In this document: in pieces, positions 1 to 64,000 of the stretch
Layout: the number at the start of each line of letters is the position of its first letter
How positions within the stretch are numbered: position 1 is the stretch's first letter
Assembly: GCA_022641835.1 (NCBI GenBank)
Contig: CP048722.1
Span: 310,001-374,000 of the forward strand
DNA: 64,000 nt
Direction of reading: 5' to 3'
DNA from: Petasospora fabianii
Lineage: Eukaryota; Ascomycota; Saccharomycetes; Phaffomycetales; Wickerhamomycetaceae
The notes under the pieces: model-generated
What the model was told of the DNA's origin: nothing
The model's database searches: none
The model's input: only the letters and a program-made list of their open reading frames with translations
Made by a program: the position numbers and the translations under genes

Positions 1-2856
1 AAGCGTCTTTTAAAGACTAAGGAGGCTCAGATTGCCGAACTCGAAGAACGTCTCAAGGCTTCTGACAGCCAACTAGAAGAAAAACTCGCCACTCTAAGCT
101 CCAGCTACACTAGTGCCAACAAGAAGGTCAAAGAGCTTGTTGAGGAAAACAAACAGCTCAACACCAAGATGAAGAGTCTTCAGGATTCTTCCGCTCAGTA
201 CACTTCTATCATGACAAAGAAGGAATCTGAGCTTCAGTCTCTTCGTGATCAAGTTTCTAGACAGGCTGAGCAGATCAAACTACTTGAAAAGGAGAGAGAT
301 TCTTTGAAGAATGAACAACGTTCAGTTTCCGGTGAGCTTGAGAGTGTCAAGCGTGAGATGGAAGAACTCAAGGTCAAGCACAGACAACTCGAGCATGAAG
401 CTAAGGAGGCCAAGGAACTTTTGCAGAAGAAGATCAGTGATGATGTTACCTTCAACCGTGGTAAACAGAAATACGACAGCGAAGTTCTTAGCTTGAAAGC
501 TCTCATCGACTCTTTGAGGACTGAGATCAAAGAAGAGAAGGCGAAGTCATTTGGCTTGTTCGAGAAGCTCAGGGAACTCCAGGCTGAGAACGATGACTTC
601 CAGAAGGACAAGAAGGAGGCCGGTATTCGTGCTGCTCAAGGTGCCCTCCGCACAAGATCTTTGAACTCCCACTTTGACACCGACGTTGACCGTATCAAGG
701 ACGATAAGGAAAAGCTCATCAAGGAATATGCCAGTATGAGACTTATGCTCAACGAGCAAAGTGCCATCTTGAAGAAGGAGACCATTGAAAAGAACAAGTT
801 AAAAGCTGATTTGAGTATGCTTCATACCAGGCTCGCATCGGAAACCTTTGACAAGCAACAACTGAAGATCCAACTGACAAGACTCAGAGAGTCTATTGGT
901 GCTGGTGTTTCCCCAATTCTTGGTGACGAGTTATACGATCGCTTGACTGAGGCTAACCAGAAATTGGAGAAGGAGATCCAGAGTCTGAAAGTTGAGCTTG
1001 ATTTGGAGCGTAAAGCTGCAAAGAGAAGCAGTAGAGTGCAAGCTGATGATGTTCCAAGACGTGCACTCAGAGATCTCAACACTGCTCCAGTTCCACCAGC
1101 TCATGGTTCCGATAGCTACAAGGCCAAGTATGAAGCTACAGAAGCTAGAATCAGAATCTTGGAGAGAAAGCTTGCCAGTGCCGCATCTGCTGTCTCTCCA
1201 CAGAAGTCTTCAGCAACGCTAGGATCTCGTGAACTTCCACCAACGCCAACTTCTAAGTCAGATGATGACTTGCTACAGGTCTATCAGGACACAGCCAGAA
1301 AGCTCAACTCTGCTCGCTCTGAACTGTCCGAGTCGAAGCAGCAGATTATTGATCTTCGCAGAGAATTGACCGAGTCTCAGGAAACCATTGCTAGTTTCAA
1401 GACCAAGGATGTTGAGTCGCTTTCCAACCAGCTTGCCCGTGAGGAGCTTGCCAAGATTCAACTCAAGCTTCAAGCCATTGAGTCTAAGAACTCGGACCTG
1501 TCCAAAACCGTCAAACTTTACAAGTCCCGTGCTGAAGAGTATTACAACAAGCTTCAAGAGTCTGAAGCCACTGTAAGAACTGCTGTCTTCCAGGAGAAAC
1601 ACGCCAAGGAGCAACTGCAGGATGTCACTGCTGAACTTGAGAGCCTAAAGAAGGACTATAACAAGGTTGAAAATGCCAGTATGAAGCTGAATGCCACAGT
1701 GAGTCAACTGAGAGAGGCATTGGAGTCTAAGGACACTGAACTTTCTAAGTTTGAATCCTCGAATAGATTACTCAAGGAGGAGATTCATCAGTACCATGAA
1801 AGACTTATGAGAGGCTCTCAAGAGGATAAGAAGAGGTTCGAGCTCCAGCTGAAGAAGTTGAACGATGAACTTGCCCGCTCTTTGAGAAATGAGACTGAAC
1901 TTCGTAAAAATGTTGGATCTCTCGATGTTGAACTTGATCGTCTTACAACGCAGAAAAGAGAGGAAATCTCTACTTTGACTAAGGAGAAGACTTATTACGC
2001 CCGCCTTGCTAATGATCTCAAGGAGGAAAATGAAACTGCTCAGGCTTCACAGAAGGATTTGGAGCTCAAGTTGCGTTCGCTGATGAAACAGATTGGAAGC
2101 TTGAACGAGTCTGTGGACTCTTTGATCAAAGAGCGTGATGCCCTTCAGTCCGATAAGAAGAGACTTGAGAACAACGTTAAGGAATTGAGTGGTGAGTATA
2201 GTCGCTTTGAGAATGAGCGTGAGGTTGCATCTAATGCCACTGAGAGTCTCAAGGAGTCTATTGAGAAGTACAAGGATGAGATTGATGGCTTGAAGATTGA
2301 GAGCAAGAAGTTCAAGATGATTCATGAGAAGCTTAATGCCTTGATTGATGATGAAAAGCAAAAGAACGTTGTTTTGACAGAGGAGAACCAAAGTCTTGGT
2401 AAGTTCACCGAGACTTTGAAAAATCGCATCTCTGACTTGGAGGAGAAATTGAATGTTAATCACGATGAAGAGTGGATTCAAAGGGTTCATAGTTTGGAGC
2501 GTCGTCTTGAAGATGAGACTAATTCCAAGCTTGAGATATCTAGGGAGACTACGACTTTGCAACGTACTGTTGAAGAGTTGAAATCACAAGTTGATCGTCA
2601 ATCTAAGCAGATAAATCGCTTCGATGATGAGAGAGACAAGTATGAGCTCAAGATTAGTGAATTGTTTAACGCAATTCAGAAATGGCAGGCTGCTGATTCC
2701 ACTTCCAAGATCAATTTGAAACGTTCTGAGCGTGAGATTCATCATCTTCAAGAGAGAGAGTTAGAATTGGAGAAAGAGCTTGAGGATTGGAAGATGAAGT
2801 TTGAGGCATTGACAGTAAGAAAGAGAAACCTGCCAACTGGTGATGTTTTCATTTGA
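1..2856 (+). CDS. MYO1: Myosin II heavy chain, C-terminal coiled-coil tail (5' partial)
   Basis: The frame is open from base 1, so the start and the motor domain lie outside the window; 951 residues are visible. They are almost wholly heptad-rich, Lys/Glu/Leu-dominated alpha-helical coiled coil, with a short break of Pro/Ser/Thr-rich sequence around 1040-1260 (the PTPTSKSDDD region). The protein ends in a short non-helical tail, TGDVFI. This is the rod of a type II myosin, which in yeast forms the cytokinetic actomyosin ring at the bud neck. Assignment rests on rod composition and length plus gene order: MAS2, THR1, VMA16 and RPN1 follow, as around S. cerevisiae MYO1. Any other long coiled-coil protein (for example Uso1- or Mlp-like) would look similar without the motor, so the name depends partly on synteny. 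Confidence 0.8.
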   Translation, partial: KRLLKTKEAQIAELEERLKASDSQLEEKLATLSSSYTSANKKVKELVEENKQLNTKMKSLQDSSAQYTSIMTKKESELQSLRDQVSRQAEQIKLLEKERDSLKNEQRSVSGELESVKREMEELKVKHRQLEHEAKEAKELLQKKISDDVTFNRGKQKYDSEVLSLKALIDSLRTEIKEEKAKSFGLFEKLRELQAENDDFQKDKKEAGIRAAQGALRTRSLNSHFDTDVDRIKDDKEKLIKEYASMRLMLNEQSAILKKETIEKNKLKADLSMLHTRLASETFDKQQLKIQLTRLRESIGAGVSPILGDELYDRLTEANQKLEKEIQSLKVELDLERKAAKRSSRVQADDVPRRALRDLNTAPVPPAHGSDSYKAKYEATEARIRILERKLASAASAVSPQKSSATLGSRELPPTPTSKSDDDLLQVYQDTARKLNSARSELSESKQQIIDLRRELTESQETIASFKTKDVESLSNQLAREELAKIQLKLQAIESKNSDLSKTVKLYKSRAEEYYNKLQESEATVRTAVFQEKHAKEQLQDVTAELESLKKDYNKVENASMKLNATVSQLREALESKDTELSKFESSNRLLKEEIHQYHERLMRGSQEDKKRFELQLKKLNDELARSLRNETELRKNVGSLDVELDRLTTQKREEISTLTKEKTYYARLANDLKEENETAQASQKDLELKLRSLMKQIGSLNESVDSLIKERDALQSDKKRLENNVKELSGEYSRFENEREVASNATESLKESIEKYKDEIDGLKIESKKFKMIHEKLNALIDDEKQKNVVLTEENQSLGKFTETLKNRISDLEEKLNVNHDEEWIQRVHSLERRLEDETNSKLEISRETTTLQRTVEELKSQVDRQSKQINRFDDERDKYELKISELFNAIQKWQAADSTSKINLKRSEREIHHLQERELELEKELEDWKMKFEALTVRKRNLPTGDVFI

Positions 2857-3237
2857 TGTACAGCTTGATGTTGTTATTGACTCATGAACCAAGAGATATA
2901 AAACCCGTAATGTATACACACGATACCCAGATTACCGTTCTACAAATGTAATTGTTTCTAGTCGATAGATTCATGCTTTGTGCATGCTCCTGTTCTTTTG
3001 GTAATATACTGTACACTTTCTGCGCACACGAGTAACCTTATGATAGCTGCTTCACATAGTTATCGTGTACACGTTGATTTGGTTTGATTCCGCTTGGACG
3101 GTTCATTCTCTATGATATGACCAGCAATTGAGGCACAGAGATTTGAACAAAAAAGATGTTATGCCATTGGTGTGCAAATGCTGTAGGATTTGATTTGTAG
3201 TTGAGTGAGGTAGTGAAAGAGTAAGTGATTGATGGGA
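2857..3237. other. Intergenic, 3' ends of MYO1 and VMA16
   Basis: Convergent 3' flanks of two genes. AT-rich with short T-runs; no ORF, RNA gene or repeat that I can support. Confidence 0.6.
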
Positions 3238-3949
3238 TTACTGGAAGTCCATGGCCTTTGTAGCCATGAGAAGACCCACGATAAGACCAAAGAGACCTAA
3301 CACGGAACCGAAAATCTCCACAACGAGGATCTTAACAAAGAGTGATGAGTCTGCAGCATCTGAGACTGCAGCAGTGGCACCAGTGATACCGACAGCGACA
3401 CCACAGATCAAGTTACTGATACCAACGGTGAGACCAGCCCAGAAAACAGAGTAACCTGTATAGAGGTTTTCCTTGGAATAGAGGGAGTCTGCCGAGGCAT
3501 TAGTGAGCTTAGAAGAGAAAACAATGGCTGTGATAAGACCATAGATGGCAACAACTTCACAGAAAATGATAGAGATGAGGTTCTTTGTAGTGATACGTGG
3601 TGCTCTAACACCCGCACCGATGATGGAAGATCCAGTGACAAAGATACCCCAAGCAGCGCCGACAACACTGAAGCCGATGCAGCATGCGATACCAAGGTTC
3701 GCCCACATGTAGGGCGAAGTGTGAGAGAGGAAATAACCGACATCAAAAGTCGATCCCTGGCCCGTGAAGAGAATATCTGTTAATGTTAGTGATGACATTC
3801 TAATGGGGGGACAAAAGCCATTAACGTTGGTCTAAAAGCTTGGAAGAAGGGGGGGCAAGAGAGAGATACTTACAGCCACCGTAGATGACGGCAATGGCAG
3901 CAACGAGGCCCGAGAGTGAATAGGACGCAGATGGCAGCTGGATGTCCAT
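3238..3949 (-). CDS. VMA16: V-ATPase V0 proteolipid subunit c'' (spliced)
   Basis: Join: exon 1 3949-3874, intron 3873-3777 (97 nt), exon 2 3776-3238; 204 aa. The donor is GTAAGT, the branch CACTAAC and the acceptor ACAG. Splicing joins YGG to YILFTGQGS, which restores the N-terminal membrane helix and the loop seen in yeast Vma16; reading exon 2 alone from its first ATG would lose helix 1. The protein has five hydrophobic segments. The proton-carrying glutamate is in [11 protein letters not shown] (about E99), and the C-terminal half has the glycine-rich [18 protein letters not shown] signature. It is a rotor-ring proteolipid of the vacuolar proton pump, working with subunits c and c'. S. 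cerevisiae Vma16 is 213 aa, close to this length. THR1 lies upstream in the same orientation, 263 bp away. Confidence 0.96.
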
Positions 3950-4212
3950 TGTTTGCGTTTGGCTGAGTGGTGTCAATTGACGCTGTTTAAAGTGTTTAAA
4001 GTAGACGTGTAGTAGTTTGGTTGGCTGCCTGTGGCCGAAATTGATATCAGCACATGTTGGTGTCCGGGTTTTTGGTTTAATTTGTTTAATCGTCCAAATG
4101 CGGAAGTTCTCCTGTTTTGGGGTGTCATATAACATACGCTACAATTTATATTTGATGCAAATCTCTATATTTTGCCCTTGAAGTAGAAGATTACTGATGG
4201 CCCTGTGAAATA

Positions 4213-5286
4213 TCACAGATCATCCACAGTGGCACCTTCGTTAGCTGGCTCGAGAAGTTTCCAGCGACAGGTGATACCCTCTCTCTTGAATCTAGAGACA
4301 ATCTCAGCTGCAATGTCATCAAAGTTCTCAGTTGCAAGTGCCAAGATGGTTGGACCAGCACCTGAAAGACAGATACCGAGAAGACCTGGATGAGACTTTG
4401 GTGTCACTGAGGAGAGAATCTCAGTGAGACCTGGGATTAATGTCTTACGATATGGTTGGTGTACACGGTCTTGCATAGCTGGATAGATGAGTTCTGGATC
4501 TGGTGGAGAACGTGTGAGAGCCGTGGTGAGCACAGCTAATCTCTGGAGGTTAAAGATCATGTCCTTTGCAGTGTATGCGGATGGAAGCACGCCACGTGAT
4601 TTGGCTGTAGATACTTCAAAATCTGGGATGATAGCGACGCACTTAACTTCAGGGCACCAATTGTACTTGATATGTCTTCCAATATCGTGTGGTGGAGATG
4701 GTGGTACGAGCCCAGTGTTATGGCCACCAGCAGGTTCTGGAAGCACTTCGGAGAGTGGGATCTCCTTACGTTCCATCTCAGCAGCACTAAGGTCTCTAAG
4801 GTATGATCCCACAAAGCCACCCATCATAGCTGCAGAGATGTTGTCTGGATGACGCTCAATCATGAGACAATAGTCCAGCATACGCTGTTTGTCAAAGCCC
4901 AATTTGCCCACCTCGTTACCAAGCATCACACCAGCGACAACAGCAGCACCTGAGGAACCAAGACCCCTACCAAGGGGAATTGGGTTAGTGACATGCACTT
5001 TAGTACCAACTGGGAACTCGCGGACGCCATTGCAACGCAGCACGTAAAGGGCCGTCATAGTGATAAGGTTCTCATCAGACTTGAGTGGAACACCATCGGC
5101 TCCTTCACTATCCTTAGAGTAACTGATGAGACAGTTATTTGGATCCGAGTTAGTGTCATCAGCGAACTTTGAATCGATGTTAACGTCGAGCTCGAGGAAC
5201 AAAGAGAGACCGATTCCGAGAACGTCAAACCCGGGGCCAATGTTAGCGGAGGAGGCCGGCACCTTGATCTTGAAATGGCGAGGCAT
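4213..5286 (-). CDS. THR1: Homoserine kinase
   Basis: 357 aa GHMP-family kinase. It phosphorylates L-homoserine with ATP, the penultimate step of threonine synthesis in the cytosol; S. cerevisiae Thr1 has the same length. Visible signatures are the N-terminal VPASSANIGPGFDVLG and the glycine/serine ATP-binding loop PLGRGLGSSGAA at about residues 104-115. A C-terminal GLLGICLSGAGPTILAL matches GHMP motif 3. The start ATG at 5286 opens directly into the conserved N-terminus. It is divergent from MAS2 across a 230-bp intergenic region. Gene order with VMA16 and MAS2 matches other yeasts. Confidence 0.97.
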   Translation of the reverse strand: MPRHFKIKVPASSANIGPGFDVLGIGLSLFLELDVNIDSKFADDTNSDPNNCLISYSKDSEGADGVPLKSDENLITMTALYVLRCNGVREFPVGTKVHVTNPIPLGRGLGSSGAAVVAGVMLGNEVGKLGFDKQRMLDYCLMIERHPDNISAAMMGGFVGSYLRDLSAAEMERKEIPLSEVLPEPAGGHNTGLVPPSPPHDIGRHIKYNWCPEVKCVAIIPDFEVSTAKSRGVLPSAYTAKDMIFNLQRLAVLTTALTRSPPDPELIYPAMQDRVHQPYRKTLIPGLTEILSSVTPKSHPGLLGICLSGAGPTILALATENFDDIAAEIVSRFKREGITCRWKLLEPANEGATVDDL

Positions 5287-5516
5287 TATTCTGTGATTCT
5301 AGAAGGGAGTAAAGATGACAAAGACCCAGTATAAGACAAAGAAAGAGAGAGACAAAGAGACAAATAGAAGTGGTTTGATGAATCATCGCGTCGATTCGAA
5401 GCCAAAAAAAAATTCGCGAAACTTTTCATTTCAAAATCTCACACCTTTTGGAATCAACTCTCTTTCTCTTTATATTTATATATTCTATATCTATTCAATC
5501 CTGCCATATTAGAACC

Positions 5517-6998
5517 ATGCTCAGCAGGAGACTGCCCTCTCTACGCAGAACACTTGCAACTGCTTCCCATGCATCAGATTTCAAGACGTCAGTGCTCTCT
5601 AATGGTCTTCGCGTCGCCACCATCGAGACCCCAGGTCACTTCTCTGCCCTTGGTCTCTACGTTGATGCCGGTTCTCGATATGAGACAGGTGAACTGAAAG
5701 GAGTATCACATCTTGTCGATAGACTCGCGTTTAAGTCCACTAAGAACATTTCGGGAACTCAAATGCTCGAGACGCTCGAGCTCCTTGGAGGCAATTACCT
5801 ATGTGCCTCTTCACGAGAGTCACTCATGTACCAGGCCTCCGTCTTTAACAAGGACGTTGAGAGCATGTTCCAGCTCATGTCTGAGACTGTTAGCTGTCCA
5901 CAGATCACTGGCCCGGAGCTCGAAGAGCAGAAACTCACCGCTGAGTACGAGATTGACGAGATTTGGCTCAAACCGGAACTCATCCTTCCAGAACTTCTTC
6001 ATTCTGCTGCATACTCAGGAGAGACTTTGGGATCTCCACTCCTATGTCCTAAAGAGCGTTTACCACTAATCACAAGAGACACTATCCAGCAATACCGTTC
6101 CAAGCTCTACCAGCCAGAGGGAATCGTCGCTGCATTCGTCGGTGTGCCTCATGACAGAGCCATCGAACTCGCTGAGAAGCATCTCGGTTTCATGAACCAA
6201 TCCACTGAAAAGGCCACTATGACCCCATCATATTACACAGGAGGTGAGATCTCTATCCCGGCTCCACCTCCATTCGGTGGCCTCCCAGAACTTGTTAACC
6301 TCTACATCGGCTTCGAGGGACTCCCCTTTGACGACCCAGACGTTTATGCCCTCGCTACACTCCAAACTTTACTCGGTGGTGGTGGCTCCTTCTCCGCTGG
6401 AGGGCCAGGTAAGGGAATGTATTCCCGTCTATATACACACGTGCTCAATCAGTACTACTATGTCGAGTCTTGCATTGCCTTTAACCACTCATACACGGAT
6501 TCTGGTCTCTTTGGTATCTCTGCATCTTGTGTCCCACAAGCTGCTCCATACCTCGCTGATATCATCTGTCGTGAATTGGCACAGACATTCACATCTGGTG
6601 CTAATGCCTTGAATGAGAACGAGGTCCAGAGAGCAAAGAACCAATTAAGATCTTCCCTCATGATGAATTTGGAGAGCAAGATGGTTGAACTCGAAGATTT
6701 GGGAAGACAGATGCAAGTTAGGGGAACCCGTGTTCCAGTCCAGGAGATGGTGGCCAAGATTAACGCATTGACAGTTAATGATATCAAGAGAGTTGCTGAA
6801 AGAGTCCTCACTGGTAAGGCCAATAACGTCGGTGGTGGCACTGGTAAACCAACTGTTGTTGTCCAGGGTGAGAGAGCCACATTTGGTGATATTGAGTCTA
6901 CCATTAAGGCCTACGGCTTGGGAAACATTAGTCAAGCTGAACTTGAAGCCATGGAGAAAGAGCAGCAAAAGCAGAAAAAGAAGAAGGGATGGTTTTGA
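5517..6998 (+). CDS. MAS2: Mitochondrial processing peptidase alpha subunit
   Basis: 493 aa. The first 20 residues ([20 protein letters not shown]) are Arg/Ser-rich without acids, as expected for a matrix targeting peptide. The M16-type peptidase fold follows, but the zinc site is degenerate: SHLVDRLAF (from about residue 64) replaces the HxxEH of the catalytic beta subunit. The flexible glycine-rich loop [18 protein letters not shown] (about 288-305), which binds presequences, is intact. Together these identify the substrate-binding, non-catalytic alpha subunit that pairs with Mas1. I chose the ATG at 5517; the frame is open further upstream but has no ATG there and would bury the presequence. 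Confidence 0.96.
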
Positions 6999-7183
6999 AA
7001 GGCTCAGATCGGGAGAGAGAGAAATGATGTCATGACCAACTAAAAACTTATATATCATAAAACTACCACTACTACATACATGTTTGTACATACAGGCACT
7101 TCGTCTAGACAATCTACAAATTAATCTTTATGAAAAAAACACAAATTGTGCAATTGACAACTCTACGCTATCCCTTGATGCAA

Positions 7184-10045
7184 TCACTTCTCATCCTCAA
7201 CGTAATCTGGGTTCTTCTTTAAAATCACAATACCATCAAGGAACGAAGACATGGCAATATACTCACTATTCTCCTCCAATTCAGCCTTTTCACCATAACC
7301 GAGCAACACAGGTGTAGTTTGTGTGACCCAACCGGTAATTGTCTTTGGATTACCAGCCTGACCAACAACATCAACAGCCTTACCAACTCTAACTGTTACT
7401 GGAAGCTCGTTCAAATCCTCATCAACGGTGATCAACACACGAGGACGAGCAGCAGCATTGAGGAAGAAGAGCAAATAGTGATGTTCCATGATGAATTTTG
7501 GCTCCAAGAATCCAACGGCAACAGTCAACAATGAAGCCAAAGTAACCTTAGATAAGACTCTATTTTCAGTGTTGAATGGGTTAAGTGTCAAAGTACCCTT
7601 ACCCAAATGGGTCAAACCTTGTGAGATTCTTGTTGTAAAGAGGGCATTAGCATCACTGTGATAACTGGCAAGTTGTCTAAACAACTGACCCAAACGGGCA
7701 TTGTTGGTACCAGTACCGATGAGGCCCATAGAAAAGATGGCATTAATGGCAACATCGGTATCCTGGTCATGAGACATACGAGACAAGGATTCAATGATGT
7801 TAACCTGTGGGTTAGAAGTGGACAAGAGACCAATACCAAGTGGCACAGCACGACGAATTGTATCGGAGCCATAGTCAAGCAAATGACCATAGTGTCTCAA
7901 GGACATCGCCTTACCAATGTCTTCACCAAGTGCAATGACGGCTAATCCAAGAACGGCGTATGCAAGGGAATCATCAACTTTCTCCTCGGATTTCTCCTCA
8001 TCATCCTCATCTTCATCAGCGGTGGCATCACCATCCTTCTTAACACCGGTAGATTCGGCATTGACGTCGGCATCAACAATTTCTTCATCACCATCAGCAT
8101 CCTTCTTCTTTGTTTTTTCATCCTCACCTTCTTCTTTATCTTCCTCCTCTTCGTCTTCACCTTCCTTCTTCTCCGTTGGTGGACCTTTTGGTGTCAAGAT
8201 ATCAAACAATCCTTGGATCTCCAAAACGTTACCAGTACCAGCATAAGCACTGATTCTAGTCAACACCTCCAAACTCTTTGAAATTGGATGTTCAACAGCA
8301 GCAATGGTCTCCAAGACATCATCAACTTGATCGGCTTTACCCATATATAAGAGACCAAGACCCAATGCAAGGAATTTGATCCACTTACTCTCCAACTGTT
8401 CAAAGCTTCTCTCAAGCAACGTTTGCAAAATAGTATCGGTGATGTCACCGTTACAAGTACCAACAAAGGCATGACCCAATGCCAAGGCAGATAGGGCAGA
8501 GACTTCAACTGGGACTTCCAAATTGGATACAAGTGGGAGCAATAACTCCAACAAGTCTTGATTTTGAGAACCTGAGAATGCAAGCGCAAGACCCAGAATG
8601 GAAGACATTGCTAACTTCTTATTTGAGTTTGTAACGTAATCTTGCAAGATCAATAGAACGGAATCAACCTCGTCATGGGCACCAGAACCAGTGAGACCCA
8701 TACCGAGCAATGCACCAGCCTTAATCTCTTCATCGTTGGAGTACAAATACTTGTCGAGCTCTTGGATGGACTCAGTATCCCATTGGTTAATGGAACCTAT
8801 ACTGGCAGTAGTAGAGAGCATACCGTCTCCCTTTGTCTTGTAGATCCATTTATCATCAGTGGTGAGCAACTTATCTGTACCATAACCCAAGTTCAAGAAG
8901 GAGTTAACAAATGATGCAGCGAGATTTTGCTTTGCCGAATCAATGTTGGAAGTCTCTGAACGAGAATTCTCCAAATGAGATTTGTAAACGTCTTCTGGAA
9001 CCTTTGGATCGAGCAAGTTGAGTTCCTTGGCCAAATAACGGAATTTTTCAGAAAGTCTTCTGTTATCGATAAGATCCTGTACCTCATCGAGCTTGAAGGC
9101 AAAGTTTTGCTTAGACAAGATAAGGGCAAGTTGTTTCTTGATTGATAAATCATCAGTGGCGTTGAAAACAGCCTCAATCAATTCGACACTGTCAATTCTG
9201 ATAGCGAGAGCCAATGCCTGTGTCAATTCACCATGCTCCAAGTAGATTGTGTATGCAGTTTGCAAGAATGCCAAATCATCTGGTGGTGGCAAAAGTGGAA
9301 CACAACTCACCAAGTACAATCCAACTCTCTTGAAGATCTCCTTATCAACAAATTGTGGGAGTTCGGAGATGTTATCGGTCTCAAGCAAGAGATCAATGGC
9401 ATCAGCCTCTTGGTTATGCTTAAGGAAGAATGGGACGATTTTAAGAACAACTTTCTTGATCTTTGCCTCATCAAACTTTGGAGTTGTCTCCTCAACTTCA
9501 GCAGTCTCACCTTCTTCTTCAATCAAATCAGCAGATACCTCACCAATCTCGAGAGCCAAATGACGAATATACTCGTGACCCCATTTAGTGTAATCATCCT
9601 CTTGAGAAAAGAGTCTAAACTTGAGAGCATCGTACTTCCCTTCATCAGAGTGTGTCATGCTGAGGACTGAGAGCACATCGGCAAATTTAGACTTGAGTTT
9701 TGGATCGGTCCAAGACTCAAATGCCTTAGCCAATTCAGGGTAATGTGGATGAAGGAATTTCAATGGCTTTGGAACAGCGGTCATAGATGTTGTAGAAGAT
9801 GAGATTGATTCCTTTAGCTGTTCTAATGAGTGTGCATAGAGAGAAGAGTCCGACTCGGTGAGACGCTGGACGAGCATTTCGAGATCTTCTTTCAACTTAG
9901 CATCCTCTTCAGTCAACTCCTCCTCATTATCATTCTTCTGATCTTTCTTATCATTAGATTGTGTAGTAGTAGTGGTAGTAGTAGTAGCTTGTGGAGATGT
10001 TGGATCTGGTTTGGTGGCGTTACCGCCGGTCTCCTTAGCGCCCAT
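7184..10045 (-). CDS. RPN1: 26S proteasome regulatory particle base subunit Rpn1
   Basis: 953 aa. It is a scaffold of the proteasome base that receives ubiquitin-like shuttle factors and Ubp6. The N-terminal 45 residues are Thr/Gln/Asp-rich. PC (proteasome/cyclosome) repeats are visible, for example EIKAGALLGMGLTGSGAHDE, SSILGLALAFSG, SALALGHAFVG and IFSMGLIGTGTNNARLG. A long Glu/Asp/Lys-rich insert (about residues 625-690, from 8170 down to about 7975) interrupts the solenoid, as in other yeast Rpn1 proteins. The C-terminus has the conserved YLLFFLNAAARPRVLITVDE. The length fits the family (S. cerevisiae 993 aa). MAS2 is convergent on the 3' side. Confidence 0.97.
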   Translation of the reverse strand: MGAKETGGNATKPDPTSPQATTTTTTTTQSNDKKDQKNDNEEELTEEDAKLKEDLEMLVQRLTESDSSLYAHSLEQLKESISSSTTSMTAVPKPLKFLHPHYPELAKAFESWTDPKLKSKFADVLSVLSMTHSDEGKYDALKFRLFSQEDDYTKWGHEYIRHLALEIGEVSADLIEEEGETAEVEETTPKFDEAKIKKVVLKIVPFFLKHNQEADAIDLLLETDNISELPQFVDKEIFKRVGLYLVSCVPLLPPPDDLAFLQTAYTIYLEHGELTQALALAIRIDSVELIEAVFNATDDLSIKKQLALILSKQNFAFKLDEVQDLIDNRRLSEKFRYLAKELNLLDPKVPEDVYKSHLENSRSETSNIDSAKQNLAASFVNSFLNLGYGTDKLLTTDDKWIYKTKGDGMLSTTASIGSINQWDTESIQELDKYLYSNDEEIKAGALLGMGLTGSGAHDEVDSVLLILQDYVTNSNKKLAMSSILGLALAFSGSQNQDLLELLLPLVSNLEVPVEVSALSALALGHAFVGTCNGDITDTILQTLLERSFEQLESKWIKFLALGLGLLYMGKADQVDDVLETIAAVEHPISKSLEVLTRISAYAGTGNVLEIQGLFDILTPKGPPTEKKEGEDEEEEDKEEGEDEKTKKKDADGDEEIVDADVNAESTGVKKDGDATADEDEDDEEKSEEKVDDSLAYAVLGLAVIALGEDIGKAMSLRHYGHLLDYGSDTIRRAVPLGIGLLSTSNPQVNIIESLSRMSHDQDTDVAINAIFSMGLIGTGTNNARLGQLFRQLASYHSDANALFTTRISQGLTHLGKGTLTLNPFNTENRVLSKVTLASLLTVAVGFLEPKFIMEHHYLLFFLNAAARPRVLITVDEDLNELPVTVRVGKAVDVVGQAGNPKTITGWVTQTTPVLLGYGEKAELEENSEYIAMSSFLDGIVILKKNPDYVEDEK

Positions 10046-10396
10046 CGCGTTGTGATTCTAACGTTGCTTCTCGACGCGTGATCTCTTGATTCAATAGTTG
10101 AGTCTGTTCAATGTGTTTCCAGCTAATTGCCTTCTTCACTATTCCCAGCTCAATTGCAACACTGGCGACTTCTAATGGTTTTGTTTAGTTAACGAGTTTA
10201 CTGAGTGGCGACTTTGAACTTCGATTTCGATTTTGGGCGGACGTGAACAGTTCCGAGGTGCAGATCACGTGATATATGGGTCGGAAGTCCACTAACTAGC
10301 TTATCTATATCTACATAATCATTTATAAAGTTCGTTAACGTCGTTTATAGTTGGGCCAGATGGTCATAGAGGTGGTGGTATTAGTATATGGATCTC
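10046..10396. promoter_or_regulatory. RPN1 upstream region
   Basis: 351 bp upstream of RPN1. It contains the palindrome ATCACGTGAT (CACGTG core 10266-10271), a possible Cbf1/bHLH site. Two related copies of (A/G)CTGGCGACTT/AGTGGCGACTT occur near 10161 and 10204; they resemble but do not match the Rpn4 PACE element (GGTGGCAAA). The link to Rpn4 is a weak inference. Confidence 0.35.
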
Positions 10397-11086
10397 TTAG
10401 AGGACAATCCGCACACTGTTCACTGGACGGTGATGGTGTACGAGTTGACTCCTCTCCACATAATAGAAGTAAACGTCATTAGGACTAATCTCAGCACTGC
10501 CAAAAACAATTGCCCTTGAATGTATAGACCATTGTGGATGACACAATTTCTCTGAGCTGATATGTGTGAGTGTACGAGTTGCCACATCCCAGAGCCAAAA
10601 GACACCGCATCCCTGAGACCCTTCATTGGTCATTAAGAGCAGAGCTTTCAAGTCAGGACTCACAGTAGCACCATCAATGTGTAACTCTTCATCATTATAC
10701 ACGAGAGATTCACCTTCGTAAAGTATTTCCTCTAATGAGTCGTCATCGGTGGTCTTTCTCACGTAAACGTCACCTTTCTTCAAGGCATAAAAGCCTCGTT
10801 TCTTATCAGACCCTTCTTCAAACCTTAGAAACACCGTTCCATCGTCCCAATCAGATAATGTTTCATGTGCTGCTTCCTCCCGTACCAACCTCGTATCGAA
10901 TTGGTATCCCAATTCCTCTTGCTCTTTTAAAACGGTATGTCTCGTTGGTGGAGAACTCGTTGTTCGTCCCGAAACTCCCTCTGGCTCAAAACAATAGAGG
11001 GCAATCCGGAGACATATGAGTCCGATAACAGTAGTGATGGCCCAGCTTGGACTACTATCAGATGTTCGTTGCTTTGTGGTGATCAT
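10397..11086 (-). CDS. Truncated DPAP-like type II membrane protein without catalytic domain
   Basis: 229 aa with an ATG at 11086. There is a short basic/polar cytosolic N-terminus, then a hydrophobic segment (WAITTVIGLICLRIALYCF, about residues 19-37). A lumenal part follows that aligns with the start of the neighbouring dipeptidyl aminopeptidase: FYALKKGDVYVRKTTDDDSL matches FVTQDDDLYLIKSIEDES, the VYNDEELHIDGATVSPDLKALL stretch matches YKGIDYSITNFVASPNLQYAL, and WSIHSRAIVF...NDVYFYYVE matches WSPTSDHIAY...NDVYIYDLQ. The protein stops there, with no serine hydrolase domain. The 351 bp downstream hold no recognisable remainder. It is a diverged partial duplicate: either a relic or a small membrane protein with a new role. 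The frame is intact over its length. Confidence 0.7.
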   Translation of the reverse strand: MITTKQRTSDSSPSWAITTVIGLICLRIALYCFEPEGVSGRTTSSPPTRHTVLKEQEELGYQFDTRLVREEAAHETLSDWDDGTVFLRFEEGSDKKRGFYALKKGDVYVRKTTDDDSLEEILYEGESLVYNDEELHIDGATVSPDLKALLLMTNEGSQGCGVFWLWDVATRTLTHISSEKLCHPQWSIHSRAIVFGSAEISPNDVYFYYVERSQLVHHHRPVNSVRIVL

Positions 11087-11345
11087 TGTCGTTAGAACGT
11101 GTCGTTAAATAAGGCTTTGGGTGGTCTGTAGAGGATAAGTAGGAGAAAGTCATATTTATGTGTCAACTCTTTTTGACACGTATAAGCGACGTGGCGCTAG
11201 TTTTTTTTTTTTGGGGCAATGTGGCTTGGCTATATATGTTGATACATTAGTTTGAGATCTCTTTGTTTTATGATACCTGACGTAGTCGCTTATCATTGTG
11301 ATACAATTCTACATCTTTTATCAATATCTTCAATGCATTAATCGT

Positions 11346-13721
11346 CTACTTCAATGCTATGTATGCACCACTGAATGCTCTTTCCAACCATCTCAATAAC
11401 TTGTTATAGATGATCACATTGGCATTATGATAACGAATTGCATGATCAGAATCTGGGAAGAAATGCAAATCATAATTCTCAACACCAGCCAAATCAAACT
11501 TATCCAATAACTTGGCACTTTGTTGGAAATGAACATTATCATCACCGGTTCCATGACATAGCAAAAATCTTGTACACTGACCAATCTGGGTAACGTTACT
11601 GACCGAAGCATTTGCATAACCCTCAGGATTGTTTTCTGGAGTATGCATATATCTCTCAGTGTAAACGGAATCATAAAGTCTCCAATCAGTCACTGGGGCC
11701 ACCGACATACCATAGTTAAAAGTCTCACCAGCATCTGCCTCAAGAGTCTTTAATGTCATATAACCTCCATAACTCCAACCAAACATGGCAATTTTGGAGC
11801 TATCGACATATGGTTTAGAAGACCAGTGTTTAGCTGCTGCGATTTGGTCAATTACTTCATAATAACCCAAATTATCTCTAACAACAGATCTAAATTGACG
11901 ACCTTTGAAACCAGTACCACGACCATCAACGGTAACAACTATAGCATCAAGTTGAGATGCAACAACTTCTGGGAAACTAAACTCAAATGTCTTTGTAACC
12001 AATTGACTTCCTGGTCCACCATAGACAAAGAACAAAACTGGATAATTCCTTTTTTCATCAAAATGTGGTGGTAATCTTTCAACATAATTAACAACGGCAG
12101 TACCAATATCAACTTCACCATATTGTAATGTTGGCAAGTCATAATCGTTTAACAATTCGTGTAATTTGGTGTTAGTCTCCAAAACTTTCGCCTCACCAGT
12201 ATAAAGATCAATTACCTTTTGTGAAGGGATACCTGGACCTCTATAACTCAATGATACAAATCTTGCACCTGTTGAGAATGAGGCAGAGAACCAACCTTCA
12301 CCATCTGTATATCTCTTTTTGTCACCGGAAGTCAAATGAACAGAATATAAATGTCTTTCAATGGATGAAACCTCAGTGGAGAAGAAATATACCAAGTTTT
12401 TAACATGATCAAATGCACTTGGTGCAGCGACAACTTCCCATTGACCTTTAGTTAATAACTTTGGAGTTGGATTATCCGGTGGAGAGAAATATGCCAAATG
12501 GTTGAATCCATCAACTGAGATGGTATCAATGTAACCATCAAATTCACGGGTATCAGATTTTGGAATAAACATGGTGTCATGTGTAATTTCAAACCAACTA
12601 TCTGTCACTTCGTCTCTAATGATCTTGAAAGACAAATCATTAGCATTAATCAAGACAACTTTAAGTAAATCCGATTCTCTGTTTATAGATTTGAGTAAGA
12701 GTTGATCATCACCAACCCACATCACTTCAGTGAAGATGTCATAAGAGTAATCGATAAACTTTGTAGTCTCTGACTCTAGATTGTAAACTGCAAGTTGAAC
12801 ATTTGGATTTTCAAATCCTGGTTTTGGATACTTGATCTTTCTTAATTCTGGGTATGCAGTATCATCTTGAGCAAAATATGTGATGGGGAACTCTGGAACA
12901 AGAGAATCATTTGTTCTTAAGAATGAAACAAAATCACCCTTTGGAGACCACCAAATTGCAGAATCACCTTCAAAGACCTCTTCTTCATAAACCCAATCTG
13001 GGATACCGTTGAATATACTAGCACTTCCATCGAATGAAGCTCTGATAGATTCAGCAGTTTGCAAATCGTAGATATAGACATCATTGTCCAAGACATATGC
13101 AATATGATCACTAGTTGGAGACCAGATGGCAATAGACAGGGAGTTATGAGTCAATGGCTTTATGGATTGTTCTTCAACATCCAAGATCCAATAAAGACCA
13201 AATGAAGAGTGTCTAAAATGTTGAGTCCAATTAGTTTGAATAAGAGCATACTGTAAGTTTGGACTTGCAACGAAGTTGGTGATAGAATAGTCGATACCCT
13301 TATATGAGATATTGGATCCATTATAGAGTACTTTTGCATATGATTCATCTTCAATTGATTTGATTAAGTAGAGATCATCATCCTGGGTTACAAAGGTACC
13401 CTTATCATTTGTAAATGAGTCAAGTTCTGAGATCCATTGAATAGATTTGAACTCTGGTGTAAATGAAGAGTTTCTTGTCTCTTCGAAGCTGATTAGGTTC
13501 TTATGTGATTGGTTGTCTGTCCACTTAGTCAATGAATCCTTATTAAGTGGATCCAGTAATTGAAGACTTTTCAGAGAATGTGTTGTAGAGATAAGTTTAT
13601 CAATACCAGAGATAAGTAATACAGACCCCCATACTAATGACAAGACAATGAAACCAAGTACAATTGGGACTTTTGATAGATTAGGGCGCCTGTGAGTGTC
13701 CACTTTCTCCTCAATGGTCAT
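11346..13721 (-). CDS. DAP2: Vacuolar/Golgi-type dipeptidyl aminopeptidase (DPP IV family)
   Basis: 791 aa type II membrane serine peptidase that removes X-Ala or X-Pro dipeptides. A short cytosolic tail precedes one membrane segment (VPIVLGFIVLSLVWGSVLL, near residue 19-40). A beta-propeller domain follows, then the S9B hydrolase domain. The nucleophile motif is GWSYGGY, and the Asp and His motifs are GTGDDNVHFQQ and DSDHAIRYHN. The glutamate pair that anchors the substrate N-terminus is in DWVYEEEVFEGD. I start at the ATG at 13721; the frame continues 5 codons upstream only through a TTG. The position next to RPN1 and near SLT2 matches S. cerevisiae DAP2 rather than STE13, but the sequence alone does not separate the two. 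Confidence 0.9.
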   Translation of the reverse strand: MTIEEKVDTHRRPNLSKVPIVLGFIVLSLVWGSVLLISGIDKLISTTHSLKSLQLLDPLNKDSLTKWTDNQSHKNLISFEETRNSSFTPEFKSIQWISELDSFTNDKGTFVTQDDDLYLIKSIEDESYAKVLYNGSNISYKGIDYSITNFVASPNLQYALIQTNWTQHFRHSSFGLYWILDVEEQSIKPLTHNSLSIAIWSPTSDHIAYVLDNDVYIYDLQTAESIRASFDGSASIFNGIPDWVYEEEVFEGDSAIWWSPKGDFVSFLRTNDSLVPEFPITYFAQDDTAYPELRKIKYPKPGFENPNVQLAVYNLESETTKFIDYSYDIFTEVMWVGDDQLLLKSINRESDLLKVVLINANDLSFKIIRDEVTDSWFEITHDTMFIPKSDTREFDGYIDTISVDGFNHLAYFSPPDNPTPKLLTKGQWEVVAAPSAFDHVKNLVYFFSTEVSSIERHLYSVHLTSGDKKRYTDGEGWFSASFSTGARFVSLSYRGPGIPSQKVIDLYTGEAKVLETNTKLHELLNDYDLPTLQYGEVDIGTAVVNYVERLPPHFDEKRNYPVLFFVYGGPGSQLVTKTFEFSFPEVVASQLDAIVVTVDGRGTGFKGRQFRSVVRDNLGYYEVIDQIAAAKHWSSKPYVDSSKIAMFGWSYGGYMTLKTLEADAGETFNYGMSVAPVTDWRLYDSVYTERYMHTPENNPEGYANASVSNVTQIGQCTRFLLCHGTGDDNVHFQQSAKLLDKFDLAGVENYDLHFFPDSDHAIRYHNANVIIYNKLLRWLERAFSGAYIALK

Positions 13722-14423
13722 CCTGTATGAGGTCAATGATAAAACAAGTTGATGATTGATGATTGGTAACTCTCTAAGAAGATAATGAATGAATCTGGAT
13801 CAACAAATGTGGCGGTTAAGAGAGAGACAGAGAGAGAGAAAGATATAGTGTGGCGGCAAACGTCATGTTTGTAAATGCTACTCTTCTTATCGTTACATTT
13901 ACCCCGTTAATAGAAGAAAATACCTAATACGGTGTATTACCATTTATAGAATATAGAGGTTACCCTCTCTCGGATCTTCGGTTCTTTAAAGCTCGGCTCG
14001 GTCGCGATTGCCATTTTTAATCATTTGCTTTTTCGTTCCCCTCGTTACCTCAACAACTTAGCAAACATAAACAAACAACAAAAAAATATGTTGCCCAGTG
14101 CGAAAATTTTTCTCTTCCTTTCTCCTAAAAGGAGGCGTGCCCAACCAAAATAAAGGAGCGTGCGCAAGCCCAAAAACTTGCCACAACAACCATCAACCGG
14201 GGCCACACACTTTGACACATTCGTCTGAGCACCTTCCCCCAGACACACACTCAGTAAGCACACACTTATACACAGTTAACCGACAACTCTTGTTCGACTA
14301 ACTTACACAACAGAGTTAGCGCCATTTGATTGAGGCTCTTTTGTGTTTGTTATTTGTTTACGCCACCCTTGCCGCCCTTGCCGCTATCATCCCTTCCTAT
14401 CCTCAGCAAGAGACTATCATACA
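13722..14423. promoter_or_regulatory. Divergent promoter, DAP2 and Rbf1-like gene
   Basis: 702 bp between two divergent starts. It has a GA-rich tract at about 13817-13842 and CA-rich sequence just before the Rbf1-like ATG. No strong motif match. Confidence 0.4.
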
Positions 14424-15611
14424 ATGAGCTTGGATCCTAATAGTCCAGCAAGTGCTGTTACTAGTGCAGCTAATGCACTTCAGAATGTTGGTATGGTTCA
14501 TGCCCTCGGTCAACAGCAGCAACAGTATAATCAACAACAACTTGCTCAGAACCAATTCTATCAACAGGCTCAAGTCCAAGCACAGCAACAACAGCAAGCT
14601 CAACATCAACATCAGCAACAAGTTCAAAACCGTCAACAGTTTACTACTCAGGACCTTCAGCAGCAACAACAACAACAGCAACAACAACATCAACAACAAT
14701 TGGCCTCTGTTTATGGTCAACAAGCTTCTTATGCCCAAGCTGCTCAGCAATTGGCACAACACTTGCCTCATGCAACTGGGTTAGCACCACCGGGTAATCC
14801 ACATTCTTTACAACAAATGCATTTACCTCAAACTGAATTTGATACAAGATCAGAACTTGTTACTTATATTCATCAATATGCTAAGGATAATGGGTTTGGT
14901 ATTGTTATATCTCATTCTAATGAGAAGGCAATCTATTTCACATGTGAACTTGGTGGTACTTACAGAAATAAGAGAAATATCAATGATAAGGAGAGAAAGA
15001 GGAAATTAACAACAAGAAAGATCAATTGTCCCTTCTCCATGGTTGCAAATTGTAAGAAGAATGATAATGATGAAGTTGTTAAGTGGATGTTAAGAATCAC
15101 TAATGCTGATCATAATCATGATAAACTCAATTTGAATGAAAGTTACCCCATGCTGAGAAGAAGAAATCCAGATATCAATCGTCGTATCCGTGAACTGTAT
15201 CTTAAGGGTAACAAACCATTACAAATTGAAAAACTTTTGAAAGATGAATTCAAAGATATCCTTATCAATAGAGAAGATATCTATAATGAAACAAGAAAGA
15301 TGAAACGTGAAGAAAAGGGCAAAACTGGTCATTCACCAACGGTATCTCAACAACATGAACAAAATGCTGCTGCTCAACTCAAGGCAATTGCTCATGAACA
15401 TGGATCATTTGAGCAAAACATTCCATCTCTATTGGAACAGGGGATACCACTAAACTTATCAGCTCAATATGGTACTTTACCTGCACAACAACAGAATTAT
15501 CAACAACAAATGTATCAACAAAATGTTGTTAATCAAGCTCTTGCTAATGCTCAACAAAATCAAAAAGATGATGCACTAAGCAATATCGATATCTCTCTTG
15601 TTAAGCAGTGA
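14424..15611 (+). CDS. Gln-rich transcription factor with WRKY-GCM1/FAR1-type zinc finger
   Basis: 395 aa. The N-terminal ~130 residues are dominated by Gln with His, Ala and runs of Q. A DNA-binding domain of the transposase-derived WRKY-GCM1/FAR1 class spans about residues 145-232. It shows the spaced ligands Cys (YFTCELGG), Cys (INCPFSM) and a terminal HxH (DHNHD), with the Arg/Lys-rich YRNKRNINDKERKRK between. A second helical basic region (residues ~240-300) and another Gln-rich tail follow. The layout resembles Candida Rbf1, a nuclear activator; Aft1 shares only the zinc-finger class. I chose the ATG at 14424; the in-frame extension upstream starts only at a non-AUG-like leader rich in Cys/Pro. 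The target genes are unknown. Confidence 0.75.
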   Translation: MSLDPNSPASAVTSAANALQNVGMVHALGQQQQQYNQQQLAQNQFYQQAQVQAQQQQQAQHQHQQQVQNRQQFTTQDLQQQQQQQQQQHQQQLASVYGQQASYAQAAQQLAQHLPHATGLAPPGNPHSLQQMHLPQTEFDTRSELVTYIHQYAKDNGFGIVISHSNEKAIYFTCELGGTYRNKRNINDKERKRKLTTRKINCPFSMVANCKKNDNDEVVKWMLRITNADHNHDKLNLNESYPMLRRRNPDINRRIRELYLKGNKPLQIEKLLKDEFKDILINREDIYNETRKMKREEKGKTGHSPTVSQQHEQNAAAQLKAIAHEHGSFEQNIPSLLEQGIPLNLSAQYGTLPAQQQNYQQQMYQQNVVNQALANAQQNQKDDALSNIDISLVKQ

Positions 15612-15786
15612 TCTTCTCTTCTTCTTCTTGATCTTCTTGTTTCTTATATGTTTTACTATACTCTTCTCTTTCTGTGTCTTGGATTATACAATCTATTTAT
15701 CGTTATCTATGTTGACTACTACAATCATCTCGTAACACATAACTTTAACTCTGAACTCTGAACTAAAACAAATAAACAAGTAAGCC

Positions 15787-17184
15787 TTATACCCTACGCA
15801 TCCCATCAAGACCATACTCCAAATCTTGCTCCAATCCAACAAACTCATGATTATAAACATTCTCTTGTGGTCTTGGTGGTAAATCCGTGGTGAAATGACC
15901 TTGTGGGATACCTAATTGACTTGGTGATTCTAATGATGGTTGAGTTTCAAAAAGGTGTTGTTGTGGTTGTTGTTGTTGTTGATAGAACTGTTCATATTGT
16001 TGTTGTGCCAATTGTTGTTCATATTGTTGTCTCTTAACATCTTCATCATGTCTTTGTTGATCAGCTTCTGGATTAACAAGATCCAATTCTTGTTCTTCTA
16101 TAGGTCTTCTAACAAATTCTCTAAAACTTGCAACTTCATCCAAGATCATTTGTCTCATTGTATCAAGATCATCAACTTCTTCAAAAGTGAAATCAAATTT
16201 TGTTTGACAAATTGGTTCATCACCTGGATCATGCCAAACACTTAAGTAAGGATGTGTTAATGCCTCTTCAACTGTTATTCTCTTTGCTGGATCAAGACAA
16301 AGCATTCTCTCTAATAGATCAAGTGCATCTGGATTAGCATTAGGGTAAAGTTGACTAAATGGAACTTTTGGCATAAATGGTAATGATCTAACATAATCCT
16401 GTGCTCTTTGTGATCCAATTCTTGTCAATGTATCCTCGGCTGGTGTTCCAACGATGTATAGGATCTTGTTTAATTGATCAACATAATCTTTACCTTGAAA
16501 GATTGGCTTACCACCAAGTAATTCAGCCAAGATACACCCCACGGACCAAATATCAATTGCCTTTGTATAAGATTGGAAACTAAGCATAATCTCTGGAGCT
16601 CTATACCATCTTGTAGCAACATACTCTGTTAAGAAACCAGCATTCTTCTCTGGGATTGAGGAATAACCTCTAGCGAGTCCAAAATCACAAATCTTTAACT
16701 CACAATCAGCATTAACAAGTAAGTTCCCCGGTTTAAGATCTCTATGCAACACATCAGCACTGTGAATGTACTTCAATCCACATAAAATTTGATAAATAAA
16801 ACTTTGGTAATGAGCATCGGTCAAAGGTTGTCCTGAACGAATGATCTGATGCATATCACACTCCATTAACTCCTCGTAAAGATAAACCTCGTTAAACTTA
16901 TCCTTATTAACAATATCAAGGTCATACAAACAAGTAATGTTCTTATGTCCTCTAAAATGTCTAAGCAGCTTAAGCTCCCTAAGTGCACGTTTGCAAAGGA
17001 TCTTCTTGCTAAAGATATTGGTCACCTTCTTGATGGCAACGTTGACATCGGGCGTCTCTGAGTACCGAGCAGAACAAACAATTCCATATGCTCCATGTCC
17101 AAGCTCCTTAATGATCTCAAACCGTTTGTCAATGGTAAACTCCTGGTGAAACACACTGAAGGTGTGACGTTCTGGCTCAGCCAT
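15787..17184 (-). CDS. SLT2: Cell-wall integrity MAP kinase
   Basis: 465 aa. The kinase domain starts near residue 22: glycine loop GHGAYG (29-34), ATP lysine K52 (AIKK), HRD at 147-149, DFG at 167-169, and the activation-loop TEY dual-phosphorylation motif at 186-188, followed by [11 protein letters not shown]. The TEY motif plus a Gln-rich C-terminal extension (runs of Q around residues 375-425) are typical of Slt2/Mpk1, the last kinase of the Pkc1-Bck1-Mkk1/2 cascade. The ATG at 17184 gives the conserved short N-terminus. The 3' end is convergent with the Rbf1-like gene, 175 bp away. Confidence 0.96.
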
Positions 17185-17666
17185 CGTAGCAGTCAGTCGG
17201 TAGAAAGAAAAGTTTTAAGCAACAAAGGTTGCAGCACAACCCAGTGTAATCAGCCTATGACAACTGTATGTAAGTGTTACCCTGTTACTGCAAGGGGTTG
17301 AAAGGGGCGGACTTATGGCCTATTAAGTAGGTGTAAATGAGTATTGATGACGTAGTTCTGTCTCTCTGTCTCTTTGCCCTTGTTTTTAACTTGTTGAGCC
17401 TCCGACCGCGCACCTCGACAAAAGTATCTATTTTAATCCCACAGCCGACTCGACCCGCTTTAATTTACGGCTGCACTTGCGGGAATCCAACAACTGATTG
17501 GGTATCATTCTATAAATATGACCCTCGTGTGTGTGTGTCTGTGTAGTGAAAACAACCATCTCTGTATTCTGCTTTGGTACTCATCTTCACTCACATGGGT
17601 TTGGTACTCAGAATTACACAGTACGGATTAACTAAACTCCGACACAATCCTGTCAAAGAATACACA
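17185..17666. promoter_or_regulatory. SLT2 upstream region
   Basis: 482 bp between the SLT2 start and the 3' end of the helicase gene. A short GT-rich tract (about 17525-17545) is the only low-complexity feature; no RNA gene seen. Confidence 0.4.
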
Positions 17667-19766
17667 TCAGAGCCTCTGTAATTGTTGGTAAAACTTTTTC
17701 ACTTGCTCATTGGCACGGATCTTACCCTTTGAATAGTTCAAGATCTGCAGACGATCCTTCGACACAGCTCTAGAAAGTGAAACATAAACTTGACCAGCTT
17801 CAAACACTTTGGCAAGATCAACTTTGACTCTATCTAAGGTTTGACCTTGTGATTTGTGAATAGAGAGTGCCCATGATAACAATAACGGGAGTTGGACTCT
17901 CTTAATACCTGATTCCTCTGGTGAATATCCCTCACTAACAATGAACTCTTCCGGTTCAATAAGGTCAATTCTTGATCCATCAGGTGTAGTGAACTTAATC
18001 ACAGGCATTAACGTTGATGGATCTCTCATGGCAGAAGTAGCAATCTTCATCACTTCTTCTTGCCTATCATTAGGAATCTGTCGGATTTCATTAAGGATCT
18101 CCGAGCTAAGATCTGATAACCTGTGACACTTGGAGATAAGTCTCATCTCCTTAATACTCTGTTCAGTGCCCAATGACATTTGAAATGCTGAACGATATTC
18201 AATATAGATACCAGGTGATAAGAAAGCCAGCACTTTACCAACAGATCCATTGACAAGTGTCTCATCCTTGTTCTTAAGCATCATAACTTGAGCATCCTCT
18301 TTCAATATAAGCTTACTAACAGCCATTGTATTTTCCAAGAGTCTCTTCTCCTGATCATTTCTAGCAAAATCATTAGCTTCAAATATCATTTCCTTACCGG
18401 TTAACTGAGCCAAACGTCTCTTATTAGAGTTTTCAACCTCGTATCTCGTAGGATACAACTCTGTAGGTTGAATACCATCTTCATAAACAACTTCTCTGCT
18501 AAGCTCAATCAATTTTTGTGAAACCTCATCATTGACATCTGCAATTCTAACACAGTTCAAGATATCAACAAATTCAGAATCAGCTTGACGGAAAACTTTA
18601 TGAAGTAATACTTTATGTTGAATGAATCTCCAAGCATTACAATCAAAGCAAAAAGTCACAGGTGGTCCTTGTTTGTTTGGAACTGGTGGAAGTTGAAAGA
18701 AATCTCCTGTTAATACAACTTGAATACCACCAAATGGTAAATCAACTTCACGAACTCCCCTAGCAACTTGATCCAATTTATCCAAGAAATTACCATCTAA
18801 CATAGAAATTTCATCAACAATCAATGCCTTAGTTCTCTTCCAATTCTCTCTTCTCTCTGGATTCCTCTTAATAGTGGCAACATGTTGTCTTGGATGTTTA
18901 TCACCAATACCCATACCTGAGAATCTATTGATAGTTTGACCACCAATATTCACCGCTGCAAGACCAGTAGATGCAGTAACAGCAACGGCTCTTTGACCAA
19001 ATTTTGATCTTAAACGACGAACAATCTCTTTCATTAACACAGATTTACCTGTACCTGCAGAACCTGTATAAAAGACTGATTTGCCACCTTCAACAACAAG
19101 TTTAAGAATAGCACGTTGTTCATCACTTAACGTTATAGTATCAAGTGAACTATCCATATAGTTCGGCACATTTCTTGTCTTTTCTTTCAACCGTGGATTC
19201 TTCACCTTCGACAGAGAACTTGAATCCCATGGATTCTTTCTCTTAGTCTGTGAATTGATGGCCTTACCGCCAAATGATAACTGTGACTGACCAGAACCGC
19301 CACTTGTCTTTAGTGAATTCAACTTGACGTTTGGTGTGAAACTTTGAGAATGTACTGTAGTGATTGTGGTGTTCCTCGTAGATTCCCTAATGAGAGATCC
19401 AGCTGGTTGACTGTTCTTATAGTTCTTTATCTGTGGTTGTTCATTTTGTTCGTCTGATGTCAAGTCGATCTGTTCAACTTCATCAAAGGACGTTGTACTG
19501 GTCAATTGAGACAAAGAGCTCTTGGATCTGGAAAGACTCAATAATGTATCAACTTCAGAAGATGATCTGTTAATCTCAGACTGTGTCTTGAACTCAAGTG
19601 GCTTCTTCTTCTCCTTCTCCTCCTCCTCCATGTTACTCTTGGAACGGGAAAAGAACGAGAGAGGCTTCTGGTTGTTACGTTTCAAGAGTGGAGATGGCGC
19701 CTTGAACGGCAACTTCTTCTTGCTTATTATACGGGGCTTTACCGAAGTCCCAGAGTAGCCAGACAT
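17667..19766 (-). CDS. RRM3: Pif1-family 5'-3' DNA helicase (Rrm3/Pif1)
   Basis: 699 aa superfamily 1B helicase. The helicase domain runs from about residue 210: LSDEQRAILKLVVEG, Walker A GSAGTGKS at 235-242, then TASTGLAAVNIGGQTI, Walker B-like LIVDEISML, the GDFFQLPPV motif III, and the C-terminal LLLSWALSIHKSQGQTLDRV and YVSLSRA motifs. Pif1 enzymes clear replication barriers, G-quadruplexes and telomeric DNA. The N-terminus is basic and Ser-rich. It holds a PCNA-box-like NQKPLSFF (residues 32-39) and a SUMO-interaction-like QIDLTSDE (99-106). No clear mitochondrial presequence is seen. The position beside SLT2 matches S. cerevisiae RRM3; if the species has a single Pif1 protein, the name Pif1 would be equally right. 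Confidence 0.85.
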   Translation of the reverse strand: MSGYSGTSVKPRIISKKKLPFKAPSPLLKRNNQKPLSFFSRSKSNMEEEEKEKKKPLEFKTQSEINRSSSEVDTLLSLSRSKSSLSQLTSTTSFDEVEQIDLTSDEQNEQPQIKNYKNSQPAGSLIRESTRNTTITTVHSQSFTPNVKLNSLKTSGGSGQSQLSFGGKAINSQTKRKNPWDSSSLSKVKNPRLKEKTRNVPNYMDSSLDTITLSDEQRAILKLVVEGGKSVFYTGSAGTGKSVLMKEIVRRLRSKFGQRAVAVTASTGLAAVNIGGQTINRFSGMGIGDKHPRQHVATIKRNPERRENWKRTKALIVDEISMLDGNFLDKLDQVARGVREVDLPFGGIQVVLTGDFFQLPPVPNKQGPPVTFCFDCNAWRFIQHKVLLHKVFRQADSEFVDILNCVRIADVNDEVSQKLIELSREVVYEDGIQPTELYPTRYEVENSNKRRLAQLTGKEMIFEANDFARNDQEKRLLENTMAVSKLILKEDAQVMMLKNKDETLVNGSVGKVLAFLSPGIYIEYRSAFQMSLGTEQSIKEMRLISKCHRLSDLSSEILNEIRQIPNDRQEEVMKIATSAMRDPSTLMPVIKFTTPDGSRIDLIEPEEFIVSEGYSPEESGIKRVQLPLLLSWALSIHKSQGQTLDRVKVDLAKVFEAGQVYVSLSRAVSKDRLQILNYSKGKIRANEQVKKFYQQLQRL

Positions 19767-20697
19767 CTAATCCTCAGTTATCAACTTTATATCTCAACAG
19801 AAACGCCACTGAATAGAGAGAGAGAGAGAGTTGTTTTTGTTTGTTGACCTTAGGGAAGAAAAGGTTTCGCGTTGTTTTCATTTTTAACGCGTTTGTTTTG
19901 TTTTGGTTAAAGAATTTTGTTCACCGGGGCAACTGGTAAAGTTGTTTTTGTTTCCTCCTTCATTTTAATGAAGTTATTTATATACTGATTGAGGTATAGA
20001 AGAGTAAGTCTTTGATTTGTGTCAATGTGGTGTCTCTCTGGTGTCATTTTGTACTTAATTCTGCCCAGGTCTTGCAATTACATCTGATAAGATTCTTACA
20101 CCCGAACATCTCATATATTATTAAACCCGAACACCCTTTTTTAACAAATACATTATAATAAGCATAATAGTATTAAAGGAATTAGTTTCTTAACTTCAAA
20201 AAAAACATCAGTATAGTAGCTAAAATCCTAATTATTTATACTGTTTAGTTGAAAGTATTTAATAGTGAATTTGATGTGTATCGTATTTGAACTTAGTAAA
20301 TTAAAAATTTCGATATAAGGTGATGAAAACTTTATACTATAATTCATATGAATAGCCTTATTGTCAGTTTTTTTTTTTCTTCTTTCATATATTGTCTCTC
20401 AATAACGGAATCGGCATAAAGCTGCTTTAAGTCATTAAAGCAAAGTACTTCCTCAGACCATCATTAGAGCCTCAGAGTGTTTAGACGGCCGTTCAGGCAT
20501 AAGCACCGGTCGGGTCCCCTGTCGGGTCCCCGATAAAATCCTTAATCTCCGAAGGCATGTATAAAGTGTTGGAAGCAAAAGAGACTGGAAAATTGACTTA
20601 TATGACCAACATTAATGGTTTAATCATCGGATTGCTACACTTAGAGGTTACTGGATACCTTAAGAACAAGGCTCAGTCACACACAGAAGTTACAGCA
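19767..20697. promoter_or_regulatory. Divergent promoter, helicase and MFS transporter 1
   Basis: 931 bp. It holds a GA-repeat at about 19816-19832, T-rich sequence, and a tandem 12-bp repeat GTCGGGTCCCC(T/G) at 20509-20532 preceded by CGGCCG. The clustered CGG triplets could be zinc-cluster (Zn2Cys6) regulator sites for the transporter, an inference. A TATA-like ATAAAA lies at about 20533-20538. The frame of the transporter also opens at an ATG at 20557, but that stretch is homologous to non-coding sequence upstream of copy 2. Confidence 0.4.
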
Positions 20698-22281
20698 ATG
20701 ACGAGCCCCAATGAAGTTACAGAGCACACTTCGATCAATACACAACGCAACTCAAGACAAGACCAGTACATTGACAATCTCGAACGCACAGACACTTCAT
20801 TCTCATATCAACCGGATGAAGCAGATATTGAATCACTTTCACGACAAATTTCTCTCCGGTCAGGTAAGGAAAAGGACCCCTTTGAAGTTGTGTTTGATGG
20901 TGTCGACGATAAAGAAGACATTGCCGAAGATATGACAAAGTTTCGCAAGTGGGTTATCACCCTCATAATCGCAATAACTTCGATTTGTGTAACTATGATC
21001 TCATCTGCTTGGTCTATGGCTTCTGAGAACATTCAACAACATTTTAGCATCTCTAGAGAGGTTTCCGTACTGGGTATTTCACTCTACATCTGGGGGCTCG
21101 GTTTAGGTCCAATGTTTCTAAGTCCAATCTCTGAGTTCTATGGAAGGAAAATCACTTATATCATTGGACTTTCTCTTTGTACCGCTTTCCAATTCCTTAC
21201 TGCATTCTCACCAAACTTTGGTGCTCTCATCTTTGGAAGATTCATGTCTGGTTTCTTTGGAAGTTGTTTCCTTAGTATCGCTGGTGGTACCATCACTGAT
21301 ATCTTTAAGAAACATGAGATTGGTGTTCCAATGTGTGTTTATTCTCTTTCACCATTTGCAGGTCCTTCAATTGGTCCACTAATTGCAGGATTCATCAATT
21401 ACAACATCTATTGGAGATGGACTTTCCATGTTCTCATCATCTTTAGTGGTGTTTGTCTTCTTCTTGTCGCTCTGTTCGTCCCAGAGACTTATAAACCAGT
21501 GCTCTTGATTAAGAAAGCTAAGAGATTCAGAATGGCTACAGGTGATGGTCGATACTATTGTGCTCTTGAGATTCTTCAACGTGAACAATCAGTGGTCAGG
21601 ACATGTCTTATGGCACCAAAGCGTCCATTACTTCTTCTCCTCAAAGACCCAATGATGGCAATTCTCTGCTTCTACACTGGAATAGGTCTCGCCACGGTGT
21701 ACCTTTTCTTTATTGCACTCCCCTATATCTTCCGTACTGTCTTTAATTTCTCCCTATGGGCACAAGGAACTGCATTTATGGGGATGCTCATTGGTATGAC
21801 CATTGGTGGATCAACTGCACCATTTTTCCAAGAGATGTATAACAAAAGAGTCGCTAAACTTGGGAAGGGTAAACCAGAATATAGGTTTTATCCATTCATG
21901 ATTGGTGCTTTCGTCATGCCCATTGGACTCTTTATCCTTGCATGGACAGCTTATCCAAATTTACATTGGATGGGTGCTATTGTCGGGAGTGCTGTCTTTG
22001 GTGCTGGTGTCGCTTTAATGTTTCAAGGTGTCTTTGCATACACTGCTGATGGTTATAGATTATATGCTGCTTCTGCCATGGCATGTAATTCATTAGTAAG
22101 AAGTACATTAGCTGGTATTTTCCCACTATTTGGTTATCAAATGATGGTGGGTTGTGGTGTTAATTGGGGTGTTTCCACTTTGGCTTTTATCACTATAATC
22201 TTGATACCAGCACCTTTTTACTTTTATAAGCATGGTGAAAAGTTAAGGGAGAAGAGTCCTTATGCATGGTGTATGGATTGA
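20698..22281 (+). CDS. MFS drug:H+ antiporter (DHA1 family), copy 1
   Basis: 527 aa from the ATG at 20698. A polar N-terminal tail of ~90 residues precedes 12 hydrophobic segments. Family signatures are WGLGLGPMFLSPISEFYGRK (the A-like motif between helices 2 and 3), FLSIAGGTITDIF, SPFAGPSIGPLIAGFINYNIYWRW (the motif C antiporter signature, in helix 5) and LFVPETYKP. The closest known group is fungal multidrug and polyamine transporters of the Flr1/Mdr1/Flu1 type at the plasma membrane; the substrate cannot be told. A longer reading from an ATG at 20557 adds 47 residues, but this extension is not conserved in copy 2, so I prefer 20698. It is a tandem duplicate of the next gene. Confidence 0.88.
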   Translation: MTSPNEVTEHTSINTQRNSRQDQYIDNLERTDTSFSYQPDEADIESLSRQISLRSGKEKDPFEVVFDGVDDKEDIAEDMTKFRKWVITLIIAITSICVTMISSAWSMASENIQQHFSISREVSVLGISLYIWGLGLGPMFLSPISEFYGRKITYIIGLSLCTAFQFLTAFSPNFGALIFGRFMSGFFGSCFLSIAGGTITDIFKKHEIGVPMCVYSLSPFAGPSIGPLIAGFINYNIYWRWTFHVLIIFSGVCLLLVALFVPETYKPVLLIKKAKRFRMATGDGRYYCALEILQREQSVVRTCLMAPKRPLLLLLKDPMMAILCFYTGIGLATVYLFFIALPYIFRTVFNFSLWAQGTAFMGMLIGMTIGGSTAPFFQEMYNKRVAKLGKGKPEYRFYPFMIGAFVMPIGLFILAWTAYPNLHWMGAIVGSAVFGAGVALMFQGVFAYTADGYRLYAASAMACNSLVRSTLAGIFPLFGYQMMVGCGVNWGVSTLAFITIILIPAPFYFYKHGEKLREKSPYAWCMD

Positions 22282-22694
22282 AGTGAATGATTGTTTCAAA
22301 AAACTAATCATTAGTGCACAACAAAAGTTGATTGATAGGCGTTCCCTCATAGGTATTAAACAAAAGTTTAGCCTAAGGAAAACATGGATGCTTACCAGCC
22401 ACCAATCCAATGGCCACTCGAATGGTCGGCCATCGTCGGTCCGATGTCCAAACTAATGTTCTAACCAATGAAAAACACCAAACACTCGAAAGGTTTTCTC
22501 ATTATTGAAGGCCATGCAAGTAAGTCACCAAAGCGATCGGTAAAATCCCCTATCTCCGGTCTCTATGGACAGACCATTGGAAGCAAAGAGATGGACAATG
22601 ACTTTATAAGCTGTCCCACTCCCAACATCAATGTGAAAGGCACCGTATCTCTGCTACACTGTGAGGCTAGAAGGGACACAAACAAATACCAGTA
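22282..22694. promoter_or_regulatory. Intergenic between the two MFS genes
   Basis: 413 bp: 3' flank of copy 1 and promoter of copy 2. Parts align with the promoter of copy 1 (the AAATCC...TCTCCG...GGAAGCAAA segment) and with the 3' flank of copy 2 (GTTCCCTCATA). Duplication therefore included flanks, which have since diverged much more than the coding regions. CGG-rich GGTCGGCCATCGTCGGTCCG lies at about 22424-22443. Confidence 0.5.
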
Positions 22695-24278
22695 ATGACG
22701 AGCCCCAATGCAGTTACAGAGCACACTTCGATCAATACACAACGCAACTCAAGACAAGACCAGTACATTGACAATCTCGAACGCACAGACACTTCATTCT
22801 CATATCAACCGGATGAAGCAGATATTGAATCACTTTCACGACAAATTTCTCTCCGGTCAGGTAAGGAAAAGGACCCCTTTGAAGTTGTGTTTGATGGTGT
22901 CGACGATAAAGAAGACATTGCCGAAGATATGACAAAGTTTCGCAAGTGGGTTATCACCCTCATAATCGCAATAACTTCGATTTGTGTAACTATGATCTCA
23001 TCTGCTTGGTCTATGGCTTCTGAGAACATTCAACAACATTTTAGCATCTCTAGAGAGGTTTCCGTACTGGGTATTTCACTCTACATCTGGGGGCTCGGTT
23101 TAGGTCCAATGTTTCTAAGTCCAATCTCTGAGTTTTATGGAAGAAAAATCACTTATGTCATTGGACTATCTCTTTGTACCGCTTTCCAATTCCTTACTGC
23201 ATTCTCACCAAACTTTGGTGCTCTCATCTTTGGAAGATTTATGTCTGGTTTCTTTGGAAGTTGTTTCCTCAGTATCGCTGGTGGTACCATCACTGATATC
23301 TTTAAGAAGCACGAGATTGGTGTTCCAATGTGTGTTTACTCTCTTTCACCATTTGCAGGTCCTGCAATTGGTCCACTAATTGCAGGATTCATCAATTACA
23401 ACATCTATTGGAGATGGACTTTCCATGTTCTCATCATCTTTAGTGGTGTTTGTCTTCTTCTTGTCGCTCTGTTCGTCCCAGAGACTTATAAACCAGTGCT
23501 TCTTATCAAGAAGGCTAAGAGACTTAGAATGGCCACAGGTGATGATCGGTACTATTGTGCTCTTGAGATTCTCCAACGTGAACAATCAGTGGTCAAGACA
23601 TGTCTTATGGCCCCAAAGCGTCCACTTCTTCTTCTCCTCAAAGACCCAATGATGGCAATTCTCTGCTTCTACACTGGAATAGGCATCGCTACGATGTACC
23701 TCTTCTTCATTGCACTCCCCTATATCTTCCGTACTGTCTTTAATTTCTCCCTCTGGGCACAAGGAACTGCATTTATGGGGATGCTCATTGGTATGGCCAT
23801 TGGTGGATCAACTGCACCATTCTTTCAAGAGATGTATAACAAAAGAGTCGCCAAGTTTGGGAAGGGTAAACCAGAATATAGGTTTTACCCATTCATGATT
23901 GGTGCCTTTGTCATGCCCATTGGACTCTTTATCCTTGCATGGACAGCTTATCCAAATTTACATTGGATGGGTGCTATTGTCGGGAGCTCTGTTTTTGGTG
24001 CTGGTGTCGCTTTAATGTTTCAAGGTGTCGTTGCATACACTGCTGATGGTTATAGATTGTACGCTGCCTCAGCCATGGCATGTAATTCATTAGTAAGAAG
24101 TACATTGGCTGGTATTTTCCCACTGTTTGGTTATCAAATGATGGTGGGTTGTGGTGTTAATTGGGGTGTTTCCACTTTGGCTTTTATCACTATAATCTTG
24201 ATACCTGCACCTTTTTACTTTTATAAGCATGGTGAAAGATTAAGGGAGAAGAGTCCTTATGCATGGAGTATGGATTGA
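22695..24278 (+). CDS. MFS drug:H+ antiporter (DHA1 family), copy 2
   Basis: 527 aa, the same length as copy 1 without gaps. The domains and motifs are as in copy 1: polar tail, 12 membrane segments, motif C in helix 5 (SPFAGPAIGPLIAGF). The first 440 bases differ from copy 1 at a single position; after that differences appear every few tens of bases and most are silent. No in-frame ATG precedes 22695, which fixes the start for both copies. The pattern suggests selection to keep both as working transporters and recent homogenisation of the 5' part. It is convergent with RPL9, 438 bp away. Confidence 0.9.
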   Translation: MTSPNAVTEHTSINTQRNSRQDQYIDNLERTDTSFSYQPDEADIESLSRQISLRSGKEKDPFEVVFDGVDDKEDIAEDMTKFRKWVITLIIAITSICVTMISSAWSMASENIQQHFSISREVSVLGISLYIWGLGLGPMFLSPISEFYGRKITYVIGLSLCTAFQFLTAFSPNFGALIFGRFMSGFFGSCFLSIAGGTITDIFKKHEIGVPMCVYSLSPFAGPAIGPLIAGFINYNIYWRWTFHVLIIFSGVCLLLVALFVPETYKPVLLIKKAKRLRMATGDDRYYCALEILQREQSVVKTCLMAPKRPLLLLLKDPMMAILCFYTGIGIATMYLFFIALPYIFRTVFNFSLWAQGTAFMGMLIGMAIGGSTAPFFQEMYNKRVAKFGKGKPEYRFYPFMIGAFVMPIGLFILAWTAYPNLHWMGAIVGSSVFGAGVALMFQGVVAYTADGYRLYAASAMACNSLVRSTLAGIFPLFGYQMMVGCGVNWGVSTLAFITIILIPAPFYFYKHGERLREKSPYAWSMD

Positions 24279-24716
24279 CTGATTAATCATTAATGTACAA
24301 GTTCCCTCATAAGTATCAAACATAGGCCCTAAGATCAATCTCTGAAAAACGATTGGAACATCTGTTTCATAACGTTCATCAGACAATCAATCTCAATCAA
24401 TCTCATCAAGTAGGATAGAGAAGCACATCACAAGAAAGCACAAGGAAATTAAGAGCAATCAAGTTAAAAAGACTAGTGACTTCTCCCTTGATGACTACAC
24501 AAGGGCGAATATTACGAGACCAGATCATTGTGGGCTCTGTATTTCCTTGAGCACTGTAATGATCGGTCGTTGGGAACAAATCCAAAGGGAATTCAACATG
24601 CCTTCAAATGGCAAAGAAGTCTCTATGTAAGAAGAAAGAAGAGCAACGGGGAAAACAAGTCATAAGCAAATCATCAACAAAAGCGAAACAGACAAAAGGG
24701 GGAATCAAAAACTTTT
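24279..24716. other. Intergenic, 3' ends of MFS copy 2 and RPL9
   Basis: 438 bp of convergent 3' flank. It includes a short direct repeat of CAATCAATCT around 24385-24402. No gene or RNA supported. Confidence 0.5.
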
Positions 24717-25292
24717 TTACTCGTCCTGAACAATGGTACCCTTCTCAGAGACGTAGATACCATCAAGGAACTTTCTGATATCCTTGTTTCTAACTCTGCA
24801 AATCTGCTGAACGTCAGCACAAGTCTGAGAAACATCTTCAACAGAGTTACCAGAGAGAACAATCTCATCCTTAACGTTAGCAGAGAACTCAACATCAACA
24901 CCTTCTCTAACTGGAACCAATCTAACCTGCTTATCACCCAAGAAGTTTCTAATCTCAATGAACTTTTGACCATCCTTCTCAATAGTGTTAACATTGATTG
25001 GGAAATGGGCATAGACATATCTCATCTTGTACTTGTAACCCTTGGTGACACCAGTGATCAAGTTGGTAATAAGGGACTTGACGGTTCTGAGAGCAGCAAC
25101 GTGCTTTCTGTCACCGTTGTGAACAGTGATCTTAATCACTTTGTTAGAAACCTTGGTGAAAGTAACATCAATGTGTTTAAGGTTCTTGGTCAAAGTACCT
25201 CTTGGACCAGTGACGGTAACGACACGGGCCTTGATCTGGAGGTTAACACCTTCTGGAATGTCAAGAATCTGTTCGGTTCTGATGTACTTCAT
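24717..25292 (-). CDS. RPL9: 60S ribosomal protein L9 (uL6)
   Basis: 191 aa, equal to S. cerevisiae Rpl9. The protein runs MKYIRTEQILDIPEGV, then VTVTGPRGTLTKNLKH, then the second uL6 repeat with GYKYKMRYVYAHFPI and the C-terminal IRKFLDGIYVSEKG. It binds 25S rRNA near the sarcin-ricin loop and GTPase centre. There is no intron in the coding region. The codon choice is highly biased (AAG, AAC, ACC, GGT), as in strongly expressed yeast genes. Confidence 0.98.
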   Translation of the reverse strand: MKYIRTEQILDIPEGVNLQIKARVVTVTGPRGTLTKNLKHIDVTFTKVSNKVIKITVHNGDRKHVAALRTVKSLITNLITGVTKGYKYKMRYVYAHFPINVNTIEKDGQKFIEIRNFLGDKQVRLVPVREGVDVEFSANVKDEIVLSGNSVEDVSQTCADVQQICRVRNKDIRKFLDGIYVSEKGTIVQDE

Positions 25293-25622
25293 TGTTTTGG
25301 ATTAGTCTGTTAGTTAGTTGTCTTGAAAGAGGTTAGGAGAACTGGGAGAAAAGAAGTGAAAAATTTTTCCGATGAAAAAAAGTTTGAGAAAAAAAAAAAA
25401 AAAGCGCGAACAATAGTGTTCGGGTTATTAATATGTGGTAGGGGCACGTCATAGGGCACCTAAAGGTATACATTAATCTCTTTGATTTATGGCTAAAGAT
25501 ATGGTAAAAAGAGATGAAAAAGAGTACATTTCTTAGGTATATATTTTAGAAAGAAAGAAGAAGGAAGAAAGGAATAATAATTATTGAAAACTGATAAAAA
25601 TCCATCACCAGGATGGATCTTT
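25293..25622. promoter_or_regulatory. RPL9 promoter and protease A 3' flank
   Basis: 330 bp containing the RRPE element listed separately, a homopolymeric A/T tract typical of nucleosome-free ribosomal promoters, and the 3' flank of the aspartyl protease. Confidence 0.5.
25357..25369 (-). promoter_or_regulatory. RRPE element upstream of RPL9
   Basis: The sequence TGAAAAATTTTTC is an exact match to the rRNA-processing element (RRPE, Stb3-type site). It starts 65 bp upstream of the RPL9 ATG, with GATGAAAA (PAC-like) beside it and an A-tract at 25390-25404. Confidence 0.6.
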
Positions 25623-26906
25623 TTAACCTCTCTTAACTGGAGCCAAAGAGATCTCATAGTTCTCCAAGTCATAGACAACATAAGTACCTCTCAAGAATGG
25701 GTCTCCGAGAATGGAAATGTCACCAGAACCACCAATGAGAATAGCACATTGGGTACCTTGGTTATCAAGAGAAACAAGCATATCAGAGATTGGAACGTTG
25801 ATAGTGATACCATCAAACTTGTAGTTCAAAGTCACATCGGAACGACCCTTAGAACAATCAGTGACGTATAAACCAGCCTGTTCGTTAAAAGAGGCACCAA
25901 GGGCATTGATGACGTAACCAGCAGCCTGTGGTGGGATCAAACATGCAGAAGTACCAGAGTCCAACAAAACCGAGGTTTCACCACCAAGGATATCATAAGA
26001 CTCTTCACCAGAATCATCAGTGAAACTCAATCCTTGCAAGATGACATTGAAAGTGACTGGCTTATCGATACCATAATCTGCATAGATGTTATCCATTGGC
26101 AAAGTGACGAGATTACCTGTGTAAGCGGAGTCATCAGTACCACCAAAGAGAACAGTTCCTTCAGTGTTATCAGCATTCATATAAAGAGAATATAACAACT
26201 TATCAATGTATCCTGCATTCTTCAAGGCAATTGGGAAATTGTCATAAGTGAAAGCACCACCATGATCTCTCATGAAATAGGCATCAGAAGCTTCATTACC
26301 TTTGAATCCAATACCAAACACAGTTGGAGTAGAATTAGTCACTTTAGCAACACCAATGGTGAAGTCATTAACATTAGCATCACCAATGCTTAAACCAGCA
26401 GTTCCCCAAGTACCCTCGGCAAAAGTGTAATCACCATATTGGATATAGAAGAACTTACCACTATCATGGAAATCCTTAGTATTGTATAAACCGTACTCTT
26501 CAAAGTCCTGGACTTGAGTAACGGAGATCTCAGAGTCACAGTGGTATAATGCACCACTGTCTCTCTTTCTCATCTTTTCAGAAGAATCAGGGGACTTGAC
26601 TTGACAATACTGAGCATCAGAGGAGATAACCCATAAGTCAGAAGAACCAGTGTCGAGTAAAACTTCAAGTTGTTGACCATCAAGTGTAATGTTAACAGCA
26701 TAAAAGACACCAAGGTCCTCAATGGCCAATGGAACACCAGCAGCACTGCGAGAAGTACCAGAGCTAGAAGCTCTCATAAGAGGTGGGTAGTCACCTTTAA
26801 CTGCAGAATGGTAAGATTCACCACGGAGAACATCAAACGTGATTGGAGGGAAGGCAGCAGAAGCGACAGAGGCGCCAATTGCCAATGAAGAGAGTAAGAA
26901 CTTCAT
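25623..26906 (-). CDS. Secreted aspartyl protease (yapsin/candidapepsin type)
   Basis: 427 aa from the ATG at 26906. The N-terminus is a signal peptide (MKFLLSSLAIGASVASA), followed by a short propeptide (FPPITFDVLRGESYH). The two catalytic aspartates lie in VLLDTGSSDLWV and VLLDSGTSACLIP. A basic loop (KMRKRDSG) between them and the flap resembles the processing loop of yapsins. The C-terminus ends YEISLAPVKRG with no Ser/Thr-rich stalk or GPI signal, so the enzyme is likely released. It shares the propeptide motif (F)D(I/V)LRG with the two yapsins upstream, marking a tandem family. The frame extends 26 codons further upstream but without an ATG. Confidence 0.92.
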   Translation of the reverse strand: MKFLLSSLAIGASVASAAFPPITFDVLRGESYHSAVKGDYPPLMRASSSGTSRSAAGVPLAIEDLGVFYAVNITLDGQQLEVLLDTGSSDLWVISSDAQYCQVKSPDSSEKMRKRDSGALYHCDSEISVTQVQDFEEYGLYNTKDFHDSGKFFYIQYGDYTFAEGTWGTAGLSIGDANVNDFTIGVAKVTNSTPTVFGIGFKGNEASDAYFMRDHGGAFTYDNFPIALKNAGYIDKLLYSLYMNADNTEGTVLFGGTDDSAYTGNLVTLPMDNIYADYGIDKPVTFNVILQGLSFTDDSGEESYDILGGETSVLLDSGTSACLIPPQAAGYVINALGASFNEQAGLYVTDCSKGRSDVTLNYKFDGITINVPISDMLVSLDNQGTQCAILIGGSGDISILGDPFLRGTYVVYDLENYEISLAPVKRG

Positions 26907-28029
26907 CGATAGGATGGTGTCTATTCCACACTCATAATAGTACCAAAAGGAATGAGGGCAAAGGAGGTTTATATACACAGACAAGTACGAATGATATGAA
27001 GATATGCATCATCGGATATCCACTTAGTTGCCGCACGGGAAGCGTTAGATAGTGTTTCACACCTAAACTTGGAAGGGGTATTCAAGTTGCCTGTCAAAGA
27101 GACAGAGAGTGATATGAGTGGGATCTTGGATGCTTTTGATAAGGCATGGTGCATGTCTAAACACAGAGTAATGAAGATGGATCTCAACCGTATGAATACC
27201 ACAACCTATAACCATAACACACCACTTTGACACATTATATTATTGAGTAAGCCCCTCAAAATCGAGGTTTAAAGTGTTATCATCCATAAGAACTAAAGAC
27301 CCACGGCACTCAAGTCAACTTTACCCCTTCTGCTGCATTGCACATCGATGATCATTCCGGTCCCCCTCCACCGCAGATCAATCCAATTTCCAGATGTTAA
27401 CGGCTCGACCCTTACCCCCCTGTAGAATAGATCTAGTTACATTTCTTCTAACAAGCCAAGCCAAGAGATTTGGGGTTCCCCAGATAAGTTGTGTGTTAGT
27501 ATGCGTCGCTTCGCTTAATCCACCAACATCATCAAGACACAACTCCCACACACACAACGAGTCCTCAACATAGAAAGAACTCCACAATTGTTCGATAAAC
27601 GGGGTTACGAACCTTATCTCGAATGCACAACGCCACAACTCGACTTCCAGTGGAAGAAACCTCAACTTCCCCCCTCCACACCTCCGGCGAAGTCTCCCTA
27701 TTGGTCCTTATGCGTGACCCGAGAAACTATCTGCCCGAGTTTAGACATTAAACATTGCTCTCGGACCAACCACGCGAGCGTACGGGTAATAGATACATAT
27801 ATGCTGACGTATGATTGATCGACAGTTTAGTATCTTGGTTATCCGACGGGTTTCACAAGTCATACGTTCTTGAGTCAGTGTGTGTGTGTCCGTCTATGTG
27901 TCTGTGTATGTAGCCGAGGTATCCTGAAATTACACATTGTACACTGATTGATAGATTTGTAAGTATTGAAGCTGTTGAAAGGGTAATATCAAAGATACAT
28001 AACTAGCAATAAGACATTTAAAGATTCTG
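26907..28029. promoter_or_regulatory. Upstream region of protease A
   Basis: 1.1 kb between protease A and the 3' end of yapsin B. It has a GT-rich tract (27878-27910). From about 27915 the sequence is homologous to the flank downstream of yapsin C (duplication unit). No gene supported. Confidence 0.4.
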
Positions 28030-29703
28030 TCATATGAGGAGAAGTACACCAGCAATAAAGACAAGTGGGAAGGACAATGTCTTGACATCAGCAGCATTAC
28101 CACTACCACTACCAGTTTGTGAAGCTCTGGTTGTGGAACGAGAGGTATAACTTGAAGTGGAGGAACTGTAGCTAGAGTAGCTATAGTATGAGTTGTAAAT
28201 GTAAGTCACCGAGGAGGAATTGGAAAATGAAGGAGATGAAGAGTTTGTAGATGAAGAGTTTGTAGATGATGAGCTAACAGAGATGGAATCACCATTGAAA
28301 TTGCGGATATCAACATCATTTGTGGATTTATATTGTGCGAGTTGGACTTCAAGATTCTCCAAATCGAAAACAACATAAGCATGTCTCAAGAAAGTACCAC
28401 CAAGGACAAATCTTCTGCTTGGTTGGACCATGAGGGCACAATAATTGTAAGAGGTATCAATTGGAGCTAAAAAGTCTTCAATTGGAACCTTGACTGTAAC
28501 ATTACTAAGCTTGAAATCAAGAGTGATACCAGTAGTAGTTGAAGGACAATTGATGTAGTATCTTTGGAGACGATAAGAGTATTCAGCATTCAAACTTTCA
28601 ACCAAGTTTGATATAGTGTCTGCTGGAAGGTAAACGAGACTGGTACCTGAATCTAATAACACAGAGATGGATTCATCCAATAGTGTAACTGTTTCCGAAT
28701 CGTTTGAGATGGTGATACCATCGAGTTCAACGTCAAAAGTGATTGGATCTGTGATATCATATTCCATGTAGTAATTTAATAAGGGTAATGTGGTCAATTC
28801 TCCCTCATATTTGGCATGATCAATACCACCAAACAATACAACACCTTCCGCAGAGTCTGAATCCATATGAAGGGAATAACCAACTTTACTAATGAGTCCT
28901 TGATTCTTCATAGCAACGGGTAAATTTGGATATGTGAACGGACCATCTGAGTATTCCTCCATGAAACTACTTGTAGAAGCTTCATTACCTTCCAATCCAA
29001 TTCCAAACACGGTAATAGTGGAGTTTGATTCATTAGCAACGGCAAACATCAAGTTATCAATGGTGAAGTCGCCGATAGTGACATCGTCAGTACCCCATTC
29101 ACCCATTGCATATGTGTAATCACCATATTGGATAAAGAAGAAAGATCCATTACCTTCGAAAGAGGAAGATGATCTGTCAAGAGTACCATATTTAGCACAA
29201 TCAATAGTCGCCCTTGCACTAGATGCTCTTCTATTTCCAGCTTCTGGGGAACCTTCAGCAGGGATAGCTTGAGCCTCTGGATTTCTCTTAACTAAACGGG
29301 AATCAGTTGGTCTCTGAATGATAGCATCAACATCTGGTTCAAAATTTCTAACTTTGGAATCTGAGCCTGATCTCTTACCCAATCTCTTTGTGGTTTTACA
29401 ATATGGGTTATCACTACCATAGACCCAAAGATCAGATGATCCTGTATCGAGTATAGTCTCAAATTCTGTACCGTCAATGGTGATCCTAGCAGCATAGTAG
29501 TATGTCTCATCAGTGATTGGAAACTCTTTAACGTCATCTGCTCTCTTGTCAAGAGGTGGACGGTTAAAGAGTCTGTCTGAGTGTTTAACATCCTTAATGG
29601 CAGTGTCGAAGGATGTACCTCTCAAGATATCAAATTTGACTGGAATGACTCCATTAGCAACAACCGTACCAGTAATCAATGCAAGTAACAACGTGAGATT
29701 CAT
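28030..29703 (-). CDS. GPI-anchored aspartyl protease (yapsin), copy B
   Basis: 557 aa. It has a signal peptide (MNLTLLLALITGTVVA) and a propeptide ending at a dibasic DKR site. The catalytic motifs are ILDTGSSDLWV and VLLDSGTSLVYLP. A long basic, Kex2/self-processing-type loop (RLGKRSGS ... RLVKRNPEA) lies between subunits, characteristic of yapsins. A Ser/Thr/Tyr-rich stalk (about residues 450-535) and a C-terminal GPI signal (GNAADVKTLSFPLVFIAGVLLLI) follow. Yapsins cleave cell-wall and membrane proteins at basic residues and support wall integrity, which fits with Slt2 signalling in general but no direct link is shown. It is a tandem paralogue of copy C. Confidence 0.93.
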   Translation of the reverse strand: MNLTLLLALITGTVVANGVIPVKFDILRGTSFDTAIKDVKHSDRLFNRPPLDKRADDVKEFPITDETYYYAARITIDGTEFETILDTGSSDLWVYGSDNPYCKTTKRLGKRSGSDSKVRNFEPDVDAIIQRPTDSRLVKRNPEAQAIPAEGSPEAGNRRASSARATIDCAKYGTLDRSSSSFEGNGSFFFIQYGDYTYAMGEWGTDDVTIGDFTIDNLMFAVANESNSTITVFGIGLEGNEASTSSFMEEYSDGPFTYPNLPVAMKNQGLISKVGYSLHMDSDSAEGVVLFGGIDHAKYEGELTTLPLLNYYMEYDITDPITFDVELDGITISNDSETVTLLDESISVLLDSGTSLVYLPADTISNLVESLNAEYSYRLQRYYINCPSTTTGITLDFKLSNVTVKVPIEDFLAPIDTSYNYCALMVQPSRRFVLGGTFLRHAYVVFDLENLEVQLAQYKSTNDVDIRNFNGDSISVSSSSTNSSSTNSSSPSFSNSSSVTYIYNSYYSYSSYSSSTSSYTSRSTTRASQTGSGSGNAADVKTLSFPLVFIAGVLLLI

Positions 29704-30093
29704 TGAGGGAGGAGGTGTAGTTGTCTCTCTAAAAGTTTGCCTTTTTGGTTTGTTGTAGAGATAATCAAGGATCTGGATAGCTTCTTATATAGAGTTGGAG
29801 GAAGGTGTGTGTGTGTGTTGCCCAGTCCAACCAATCCCTGGAGCACGAGGGGTCATTAAACCCTTATTGCATTCATTATGCAGGGTATTATTCTCTTTCT
29901 AATATATTGGGCCAGTGAACAATATTAAGGTTTTGGCATATATATATATATATATATATAACATATAGCATAAAAACTTATATATATATATAGCATATAA
30001 CATGTATATATATAACATATAACATGTATATATATATAAGGGTTAAACTTGATATATCTTGTTAAAGATGGATATAAGAGATATGACTATACT
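29704..30093. promoter_or_regulatory. Yapsin B upstream region with TA microsatellite
   Basis: 390 bp upstream of copy B. A (TA)n-dominated tract runs from about 29937 to 30039, with interspersed CATATAACATG units. Confidence 0.5.
29937..30039. repeat. (TA)n microsatellite
   Basis: Long alternating TA with a few C/G interruptions; self-complementary and prone to length change. Confidence 0.85.
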
Positions 30094-30468
30094 TGTTAGG
30101 AACCAGATTAAGAATAATAAACTCGCACAGCAATACAATACACGGGTTTTAGAAGGTCATGTCTTGAGGCTAAGTAAAAGAAGTTTATTACAAAGATATG
30201 ACTGATTATGAAACACGTTTTTGGTCTCTTATCATATATATATATATTGATCACTTTATCTGTTCCTACACACTTGGGGATGATGATAATAATAATATTC
30301 CCTTTTATTCTCCTTATGTCATAAGTTGCTAGATGCTCTAAATTACCTATAGTGACCTATATATTATTTATAATATATAAAATATATATAATATATAATA
30401 TATATATAATATATAATATACAATATATATATATATATATGGAGAAAGCGCGGCCAGGGCTCATAACA
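30094..30468. mobile_element. Solo-LTR-like fossil 1
   Basis: 375 bp starting TGTTAGGAACC and ending GGGCTCATAACA, so the ends form TG...CA termini within an inverted repeat (TGTTA(G/T)GA(A/G)CC on both sides). A related copy lies at about 32995-33478. There is no internal coding region. It is best explained as a solo long terminal repeat of an LTR retrotransposon, family undetermined, old and degraded; no target-site duplication is evident. It contains a second AT-rich microsatellite (about 30358-30440). Confidence 0.5.
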
Positions 30469-30702
30469 TCCCCACAGTCTTTTATTCTCTTTACAAACAC
30501 AAACTTATAAACTAATCACCTGATTAACGTATAATGGAATTGTATACTGCAACCTCTCCAAAAGATTAAAAGAGGACACGTAATGGCTACACTACACGAG
30601 GATTTCACATTGTACACTGCTTCATAGATTTTGTAGTATTGAAGCTGTTGAAAGGGTAATATAAAAGATACATAACTAGCAATAAGACATGTAAAGATTC
30701 TG
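30469..30702. other. 3' flank of yapsin C, duplication boundary
   Basis: From about 30597 this sequence aligns with 27915-28029 downstream of yapsin B (shared GTATTGAAGCTGTTGAAAGG and following bases). Just before it, 30470-30596 aligns with 33480-33638. Confidence 0.6.
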
Positions 30703-32571
30703 TTATAGAAGCATGAGCACACCAGCAATGATGACAAGCGGGAAGGACAATGTCTTGACATTAGCAGCATTACCACCACCATCACCACCACTACCACCTC
30801 CGGTCTGTGATGCTGTGGTAGTGGAACCTGAGGATGAACCAGTGCTACTTTCTTCACCATTACCACCACCAACCTGTACGTTTGGGAGAGTGGGAGCGGA
30901 GTAGCTATAATCCGAGTAGCTGTAGCTAGAGTAGCTATAACTTGAGTAGCTGTAGCTAGAGTAGCTATAACTTGAGTAGCTGTAGCTAGAGTAGCTATAA
31001 CTTGGGTAGCTGTAGCTAGAGTAGCTATAGCTAGAGTAGCTATAGTCCGTGTTGTAAGTGTAACTTACAGAGGAGTCAGTAGATGAAGGCGATGAAGATG
31101 AAAGAGTTGAAGAAGCTGCAGCAGAGCTGACAGAGACTGAATCACCATTGAAATTGCGGATATCAACACTGTTTGTAGATTTATATGGTGCGACTTGGAC
31201 TTCAAGTTCCTCCAAATCGAAAACAACATAAGCATGTCTCAAGAAAGTATCACCAAGGATATATCTTTGACTTGGCTGGACCATGAGGGCACAATAAGTA
31301 TAAGAGGTATCAGTTGGAGCTAACATGTCTTCGATTGGAACCTTGATTGTAACATCACCAAGCCTGAAATCAAGGGTCATACCAGTTTTGCTAGAAGGAC
31401 AATTGATGTAGTATCTCTCGAGACGAGACGAATACTGGGCTTTTAAACTTCTGGCCAAGTTTATCACAGTGTTTCTTGGAAGGTAATTGAAACTTGTACC
31501 TGAATCCAATAACACAGAGATGGATTCATCCAATAGTGTAACTGTGTCGGAGTCACCTGTAATGGATACACTATTGAGTTCAACGTCAAAAGTGATTGGA
31601 GTATCGACACCTTGGTCCTTGTAATAATTCAATAGAGGTAGTGTAACCAATTCTCCCTCATATTTGGCATGATCAATACCACCAAACAATACAACACCTT
31701 CTGCAGAGTCTGAATCCATATAAAGGGAATAACCAACTTTACTAATGAGTCCTTGGTTCTTCATAGCAACTGGTAAATTTGGATAAGTGAATGCACCACC
31801 TGGGTATCTATCCATGAAACTACCCGTAGAGGCCTCATTACCTTCCAAACCGATACCAAGCACGGTTACAGTAGCATTTGATTGATTAGCAACGGCAAAC
31901 ATCAAGTTATCAATGGTGAAATCACCAAAAGTGACATCATCAGTACCCCATTCACCCGTGGCATATGTCGAATCACCATATTGGATGAAGAAGAAAGATC
32001 CATTACCCTTAAAAGAGGAAGATGATCTGTCAAGAGTACCATATTTAGCACAATCAATAGTTGCCCTTGGAGAAGAACCACTATAAGTAGCTGTTCTTCC
32101 ACTACCTGCTTCAGAGGCAGCTTCAGCAGGGATAGGTTGAGCCTCAGGGTTTCTCTTAACTAAACGGGAATCAGTTGGTCTCTGAAGGATAGCATCAACA
32201 TCTGGTTCAAATTTTCTACCTTTGGATTCTGAACCTGATCTCTTACCCAATCTCTTAGTGGTTTGACAGTATGGGTTATCGGTACCATAGACCCAAAGAT
32301 CAGATGAACCTGTATCGATCATAGTCTCAAACTCTGCACCATCGATAGTGATCCTAGCAGCATAGTAGTATGTCTCATCAGTGATTGAGTACTCTTTAAC
32401 GTCATCTGCTCTCTTGTAAAGAGGTGGACGGTTAAAGAGTCTCTCTGAACGTTTAACATCCTTAATAGCAGTGTCGAAGGATGTACCTCTCAAGATATCA
32501 AATTTGACTGGAATGACCCCATTAGCAGCAACAGTACTGGCAATGAAGCCAAGTAATAGTATTGGATTCAT
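30703..32571 (-). CDS. GPI-anchored aspartyl protease (yapsin), copy C
   Basis: 622 aa from the ATG at 32571. The frame runs further upstream into sequence that looks like promoter DNA; the chosen start gives a clean signal peptide (MNPILLLGFIASTVAANG). The propeptide and mature N-terminus are nearly the same as in copy B (VIPVKFDILRGTSFDTAIKD; YKRADDVKE). The catalytic motifs are MIDTGSSDLWV and VLLDSGTSFNYLP, and a basic loop lies between. The stalk is much longer than in copy B because of a Ser/Tyr repeat (DNA about 30898-31055). The C-terminal GPI signal is AANVKTLSFPLVIIAGVLMLL. It is likely displayed on the plasma membrane or wall. Confidence 0.92.
   Translation of the reverse strand: MNPILLLGFIASTVAANGVIPVKFDILRGTSFDTAIKDVKRSERLFNRPPLYKRADDVKEYSITDETYYYAARITIDGAEFETMIDTGSSDLWVYGTDNPYCQTTKRLGKRSGSESKGRKFEPDVDAILQRPTDSRLVKRNPEAQPIPAEAASEAGSGRTATYSGSSPRATIDCAKYGTLDRSSSSFKGNGSFFFIQYGDSTYATGEWGTDDVTFGDFTIDNLMFAVANQSNATVTVLGIGLEGNEASTGSFMDRYPGGAFTYPNLPVAMKNQGLISKVGYSLYMDSDSAEGVVLFGGIDHAKYEGELVTLPLLNYYKDQGVDTPITFDVELNSVSITGDSDTVTLLDESISVLLDSGTSFNYLPRNTVINLARSLKAQYSSRLERYYINCPSSKTGMTLDFRLGDVTIKVPIEDMLAPTDTSYTYCALMVQPSQRYILGDTFLRHAYVVFDLEELEVQVAPYKSTNSVDIRNFNGDSVSVSSAAASSTLSSSSPSSTDSSVSYTYNTDYSYSSYSYSSYSYPSYSYSSYSYSSYSYSSYSYSSYSYSSYSYSDYSYSAPTLPNVQVGGGNGEESSTGSSSGSTTTASQTGGGSGGDGGGNAANVKTLSFPLVIIAGVLMLL
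30898..31055 (-). repeat. 30-bp coding repeat in the yapsin C stalk
   Basis: A ~30-bp unit encoding SSYSYSSYSY-type decapeptides repeats about four to five times with few changes. Copy B has only a short, irregular version, so the array expanded after duplication or shrank in B. Confidence 0.85.
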
Positions 32572-32871
32572 TGGGATGTAGTGTATATCTAAGCTTTGAT
32601 CATGGCTGTAGATAAGCGAGGATCTGGGCCACCTCTTATATATGCAGGAACGAGAGGAAGTGCACCGAGGAGGAGAGAGAGAGAGGGTGCCAACCCAGCC
32701 TTGGCAGGCAGCCCCTGGAACACGAGGGTCATAGAACCCTTGTTGCATCATGCAGGGTATTATTCTCTTCCCAATCTGTTGGGTATGAACATTACGTATG
32801 CTTCAATTACGACTCGGCTGTATCACTCTGAGAGATCTTGATATGGGTATTTAAGGGTATCTTGACGTATA

Positions 32872-32898
32872 TACAAGACAAGACAAGACAAGACAAGA
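32872..32898. repeat. (GACAA)n microsatellite
   Basis: Five perfect tandem copies of the pentamer in the yapsin C upstream region. Confidence 0.85.
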
Positions 32899-32994
32899 GA
32901 TAGATTAGACTGTTCAGGGGTTATAGATACCCAGTTACATAAAGACTAATCTGCTAAAATGGTAAACTGTCAACCGAAGAACTACACTAAAGCT

Positions 32995-33478
32995 TGTCAG
33001 GAACCAGATTATAGAATAATAAACTCGCAGAGCAATACAACACAAGGGTCTCTTTAAAAGGGGTCATGCCTCGAGGCTAAGTAAAGAAGGTTATAGCGAA
33101 GATATGACTTATGATGTCACTTTCATGGAGATGTTTCGGCTTATATCAACACGTTCTGGTCCCTTATCATATATACTGGTCACCTTTATCTATGACTATA
33201 CACAGCCCTTTGGGGAATGACTATTATAAAAATTCTAACTTGAATAGCCTTTGGGGCATAAACCCTTTTACTCTTTACGTCATAAGTTCTCGGCTTAATT
33301 GCTCTCTAGATCTGTTCTTTATAATAGTATTACCTATGATGTACCAAAAGGGAAGTCTTAGGTAGCTAGATTACCCTAATTCTCTTAGATATATGCTGTA
33401 TATCTTATAAGGAGGATCGGGGGAGTGGGGAGGGGTTAGGAGCGTGGCCCTAGCTATATTTACCAGGGGCTCACAACC
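32995..33478. mobile_element. Solo-LTR-like fossil 2
   Basis: Begins TGTCAGGAACCAGA and ends near GGGGCTCACAACCA. It is collinear with fossil 1 (shared AATAATAAACTCGCAGAGCA and GTCATAAGTT blocks) but longer and without the AT expansion. It sits at the equivalent place in the second duplication unit, so it was probably copied with the protease. Old, degraded, no coding parts. Confidence 0.45.
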
Positions 33479-33686
33479 ATATGTAAGGGCACACACATAG
33501 TACTCAGATTCTCTTATATAACAAAACAACTTATGAACCACACTTTTATTGGTATCAGCTGATTCTTAACACCATATACATATACTCATGTATACCGGAA
33601 TGCTTAGGAAAGACTGAAAATGGAATGGCTAGACTACACGAGGACTTAAATCTAACATGTCATTTCAAGTATGAAAGGGCATAGGT

Positions 33687-34430
33687 CTACTTCTTACCCT
33701 GAGCAGCGACAGCAGCGGCACCAGCAGCAGCAGCTTCTGGGTCCAAGTAGTAAGAAGGCTTAGTTGGCTTCAATTGGTCATCCAACTCGTACACCAATGG
33801 AATACCAGTTGGGATGTTAAGACCGGCAATGTCGGCATCAGAAATGTTATCCAAGTGCTTAACAAGAGCTCTCAAGGAGTTACCATGAGCAGCGATCAAA
33901 ACGGTCTTACCATCGAGCAACTCCTTAGCAATGGTGTCTTGCCAGTATGGAAGCATTCTGTCAATGACAAGCTTAAGAGACTCAGTCTTTGGCAAAACGT
34001 TTGGATCAATATCCTTGTAACGGATATCACCAGACTGAGAGAACTTAGAGTCGGCCTCAATCTCTGGTGGTGGGATATCGAAAGATCTTCTCCAAGTGGT
34101 GAATTGCTCTTCACCGTAAGTAGCCAAGGTCTCAGCCTTGTCCTTACCTTGAAGAGCACCATAGTGACGTTCGTTCAATCTCCAGGATCTGTGAACGTCA
34201 ATGTAAGAGAAACCAGCCTTGTCAAGGGCCAAGTTAGCGGTTTGAATAGCTCTAGTAAGCTTAGAAGTGAACAAAATGTCTGGTTGAAGACCAGACTCCT
34301 TGAGCAACTCACCAGCTCTCTTAGCTTCTTCTTCACCCTTAGCAGAAAGGGAAACATCAACCCAACCGGTAAAGAGGTTCTTCTCGTTCCACTCGGATTG
34401 ACCGTGACGCACAAGGATAAGCTTTGGCAT
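33687..34430 (-). CDS. GPM1: Phosphoglycerate mutase (2,3-BPG dependent)
   Basis: 247 aa, the length of S. cerevisiae Gpm1. It interconverts 3- and 2-phosphoglycerate in glycolysis. The catalytic histidine motif is [10 protein letters not shown] (H9 counting Met), with [19 protein letters not shown] and the second active-site histidine in [15 protein letters not shown]. The C-terminus is Ala-rich ([15 protein letters not shown]). The codon bias is very strong, which indicates a highly expressed gene. It is divergent from RCN1. Confidence 0.98.
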
Positions 34431-34832
34431 TGTATTTATATCTTAATTGATGTAATTCAATCAATACACTGAAACAATAGGTAAGGGCCCAAGGTGAAAG
34501 ACCACCCGTTCCTTTTATACGGGCGCGCGTTGCATCAGGAGCTGGTGTCGGCGTATGACCAGCCGGTTGTTAGGGCCACACTTATTCATGTGGAAGAGAT
34601 CACGTGAGAATTTGTGATTTAATTTTTTTTTTATTTTTTTTAATTTTTTTTTATTTTATAAAATAAATAAAATAATTAAAATGGTGTCCAGGTGTTGCGC
34701 GAACAGCCTCGGATACTAATCTATCAACCCTTATGTCTCTCTCTCTCTTTGTAGACTTCTTGTTGTTATTATCCTATTAATCGTCCTTGTCTCTTGAATT
34801 TACAAACAGAGACACATCCAGACCCTGGAACC
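34431..34832. promoter_or_regulatory. GPM1-RCN1 divergent promoter
   Basis: 402 bp. It contains a perfect CACGTG box at 34601-34606, T/A homopolymer tracts at about 34623-34680, and pyrimidine-rich CTCTCT sequence near RCN1. The CACGTG box could bind Cbf1 or Tye7-type bHLH factors, known glycolytic regulators (inference). Confidence 0.45.
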
Positions 34833-35570
34833 ATGGCAAACGTCACCAATACACTTATTCTTGCTAGGCTCAGTGCCGACAAGCTTGATGATGAGACATT
34901 CATCAGATCTTTACAACAAGTGTTACTTGATTCACTTGTACAAACAGAGACTACCCAATTCATTATCCTTCGCAAATTTAGACGTATAGTGCTTGTATTT
35001 GATACACGAGAGACATCTTCAAGGCTTTATCCGATCTTTAAGAAGTTTGCTGATTCTTTTACCGTTGGTTATTCCCTTCATGATTACAATCATGACATTG
35101 ACAATTACCTTCAATTGCCCAATAACAGTCGAATGTTTTTGATTTCTCCACCAGCATCACCACCGGTGGATTTTGATTATGATCAAGAAGAAGAAGAACC
35201 AAATAAGCATCAGATTTATACTCATGAAGAGATTCAAGAGATGTTTCTAAAGAATAATCAAGAATTAAGAGATCTATTGGAAGTTAATCATACAAAGACC
35301 AAATATTCTAATAATCAAATGAAAAGAATCTTTGATTTTGAGAAAGAGATTGTATTAAATGATTCAAATGATCCAAATCAACCAAAGATTATATTAAATC
35401 CAGTTAATGGAGAAAATGATCATTTGATAGGTAAGGCAATCCGTTCATTTAAGACATCATTACCCCCATCATCAGCATTTGCTGGGCTAACTGATGATCA
35501 ATTGGATAGTGATGATGATGAAGAGTATCAGGCATATAAGGCACAACTTATGGCACAACAGAATGATTGA
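34833..35570 (+). CDS. RCN1: Calcipressin, calcineurin regulator
   Basis: 245 aa from the ATG at 34833, in the context ACCATGGC. An RRM-like N-terminal fold covers about residues 1-105, followed by the family hallmark LISPPASPPVDF (an SP-repeat, the GSK3/MAPK phosphorylation and calcineurin-docking motif). An acidic linker and a C-terminal segment follow. It inhibits or tunes the Ca2+/calmodulin phosphatase calcineurin. The C-terminal half has repeated Asp/Asn stretches (QLDSDDDEEYQAY). Proximity to ELF1 (7 kb away here; adjacent in S. cerevisiae, from memory) agrees with the name. Confidence 0.9.
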   Translation: MANVTNTLILARLSADKLDDETFIRSLQQVLLDSLVQTETTQFIILRKFRRIVLVFDTRETSSRLYPIFKKFADSFTVGYSLHDYNHDIDNYLQLPNNSRMFLISPPASPPVDFDYDQEEEEPNKHQIYTHEEIQEMFLKNNQELRDLLEVNHTKTKYSNNQMKRIFDFEKEIVLNDSNDPNQPKIILNPVNGENDHLIGKAIRSFKTSLPPSSAFAGLTDDQLDSDDDEEYQAYKAQLMAQQND

Positions 35571-35831
35571 TTATATAGACAAGCTACATCAAATGATTTA
35601 ACATAAGCACCTTTGTGCTATTGGTCATGCAGTTAAAATCAAACAATAGAACCAACAAATAGAGATAACTCCCCTAAACACCGACGAAAACAATCATAAA
35701 AAGAATAACACACATATAACACATACATCAGCAAGAAAATTGAAAAGCAAAGCAAAAGCAAAAGCAAAAGAAAAAACACAAATAAAAACATCAAAACATG
35801 CTATAATTAACACAAGTGAATCTCACCAATT

Positions 35832-36409
35832 TTAATAGTACCCACTAGAATGTCCTGAAGCTTGGCCATGGCCTTGACCCTGGTTCTGACCTTGGCCCCG
35901 ATGCGAATGTTGAGATTGTTGAACCTGATGCTGTTGCTGGGGAGTAATATCTTGACCAAATACAAAATTTGCCATTTTAGTCAATCCATTAGAATCAACT
36001 TGTCCAGTTTCAAGATCCTTTGACATTTTTTGTCTAGCGAGTTCATATTGATAACGACCATTTTGATAATAGTGCAACATCGAGGCATCGTTATGTTGTG
36101 GTGGGATAGAAGAAGATGAAGTTGTTGTAGCGGTTGTTGTAGATGCAGATGGGGTTGGAACAGTTGGAGTATGTAATGATTGTTGAGTCTCAGTAGTAGT
36201 AGTGGTGGAAGATGAGTTGTGGAAGGTAGGATAAGAAGGTATAGAGAAGCCACCTTGAGCAGCAGTTGAAGTAGGACGTTCATACATCATGTGTGTAGAG
36301 GAAGAAGATGCAGTTGGTGCAGCAGTTGGATAATTATAGTTGAATTTAGCTTGTACAGATGGGTAAGTGTGTGGTTGTTGAGATGTAGGAGCGTATGATG
36401 AATGTTGTG

Positions 36410-36505
<96 letters not shown>

Positions 36506-37361
36506 CTTGAGATGACCAGTCACCGTATGGATGGATAGAATGAGAAATTGTCTGCTGTGGAGCGATTGGGTACGAAGAGATAATTGGCTGTTCCTGGTAC
36601 TGCATATATCCAGAGGACTCCTGAGGTTGTGGATGTTGCATCTGATACTGGTGTTGTTGATGCTGGTACTGATGCTGATGCTGCTGCTGATGCTGTTGTG
36701 ACAATGAAGCGGCTCTTTGATGCTGATAATGCTGTTGATCTTGAATATAATTATGTGTAGAAGAAGAAGAAGTTGAACCATGACCATGACCATGAGATTG
36801 AACCAAATCATGAACAGAACTTTGACCATCTGATGGAGTCAATGAACCAGAATCAAAGGAATTTTTCAAACCACAATCATTTCTTAGCTTTTTACGTTCA
36901 AGGAACTCATTTCTGTAATACTCTGAAAGGGTAATTGTATCAGTTACCATAAGTTTGGAGTTATGACGTTCAAGGAAACGATCAATCCAATTCTTACCAA
37001 CTTTGAAATAGGCAATGTCAAGCTCTGTATGAGTCTCTTTATGTTTCTCCTTAAGTAAATTTTCACAAATGGCAAGAATCTCACGTTTTTGAGGAATATG
37101 ATGTTGATCATGAAGCATTGTTAAGATTTGACCAACAATTTGATTCTCTTCTTCATTAGTAAACTTTTGTTGTTTCTCATGAGAGTTACGAGTATTCTTA
37201 AACCCATGAATACGACGTGAAAGAGTTGTACGAGAAACTTTGTACTTGTTTGCAATTGAATTAATAGAAGCTGATTTGTTTGAAGTTGCCTCTTCAATAG
37301 CTAATCTGAAGCGCTCTTCACGATCGTTATAATCTTTTAGCTTTTTGTCAGTGTACATCAT
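35832..37361 (-). CDS. PolyQ transcription factor with psq/CENP-B-type DNA-binding region
   Basis: 509 aa from the ATG at 37361. A psq-type helix-turn-helix covers about residues 13-55 (SINSIANKYKVSRTTLSRRI). A CENP-B/Tc5-type second HTH covers about 66-140 (FTNEEENQIVGQIL ... VGKNWIDRFLERH). Both come from the DNA-binding half of pogo/Tc5-like transposases; no DDE catalytic domain is present, so this looks like a domesticated regulator. The rest is low complexity: His/Gln-rich, a run of about 30 Gln (DNA 36413-36503), Ser/Thr-rich, and a Gly/Gln/His tail. The frame stays open 89 codons upstream of the ATG with protein-like Gln/Pro-rich content, so an upstream exon or non-AUG start is possible. 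The upstream region is ~3.4 kb without genes. Confidence 0.75.
36413..36503 (-). repeat. CAG/CAA polyglutamine tract
   Basis: Uninterrupted Gln codons, about 30. The 5' half (in gene sense) is pure CAG and the 3' half alternates CAA/CAG, so the pure part is the likely site of recent length change. Confidence 0.85.
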
Positions 37362-38499
37362 GGGCGGTAAAGGTCTAGTAAGCAGCTGTGGAAGCAGCGG
37401 CTGATATTGATATTGATATTGAAGTTGGGATTGAAGTTGTTGAGTAGCGAGCGGCAAGCTCTGATATGATGAACCAACTGAAAGAGGAAGCGAAAGAGGC
37501 GCCGTGTGAAACGGCGGAGGGGCGAATTGGGACAACGTTGTAGATGAGTGGGCGGCGGGCGCCTTTTGTTGTTGATGGAGTGCGCGGGTAAAGTTGTCTT
37601 GTTGTTGAAGAAAGAGAGACAGGGAGTGTCACAGGGACACAGGAGACACAGGACAAAAGAGTAGGACAGACAGTCAAAGGCTCTAGGGCAAAAGGACCAA
37701 AAAGGCGTGAGAAGGTTTCAGGGTTGTAGAAGTGGGCAACCACAGCGGACAAACCAAAGAAGAAAATCGAAAGGGCCAGAAGGACACCGATGGGAGGTCA
37801 CCGAGGGGGGCAACCGAGGCAAATGATTTTGAGTAAGAGGCGAAGTTTAGCCCTGGGAAATGGGCAATGTCTGTCGCGGTTAGGAGAGTTTGGTTTTTTT
37901 TGTTTCCGATGGGGGGTTGGGCAGTTTCGGCTGTGTTGTGGTGTTGGAGGTGAGGTGGGCACTGGCGGGGGGTCCGACGATCCAGGGTTATTCCCCGGGT
38001 TATATAACAATTTTTCTGCGCAATAGATTTTAATCCCCTCCTTCTAGAAAACCCAGCGGATGACTGCTGCACAGTAAAACCGGATGCACAGGATATGATT
38101 TAACGAGGATAAGTTCTTTGTGTGGGCTAGCCCGCTCGCCCCGCTGTGTATATATGTGTGTGTTACGATAAAATTGATAGCGAATGTATGAGGAGCGTTG
38201 TGGCGGAACCGTAAGAATTGAGGCATATGAGCAGCGAGTGCGCTCAGTAATGGTACCATCTGCAGTTGTCTATATCCAACTTACGCATGCATTTGCAGAC
38301 AATCTCCCGGATTATAGGATGATACACCGGTCACCTCGCAGATTCTAATACAAGAAATGATAGCGACAGTTGAGACATGAACAGATCCAAGGCGGGTCAA
38401 TTTGCGTATGGGCGCAGTCAATTGCAGAAATCACTAGGGTCACCTCTGCGGCAGATCGCTTCATGTCCGTAGAGATAGCGTACTCTATGTACATGAAGA

Positions 38500-38513
38500 T
38501 GCGCATATGCGCA
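38500..38513. promoter_or_regulatory. 14-bp perfect palindrome
   Basis: TGCGCATATGCGCA, followed by CGTTAAC; a plausible site for a dimeric DNA-binding protein. Confidence 0.4.
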
Positions 38514-40369
38514 CGTTAACGAGTCAACAGGTAAAGAAGCAAAAAAAAAAAAAAAAAACACACGCACACACAACAGATTGAAAATTGATCATACTTCCGG
38601 TGCATTGGCGCACCAATGCGCCTGTACATCCAACCCCAACCAACAGTCTCTCCTTACCAACGTCTGTCAAATCCATGCATCTATTGTATTCTTTTCCTGA
38701 TATCTGCACTCCTTTTTTATTTGGTTGTGCCGAGCCCTGTCAGATTGTAGATTGTAGATTGTAGGTGGTCAGATGAAGATGAAGATGTTAAGTATACAAG
38801 TATACTATACTAGATATAGCATTGTAAAGGACATGAGATTTTATGATGGCTTTAGTACTAACATGCATCATCTTTTCTTCTCCGCTACGAAGCGCAGCAG
38901 AATGTTTCTATGGATCCATCTTTCGATCTAGGCCCTCTCTATCGTCCTCCCCCCCTCTTTCTTCCCCTCTAAAAAAGTTTCTTGATGAGCATGCGCGCCT
39001 ATTTCCTGAGGTGCTCGAAAATAGACTAAGGGAGCGGAGTTGCGTGCAGTACTGTGCAGCTAGCTGCATCTAGGGTATTGGATTTCTTTCTTTTTTACCC
39101 CCCAACAATCGTATTCTCATGTTACAGTATACCTGAGGATTATGAAAAGAGACATATTTTGTATTATGGGGTCCCAGTTTTGTTCCTATTTTCCCCAGTG
39201 TTCTAATGTTTCAACACGAGCCTCATTGCGACAGGTCTAGTGATGGCCATCGTACTTATCCCTCGAAAAAAAAAATAAATAAAAAAAAACCCAAACACAC
39301 AGCCCCCATCGGAGTGAAAAAAAAAAAAACAACCAAAAAAAAACAAGGCCACTTCATGCAGTGGAAGAAATGATTCTAATCTTAACCTGATCAATTTTAA
39401 CTGCATAAAAGCATAAACCCGTCATTCCGTGCCTGCCCAGCTTATGACCACCCCACATCTGTAGGGGGAGAATAATTGGCCCAGCCCCTCCTTCTTCTCG
39501 TAACACAAATGTCTTGTGTTATAGAATAACCCATTTCGCAGGGATGCACACTGGCGTACTGGGTGGAGATTAGTCTATGCGCGGGGGGCGGTGTTAAGTG
39601 CAAACGGACTTATCCTTTGTATGAACTTGTTGAGGTATTCACATATGGACATATAGACATATAGACATATAGACATTCCATTAGCAACCACGCTTAACAT
39701 GAAAACAAACACTTAGTCACGCAAAGGATTAGAAAAGGTCTAGGTCCTAGTCCATGTATGATCATGCAGCTTACCCGCACGTCACAGGTGACATAGGTGT
39801 CACCATTAGGAAAGGTTATCCTCATTTCTCCTTTATGTAACACTATCTATTCAATATACCACGCTTTGCAGATAGCCCCACTATTAACCTTATTAGTCCA
39901 GTAAACCTCAAAACCACATTAGACCTCAAAGAAAATACCTGGGTAGAGTTGATAGAGTTAAGTGATTAAAGTGGTAAGGGAGTTCGGGTCCCGGCTATCT
40001 AACCTATAAAACACATGTCACGTCACGGATATGCTCATCAGCATAGCATATGTTCATCACATGCGTATTTTTCTGTACTATGTCCGCAAGGGAAGCAATG
40101 AATGCTTTGGATTGAAATAAATCAGACAAGAAGAAGGTGATGATCATTTCCATTTCATCTCATGAATTACGGTGGTAAGTGTCCTACCTATCCCTCGTAG
40201 AGTCATGCCCCATAGACTCTCATGGGGGGACTCATGGGGGGACCAACCCCCCGCCCCGCCTAGGCTTCCCCATCGGTGAATAAAATAAAACTCCGACCGA
40301 AAAAAAAAGAAATAAAATAAAATTTAAACTACGACAGATCGCATGCATGTTGTACGCGCTTACTTCCGT

Positions 40370-40500
40370 GGTTTTTTTTTTATTCAGTTTTTTTTTTTGC
40401 TTTTTATTTCAATTTTTTTTATTCATTTTTTTATTCATTTTTTTATTCATTTTTTTTTCTATTCGTTTTTTATTTATTTTATTTAATTTACTCATTTATA
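40370..40500. repeat. T-rich tandem repeat
   Basis: Irregular copies of ATTCATTTTTTT and T-homopolymers, near the 3' end of CIC1. Confidence 0.7.
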
Positions 40501-40811
40501 TTTTATTTTTAATAATTCGCCAAGTACACTCGCATAAACGTGCATATCTCGAAATTTACGAGTTCTTTTTTTTCGATGCCTGTTTCGGTCTCAACTCGCA
40601 TAAATTATGATTTGCGGGTTATTTTGTAGATCATGATAGAAGGCCTTCTTATTGAGATTGTTGATGCACATAGCTACTATAAGATAACGCTTGACTAAAA
40701 TACATTAATTTAATGTAATCATTATAAAATGCACAATTTCATTAGGAAACACATGCAATATGTTTCCATCAAGGATACTCCCTTTGAATATAAGTATAGG
40801 CATAGAGTAAA

Positions 40812-41966
40812 TCACTTCTTGGCCTTCACAGTCTTCTTTGTAACCTTGTTCTTAGCATCAACTTTAACATTCTTCTTCTTCTCATCTTTTTTCTCCTTCT
40901 TAGCAATAGCCTTAGCCTTTTGTTGAGATTTTTTAATCTTAGAAGCCAACAACTGTGGAACATCTTCATCTTGTACCAATTCCATCAATCCCTTCTCGAA
41001 GGAAGAGAGTTTAATGTTCTCTGGCAACCCTTCAATAGCAGTGGTTGTAGTTGTAGAGGCAGCAGCAACAGTCTTAACTGGCTCAGCAACATCTTCAGCG
41101 GTATAAGCATCTTCTTTCTCATACAATGGCAAAGCTGGAGAATCGTTACTCTTTAAGAAGATACCCTTGATCTCCTCATTCTCGAAATGCTTAATAACTT
41201 GTTCAATAACATTCTCATTGACAGATTCAACATCACCCAATGAGATAACCAAGTTGTTAGATCTTGGTAAAGTGTAAATAACAGAATTTTGAGCCTTCTT
41301 GACTTGGTTTGTCACGGTCTTAATGTTAAACTTATCACCAATCTTAATTGGTACTGGGATCTTTTTCGAATCATAAAAAGTCTTACCCATAAGCTTTGGC
41401 AAAGATGTCACAAGGGCATCATCAGCAAGGAAGATATCATATTTGGAATAAAGTTGTCTTCTTTTTTCAAATTGCTTATAAGTAGTCTTAAGTTCAACAC
41501 CTGGAATGATCTCACCAATGATTTCATTCAATTCAGAAGATTCAATTTGTTCCAAGAGATCCTTATCGATAATGTTATCCCTCACAAGCAATGCAACAGA
41601 CGGAGTCTCTTCAGTCTTTGGTCTGTTTTCAATCTTAATCATCTTTGGCTTAAATGTCTTCTTAGTAGTGAAGAGATCTTTCTTAGTGATAGAGATTTGA
41701 ATGTGGTTTACCAGGTTGTCTTCAAACAACTGATTACCAGATTCTTGTTCCTCCTGTTTCTTCGTAATGAACTTCTTCAATTCCGAAAGTGCCTTTTGGA
41801 TCTTATTAATCTCAACAAGATTTGTACTTTGATGTTTCTCTTCTTCATTGACTTTGATCTTAGAGACATCCATGTCTTCAATACCGGCAGACTTGACGAC
41901 TTTACCCTTTGGCTTTTGTACCTTGGCAGTTTTGGAAACTGTCTTCTTTGTAACTTTTTTCACCAT
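40812..41966 (-). CDS. CIC1: Ribosome biogenesis factor with L1 fold
   Basis: 384 aa (S. cerevisiae Cic1/Nsa3 is 376). Basic Lys/Thr/Val-rich N- and C-termini flank a central domain of the ribosomal L1 superfamily, about residues 60-290. Recognisable stretches are KTFKPKMIKIENRP, YSKYDIFLADDALVTSLPKLMGKTFYDSKKIPVPI and VIYTLPRSNNLVISLGDV. Cic1 binds pre-60S particles near the ITS2 RNA in the nucleolus and is needed for 27S processing. The promoter carries PAC and RRPE elements, as expected for this regulon. Utp30 is the related alternative, but the length and tails favour Cic1, as does the COX6 neighbour (from memory of S. cerevisiae order). Confidence 0.88.
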   Translation of the reverse strand: MVKKVTKKTVSKTAKVQKPKGKVVKSAGIEDMDVSKIKVNEEEKHQSTNLVEINKIQKALSELKKFITKKQEEQESGNQLFEDNLVNHIQISITKKDLFTTKKTFKPKMIKIENRPKTEETPSVALLVRDNIIDKDLLEQIESSELNEIIGEIIPGVELKTTYKQFEKRRQLYSKYDIFLADDALVTSLPKLMGKTFYDSKKIPVPIKIGDKFNIKTVTNQVKKAQNSVIYTLPRSNNLVISLGDVESVNENVIEQVIKHFENEEIKGIFLKSNDSPALPLYEKEDAYTAEDVAEPVKTVAAASTTTTTAIEGLPENIKLSSFEKGLMELVQDEDVPQLLASKIKKSQQKAKAIAKKEKKDEKKKNVKVDAKNKVTKKTVKAKK

Positions 41967-42301
41967 TTTAATGTGTAGAACTCGTAGACTGTCTATAGAA
42001 AGAGATTAAGAGATTAATATAACACTTCCTCATCGCAGTTTTTTTTTGGTGCCAAAATTTTCGTGTGTGGTGTGTACCATTTTGTAGTCACGTGCTACTC
42101 CACGTGACTTGAATATAAATATCTGACATCACGTGATAAGTCACATGACCACAGTTATTCTGCCAATTATCCACGTGCCACTAAGCCCAGTTCCATTTTT
42201 GATCAAATAATCAACTTTTCTGGGTCTCGGAGTCGGTGGGTTTGAGTGTAATATCGTCTCTAAATCATCCTAACAACGCATAATATAGCAAATAAGACAC
42301 A
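41967..42301. promoter_or_regulatory. CIC1-ELF1 divergent promoter
   Basis: 335 bp. On the CIC1 side: PAC element, CTCATCGC at 42029-42036 (GCGATGAG on the CIC1 strand), and an RRPE core AAAATTTT at 42054-42061. In the middle there are four CACGTG boxes at 42089-42094, 42101-42106, 42130-42135 and 42172-42177, plus a related CACATG. PAC/RRPE mark ribosome-biogenesis genes; the CACGTG cluster suggests Cbf1-type control. Confidence 0.7.
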
Positions 42302-42748
42302 ATGGTATGCCATAGACTATCCTACAAACATAGGGGTGTGATGTATAAGACTGAAAACTAACAAAACAACCCATAGGGCAGAAAAAAATCATCAGCTAAA
42401 CCCGTTAAGAAAGTTGTTCAAAAACTTGATACAACATTTAATTGTCTTTTTTGTAATCATGAGAAATCAATCACATGTACACTTGATAAGAAGATCAATT
42501 TGGGTACGTTATATTGCAAGATTTGTGGTCAAAGTTTCCAAACTCCGATAAATGCCTTATCTAAACCTGTTGATGTGTATACTGATTGGTATGATGCTGT
42601 GGAAGAGGTTAATAATGGTAGTGGGAATGAAAATGGTAGTGATGAAGAAGGTGATACTCATACGTATGGTGAAGCTGCTGAAAGGGAGAAAGATGATAAG
42701 TTTATTGAAGATGATGAAGAAGAGGAAGATGGGGATTATTCTGATTAA
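42302..42748 (+). CDS. ELF1: Transcription elongation factor Elf1 (spliced)
   Basis: Join: exon 1 42302-42304 (only the ATG), intron 42305-42376 (72 nt), exon 2 42377-42748; 124 aa. The donor is GTATGC, the branch AACTAAC and the acceptor CATAG. The product begins MGRKKSSAKPVKKVVQKLD and continues with the Elf1 zinc-ribbon: CLFCNHEKSITC and CKICGQSFQTP (four cysteines). The PVDVYTDWYDAVEEV core then follows, with an acidic tail. Elf1 travels with RNA polymerase II and Spt4/5 through chromatin. An ATG-only first exon would be missed by simple ORF calling. The shorter acidic tail compared with S. cerevisiae (145 aa) is normal for the family. Confidence 0.95.
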
Positions 42749-43248
42749 CTGACTGACTGTACAACTACTGGTCCTAACGAACAAACTACAAAGTAGATCA
42801 AATAAGAATCGAATAAATACTTGGCTTTTATTGTATCTTTTTTAAGTCGCAGGTGGAAAATCAATGAAGATGCTTTAGTAAGAGGAAAACGAACAACATC
42901 TGCAATAACAATAACAACATGAACGACAACTTGGACAATAACAACAATAACATCGAATATGTAGTTAAGAATACCTGGTTTATAAGACCCAAGAATTGAA
43001 AGAAGAAACCAAAAGTAAAATGCTGTTATAGATAAGGGTTCTTCCTTATGGTCTCACCTTCTTATAACCCTCATAATCGTGTATGTCTGTATGTCTGTAT
43101 GTCTGTATGTGTGAATGTGTCTGCCTGATGTGATGTTTAAAGAATATGGTTAATGGGATCAAATGTGATGGGGATGATTAGGCGATGAATGCGTATAGTG
43201 ATCTGAATGTGTTTGTGTGGTATTGTATTGTGAGAGGGATGTAAGTAT
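42749..43248. other. Intergenic, 3' ends of ELF1 and COX6
   Basis: 500 bp of convergent 3' flank. It includes AACAATAACAAC-rich sequence (42905-42955) and a GTATGTCT octamer repeat (43081-43110). No gene supported. Confidence 0.5.
43081..43110. repeat. (GTATGTCT)n minisatellite
   Basis: Three and a half tandem octamers. Confidence 0.8.
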
Positions 43249-43863
43249 TCAGTTGTGATGTGGAACGTTAGCCAATTCTGGGAACAAATCCTCCTTAAGA
43301 GTGATACCAAGTTCCTCTCTAACAGCCTTCAATTCCTCAAGGTAAGCATTGTACTGTTCAGCATTCTCAACTTTGTACTTAAGACCTTCAAAGACTCTAA
43401 CAGCGGTAGCATAGTCATTGACTCTTCTAGCAGCCTGAAGAGCCTTCTCAATAACAGTTGGAGATGGAACCAAATCATAAGAGAAGGCATTGTTGAGAAT
43501 ACGCTGAACTTCAAAGAGATCATAAGCCTGGTCGAACTCCTTCTCGAATCTGTAATGTGTTAGTAGTGTTTGGGTCAAAGGTTGATAGAAGCTGGATATG
43601 TCGGTGGTATCAGTTCGGGGATTGAACATGACACTGACTTTAGATATATAGACATGACATCAGTCTTCATATCCATACTATCTAACCACTAAAGTAAAAA
43701 AAGATACTAACCTAGCTGTGAACTCCTCAAAAGTCTCCTCATGGTGGTCAGAGTACTTTCTGATAAAAGTTGGAGCGATTCTAGTAGTAGTAACTGGAGA
43801 GGCAACGATAGCTCTTCTGGCAACTGGAGCCAACTGAGATCTCAAAATGGTTCTGGAGAACAT
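43249..43863 (-). CDS. COX6: Cytochrome c oxidase subunit VI (spliced)
   Basis: Join: exon 1 43863-43712, intron 43711-43550 (162 nt), exon 2 43549-43249; 150 aa (S. cerevisiae 148). The donor is GTTAGT, the branch TACTAAC and the acceptor ACAG. The splice falls inside the codon of Arg in EEFTAR-FEKEFD. A basic presequence (MFSRTILRSQLAPVARRA...) ends near RKYSDHHEETFEEF. The conserved DLFEVQRILNNAFSYDLVPSPTVIEKALQAARRVNDYATAVRVFE block follows in pieces on exon 2. It is the nuclear-encoded matrix-side subunit (mammalian Cox5A) of complex IV. The signature continues to the C-terminal ELGITLKEDLFPE. Confidence 0.96.
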
Positions 43864-44784
43864 TATAGTGTTATGGATTGTAGATTGAAATTCAAATTGA
43901 AGAATTTAATAGGGGAATGACAAGTGTTTGATGTTTTCAAAGGACACTTGTTTATATAGAGCGATAACGCGAGGGTCAAAGGTGTTGGGACTGAATCGGG
44001 GTTGGGTGAATTTGGGAGATTGGATATAGAAATTGCTGTTTTTCTCAAAGAAAAGTCAAAAGATGGACGTTTCAAATGATAAGCAAGGACGATAAAAGGT
44101 AGTATAGTATAAAAACAACTAAGTAAATCCACTTTGTTGAAGAGAAATGTGATGATTTTTTTCTTTCAGTGCGCCGCTCGAGGATTTTGAGTGTCTGCTT
44201 ATTGGTGGAAATACGGCGTTCTAATTGGCTGGCGCGCTCGCGCCTACCCAATGAGGAAACAACTGGCGAAGCCAGTTGTGCCAATTGGCGAAGTCCTCAT
44301 AGGATTTTCGCCATTTGGCGAAATCCACACATCTCTTAAATCCAATGGCACCACTTATTCTTTGTCTGGGCCAATTAAACTGCATACAAAGCATTTGATA
44401 CCCTTTGGACAAAACCTATTAGGCACACTTAAGTAGATAAATAAGACATATACCCTATATGGCGTGATTAAGTTGGTGATAGTAGAGCCTCTCTTATTGG
44501 CTCATTTGATACCCAACCTTATATCTCTTAATCATTCTTATGTCTAAACTATATCTAAGTCACTGGTCTGCCCCATTTGGCGCACATATGCGGGGAACTA
44601 CCTAACTTATTACCTCTATATCTATTTTCATGTATTGTCTTCCCGTGGGCACAGGAAACGTACTCTGTAATAGATAGTATAAATAGTGGATGATTGATCA
44701 TCCAATAAATAAATAACCAAATAAATAATAAATAGTAATAAATAACACGTCAAAGACGTAATAAATAAGGAGTCAGTCTCAATA
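43864..44784. promoter_or_regulatory. COX6 upstream region with inverted-repeat nest
   Basis: 921 bp between the COX6 start and the 3' end of the next gene. It contains the GC-rich inverted-repeat cluster at 44231-44325 (separate entry) and two occurrences of CATTTGATACCC (about 44391 and 44501). No ORF supported. Confidence 0.45.
44231..44325. repeat. Nest of GC-rich inverted repeats
   Basis: Five hairpin-capable elements in 95 bp. They are GGCGCG-CT-CGCGCC (44231-44244); an outer pair ATGAGGA (44251-44257) with TCCTCAT (44294-44300); inside it AACTGGC-GAA-GCCAGTT (44261-44277) and the palindrome CCAATTGG (44281-44288); and GATTTTCGCCA-TT-TGGCGAAATC (44303-44325, one bulge). The motif TGGCGAA recurs three times. 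The function is unknown. Confidence 0.7.
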
Positions 44785-47028
44785 TCAATCAACAAGACCA
44801 TGAATAACAGATTTTGGAACCTTGTATCTTGCACATTGTGCTAATGCCCACTTTAGACGATCTGTAGCAATAACATTCCCATCATTACGTTTTTTAATCC
44901 CATCAATCGTATGCTTAACAAGCATAACAGTTGTTGCTTTATTCATTGGTGATGAACGTCCTAATACACGTTTAACATCACGTGAAAGACAATATGGCAT
45001 AGCGTTTGGTGTATCCATTAACCGTTTAAACGTGGTTAATTGTTCATGTTGTTGCTTCGGAGTGTTGATGGTTACTTGCTGAATCAATTTGGTAACGTTT
45101 GATGGGTTATCAAGAAGCAGGGCATTGTTCAAGAGTTGAATTGATTTAGTCTCGGGACAAGCATTGATGATTGTGTTACAACGTTCAAACTCCTTTGTAG
45201 AAAGCAGTGACATTGTAACTTTCTGATGTAAAGAATGGAACATTGGTTGTGATGATGTGTATAGCTTCTGAAGAATTTCAATAATTTGTCCATTTGACAA
45301 ATAATTACCAATGATTTGACCAATTTTCAAAAGTTCAGAACGTGATTTGAAAATATCACCCTGTTGAATCAAAACCAATGTGGTATCAACACTTCTGCAA
45401 GCTTTAACAAGTTGTGTATATGGTGAAATTGTTGTTGGACCTTTAATCTTGGAGAGTAATCCGTGTCTTAATGATTCAGGTAATGAAGCCATGAAACTGT
45501 TCATCTTAAACATATTAGAATCTGTGATTCTGTAATCAAATCCTTGTAATAACCATTCGACATCTTTAATCAATGAATCTGGTGGAGTTAATTGCTTGGA
45601 TCTTGAATAGATAATTCTGATATAGGCAAGATCAAACATTAAGTTTCTTCTCATTGGGGTTAAACTTGTCACAACACTTTCCAATAACTTGGAATCTCGA
45701 CTTAGTAATAACACAGATACGACATTGTTAATGTTAAGATCGTTAACACATTGACAATTCTCTGAAAGGATCACTTTGGCAAGACCAAGTTTCCGTTGTT
45801 TCAGCAATTTCTTCAGATAGTCACTTATCAATTGATTCTGAAGAGTTGTATCATTAATCAACTTAATACTCTTTCGATGATAATTTTGAGAATTTGTCAC
45901 TCTGCTCCAAATTGCCCTATCATATAATCCAAACTTGACATCACGACATCTCTTAAAGAACGAGAGACATAATCTTGAGATCTCTGAAGATGTTAATGGT
46001 GAATCACTTTGAGCTTGGTATACTAATCTGTGGAATAGACCATCTGGGTTATTGCTTAGAATTCCTCGTTCTTGTAAATGTAACAATGCCTCTCTGGCCC
46101 TACCACTCTTAATCATTCTTAGTGCAAGTGACAAGTTAACAAAATCTAAATCTGTCTCCTTGTACTCCGGGGGTAACACCTCAACATCGGAACAAGAGTT
46201 AACGAGAGCTTCTAATTGTAATACTCTTAATAGATTGAGGAATCTTGGATGTTGGAACCCATATCTTGTAAGAGTCTCACCATTATTTGTAACATTGGAG
46301 AAGATATGCTTAAAGATCTTAACATCACCATTGACTCCAATAAACACAAATTTCATCAATTGTTGGAATCCAATCTCCAAATCATGATCCTCACGTAGTG
46401 TCATAAACACCATTTCATTAATCTTATCAAGCAGTTCCAAATTTGGGAAAGAATCAAGAGTCATATGAAGATATATCGAAGCAACTTGATCAAACCGTTT
46501 ATGCAGTAGAAGATACCTTACCAACCTAACGATTAAATCTGGTCCAATGCGATTATCAAGACATAGTTCACTCATTGAATCAACAACACCAAACTCCATC
46601 TGTACAAACTTCTCTAATGTTGGATAATAAACTCTTAATGGATCCTTATGCCTTAGCAAGATCTCTAATCTCATGTGAGAATCACATGAGCGTGAGAGAG
46701 CATGTTTAAGTGATGCTGGTAGTTCACGGATGTAAACTTCATTAGCAAGTGCCCCACCATGACGAGTAGTGGATCGTCTCTTATGTTGATCTTGTTTCCT
46801 TGGCGCTTCATTTGCAAGTAGTTCTTCAAGACGTGATATACCAGAAGTATCATTGGGAGTGTCTCCATGATCTCTAGGAGACCTTATCTTATCCCTTGTT
46901 GTATAGAAATCTGTGTATGGATGGAAAGAGGTATCAGGAACCAGTTGATTATGGTATAGTTTACGGCGGCTAGACCGAGGACCCCATTGACGCAATGCGC
47001 GGAACCCAGTAACAGTTCGCCTAAGCAT
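44785..47028 (-). CDS. Putative mitochondrial helical-repeat protein
   Basis: 747 aa from the ATG at 47028. The first ~27 residues (MLRRTVTGFRALRQWGPRSSRRKLYHN) are Arg-rich without acids, a strong mitochondrial presequence. The rest is predicted mostly helical, with repeated pairs such as LIVRLVRYLLLHKRFDQVASIYLHM, which recall pentatricopeptide-type solenoids of yeast mitochondrial mRNA maturation and translation factors (Cbp1, Aep, Pet309 types). I do not recognise a specific orthologue; these factors evolve fast. A frame extension upstream starts at GTG, not ATG, and would hide the presequence. It is divergent from WBP1. Confidence 0.65.
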   Translation of the reverse strand: MLRRTVTGFRALRQWGPRSSRRKLYHNQLVPDTSFHPYTDFYTTRDKIRSPRDHGDTPNDTSGISRLEELLANEAPRKQDQHKRRSTTRHGGALANEVYIRELPASLKHALSRSCDSHMRLEILLRHKDPLRVYYPTLEKFVQMEFGVVDSMSELCLDNRIGPDLIVRLVRYLLLHKRFDQVASIYLHMTLDSFPNLELLDKINEMVFMTLREDHDLEIGFQQLMKFVFIGVNGDVKIFKHIFSNVTNNGETLTRYGFQHPRFLNLLRVLQLEALVNSCSDVEVLPPEYKETDLDFVNLSLALRMIKSGRAREALLHLQERGILSNNPDGLFHRLVYQAQSDSPLTSSEISRLCLSFFKRCRDVKFGLYDRAIWSRVTNSQNYHRKSIKLINDTTLQNQLISDYLKKLLKQRKLGLAKVILSENCQCVNDLNINNVVSVLLLSRDSKLLESVVTSLTPMRRNLMFDLAYIRIIYSRSKQLTPPDSLIKDVEWLLQGFDYRITDSNMFKMNSFMASLPESLRHGLLSKIKGPTTISPYTQLVKACRSVDTTLVLIQQGDIFKSRSELLKIGQIIGNYLSNGQIIEILQKLYTSSQPMFHSLHQKVTMSLLSTKEFERCNTIINACPETKSIQLLNNALLLDNPSNVTKLIQQVTINTPKQQHEQLTTFKRLMDTPNAMPYCLSRDVKRVLGRSSPMNKATTVMLVKHTIDGIKKRNDGNVIATDRLKWALAQCARYKVPKSVIHGLVD

Positions 47029-47490
47029 ATAGTTCTCTGTATTGCTTACTGTTACTCCAATAACCGCTGTTTTACCCACGGCGGCTAATGATGAAGGTTG
47101 AAGTTGGTTAAAGAGAAGAGATCTCTCACTCCACTTTTGATTTCCCCACTTGAACTTCGCGAAGGTGTACCTTGTGGTGTATGGGTTTTTTTTTGGGTTG
47201 ATTGGATAGATTAGTTAGTTTAGGGGATTAATATGCTTTTTGTTTGTAGTTTTTTGGATTGTAGTACTTTGTATATACACAGATGACCTTCTCTATAGCA
47301 TAAACAAAGATAAATAGTAATAATGTATCAAATAGAAGACAATTGTTAAGGATAACTGATGAGAACAGCCAAACACCCCAACCCCCCGCGAAAGATGATG
47401 GACATTTTAAACGCGACGTGTCGGTTGACCTTCAGCTTAACAATTGTCTCTTACACTTGTCTCTTCTAAGGTAAACAACCATAGGACCAT
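47029..47490. promoter_or_regulatory. Divergent promoter, mitochondrial protein and WBP1
   Basis: 462 bp. T-run at 47187-47195; CCCCAACCCCCCGCG tract near 47376-47390. No recognised motif. Confidence 0.4.
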
Positions 47491-48777
47491 ATGAAACTTC
47501 TACAGACATTGTGTTCATTTGTTGTTGTCGCTGTGGCATTGGCTGCGCATCCGCCGCCTTCACTGTCTACTAAGACCCTCGTGGTGTTTGACCCAAAGCT
47601 CGTCACCATCGCCGACTATAGCTCTTGGATTCAACAACTCGAGTCCACGGGACTCGAAGTTGTTGTCACAGAGAGTACTGCCGATGTGTCACTCTTCTCT
47701 AATGGTGCTAGACAGTTCCAGAATGTGATTGTTCTCCCGGCAAAGCAACGTACTTTGGGTTCAGATATCACTGGTGCTTCTTTACTTAACTTCTTCAATG
47801 ATGGTGGTGATGTTTTGGTTATTACTTCCCCAGAGGCAGTCTCTGAATCCGTTAGAGCATTTGTTAATGAACTTGGTATCTTCCCATCTCCAAAACAGCA
47901 CTCAATTGTGGACCATTTCAAGTTTGCATCAGAAGATCATAACGTGATTAAGCTCTCCAATGATAACATTGCCAATAAAGCTGTCTTATCATCAACTGAA
48001 CATGTCACTTACCAAGGGTCAGCTGCGCTACTTTCAAACAACCCTTTGATCGTTCCATTGTTACAGGCACCAACTACATCATATACCAAGTCTAGTAAAG
48101 AGGATGATACATCAGCAACGTGGGCTATTGGTAAACAAGCTTATCTCGCTGCTGGGTTACAAGGTCTTAACAATGCTCGTGCTGTTTGGATCGGTGATGA
48201 AAAGCTTTTCACAAACTCTCAGATTGAGCAGAATTCCGGATTTGTTAATGATATTTCTCAATGGGTATTCCAAATTAAGAATGTTATTAGAGCTACTTCT
48301 GTTTCTCATTCTCATGTTGATGGTACTACTTATGAAGAAACTCCTTATAAGATTAAAGATGAGGTTCAATACACCATTGGATTCCAACAATGGGATGGTT
48401 CTAATTGGGTTCCATTCTTTGCTGATGATATTCAATTCGAAGTTAAACTCTTGGATCCATATCATCGTCTAAATTTGACTTTGCTTGAGACAACTGATGA
48501 TTCGGCAATTTATCAAGCTACTTTCCCATTACCTGATAAACATGGTGTCTTTTCATTCCATACAGACTATAAACGTCCAGGATTGAGCTTTGTTGATGAA
48601 AAAGTCATCTTGTCTATTAGACACTTGGCTAACGATGAGTATCCAAGATCTTGGGAAATTACAAATTCTTGGGTTTATATTACATCTGCAATTGTTGTTT
48701 TCATTGGTTGGTTTGTTTTCCTCTTGGCATTCATCTATGGTAAGGATTCTAAAGATGAATCAAAGAAGGAAAAATGA
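47491..48777 (+). CDS. WBP1: Oligosaccharyltransferase beta subunit
   Basis: 428 aa (S. cerevisiae Wbp1 430). A signal peptide (MKLLQTLCSFVVVAVALA) is followed by the lumenal domain, beginning TLVVFDPKLV. The conserved NFFNDGGDVLVITSPEA segment is in the first half. One transmembrane segment lies near the C-terminus (WVYITSAIVVFIGWFVFLLAFIYG). The cytosolic tail ends KKEK, a KKxx ER-retrieval signal (Lys at -3 and -4). Wbp1 is part of the membrane complex that transfers N-glycans in the ER. It is convergent with GIM4, the same pair of neighbours as in S. cerevisiae (from memory). Confidence 0.97.
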   Translation: MKLLQTLCSFVVVAVALAAHPPPSLSTKTLVVFDPKLVTIADYSSWIQQLESTGLEVVVTESTADVSLFSNGARQFQNVIVLPAKQRTLGSDITGASLLNFFNDGGDVLVITSPEAVSESVRAFVNELGIFPSPKQHSIVDHFKFASEDHNVIKLSNDNIANKAVLSSTEHVTYQGSAALLSNNPLIVPLLQAPTTSYTKSSKEDDTSATWAIGKQAYLAAGLQGLNNARAVWIGDEKLFTNSQIEQNSGFVNDISQWVFQIKNVIRATSVSHSHVDGTTYEETPYKIKDEVQYTIGFQQWDGSNWVPFFADDIQFEVKLLDPYHRLNLTLLETTDDSAIYQATFPLPDKHGVFSFHTDYKRPGLSFVDEKVILSIRHLANDEYPRSWEITNSWVYITSAIVVFIGWFVFLLAFIYGKDSKDESKKEK

Positions 48778-48833
48778 TTGACTGGTTTATAGATTTATAC
48801 CTACAATAGCAAGTTATCAGATGATAGATGTAA

Positions 48834-49222
48834 TTACTGCTTAATAATCTGAATCTTATTATCAGTCTTCCACTTTTCAAATTCCTCTACAAGACGACCA
48901 TGCTCTTCAGCCAATTGTTTAACTGTCTTACCAATGTTTTCCAACTTAACTTCCAATACAGGAAGAGTCTCACCAGCAGTCTTCTCCACTAAGGCACCAC
49001 CAACCATACGGAAACACCTTCTTTCCTTTGGTGTCTTTTGCAATGTACCAATAACAATAGAATGTTCTTCTTCATCTCGTTGAAGTTCACGCATCTTTGT
49101 AGCAATATCCGTTAACGTTTGTTGATAATCATTATACTTTTGTTGAAGAGCTGACAGGGTGTTAGTATTATACCTATGATTCTAGGTAAAGAAGACATAC
49201 CTTGTGTTCCTTGCTGTGACAT
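48834..49222 (-). CDS. GIM4: Prefoldin subunit 2 (spliced)
   Basis: Join: exon 1 49222-49201, intron 49200-49151 (50 nt), exon 2 49150-48834; 112 aa (S. cerevisiae Gim4 111). The donor is GTATGT, the branch TACTAAC and the acceptor GTCAG. The protein is MSQQGTQA then LQQKYNDYQQTLTDIATKM, the beta-prefoldin core RRCFRMVGGALVEKTAGETLP, and a second coiled coil ending EEFEKWKTDNKIQIIKQ. Prefoldin delivers nascent actin and tubulin to the CCT chaperonin. The first in-frame ATG of exon 2 alone would drop half of the first helix. The intron position near the start is shared, from memory, with S. cerevisiae GIM4. Confidence 0.95.
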
Positions 49223-49876
49223 GGTGTAGTATTATATCCTGCTCACTTAACCAAGACTAATCTTAAAGCTAGACAAGAGTTAAATTGAGAGTTAAGCTAA
49301 GTAAGAGTTAAGTAAGAGTTAAGAGCCAAGTAAGAGTTGAGTCTGAGAGTCGATTCGCGGGCGCGCCACGAAAATTACCTAATTGGGACACGTTGATCAA
49401 ACCTCTTGATATATCAAATATATGTGGTTTAAAGGGGTATTAATAGTGGTTTTATTACTCAAATAGTAGGTTTAAGGATATAGTATTGGAGTAATATCAA
49501 TTTAATGTTCTTTTCTCCAAGATTATAGTTAAATTGTTGCACAATTTCCAATTTAGTTATAGCAAAGTGCCCCTACCAGACGGTGCCACTAGGAAAAGTA
49601 TAAAAGGAGAGGCATCCGCACTTTTTTCTTCTCCTTTAAAAAGGAGCTCAGCGGCTAATTCACATACTTTTACCATAACAGCGCAAGCTACGGCACACAG
49701 GGTCGATTAAAAACACAACAGTACTAAATAATACCTTTCTCTTCTCTTCCGTCTCCATTTCATCCCATCACTTGCCGCCCGCTAAAGCATCCGCACTGTT
49801 CGTAGGAGACATTCACTTGTTCTTCTCAATTATACAATAACATTCATAACCATAACAAACAAACAAAAGATACATA
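49223..49876. promoter_or_regulatory. GIM4-SPT15 divergent promoter
   Basis: 654 bp. Three related AAGTAAGAGTT(A/G) repeats lie at about 49299-49340. A TATA box (TATAAAAG) is at 49599-49606, 271 bp before the SPT15 ATG. The 11-mer GCATCCGCACT occurs twice (about 49612 and 49787). AscI-like GGCGCGCC is at about 49361-49368. Confidence 0.45.
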
Positions 49877-50575
49877 ATGGAGACATTCAGAGCACCACAG
49901 ACGGTAGAAGATGCTAAGCTATTCACAGCATCAAACTCATTAGGTTATCCAACGGCACAACAGGATCTTGGAGATGTTAAGCAAGAGATCCAGGAACCAG
50001 GACTTGATAATGCTGGTGATGACGCCACTACATCAGGACTGGTGCCAACGTTGCAAAACATTGTCGCAACTGTCAATTTGGATTCTCGTTTGGATTTGAA
50101 GACCATTGCTCTCCATGCAAGAAATGCTGAGTATAATCCAAAACGTTTTGCTGCTGTTATCATGCGTATTAGAGAACCAAAGACCACTGCACTTATCTTT
50201 GCCTCTGGTAAAATGGTTGTCACTGGTGCCAAATCTGAAGATGATTCTAAGCTTGCATCAAGAAAATATGCTAGAATTATTCAAAAACTTGGTTTCAATG
50301 CTAAATTTACAGATTTCAAGATTCAAAACATTGTTGGTTCTTGTGATGTTAAATTCCCAATCAGATTAGAAGGATTAGCATTCAGTCACGGTCCTTTCTC
50401 ATCTTATGAACCAGAATTGTTTCCAGGTTTAATTTACAGAATGGTTAAACCTAAGATTGTTCTGTTGATCTTTGTTAGTGGTAAAATTGTCTTGACAGGT
50501 GCCAAGCAGAGAGAAGAGATTTACCAGGCTTTTGAAGCTATTTACCCAGTGTTGAATGAATTTAGAAAGTTATGA
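49877..50575 (+). CDS. SPT15: TATA-binding protein
   Basis: 232 aa (S. cerevisiae 240). A variable N-terminus of ~55 residues is followed by the two saddle repeats: [23 protein letters not shown] with [26 protein letters not shown], then [18 protein letters not shown] with [25 protein letters not shown] nucleates all three RNA polymerases. Sequence identity to other yeasts in the core is nearly complete, which makes it useful for the genetic code: codon 196 is CTG in VLLIF, an invariant leucine. Confidence 0.98.
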
Positions 50576-51104
50576 ACCGTTTCTATGCATTTAACTACAA
50601 CAACTCCTGTTTGATTCATGACATATTCTTTCGAAACTTTTTTTTTCTTTTGTTTATTTCTTTCATTGGTTTGATTGGGATTATTATAAGGGATAACCTC
50701 ATTCTATATTTGCTTTATGAATCTGTTTTTGGAAGTTGTCAGATTTACAGAAGCTATAACAAAGGAGGAATGTACTAATACTTATTTTGTTAGGAGTTTG
50801 GGAAGAGAGATTTATTTATGACACCTCTTTATAAAACTAGCATAAGATATGGAAGCTTAGTAGTATTTGATTCATCTTATAGCTAAGTATCATTCGATTA
50901 ATCTTATAGCTTAGTATCTAGTATGATTCATCTAATAAAGAACAATATGATTACGTCATCACACTACACAAAGTATATGAGGTAATACATTCATATCACT
51001 AGATATAGTGAAACTAACATGGTAAATGCAATCAATGCCAAACTCCAAAGTACTTATCATCATTCTCTTATTACTCTCTTTCATCATCATGCAACTCATA
51101 TAAT
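50576..51104. other. Intergenic, 3' ends of SPT15 and UBP3
   Basis: 529 bp of convergent 3' flank. A direct repeat of ATCTTATAGCT(A/T)AGTATC lies at about 50874-50920. No gene supported. Confidence 0.5.
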
Positions 51105-53534
51105 CTAAACTCTCTGGTACATCAAGATATAAGCACTCTTAACATCATCTTGAACACCACCATTCAATACTTCTTCTAGAGTCAAGTTTGTTATGACAGT
51201 ATCATCAATTCTAATCCATTTAGATTCATCACTTCTTAGAACATCAACTGTATAATGACCACCATCTGATGACATACCATGATGATAAACCACGGCAGTA
51301 AGTTTGTAGTTGATACTTTCAGGGTTTAACCTGCGAATTGATGGAGTGATACAGACATTTGGAATTGTCAAATCATGTGAATAAGTGATCTTCTTACGAA
51401 GTTTCTCAATTCTCTTATTACTTGCAAATGAGAATCTCTTTAGGTGGACGACAAGAACTTCTGGGAACTTATCGATAAAAGTTTGCTTCTTAGCTATAAC
51501 ATCTGAACCATCTGTAGACTTGTATGGGATCTCTTCAACTTCTGAAAGCTTTGTGAAGGCATCTTCCAATGTGTTAACATCTTCATAAGAGATATCTAAT
51601 TGAATCTGTTGGAATGGATCCAATGTTATACTTTGAGATTCTTTAGACTTAGGGATTTGAAGAACAGATCTGAATTGACCACCAAAGATTTGTCTCACTG
51701 GTGATGGTTTAACTTCAACTGTTCTCTTTGCAGTTTTCTTATTTGAAGATCCAACTTCTTGCCAACCATCTTCTGTTAGGGAATCAGATCTTCCTGAAGT
51801 CTCGGAACTGTTGAAATCACCTTCTTGATACTTCTTCAAGTTGGTCTTAATGACATTTCTAACATCATCAGTCGTAGAGTTTAACAATGTCTTCACTTCA
51901 AGTTCATTAAGTCTCTTAACAGACTCTGTAAACTCTTCATGTAATCCATCAAGTAAATAACCAAAGAATTCCTCTGCATCTTCTTGTTGCCCCCATTGTA
52001 AGTGAGAGAATCTTTCATTCTTTGAGATATCCTTATAGAACTCGGTAGGAGTAATAGCATCCTTCTTCTTTTCATTCTCAGCACGTGAAGTGAATTGGGA
52101 ATATAGTTCAACAAGAGCATCGAAAAGAGGTGAAATGGATTGTTCCCTATTCAGTGATTGTATTGTCTTACTTGAGATGATACGTAATGCACGGAAGAAT
52201 GGTTGACAATAGAGAAGCATTTGAATGATAGAACTCATAAAGCAAATGTTACCAGTGTTAACAAGTCCTCTTGGTGTTATGGTTGGGATTTTAGTGTTGA
52301 TGATTTGCTTTTGGAATGTCTTATCAAACATGTATCTTAAGGTGATGACACCTAATGGTTCAAGAACATTAGAAACAGATGGAACATAAGAGACTTCTCT
52401 CTTTATAGATGATGATGGTGTTATTGGAGACGCTGATTGGGACTTTGTTGAATGTCTCTTGGCTCCCTGTGAAGCAATGGCGGCCCAGCCGGTCATTGGC
52501 TTTGTAGGTTGTTCAGTGTTTGGTGTCTCCAACTTACCATTAGTGATGGTTGTAGTAGATGTCTTCTTATCAGCAATGATGGAAGCCAATTTGGCTTGTC
52601 TTAACTTGTTATATTTACTTCTTTGATTAACAAATGATTCTTCATTTGATCCAAATAACAATGGTAATGTAACAGATCCACTAATGGCTTGGAAAACTGG
52701 AGAAGGTTCCTCTGGAATATGTACAGATTTGGAAGATGATGGGGTATTAATGGATGGACTCGAGATTGTGGTAGTAGAAGATGACTGTGATGATGAATCT
52801 ATGGTCTCTGGAGTCTTGTTATGAGCAGTGCCATTAGCAGTGCCATTGCTGTCGGCTTTACTATCGGCTTTACCGTTAATGACACCATTGGTACCATTGG
52901 TACCATTGGTGTTCCCATTAGGGGTTATGCTGTTTAATGCTGGGGTATTCGATGACGCTGTAGAAGGAGCACTAACCATTGGTGATGTTGATGATGAAGT
53001 TTTAGTAGAAGTTGAAGATGCAGATGGTTGTTGTGGGGCCAAAGTCGATGATGATTGTGATGACGATGATGATGATGATGATGATGATGAAGTTGACTGT
53101 GTCTTTAAGTATTCACTATGATTCTTTGTAGGAACAAATGCTTGACTCTTTGCATTAAATTTCTTCTTTTGCCTTGTAGCCATGTTAACATATGGTGATG
53201 ATTGTGGTGGATGAGGTGATTGATTATGATGATGTGGTTGAATAGGTGGATTATTAAAAGGGGAACCATGTGAAGATGGAGGCATCATTTGCATCATATG
53301 AGGCATAGGAATCATACCATTAATACCATTCATACTCATCATCATCATTGGATTAAATTGTTGTGCATAGGGGGAATATGTAGCAAATGTTGGATCACCA
53401 TAAGGTGAAAACCCAGGTGGAGGAGGTGCTGGTGGCATTTGACCATACACTTGTTGTTGTTGAGGGTATCCATGTGGATGTGGAGAAAACTCATGTTGAG
53501 TCATCGGCGGTGGATTATTAGATGTTTCAGACAT
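51105..53534 (-). CDS. UBP3: Ubiquitin-specific protease Ubp3
   Basis: 809 aa. The ~400-residue N-terminal region is low complexity (Pro/His/Met, Ser runs, Asn/Gly/Thr repeats), where Ubp3 binds its activator Bre5. The USP domain spans about residues 419-805. The catalytic cysteine is in RGLVNTGNICFMSS (C431), and QEDAEEFFGYLLDGLHEE, GGQFRSVLQIP and QIQLDIS follow. The catalytic histidine is in YHHGMSSDGGHYTVD. The Ubp3-Bre5 complex deubiquitylates coat and transcription proteins and acts in ribophagy. The position convergent with SPT15 agrees with the local order in S. cerevisiae (from memory). Confidence 0.95.
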   Translation of the reverse strand: MSETSNNPPPMTQHEFSPHPHGYPQQQQVYGQMPPAPPPPGFSPYGDPTFATYSPYAQQFNPMMMMSMNGINGMIPMPHMMQMMPPSSHGSPFNNPPIQPHHHNQSPHPPQSSPYVNMATRQKKKFNAKSQAFVPTKNHSEYLKTQSTSSSSSSSSSSSQSSSTLAPQQPSASSTSTKTSSSTSPMVSAPSTASSNTPALNSITPNGNTNGTNGTNGVINGKADSKADSNGTANGTAHNKTPETIDSSSQSSSTTTISSPSINTPSSSKSVHIPEEPSPVFQAISGSVTLPLLFGSNEESFVNQRSKYNKLRQAKLASIIADKKTSTTTITNGKLETPNTEQPTKPMTGWAAIASQGAKRHSTKSQSASPITPSSSIKREVSYVPSVSNVLEPLGVITLRYMFDKTFQKQIINTKIPTITPRGLVNTGNICFMSSIIQMLLYCQPFFRALRIISSKTIQSLNREQSISPLFDALVELYSQFTSRAENEKKKDAITPTEFYKDISKNERFSHLQWGQQEDAEEFFGYLLDGLHEEFTESVKRLNELEVKTLLNSTTDDVRNVIKTNLKKYQEGDFNSSETSGRSDSLTEDGWQEVGSSNKKTAKRTVEVKPSPVRQIFGGQFRSVLQIPKSKESQSITLDPFQQIQLDISYEDVNTLEDAFTKLSEVEEIPYKSTDGSDVIAKKQTFIDKFPEVLVVHLKRFSFASNKRIEKLRKKITYSHDLTIPNVCITPSIRRLNPESINYKLTAVVYHHGMSSDGGHYTVDVLRSDESKWIRIDDTVITNLTLEEVLNGGVQDDVKSAYILMYQRV

Positions 53535-53933
53535 GATTCATTGGGAGGGGTACTTTCCACTTCAAGGTGTGAAGGTATAGGATGTAGAAGAGTAAGGGAG
53601 TAGACAATAGTCAATTGTTGATGAGACTGTGATCAAGGGGGACCCGTGATACACAAATTAAAGTAGTAAAACTCTTGTCTTTTCTGTCCAAGATCAAATA
53701 TAACACACAGAGAGAGAGAGTTTATCATGGAGATGTCGAATTGCCACTTTTGATAAAAAGTGAAAAAAAAAAATAAAAAATAAAAATAAAAAAAAAAAAT
53801 TAAAAAAAATAAATAAAAAAAAAGAATAAAATAAATAAATAAAAAAATTATAAAAATTACCTAATTAGGTAATTCAGAATTATTTCCTAATTAGTCAAAA
53901 CTATGATTAACTCATATATAAATTATTAAAGAA
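53535..53933. promoter_or_regulatory. UBP3 upstream region, A-rich
   Basis: 399 bp. A/T homopolymer-like stretch at 53761-53855, then a 20-bp perfect palindrome (separate entry). A possible replication origin by base composition only. Confidence 0.4.
53855..53874. repeat. 20-bp perfect palindrome
   Basis: AATTACCTAATTAGGTAATT; a further half-site CCTAATTAG follows at about 53886-53894. Candidate dimeric protein site (for example homeodomain-like TAATTA cores) or cruciform. Confidence 0.6.
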
Positions 53934-54500
53934 CTAATTAAGCAAAATAAATAGTTTAAGATAATCCGATTGTGTTACTTGTTGTAATCTAAGACACTCT
54001 GAGAACTTTTGTGGATGTAATTTGATTAAGTAAACTGCAAGAAGATGTTTACATATGGGTACTGGAATCTCCTTACCATTTGAGAAATCAAATTGTATCT
54101 CTTTTGGTTGATTTCTATGTCCATAGAGATCTGTATACTCTTCTGTAGTAATATGAACACTCAACTCTTCAAATCTATCACAAAACTCTCGACATGAACA
54201 AAACCATTGTGTAATGTCAACGAGTACTTTGCCACTCTCTTCAACAACAATCAATGATTGACATAATTGATCAATTGGGGTGTTTATAAGACTAAGATTA
54301 GTATCAGTCGTATACACAGTGATTAGATTTCTATCAATCACTCTATGGGCATCAATAAACACAGTGTTTGGTGTTAATGCAAAGTTTAGTAAGAGTAATG
54401 TTCCTTCACTCTTGGGGGCAAATGGTGGTTCTTTATCATATAATTGATGTAGAGCTTTATCAATTAGTTGACGATGTGTAAGAGATAGATTGGATGTCAT
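53934..54500 (-). CDS. SHU2: SWIM-domain protein, Shu complex Shu2-like
   Basis: 188 aa from the ATG at 54500. The SWIM zinc-binding motif is visible: CxC in WFCSCREFC (about residues 101-109), then CxH in VPICKHLLAVYLIK near residue 145. Length and motif fit Shu2 (S. cerevisiae 223 aa) / Sws1, which with Csm2, Psy3 and Shu1 promotes Rad51-dependent error-free bypass of DNA damage. Sequence divergence in this family is high, so the name rests on the SWIM motif, size and absence of other domains. The frame extends upstream only to a TTG. Confidence 0.7.
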   Translation of the reverse strand: MTSNLSLTHRQLIDKALHQLYDKEPPFAPKSEGTLLLLNFALTPNTVFIDAHRVIDRNLITVYTTDTNLSLINTPIDQLCQSLIVVEESGKVLVDITQWFCSCREFCDRFEELSVHITTEEYTDLYGHRNQPKEIQFDFSNGKEIPVPICKHLLAVYLIKLHPQKFSECLRLQQVTQSDYLKLFILLN

Positions 54501-54625
54501 TTCCTTTATCTTCAACTTCCCTTGATTGATGAAGTAAAGATATGAAGTGAAGAAGTAAAGTAGATTTCTATATGTCTGGTTACGCGATTACGTAATAGAA
54601 ATTTAGATATGTATAAACTATAACC

Positions 54626-55906
54626 TCATCTCATTCTAACAGTATAATCATCACCTGATTGTGTGATATATCTGACCCAAGGATAACTTTGATATTGCAT
54701 CTTTGGTTCATTAATTCTTAAATATCTCACTTGAATACCACTTGTGGTGAAATATGGAATTGAGAATTTGACTTGGATAGGACGTTTAACTTGATGAACA
54801 GGTTCCTCCATAGTAACAGATGGTAAACCCAATTCAGCAGCCATAGCATATTCTTTACCACCTTGGAATTGTTTAACTTTCCAAACAATAACAGATCTTT
54901 CCGGTAACCATTTAACATTACCATGAGAATAACGGAATTTTGGACTATCTGCATCATCTGGAATTGGTATATGGATTTCAACGTTATTAGCAGTAGATTT
55001 CTTCTTAATCTGAGCTCTGATCTTAACAGTGATCTCAACACGTGAATTGTTATGACGTTTGAAATCACAATCAACGTTAATGAGTGGTTTTAATGGTGTT
55101 GCAAGTCTATATGACATCAATTCAAATTCACCATCAGGTGGAATGAAAGTGATGATCTTTTCATTCTCAAACTTGGATAGACGAACACATTGATGGAACT
55201 TGATATCTTCCATTTCAACTCCCTTGGAATTTGAAGTTAGCTTATCATTAAGTCCCAATCTTAGATCTGGCATACCACTAAGATGTGACTTGACTCTAAT
55301 CTTACCGAGGATCTCTGATCTGAGTACTTTCCCCTGGGAATTGATTAACATGTTGATAGATTCAACAACATCAAGGAATGCCTCGTTCTTCTTGTACATA
55401 ATACCTTCATTTCTCCATGAAACTGCATTAGTTATAGCTGAAGGTGGTCCCAATTGTTGTTGTTGTTTCATTCTCTTTTCAAGTTGGTATGACTTTTGAG
55501 TGATATACTCCTTAAGCATCTTGGTCTCTGTGATTTGTGGAGATCCATAATCCATCATTTCATCTAATAACTCATAGATAACTACAAAGTTATCCCTAAT
55601 GGACTCTTCTTCAAGCTCTTTGAAGTAATCAGTCAATACACCAACAACTTTATGCAAGAACAAAAACACCTGTGCCACATTTGTGTTATGTCTCGTGAGG
55701 GCAACGAGATAAAGGTCATTATGAGTGATATAACAGTAATTGATTCCATTATATGAAACGACGGGGGAAGCAGTTGCTGGATCTTCTTCAGCTTCGACAA
55801 GTACAAATGGGAAGTGTTCCATTGCCTGCGCAGGCACATCACCTTTATAATCACGTGAGAGCAACGATTTCCCCTTAACGTCACACAAATGGATAGCTGA
55901 AGCCAT
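54626..55906 (-). CDS. APM1: AP-1 clathrin adaptor mu subunit
   Basis: 426 aa. The N-terminal longin-like domain (MASAIHLCDVKGKSLLSRDYKGDV) is followed by a linker with QQQQLGPPSA, then the mu-homology domain from about residue 160 (VSWRNEGIMYKKNEAFLDVVESINMLINSQG). Signatures of medium chains are LRSEILGKI, LRLGLND, FIPPDGEFELMSYRL and the C-terminal YPWVRYITQSGDDYTVR. The subunit binds YxxPhi sorting signals at the trans-Golgi and endosomes. The sequence MSYRL after FEL is the typical mu1 motif, so Apm1 is preferred over mu2/Apm4. Confidence 0.94.
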   Translation of the reverse strand: MASAIHLCDVKGKSLLSRDYKGDVPAQAMEHFPFVLVEAEEDPATASPVVSYNGINYCYITHNDLYLVALTRHNTNVAQVFLFLHKVVGVLTDYFKELEEESIRDNFVVIYELLDEMMDYGSPQITETKMLKEYITQKSYQLEKRMKQQQQLGPPSAITNAVSWRNEGIMYKKNEAFLDVVESINMLINSQGKVLRSEILGKIRVKSHLSGMPDLRLGLNDKLTSNSKGVEMEDIKFHQCVRLSKFENEKIITFIPPDGEFELMSYRLATPLKPLINVDCDFKRHNNSRVEITVKIRAQIKKKSTANNVEIHIPIPDDADSPKFRYSHGNVKWLPERSVIVWKVKQFQGGKEYAMAAELGLPSVTMEEPVHQVKRPIQVKFSIPYFTTSGIQVRYLRINEPKMQYQSYPWVRYITQSGDDYTVRMR

Positions 55907-56039
55907 TGATTATCTTATGTGTCTCTTCTGTATAGGATTGATTGATCGTATCTCTTTGTGTAGTTATAGGATGAATGATCTGAAGAGTAAACGATTTGAT
56001 GTGCTGGAGGTTGTCGAGTTTCGCGTTCGCGCTTATTCT

Positions 56040-56126
56040 ATATGAGACTCATATAGCTATATATAAGACTAGAAGACTATATAGACTATATATAGCTATA
56101 TATCTGCTATATAGATATATATAAGA
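56040..56126. repeat. TATATAGCTATATA-rich direct and inverted repeats
   Basis: Alternating TATA/AGCT/GACTATATAG units in the divergent promoter between APM1 and the coiled-coil gene, ending 3 bp before its ATG. Confidence 0.7.
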
Positions 56127-56128
56127 CC

Positions 56129-56626
56129 ATGGATGGACTTGAGTCTGTGTTGTCACCAGAGGACAAAGAACATCATCAACATCTCTTAAAATCCCTAAAT
56201 AAGGCCAAGAGGGACTATGCTACGTTTCTCGAGAACACAAGGAACAAGTACAAGCACAAGATTGAGGAACAAGAGAAGAAAGACAGTCCTAATCAGTTGG
56301 ATGAAGCATGGGATTATACACAGAAACATATCCTTACCAATGAATCATTAAGACAGGATATAAAAACACTAATTGACCGTCAATCCCAATTGGAACGATC
56401 TCTTGAAATAACAAATAAGAAGCTTATGCTCTCAAGGGCATCATCATCATTACTTACAAACTTCTATAACGATTGTCTAAGGAAAATGGAGGCATTGACG
56501 AAAGAACAACACGCTATATTGAAAGATATGGGTATCCCATTCATCAAATCTACAGATAACTATAACTCAATCACAGAGGACGGCATTGAATTACTACATC
56601 GCATCCATGATGCTATAAACAAATGA
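56129..56626 (+). CDS. Unrecognised coiled-coil protein
   Basis: 165 aa, ATG in the context ACCATGG. It is acidic/basic-rich and mostly helical. The first helix covers about residues 11-55 (HHQHLLKSLNKAKRDYATFLENTRNKY in pieces), the second about 80-150, with LERSLEITNKKL and LRKMEALTKEQHAILKDM. There is no signal peptide, membrane segment or zinc motif. Its composition resembles small subunits of kinetochore, BLOC or dynactin-type complexes, but I cannot assign it. Codon use resembles its neighbours, so a real gene is likely. It sits directly upstream of the structured-RNA candidate, which could be its 3' UTR. Confidence 0.7.
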   Translation: MDGLESVLSPEDKEHHQHLLKSLNKAKRDYATFLENTRNKYKHKIEEQEKKDSPNQLDEAWDYTQKHILTNESLRQDIKTLIDRQSQLERSLEITNKKLMLSRASSSLLTNFYNDCLRKMEALTKEQHAILKDMGIPFIKSTDNYNSITEDGIELLHRIHDAINK

Positions 56627-57062
56627 ATGTAAGTGAGCTTGGAGACTCCGGGTGGTTTCGTAGTCCTCTTTAAGAGAACTAACACCCGATGTACTATGAT
56701 GCACTTGGTATAAGTCTTTTGTCTCCACGAGCTTTCTTATATCCCAGAGGATCTCTGGGATAGAAACACTGATGACCTGCCCTAAGACGGTTGCCCAAAA
56801 CGGGAACCAGGAGAAGGGATGTTGGATCAGTAGTTAAAGATCACTGCCAGATCATGTGTTAACCCGTGTTGATAATATGATTTAGTGAATTAAATAAATA
56901 AAAGAATTAAGAGAATTAAATAAATAAATTTTTTTTTTATTAAGGAAAAAGATATGGTATGGGCAACACACAACAGGGCTACAATAAAAATGTATTAAGT
57001 ATACATTATTTGTATCAGAGATAGACAATTGATATAATGAAGTATGTATAGTGATAAGAAGG
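56627..57062. other. Intergenic, 3' ends of coiled-coil gene and SGN1
   Basis: 436 bp; contains the structured-RNA candidate and, after it, A/T-rich sequence with AAATAAAT repeats and the T-run. Confidence 0.5.
56634..56831 (+). ncRNA. Candidate structured RNA, unidentified
   Basis: About 200 nt, GC-richer than its flanks, starting 8 nt after the coiled-coil gene. Four consistent stems. (1) 56640-56646 with 56721-56727 (7 bp), continued by AGCT 56636-56639 with 56730-56733. (2) Inside it, CGGGTG 56649-56654 with CACCCG 56683-56688, TAGT 56661-56664 with ACTA 56678-56681, and CTC/GAG with a TTTAA loop. (3) A perfect 10-bp hairpin 56740-56749/56753-56762 with loop GAT. (4) CTGAT 56769-56773 with ATCAG 56826-56830, enclosing GGTT/AACC and CCC/GGG with loop AAAAC. 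A run of ten T at 56929-56938 could terminate Pol III. ATAGAA (56760-56765) resembles an H box, but no ACA box follows 56830. No match to U-RNAs, SRP, RNase P or MRP that I know. Confidence 0.5.
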
Positions 57063-57740
57063 TTAAGTATCATCAATTGACAACTTATCAATGTCCTTAG
57101 TCAAGTCTTTTGCATCATTGAGGTTGGTAATATCTGCATCACTAGTACCAACTGTCTTACCTCCTCTGGAAACATTATGACCTAAACCACCTCTATGACC
57201 TCTCCCACGACCTCTACCTCGATTTCCTCTTCCCCTATGACTCTTGAAACCAGGTAAATTGGTTCTCTTACCGACAACAGTGATTGAACGACCCCTAAAT
57301 TCTGATCCATTAAGCTCATTAACAGCCTTACTAACAGATTCATTGTTTTCAAATTCAACATAGGCATAACCCTTTGGATAACCGGTAAACCTATCAAACA
57401 GAATAGTAATTCTGTTAATTGTACCACATATTTTGAAGAATTTCTCTAATTCATCAGGTGTACTTTCATAATCAACGTTTCCAACGTATACGGATCGAGA
57501 ATCAACTTCATGTTGTTTTGCCAATTCTTCTGGTGTCTTACTTGTTTGACCGGGGATTAATCGATGTCTCGAAGGTTTAGTCGTCTGTGTGTCAGTGGTG
57601 GTACTAGTACCACTAGTACTAGTAGTACTAGCACCACCAGCACCAGTAACTCCTTCTGTCTGTACTGACTTACTCTCCTCTAATGGATCAACCTTCTTCT
57701 CTTCTTCATGTGCTTTATGAGGAAGCTCGTTGTTACTCAT
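57063..57740 (-). CDS. SGN1: RRM/RGG protein, PABPN1-like Sgn1
   Basis: 225 aa. A Thr/Ser-rich N-terminus ([14 protein letters not shown]) is followed by one RRM at about residues 87-165, with RNP2 VYVGNVDY and RNP1 [10 protein letters not shown]. An Arg-Gly tail follows ([18 protein letters not shown]). The RRM is of the nuclear poly(A)-binding protein 2 type ([22 protein letters not shown]). S. cerevisiae Sgn1 binds poly(A) RNA and acts with eIF4G in translation. AIM21-like lies 5 kb away, as SGN1 and AIM21 are close in S. cerevisiae (from memory). Confidence 0.85.
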
Positions 57741-58416
57741 TGTTATTTGATGTATATCGTATCGTGTGGATCTTATGGTGTGCTTGATTTGTACCTTTGG
57801 GCTGTTTTCGATAAGACGTAATGTGGGGTTGCTTCGGAGTGTATAACTGTGTACAGAAGACCAATACTGTCAAAGCTGTCAAAACTGTCAAAGCTATTCA
57901 ACAAATGTCAAAGCGTAAAAGAAGAAGCAATAAATCAATTGATCTCCTGATTGCTTTCTACAAGTCTGGATTGGAGCACGCATTTTATATATTCTGAAGA
58001 GGGACACAATCGAGGAGTAAATTGTTCCTATGCAACCAATTAGGCGCACTTACATTGTTCTGTAATGTGTCTTATGGCTCTATAACTTATGATAGCTAAT
58101 TGGTAGTCTGTATCAATGGACTAAGGATCACAAAGATCAATTCCCTTGGAGTATTAGATAGTCAATCATTAAAGTACTATTTCCCCTGTCCCGATCCGGC
58201 AGTGCTATATACTTAACAGGGGCTACCCGGCCTTTACCAAACAATAAAAAAAATAAAAAAAAATAAAATAAAAAAAAAACCGGATTACATAAGCACCCAT
58301 ACACCACAAATCATCTCTTCTAAAAAACTTTCTTAAAGCTCATCTCATCTTAAGTTTGATCTAATCTCTTTAGCTTGGTTTCTCTTTCTTAGGGCCAACG
58401 ATTATCAAAAGACAAA
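57741..58416. promoter_or_regulatory. SGN1-NOP16 divergent promoter
   Basis: 676 bp. CTGTCAAA(G/A) repeats three times in tandem (about 57867-57893) with a fourth, spaced copy. A-rich tract at 58243-58279. AGCTCATCTCATCTT near 58337-58351 is PAC-like but not exact. Confidence 0.4.
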
Positions 58417-59073
58417 ATGGGATCCGTCAGACAACACAGAAAGGCTAAACGTTCTGTACGTAAGGCGACACGTCGTACAAAGGATAAACAACGTGAGATT
58501 AATATTGCTTCAAATCCAATCATTGCCGCAAACTGGGATTATAATCTTACATTAGCACAAAATTATAAAAGATTAGGATTAACTGCTCGTTTGGGTACCG
58601 CTGCCGGTGGTGAAGAGGCTGATTTGAATGTTGTTAGAGAGAGAAAACCTATTGAGGAGATTGAGAAGATTGATGTGGATGATAAAGATGATGATGATGA
58701 TGAGATTGATGAATGGAAAATTCCTGAAGGTGAGGCTAGAATTGTAAGGGATGATGAGGGAAATGTTGTTAAAGTGATATATGGTAAGAAGAAACCCCTC
58801 AATGATGATATGGAACTTGTTGATTCTCCAAAAGTTGAAGCTAAGACTGAAGTTGTTAAACAACTTGAAGCTTATGCTCAATCTAGAGCTGGTGTTAAAC
58901 AAGTTAGAAAACAAAGTGAAAGGGAAGAAGCATGGATTCAGGCACTTTATGAGAAATATGGTGATGATTATGATAAGATGAAATGGGATAAGAAACTCAA
59001 CATTTATCAACAAAGTCCCGGTGATCTGAAAAAGAGAATCACAAGATGGAAGAAGAATCATAACATTGTTTAA
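58417..59073 (+). CDS. NOP16: Nucleolar ribosome biogenesis protein Nop16
   Basis: 218 aa (S. cerevisiae 231). A basic N-terminus (MGSVRQHRKAKRSVRKATRRTKDKQREI) is followed by the family motif NPIIAANWDYNLTLAQNYKRLGL. An acidic centre (DVDDKDDDDDEIDEWKI) and the conserved C-terminal EAWIQALYEKYGDDYDKMKWDKKLNIYQQSPGDLKKRI block complete the protein. It is a 60S assembly factor. It is convergent with PMI40, the same pair as in S. cerevisiae (from memory). Confidence 0.96.
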   Translation: MGSVRQHRKAKRSVRKATRRTKDKQREINIASNPIIAANWDYNLTLAQNYKRLGLTARLGTAAGGEEADLNVVRERKPIEEIEKIDVDDKDDDDDEIDEWKIPEGEARIVRDDEGNVVKVIYGKKKPLNDDMELVDSPKVEAKTEVVKQLEAYAQSRAGVKQVRKQSEREEAWIQALYEKYGDDYDKMKWDKKLNIYQQSPGDLKKRITRWKKNHNIV

Positions 59074-59285
59074 CCTTTGAAGCTTTCATCAACACAATAC
59101 TTTGCATCTCATCACGACTTTACCTGTATACCATGAGCTAGAATGGCTATGATCAGGTTTGTACATTAGACATAATAATTTCATGAATTGTAACTACAGT
59201 TAATGTAAACATGACTTTACTTCTATACCAATAAATAATCCCTATGGGTCAGGTTTTCAGACTGAATGAAAGGAAGGGTATGCAA

Positions 59286-60643
59286 TTATTCAACCTCAGC
59301 AAAGGCTCTGTAAGAAGTGAAAGTTGGATCTTGAGTAACAAATTCAACTTCAGCACCTGGGGTAATGAAAAAGTTGTAACCTGGTTCAGCTTTCAATTCT
59401 CCACCATTGAACTTGATAATACCTTCACCTTTAGTGACAATCAATATACTTGGACCTTGGAATGGTGCAAATTTTCTCGTTCCAACGGATTTTTGGAAAG
59501 TTGTTTGCAAAACGGCAAATTCTTCAATTGGTGGGTTGTACAAGATGGATTCACCATCACCAGAAGATCTTGGGAAGGAATCTGGAACCATCTTTTGCTT
59601 ATCAACGGATTCATAAGAATAAGTCAACATCTCAACCAAATTGGTAACATCTTTAAACTTTGGTGTGAAACCTGCTCTAACGACGTTATCAGATGCAGCC
59701 ATACATTCAATGATATCACCAGAGATGTAAGCATGTGGGTCCTTAGCTTGCAAGAACATGGCTTCACCAGCCTCTAACTTACAATGGTTAAGCAAGAGAC
59801 AACCACAGAAGAGACCGATATCGTTAGGGAATTGCTTGTTCAATCTGAGAATCAATTCTGGCAAATCAGCCTTGTTGAAAATATCAGTTTGTGTCTGAGC
59901 TTTTGTAACAAGAGACTGGGCCTCCTTGGTAATCACTTCATCTGATGCATTCATAACTTTACCAAAGATCAATTGCAACAACTCTCTGTTTGATTTATCA
60001 TCATCGGAGCCAACTTGAGCAGATGGCTTGATACCTTCGATAAACTTCTTAGCAGCATCTTCACCAACAACATTAACCAATTCTGGAATTTTTTGCAATT
60101 CATCAGCAATCTCTTCAAGCGGCTTAAACCCACAGAAACCTTCAAAGTTTGTAACAGCGATAGCCATTTCTGGTTTATGGTTATCATCTGGGTAGTTCTT
60201 TGGATCAGCCAAGTGCAATTTCTTACCAAGTTCCTTATCTGGATGAGCCTGGATACTGAGAACTTTTTCAATGGACAAGACTTTAAACAAGAAAGGAATC
60301 TCATTTTGAGAACCATAGTGTTTGATAACGTCTTCGCCGAGCAATTCAGTTGGGTTAGCAGCGATAACGTCTCTCAAGGAAACACCATCAAGGGTCTTGG
60401 AAGGAACTTTTGGATGAGTACCCATCCACAACTCAGCGTATGGCTTGGTTTCATCAATGACAACCTTATCTGGATTAGAATGCTGAGCAAACTGGGCCAC
60501 AGCAGATGAAGAACCGATCTTTCCCCAATCGTAGTTCTGGTAACCTGAAGAAATTGATGTTAGTATGACGCGTTATCGTGGGGGTGACGTGGAAACAAGC
60601 GTTGGTACATACCGGACTCAAGTCTAAAGACGGAAGCGACCAT
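59286..60643 (-). CDS. PMI40: Mannose-6-phosphate isomerase (spliced)
   Basis: Join: exon 1 60643-60613, intron 60612-60545 (68 nt), exon 2 60544-59286; 429 aa, identical in length to S. cerevisiae Pmi40. The donor is GTATGT, the branch TACTAAC and the acceptor TTCAG. The junction makes MVASVFRLESGYQNYDWGKIGS, split across the Gly codon. Type I PMI metal-binding motifs follow: PYAELWMGTHPKVPS, IQAHPDKELGKKLH, NHKPEMAIAVTNFEGFCGF and EAMFLQAKDPHAYISGDIIECMA. It converts fructose-6-P to mannose-6-P for GDP-mannose, hence protein mannosylation and GPI anchors. Starting at an internal codon of exon 2 would lose the catalytic N-terminus. Confidence 0.97.
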
Positions 60644-60989
60644 GTTGTGAATACTTTTTGTGATGATTTGGTAGTTTTGAGTGTTGTGAAGCAGAAGCTA
60701 ATGACAAACACGGTCAAAGAGAAAGAAGAAGAAACCAAGAAGAAGTCAGAGATAGAGAGAACTAAGAGAATGCAGTTTCATCTGTTTACTTTTTTTCGTT
60801 GGTTGGGCGGCTAATCGCGAACTGTTTTTTTTTGTTTTTTTGTTTTTTTTTTTTTTTGATTCACGTGTTTACATTTTATTGTTTACATGTTTACATATTG
60901 GCATGGTTACAAGTTTAAAGTAGACAACAAAACATTATCTATCTATATTGGTTTTATCAAATGCTATAGAAAGGTATTTATATAATGGT
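60644..60989. promoter_or_regulatory. PMI40 upstream region
   Basis: 346 bp with T-tracts (60824-60857) and a CACGTG box at 60862-60867. Confidence 0.4.
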
Positions 60990-62399
60990 TCAAACCAACA
61001 GAACAACAAGACCAAAGATTCCAACAATGGAAGAGGCAAACAGGGCATCAAGACCGACAGCAGCCTTGTAAAACACTGGTGCACGTACAACACCAGCAAT
61101 ACCAGATGAAGAAGATGAAGAAGCGGAAGAAGAAGCAGTCTGAGCAGCAGATGAAGTTTCAGAGTCAGAGTCAGAGGAAGAAGAAGAAGAAGATGATGAG
61201 CTGTTAGATGAGCTCTCATCATCATCATCATCATCGTCATCATTGTAACAACCCCATTGTGTGTTGGATCCTGTGCCCTGAGGTTCACCAGCTCCAGAGC
61301 TGAAGTAAACAGAGGCGGCAGATGGCATCTCTGGAAGAGAAGTATCAGCTTCCCAAACACCGTCTTCTACTTCAGGACACTCAGAGATGGTACCATTAGC
61401 AGTGTAACCACCATCACCTTCAGGGTTAGAAGTGGAGTTAAGCATATCTCTCAAATGATCAAAATCGGCAAGTGTAGTGACATTACCGTTTTCATCAATC
61501 TCAACAAGACCATAGTGGTTTGCCTCTTCGGAGTATTCATAAACAAGACCACCAGAGAAGACACTAGACATTCTTTCAGAGTAAATGGTACCAACTTCAG
61601 AGAAGGCACGAGAATCACCAACTGTGTTACATCCATATTCAGAGAAGAAGATCGGAACAGAGTAACCAGCATAGTTCTTAACCTTCTGAGAATAACCAGA
61701 AGTGGTGAAAGAAGATGATCCACACCATGAGTAATCATTAACACCAAACATATCAATTCTTGCATCTTCATCATCACCACAGTTGAAATAAGCAGCAGTC
61801 TCATAAACGTTTGAAGAAACATCAGCAGCTGAGTAACCAACTGGAACAGCTCTATAATCACGGGCTCTCATATATCTTTTCAAATCTCTAACAACGGCCT
61901 TGACGTATGTAGCAGCTGCAGTGGTGTTTTCTTGATCGTTAATCACTTCATTACCTGCAAAGAATCCAAGAACGTTTGTATAATTAGCAAATTCATCAAC
62001 AGTGGAGAAGATTGCCTGTAAGTAATCGGCATTATAAGAACATTTTGGCTCAGAACGAGAGATGGAAGCCTCAGCGGTGTTTACATCAAGTAAAAGATAG
62101 ATCCCAGCTTCATCGAGTAATTTCATACAATGGTTATGATCTTGAGAGTTATCAATAGAATACACTCTGATAGTGTTGATTCCAAGCTCTTTGAAGTATT
62201 CAATGTCTCTTTCACATGTTTCGGCATCTGCAAGGTTATCAATAGTCGAACCATTCTGAAGTGGTTGGTAATCGATTCCACGGATATAGAAACGTTCCTC
62301 TGTATCAGAGTTCCAAAATGCATTACCAGAGATAGTAATCACTGGAGAGGCTGCTGATGCCAAAGAGGCAATGGCGAGAAGACAAGTGGCAAGTTTCAT
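60990..62399 (-). CDS. GAS5: GPI-anchored 1,3-beta-glucanosyltransferase, Gas5 type
   Basis: 469 aa GH72 enzyme that elongates wall beta-1,3-glucan at the cell surface. A signal peptide (MKLATCLLAIASLASA) is followed by the catalytic domain at about residues 18-330. The acid/base glutamate is in FFAGNEVIN (E151) and the nucleophile in IFFSEYGCN (E254). No cysteine-rich CBM43/X8 module follows, which places it in the Gas3/Gas5 subgroup. A short Asp run (DDDDDDDD) and a Ser-rich stalk lead to the GPI signal (C-terminal KAAVGLDALFASSIVGIFGLVVLLV in part). Gas5 is favoured over Gas3 on length (484 aa in S. cerevisiae). Confidence 0.9.
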   Translation of the reverse strand: MKLATCLLAIASLASAASPVITISGNAFWNSDTEERFYIRGIDYQPLQNGSTIDNLADAETCERDIEYFKELGINTIRVYSIDNSQDHNHCMKLLDEAGIYLLLDVNTAEASISRSEPKCSYNADYLQAIFSTVDEFANYTNVLGFFAGNEVINDQENTTAAATYVKAVVRDLKRYMRARDYRAVPVGYSAADVSSNVYETAAYFNCGDDEDARIDMFGVNDYSWCGSSSFTTSGYSQKVKNYAGYSVPIFFSEYGCNTVGDSRAFSEVGTIYSERMSSVFSGGLVYEYSEEANHYGLVEIDENGNVTTLADFDHLRDMLNSTSNPEGDGGYTANGTISECPEVEDGVWEADTSLPEMPSAASVYFSSGAGEPQGTGSNTQWGCYNDDDDDDDDESSSNSSSSSSSSSSDSDSETSSAAQTASSSASSSSSSGIAGVVRAPVFYKAAVGLDALFASSIVGIFGLVVLLV

Positions 62400-63028
62400 A
62401 GGACAAAATGACAGATATTAAACCGTGGGGTACTTGCTCTTGTTTTGATTTGTGGGGGTTGAGAAGCAAACGAGTGGAGTGCACAGATGGGTATATCGAA
62501 GCGAGTGTAGCTCTTTGATCTGTACCAACCAAGAAAACAAGTGGAACAAAGGGAGTCTTTATAGAGATAACCACTGGACAAACCAAACAACTTCCAAGAC
62601 TCTTTAAAATGTCTTGTCGAAGAAGACGTTGGAAAGATGAAATTTTTTTTGTTTATCTTGGAACCGGGTCGGGCCACACGGACGTAAACACAGATCAGCG
62701 TTCGCATATAAGTCGTATTTAGCTTGTTTTTAGACCATATTTGTTGTTAAAAGGCATGAATATAAGGTTCAGGGGTATTCAAGATGAAGTTCCTCGGAGG
62801 ATTACATCTAATATTAACTAAAATACCTTGAGACCTTCGAATCACTGAGTACAAGTTTAGAAGCCGAAGCTCTGCCGAGACATGTTTTTTTTTTTTTTTT
62901 TTTTACGGTTGGCATATCCTTGCTGCGGACATTGATCCGGTCAAAACAAGGTGAAGACTGACTTGCTGTGGGACAAAGATGTTTAGGGTAGTATATGACA
63001 ATATATATTGGTCTAATGTACGAGGGTT
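62400..63028. promoter_or_regulatory. GAS5-like upstream region
   Basis: 629 bp, with a long T-run at about 62885-62904. No other feature. Confidence 0.4.
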
Positions 63029-64000
63029 CTAATCTTCAAGAGTTTCTTCGATCTTCTCTGGCTCTTCAGTAGCCACAATTTCGTTTGTTTGCTCGTCAAC
63101 GTCATCATCATCAACCTTGGCCTTGGCACTCTCCAACTCCACCTCCACTGCCTCGTCTGCCAACCTCTCAATCTCAGGCACAGCCTCAGTTTCCGCATTC
63201 GTAGTTGAATTCTCTTCCTCTGATGGGAGTTCAACATCTTTTACAATTGGATCCTCTGGGGCATCGATGAATTCATCAGCTTCACCGGCTTCACCAGCCT
63301 TTGTGTCAACTGACTCGATCGCTGGCTCATCCACGATAGGTTCCACTTCAGTCTCGACTTGTGTATCTGTGTCATTGGCCTTAGCAGTAGCATTGTCATC
63401 TAGGATATCCTTAGTATCGGCAACAGCATCTAAAGACGCATCTAACGATGCATCTTTATCAGCCTCTGAAGCAACTTCTTTCTTCAAGACAAACCCATTG
63501 CACTCACTTGTTGACCATACATCAAACACCTTAATAATCCTCTTATCCTCCACAACAACGGTATTAGCAGCGCTTTTTGGTAATCTCTTACCCCTTGGAC
63601 CTTTAGCTCTTGATTTTCTCGTATCAACACCAGATTCAGTAGTTTTTGACTCATCAGATTCTTCAGATGGTGGTTGAAGCTTCTTTTGAATTGAAGATGG
63701 GATTCCAGAACCAGGCATGGCCATTCCCGGAAGGGCAAAGAGACCATTAAGATTTTGTTTAAATGCATTACGATTTGTCGAAGTTGTTGGATTTGAGTCT
63801 GATGTTGTATCGGATGATGAATTTAAAGAGCGTGGTTTAGGTCTTGAAGATGGTAATGGTGGAGTTGTTTGTTCTTGTTCTTGTCTTTCACGTTCTTGGT
63901 TCTTACGAAGCATCTCTTGGAATGCGGCAATCTTACTAGATGGTTTCTTTGGGATTGGTGGTGGGCCCTTAGATTTAGGCTTTGACTCGGTTTGATCAGG
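63029..64000 (-). CDS. AIM21: Aim21-like actin patch protein (5' partial)
   Basis: 323 residues are visible; the frame is open to the window end, so the N-terminus is missing. Visible features: a Pro/Lys-rich stretch (KGPPPIPKKPSSKIAAFQEML) then Glu/Arg/Gln, RPKPRS, GPRGKRLPKS and a conserved-looking patch KRIIKVFDVWSTSECNG. The C-terminal ~150 residues are acidic (Asp/Glu/Ala). Pro-rich KP-KKPSS motifs and the GPRGKRLP box suggest Aim21, which with Tda2 binds capping protein and tunes actin assembly at endocytic sites. Support from gene order: SGN1 is close by. Bbc1-type proteins are an alternative. Confidence 0.6.
   Translation of the reverse strand, partial: PDQTESKPKSKGPPPIPKKPSSKIAAFQEMLRKNQERERQEQEQTTPPLPSSRPKPRSLNSSSDTTSDSNPTTSTNRNAFKQNLNGLFALPGMAMPGSGIPSSIQKKLQPPSEESDESKTTESGVDTRKSRAKGPRGKRLPKSAANTVVVEDKRIIKVFDVWSTSECNGFVLKKEVASEADKDASLDASLDAVADTKDILDDNATAKANDTDTQVETEVEPIVDEPAIESVDTKAGEAGEADEFIDAPEDPIVKDVELPSEEENSTTNAETEAVPEIERLADEAVEVELESAKAKVDDDDVDEQTNEIVATEEPEKIEETLED

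Follow-up and report, generated by a model that had tools for sequence, protein, structure and literature searches.

Genomic setting of the locus

The window, by which we mean the whole 64-kb stretch of DNA analysed here, holds an intergenic segment between a 165-amino-acid open reading frame on the plus strand (ORF; 56129-56626) and a gene for an RRM protein on the minus strand (57740-57063). An initial annotation had drawn attention to 56634-56831 within this segment as a candidate multi-hairpin RNA. The 165-aa ORF had no Pfam match at 0.001 (weak ones stood at 0.036 or above), and its best PDB match had an E-value of 0.03. Beyond the RRM gene lies Nop16 (58417-59073), whose closest match was the 231-residue chain of entry 11aa, the S. 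cerevisiae protein (222.6 bits; the next match scored 94.4). Taken with a genome of this size and contig number (12.3 Mb, 16 contigs), that match points to a budding yeast. The structured stretch is richer in GC than its flanks, as had been remarked, with 0.475 over 56634-56831 and 0.368-0.381 in the 1-kb bins that cover 55001 to 58000 (the locus falls in the second of the three). The locus was its own sole match in a search of the 12.3-Mb genome (16 contigs), and within 55900-58420 the only direct repeat to overlap 56625-56868 was a 32-nt pair of 72% identity.

Several other features of the window were recorded along the way. Two adjacent reading frames (20557-22281 and 22695-24278) have the peptides REVSVLGISLY and LLLVALFVPET in common and look like tandem copies of a family that we take to be sugar transporters. 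Over 30869-31059, inside the reading frame 30703-32751, a GAGTAGCTATAACTT-like unit of 15 nt is repeated in tandem. The intergenic stretch 44080-44460 has a very stable fold (z = -4.68 on the plus and -3.99 on the minus strand) and, by eye, many CCAAT/ATTGG motifs; it may represent a CCAAT-box promoter or a further structured element. Recoding of CUG was considered and rejected: CTG is rare (23 codons in ten frames) yet stands at leucine-like positions, for instance in the transporter-like frames.

Fold stability and strand

On the plus strand, 56634-56831 folds with a minimum free energy (MFE) of -67.5 kcal/mol, where its shuffles averaged -54.24 (sd 4.05; z = -3.27), and 2 of 200 shuffles did equally well or better, which bears out the stable structure proposed from inspection of the letters. 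The plus-strand MFE fold also contains the stems that had been described, namely a closing stem, inner hairpins, a perfect 10-bp hairpin with a 3-nt loop and a branched last stem, the closing stem being present as 7+5 bp in place of the 7+4 bp originally given. Comparison with shuffled controls showed the real sequence to be more stable on both strands: the minus strand over 56870-56624 reached an MFE of -81.5 (z = -4.42), with none of 200 shuffles as stable. The minus strand was the more stable one in all five stretches compared, among them 56624-56868 (-81.2 versus -76.5) and the originally annotated 56634-56831 (-70.2 versus -67.5). This stability is unusual, though not unique within the window, since 6 of 1276 strand-windows (245 nt, step of 100 nt, across the 64 kb) equal or exceed the minus-strand locus in folding.

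These results bear on the possibility, raised in the initial annotation, that the structure is a 3' UTR element of the plus-strand ORF at 56129-56626. The structure does start at that ORF's stop codon, and the plus strand folds well too, but the greater stability of the minus strand in every stretch compared, together with a guide pocket that is complete on the minus strand only (the plus-strand place, at 56657, has no lower stem), makes this explanation highly improbable. On the same two grounds the minus strand is better supported as the coding strand than the plus strand that had been assumed; the structure within 56634-56831 is real, and the probable element is longer, running from about 56868 to 56625.

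Anatomy of the predicted minus-strand RNA

Read on the minus strand, the locus can be laid out as follows.

About 56625-56868, minus strand: predicted mature box H/ACA snoRNA, 244 nt (MFE -81.2; z = -4.42 over 56624-56870; sub-threshold Rfam H/ACA matches)
56726-56868, minus strand: predicted branched 5' domain, 143 nt (MFE and constrained folds)
56740-56762, minus strand: 10-bp hairpin with 3-nt loop, the one first noticed in the initial annotation, here a branch of the 5' domain (folds)
56719-56724, minus strand: candidate box H, AGACAA, which fits ANANNA; 1 nt past the 5' domain, inside a 19-nt hinge that runs to 56707
56631-56706, minus strand: 3' hairpin with predicted pseudouridylation pocket, lower stem AAGUG/CACUU (fold with hinge, arms and ACA unpaired; also seen with a shorter piece)
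56693-56699, minus strand: predicted left guide arm UCAUAGU, the complement of ACUAUGA in helix 69
56645-56692, minus strand: upper stem (-19.2 kcal/mol), which links the two guide arms and is closed next to each of them
56641-56644, minus strand: predicted right guide arm CUCC, the complement of GGAG in helix 69
56628-56630, minus strand: candidate box ACA, 14 nt past the upper stem and 3 nt from the predicted 3' end at 56625, which is itself set by ACA+3
56929-56938, minus strand: A10 tract (T10 on the plus strand), lying 61-70 nt before the predicted start of the RNA

To place the ends, we used the lower stem of the 5' domain on one side and ACA+3 on the 3' side. With these ends, the snoRNA gene would sit downstream of the same-strand RRM gene and convergent with the 165-aa ORF, whose stop codon overlaps the predicted 3' end on the opposite strand. 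The T10 run that had been reported to follow the structure is present; it lies upstream of the predicted RNA on that RNA's own strand and is thus not its terminator, and may possibly belong to the promoter context.

The consensus of box H is ANANNA, and the locus has the layout of box H/ACA snoRNAs, with two domains joined by a hinge that carries a candidate box H, the 5' domain being branched and not a simple hairpin. In this 5' domain a lower stem pairs 56868-56861 with 56734-56726 (CACGGGUU/AAGCUCGUG), a long stem pairs 56860-56848 with 56779-56765, and side hairpins branch off; inspection by eye recognised no canonical guide pocket in it. Forcing the hinge, arms and ACA to be unpaired yielded the canonical 3' hairpin layout at -75.7 against the MFE of -81.2, a cost of 5.5 kcal/mol. 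That the guide arms are partly paired in the unconstrained MFE fold counts against the H/ACA reading, as does the short right arm, which pairs over 4 bp only. The rules for H/ACA guides, as given in the portion of PMC2780460 consulted, place the target uridine 14-16 nt from the box and ask for 9-13 bp of bipartite guide pairing. At this locus ACA follows the upper stem by 14 nt and guide pairing amounts to 7+4 = 11 bp, the helix 69 letters used here being those of other species, taken partly from print.

Comparison with known RNA families

At gathering thresholds, the Rfam scan of the 64-kb window gave no match. A permissive scan of 56560-56980 gave two, both on the minus strand (56772-56624/5) and both to H/ACA snoRNAs: S. 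pombe snR94 (RF01445; 20.1 bits, where the gathering score is 100, E = 0.39) and SNORA23 (RF00319; 16.1 bits against 45, E = 0.57). When the scan was confined to 56620-56875 the E-values were 0.24 for snR94 and 0.35 for SNORA23, with a third, unrelated match at 4.9; with the 3' part alone they were 0.048 and 3.3, and an unrelated match stood at 6.9. How such scores should be read is indicated by an unrelated family with E = 0.15 at a different structured place in the window, and by 14 control genomes, of which 3 gave matches below the cut-off of RF01445 and 4 below that of RF00319, so that weak matches of this kind are common. Whole-genome searches with the two families, which scored 34 of the 307 candidates from a first look with RF01445 and 35 of the 423 with RF00319, gave no match at E-values up to 10, this locus included. 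MRP, snRNAs and U3 gave no match at the locus when it and the window were scanned with Rfam, RNase P RNA (RF00009) and SRP RNA (RF01502) each gave one match, on contigs C2 and C1, and no tRNA was found by ARAGORN with bacterial settings.

Both family alignments nevertheless span from end to end in the same word order, with UCAUAGUAC, a hairpin, CUCCAA and an ACA near the end. Like the locus, S. pombe snR94 has a 3' pocket made of UCAUAGUAC and GUCUCCAA, with ACAU close to its 3' end; unlike it, the match stops at 56772 and leaves most of the locus's 5' domain uncovered, at 20.1 of 100 bits. SNORA23 (ACA23) resembles the locus in its arms (AUCAUAGUAC and CUCCAA), its ACA box, its full-length alignment and its helix 69 target, and differs in that the score is 16.1 of 45 bits and the locus has no recognised second pocket. 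The locus is also intergenic, whereas the human SNORA23 host gene is listed as IPO7 in the portion of PMC6466398 consulted. Given that the gathering scores are not reached, we class the locus as an H/ACA RNA predicted to share the guide function of snR94/SNORA23, and stop short of calling it a proven orthologue. A published target of S. pombe snR94 was not found in the literature searched, and the consulted portions of PMC2780460 and PMC4605285 do not mention snR94.

A predicted target in LSU helix 69

Set against helix 69 letters of other species, the arms are those expected of an snR94/SNORA23 orthologue directed at a helix 69 uridine. The CUCC and UCAUAGU pocket would pair with helix 69 as GGAG-U-A-ACUAUGA and would present a single uridine to the pseudouridine synthase; the RNA, if transcribed, would bind the H/ACA core proteins. 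By its position, this uridine would correspond to S. cerevisiae 25S U2254 and human 28S psi3737, in the helix 69 inter-subunit bridge. In the species' own rDNA the target is expected to read GGAGUAACUAUGA, and the helix 69 site presumably reads the same across yeasts. Searches of the assembly for the species' own rRNA gave no 5.8S match and no match to the helix 69 pattern, and among viral contigs there was no match to a eukaryotic LSU.

The numbering rests on published modification series, as far as the excerpted sources go. SNORA23 is listed as the guide of 28S-3737 and -4331 (PMC6466398), the human helix 69 sites are given as psi3737, Am3739, psi3741, psi3743, psi3747 and psi3749 (PMC6182160), and those of S. 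cerevisiae as Am2256, psi2258, psi2260, psi2264 and psi2266 (PMC8307265). The two excerpted series line up, which puts the U of GGAGU at position 3737 in human and 2254 in yeast; in the part of the S. cerevisiae modification table consulted, the rows pass from 2220 to 2256, without 2254 (PMC8307265). For T. brucei, the excerpt of PMC10662448 lists helix 69 sites at 518, 522, 524, 528 and 530, five positions that repeat this spacing and make psi518 the same site; its guide, TB9Cs2H1, resembles the predicted RNA in the position served. The 28S-derived GGCGGGAGTAACTATGACTCTCTT is printed among animal R2 junction sequences in the portion of PMC3774820 consulted, and part of it as a 28S primer in that of PMC7650587.

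Chance expectation of the pocket

A genome-wide pattern of both arms, 35-65 nt between them and an ACA 9-11 nt further on was found in at least 13 places in the 12.3 Mb, against at least 16 for a reversed control (both counts are lower bounds for repeats), so that arm and ACA words alone mean little. Closure of the stem is more discriminating: among the 13 listed places it was closed at both arms in one, which is this locus (offsets 1 and 0, with -19.2 kcal/mol, all allowed spacings having been tried), while the other 12 had energies of -0.4 to -16.7 and were not closed at both ends. With a fuller pocket descriptor that allows wobble pairs, and that was drawn up after the locus had been inspected, the real window contained one complete place, again this locus. 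Arms with ACA occurred 28 times in the window under this wobble descriptor, against a shuffle mean of 17.79, and the complete descriptor was matched in 17 of 100 whole-window shuffles; a strict form had one match in 300 such shuffles.

Two further explanations can be weighed against these counts. The minus strand might carry a structured RNA of another class whose likeness to H/ACA is fortuitous, or the stretch might be the RRM gene's 3' UTR. The sub-threshold Rfam scores, a 5' domain with no recognised pocket and the stop codon of the RRM gene only about 195 nt away would all suit such an origin. We nevertheless consider it very unlikely, because the combination of guide arms, a closed stem, a lower stem and the right distance to ACA turned up in 5 (wobble) or 0 (strict) of 10,000 shuffles of 56600-56940, because the stem is closed in a single one of the listed genomic places, and because RNase P RNA (103.6 bits) and SRP RNA (126.7 bits) have their matches on other contigs. 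An inactive snoRNA pseudogene is a scarcely credible alternative: boxes, arms and stems appear intact, and the genome holds no other match to the locus.

We conclude that the minus strand of the locus very probably carries a solitary gene for a box H/ACA snoRNA, with a 3' pocket predicted to guide modification of LSU helix 69. Among the three options that had been put forward for it, a snoRNA is thus the best supported, whereas a structured 3' UTR is highly improbable and the RNA does not look like a new class, the arms and layout being like those of known H/ACA guides.

Implications for helix 69 modification in yeasts

Most likely, then, the locus represents a diverged member of an established class of RNA, not a new class, and its predicted guide function is that of snR94/SNORA23. 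A bolder proposal, which we hold to be rather unlikely, is that a budding-yeast-type genome keeps a guide for a fifth helix 69 pseudouridine, which S. cerevisiae is without, and that this guide is attached to a branched, expanded 5' domain of 143 nt, which has no known guide target and may play another part, in the assembly of ribosomes.

If the predicted gene is genuine, it would be an example of a diverged H/ACA guide lying under the Rfam cut-offs, and a structured stretch that had no name would become a testable gene with one defined rRNA position. The lineage would then retain a guide for a helix 69 uridine that is not listed as modified in S. cerevisiae in the excerpted table of PMC8307265, and the locus would be useful for tracing the loss of ribosome modification among yeasts.
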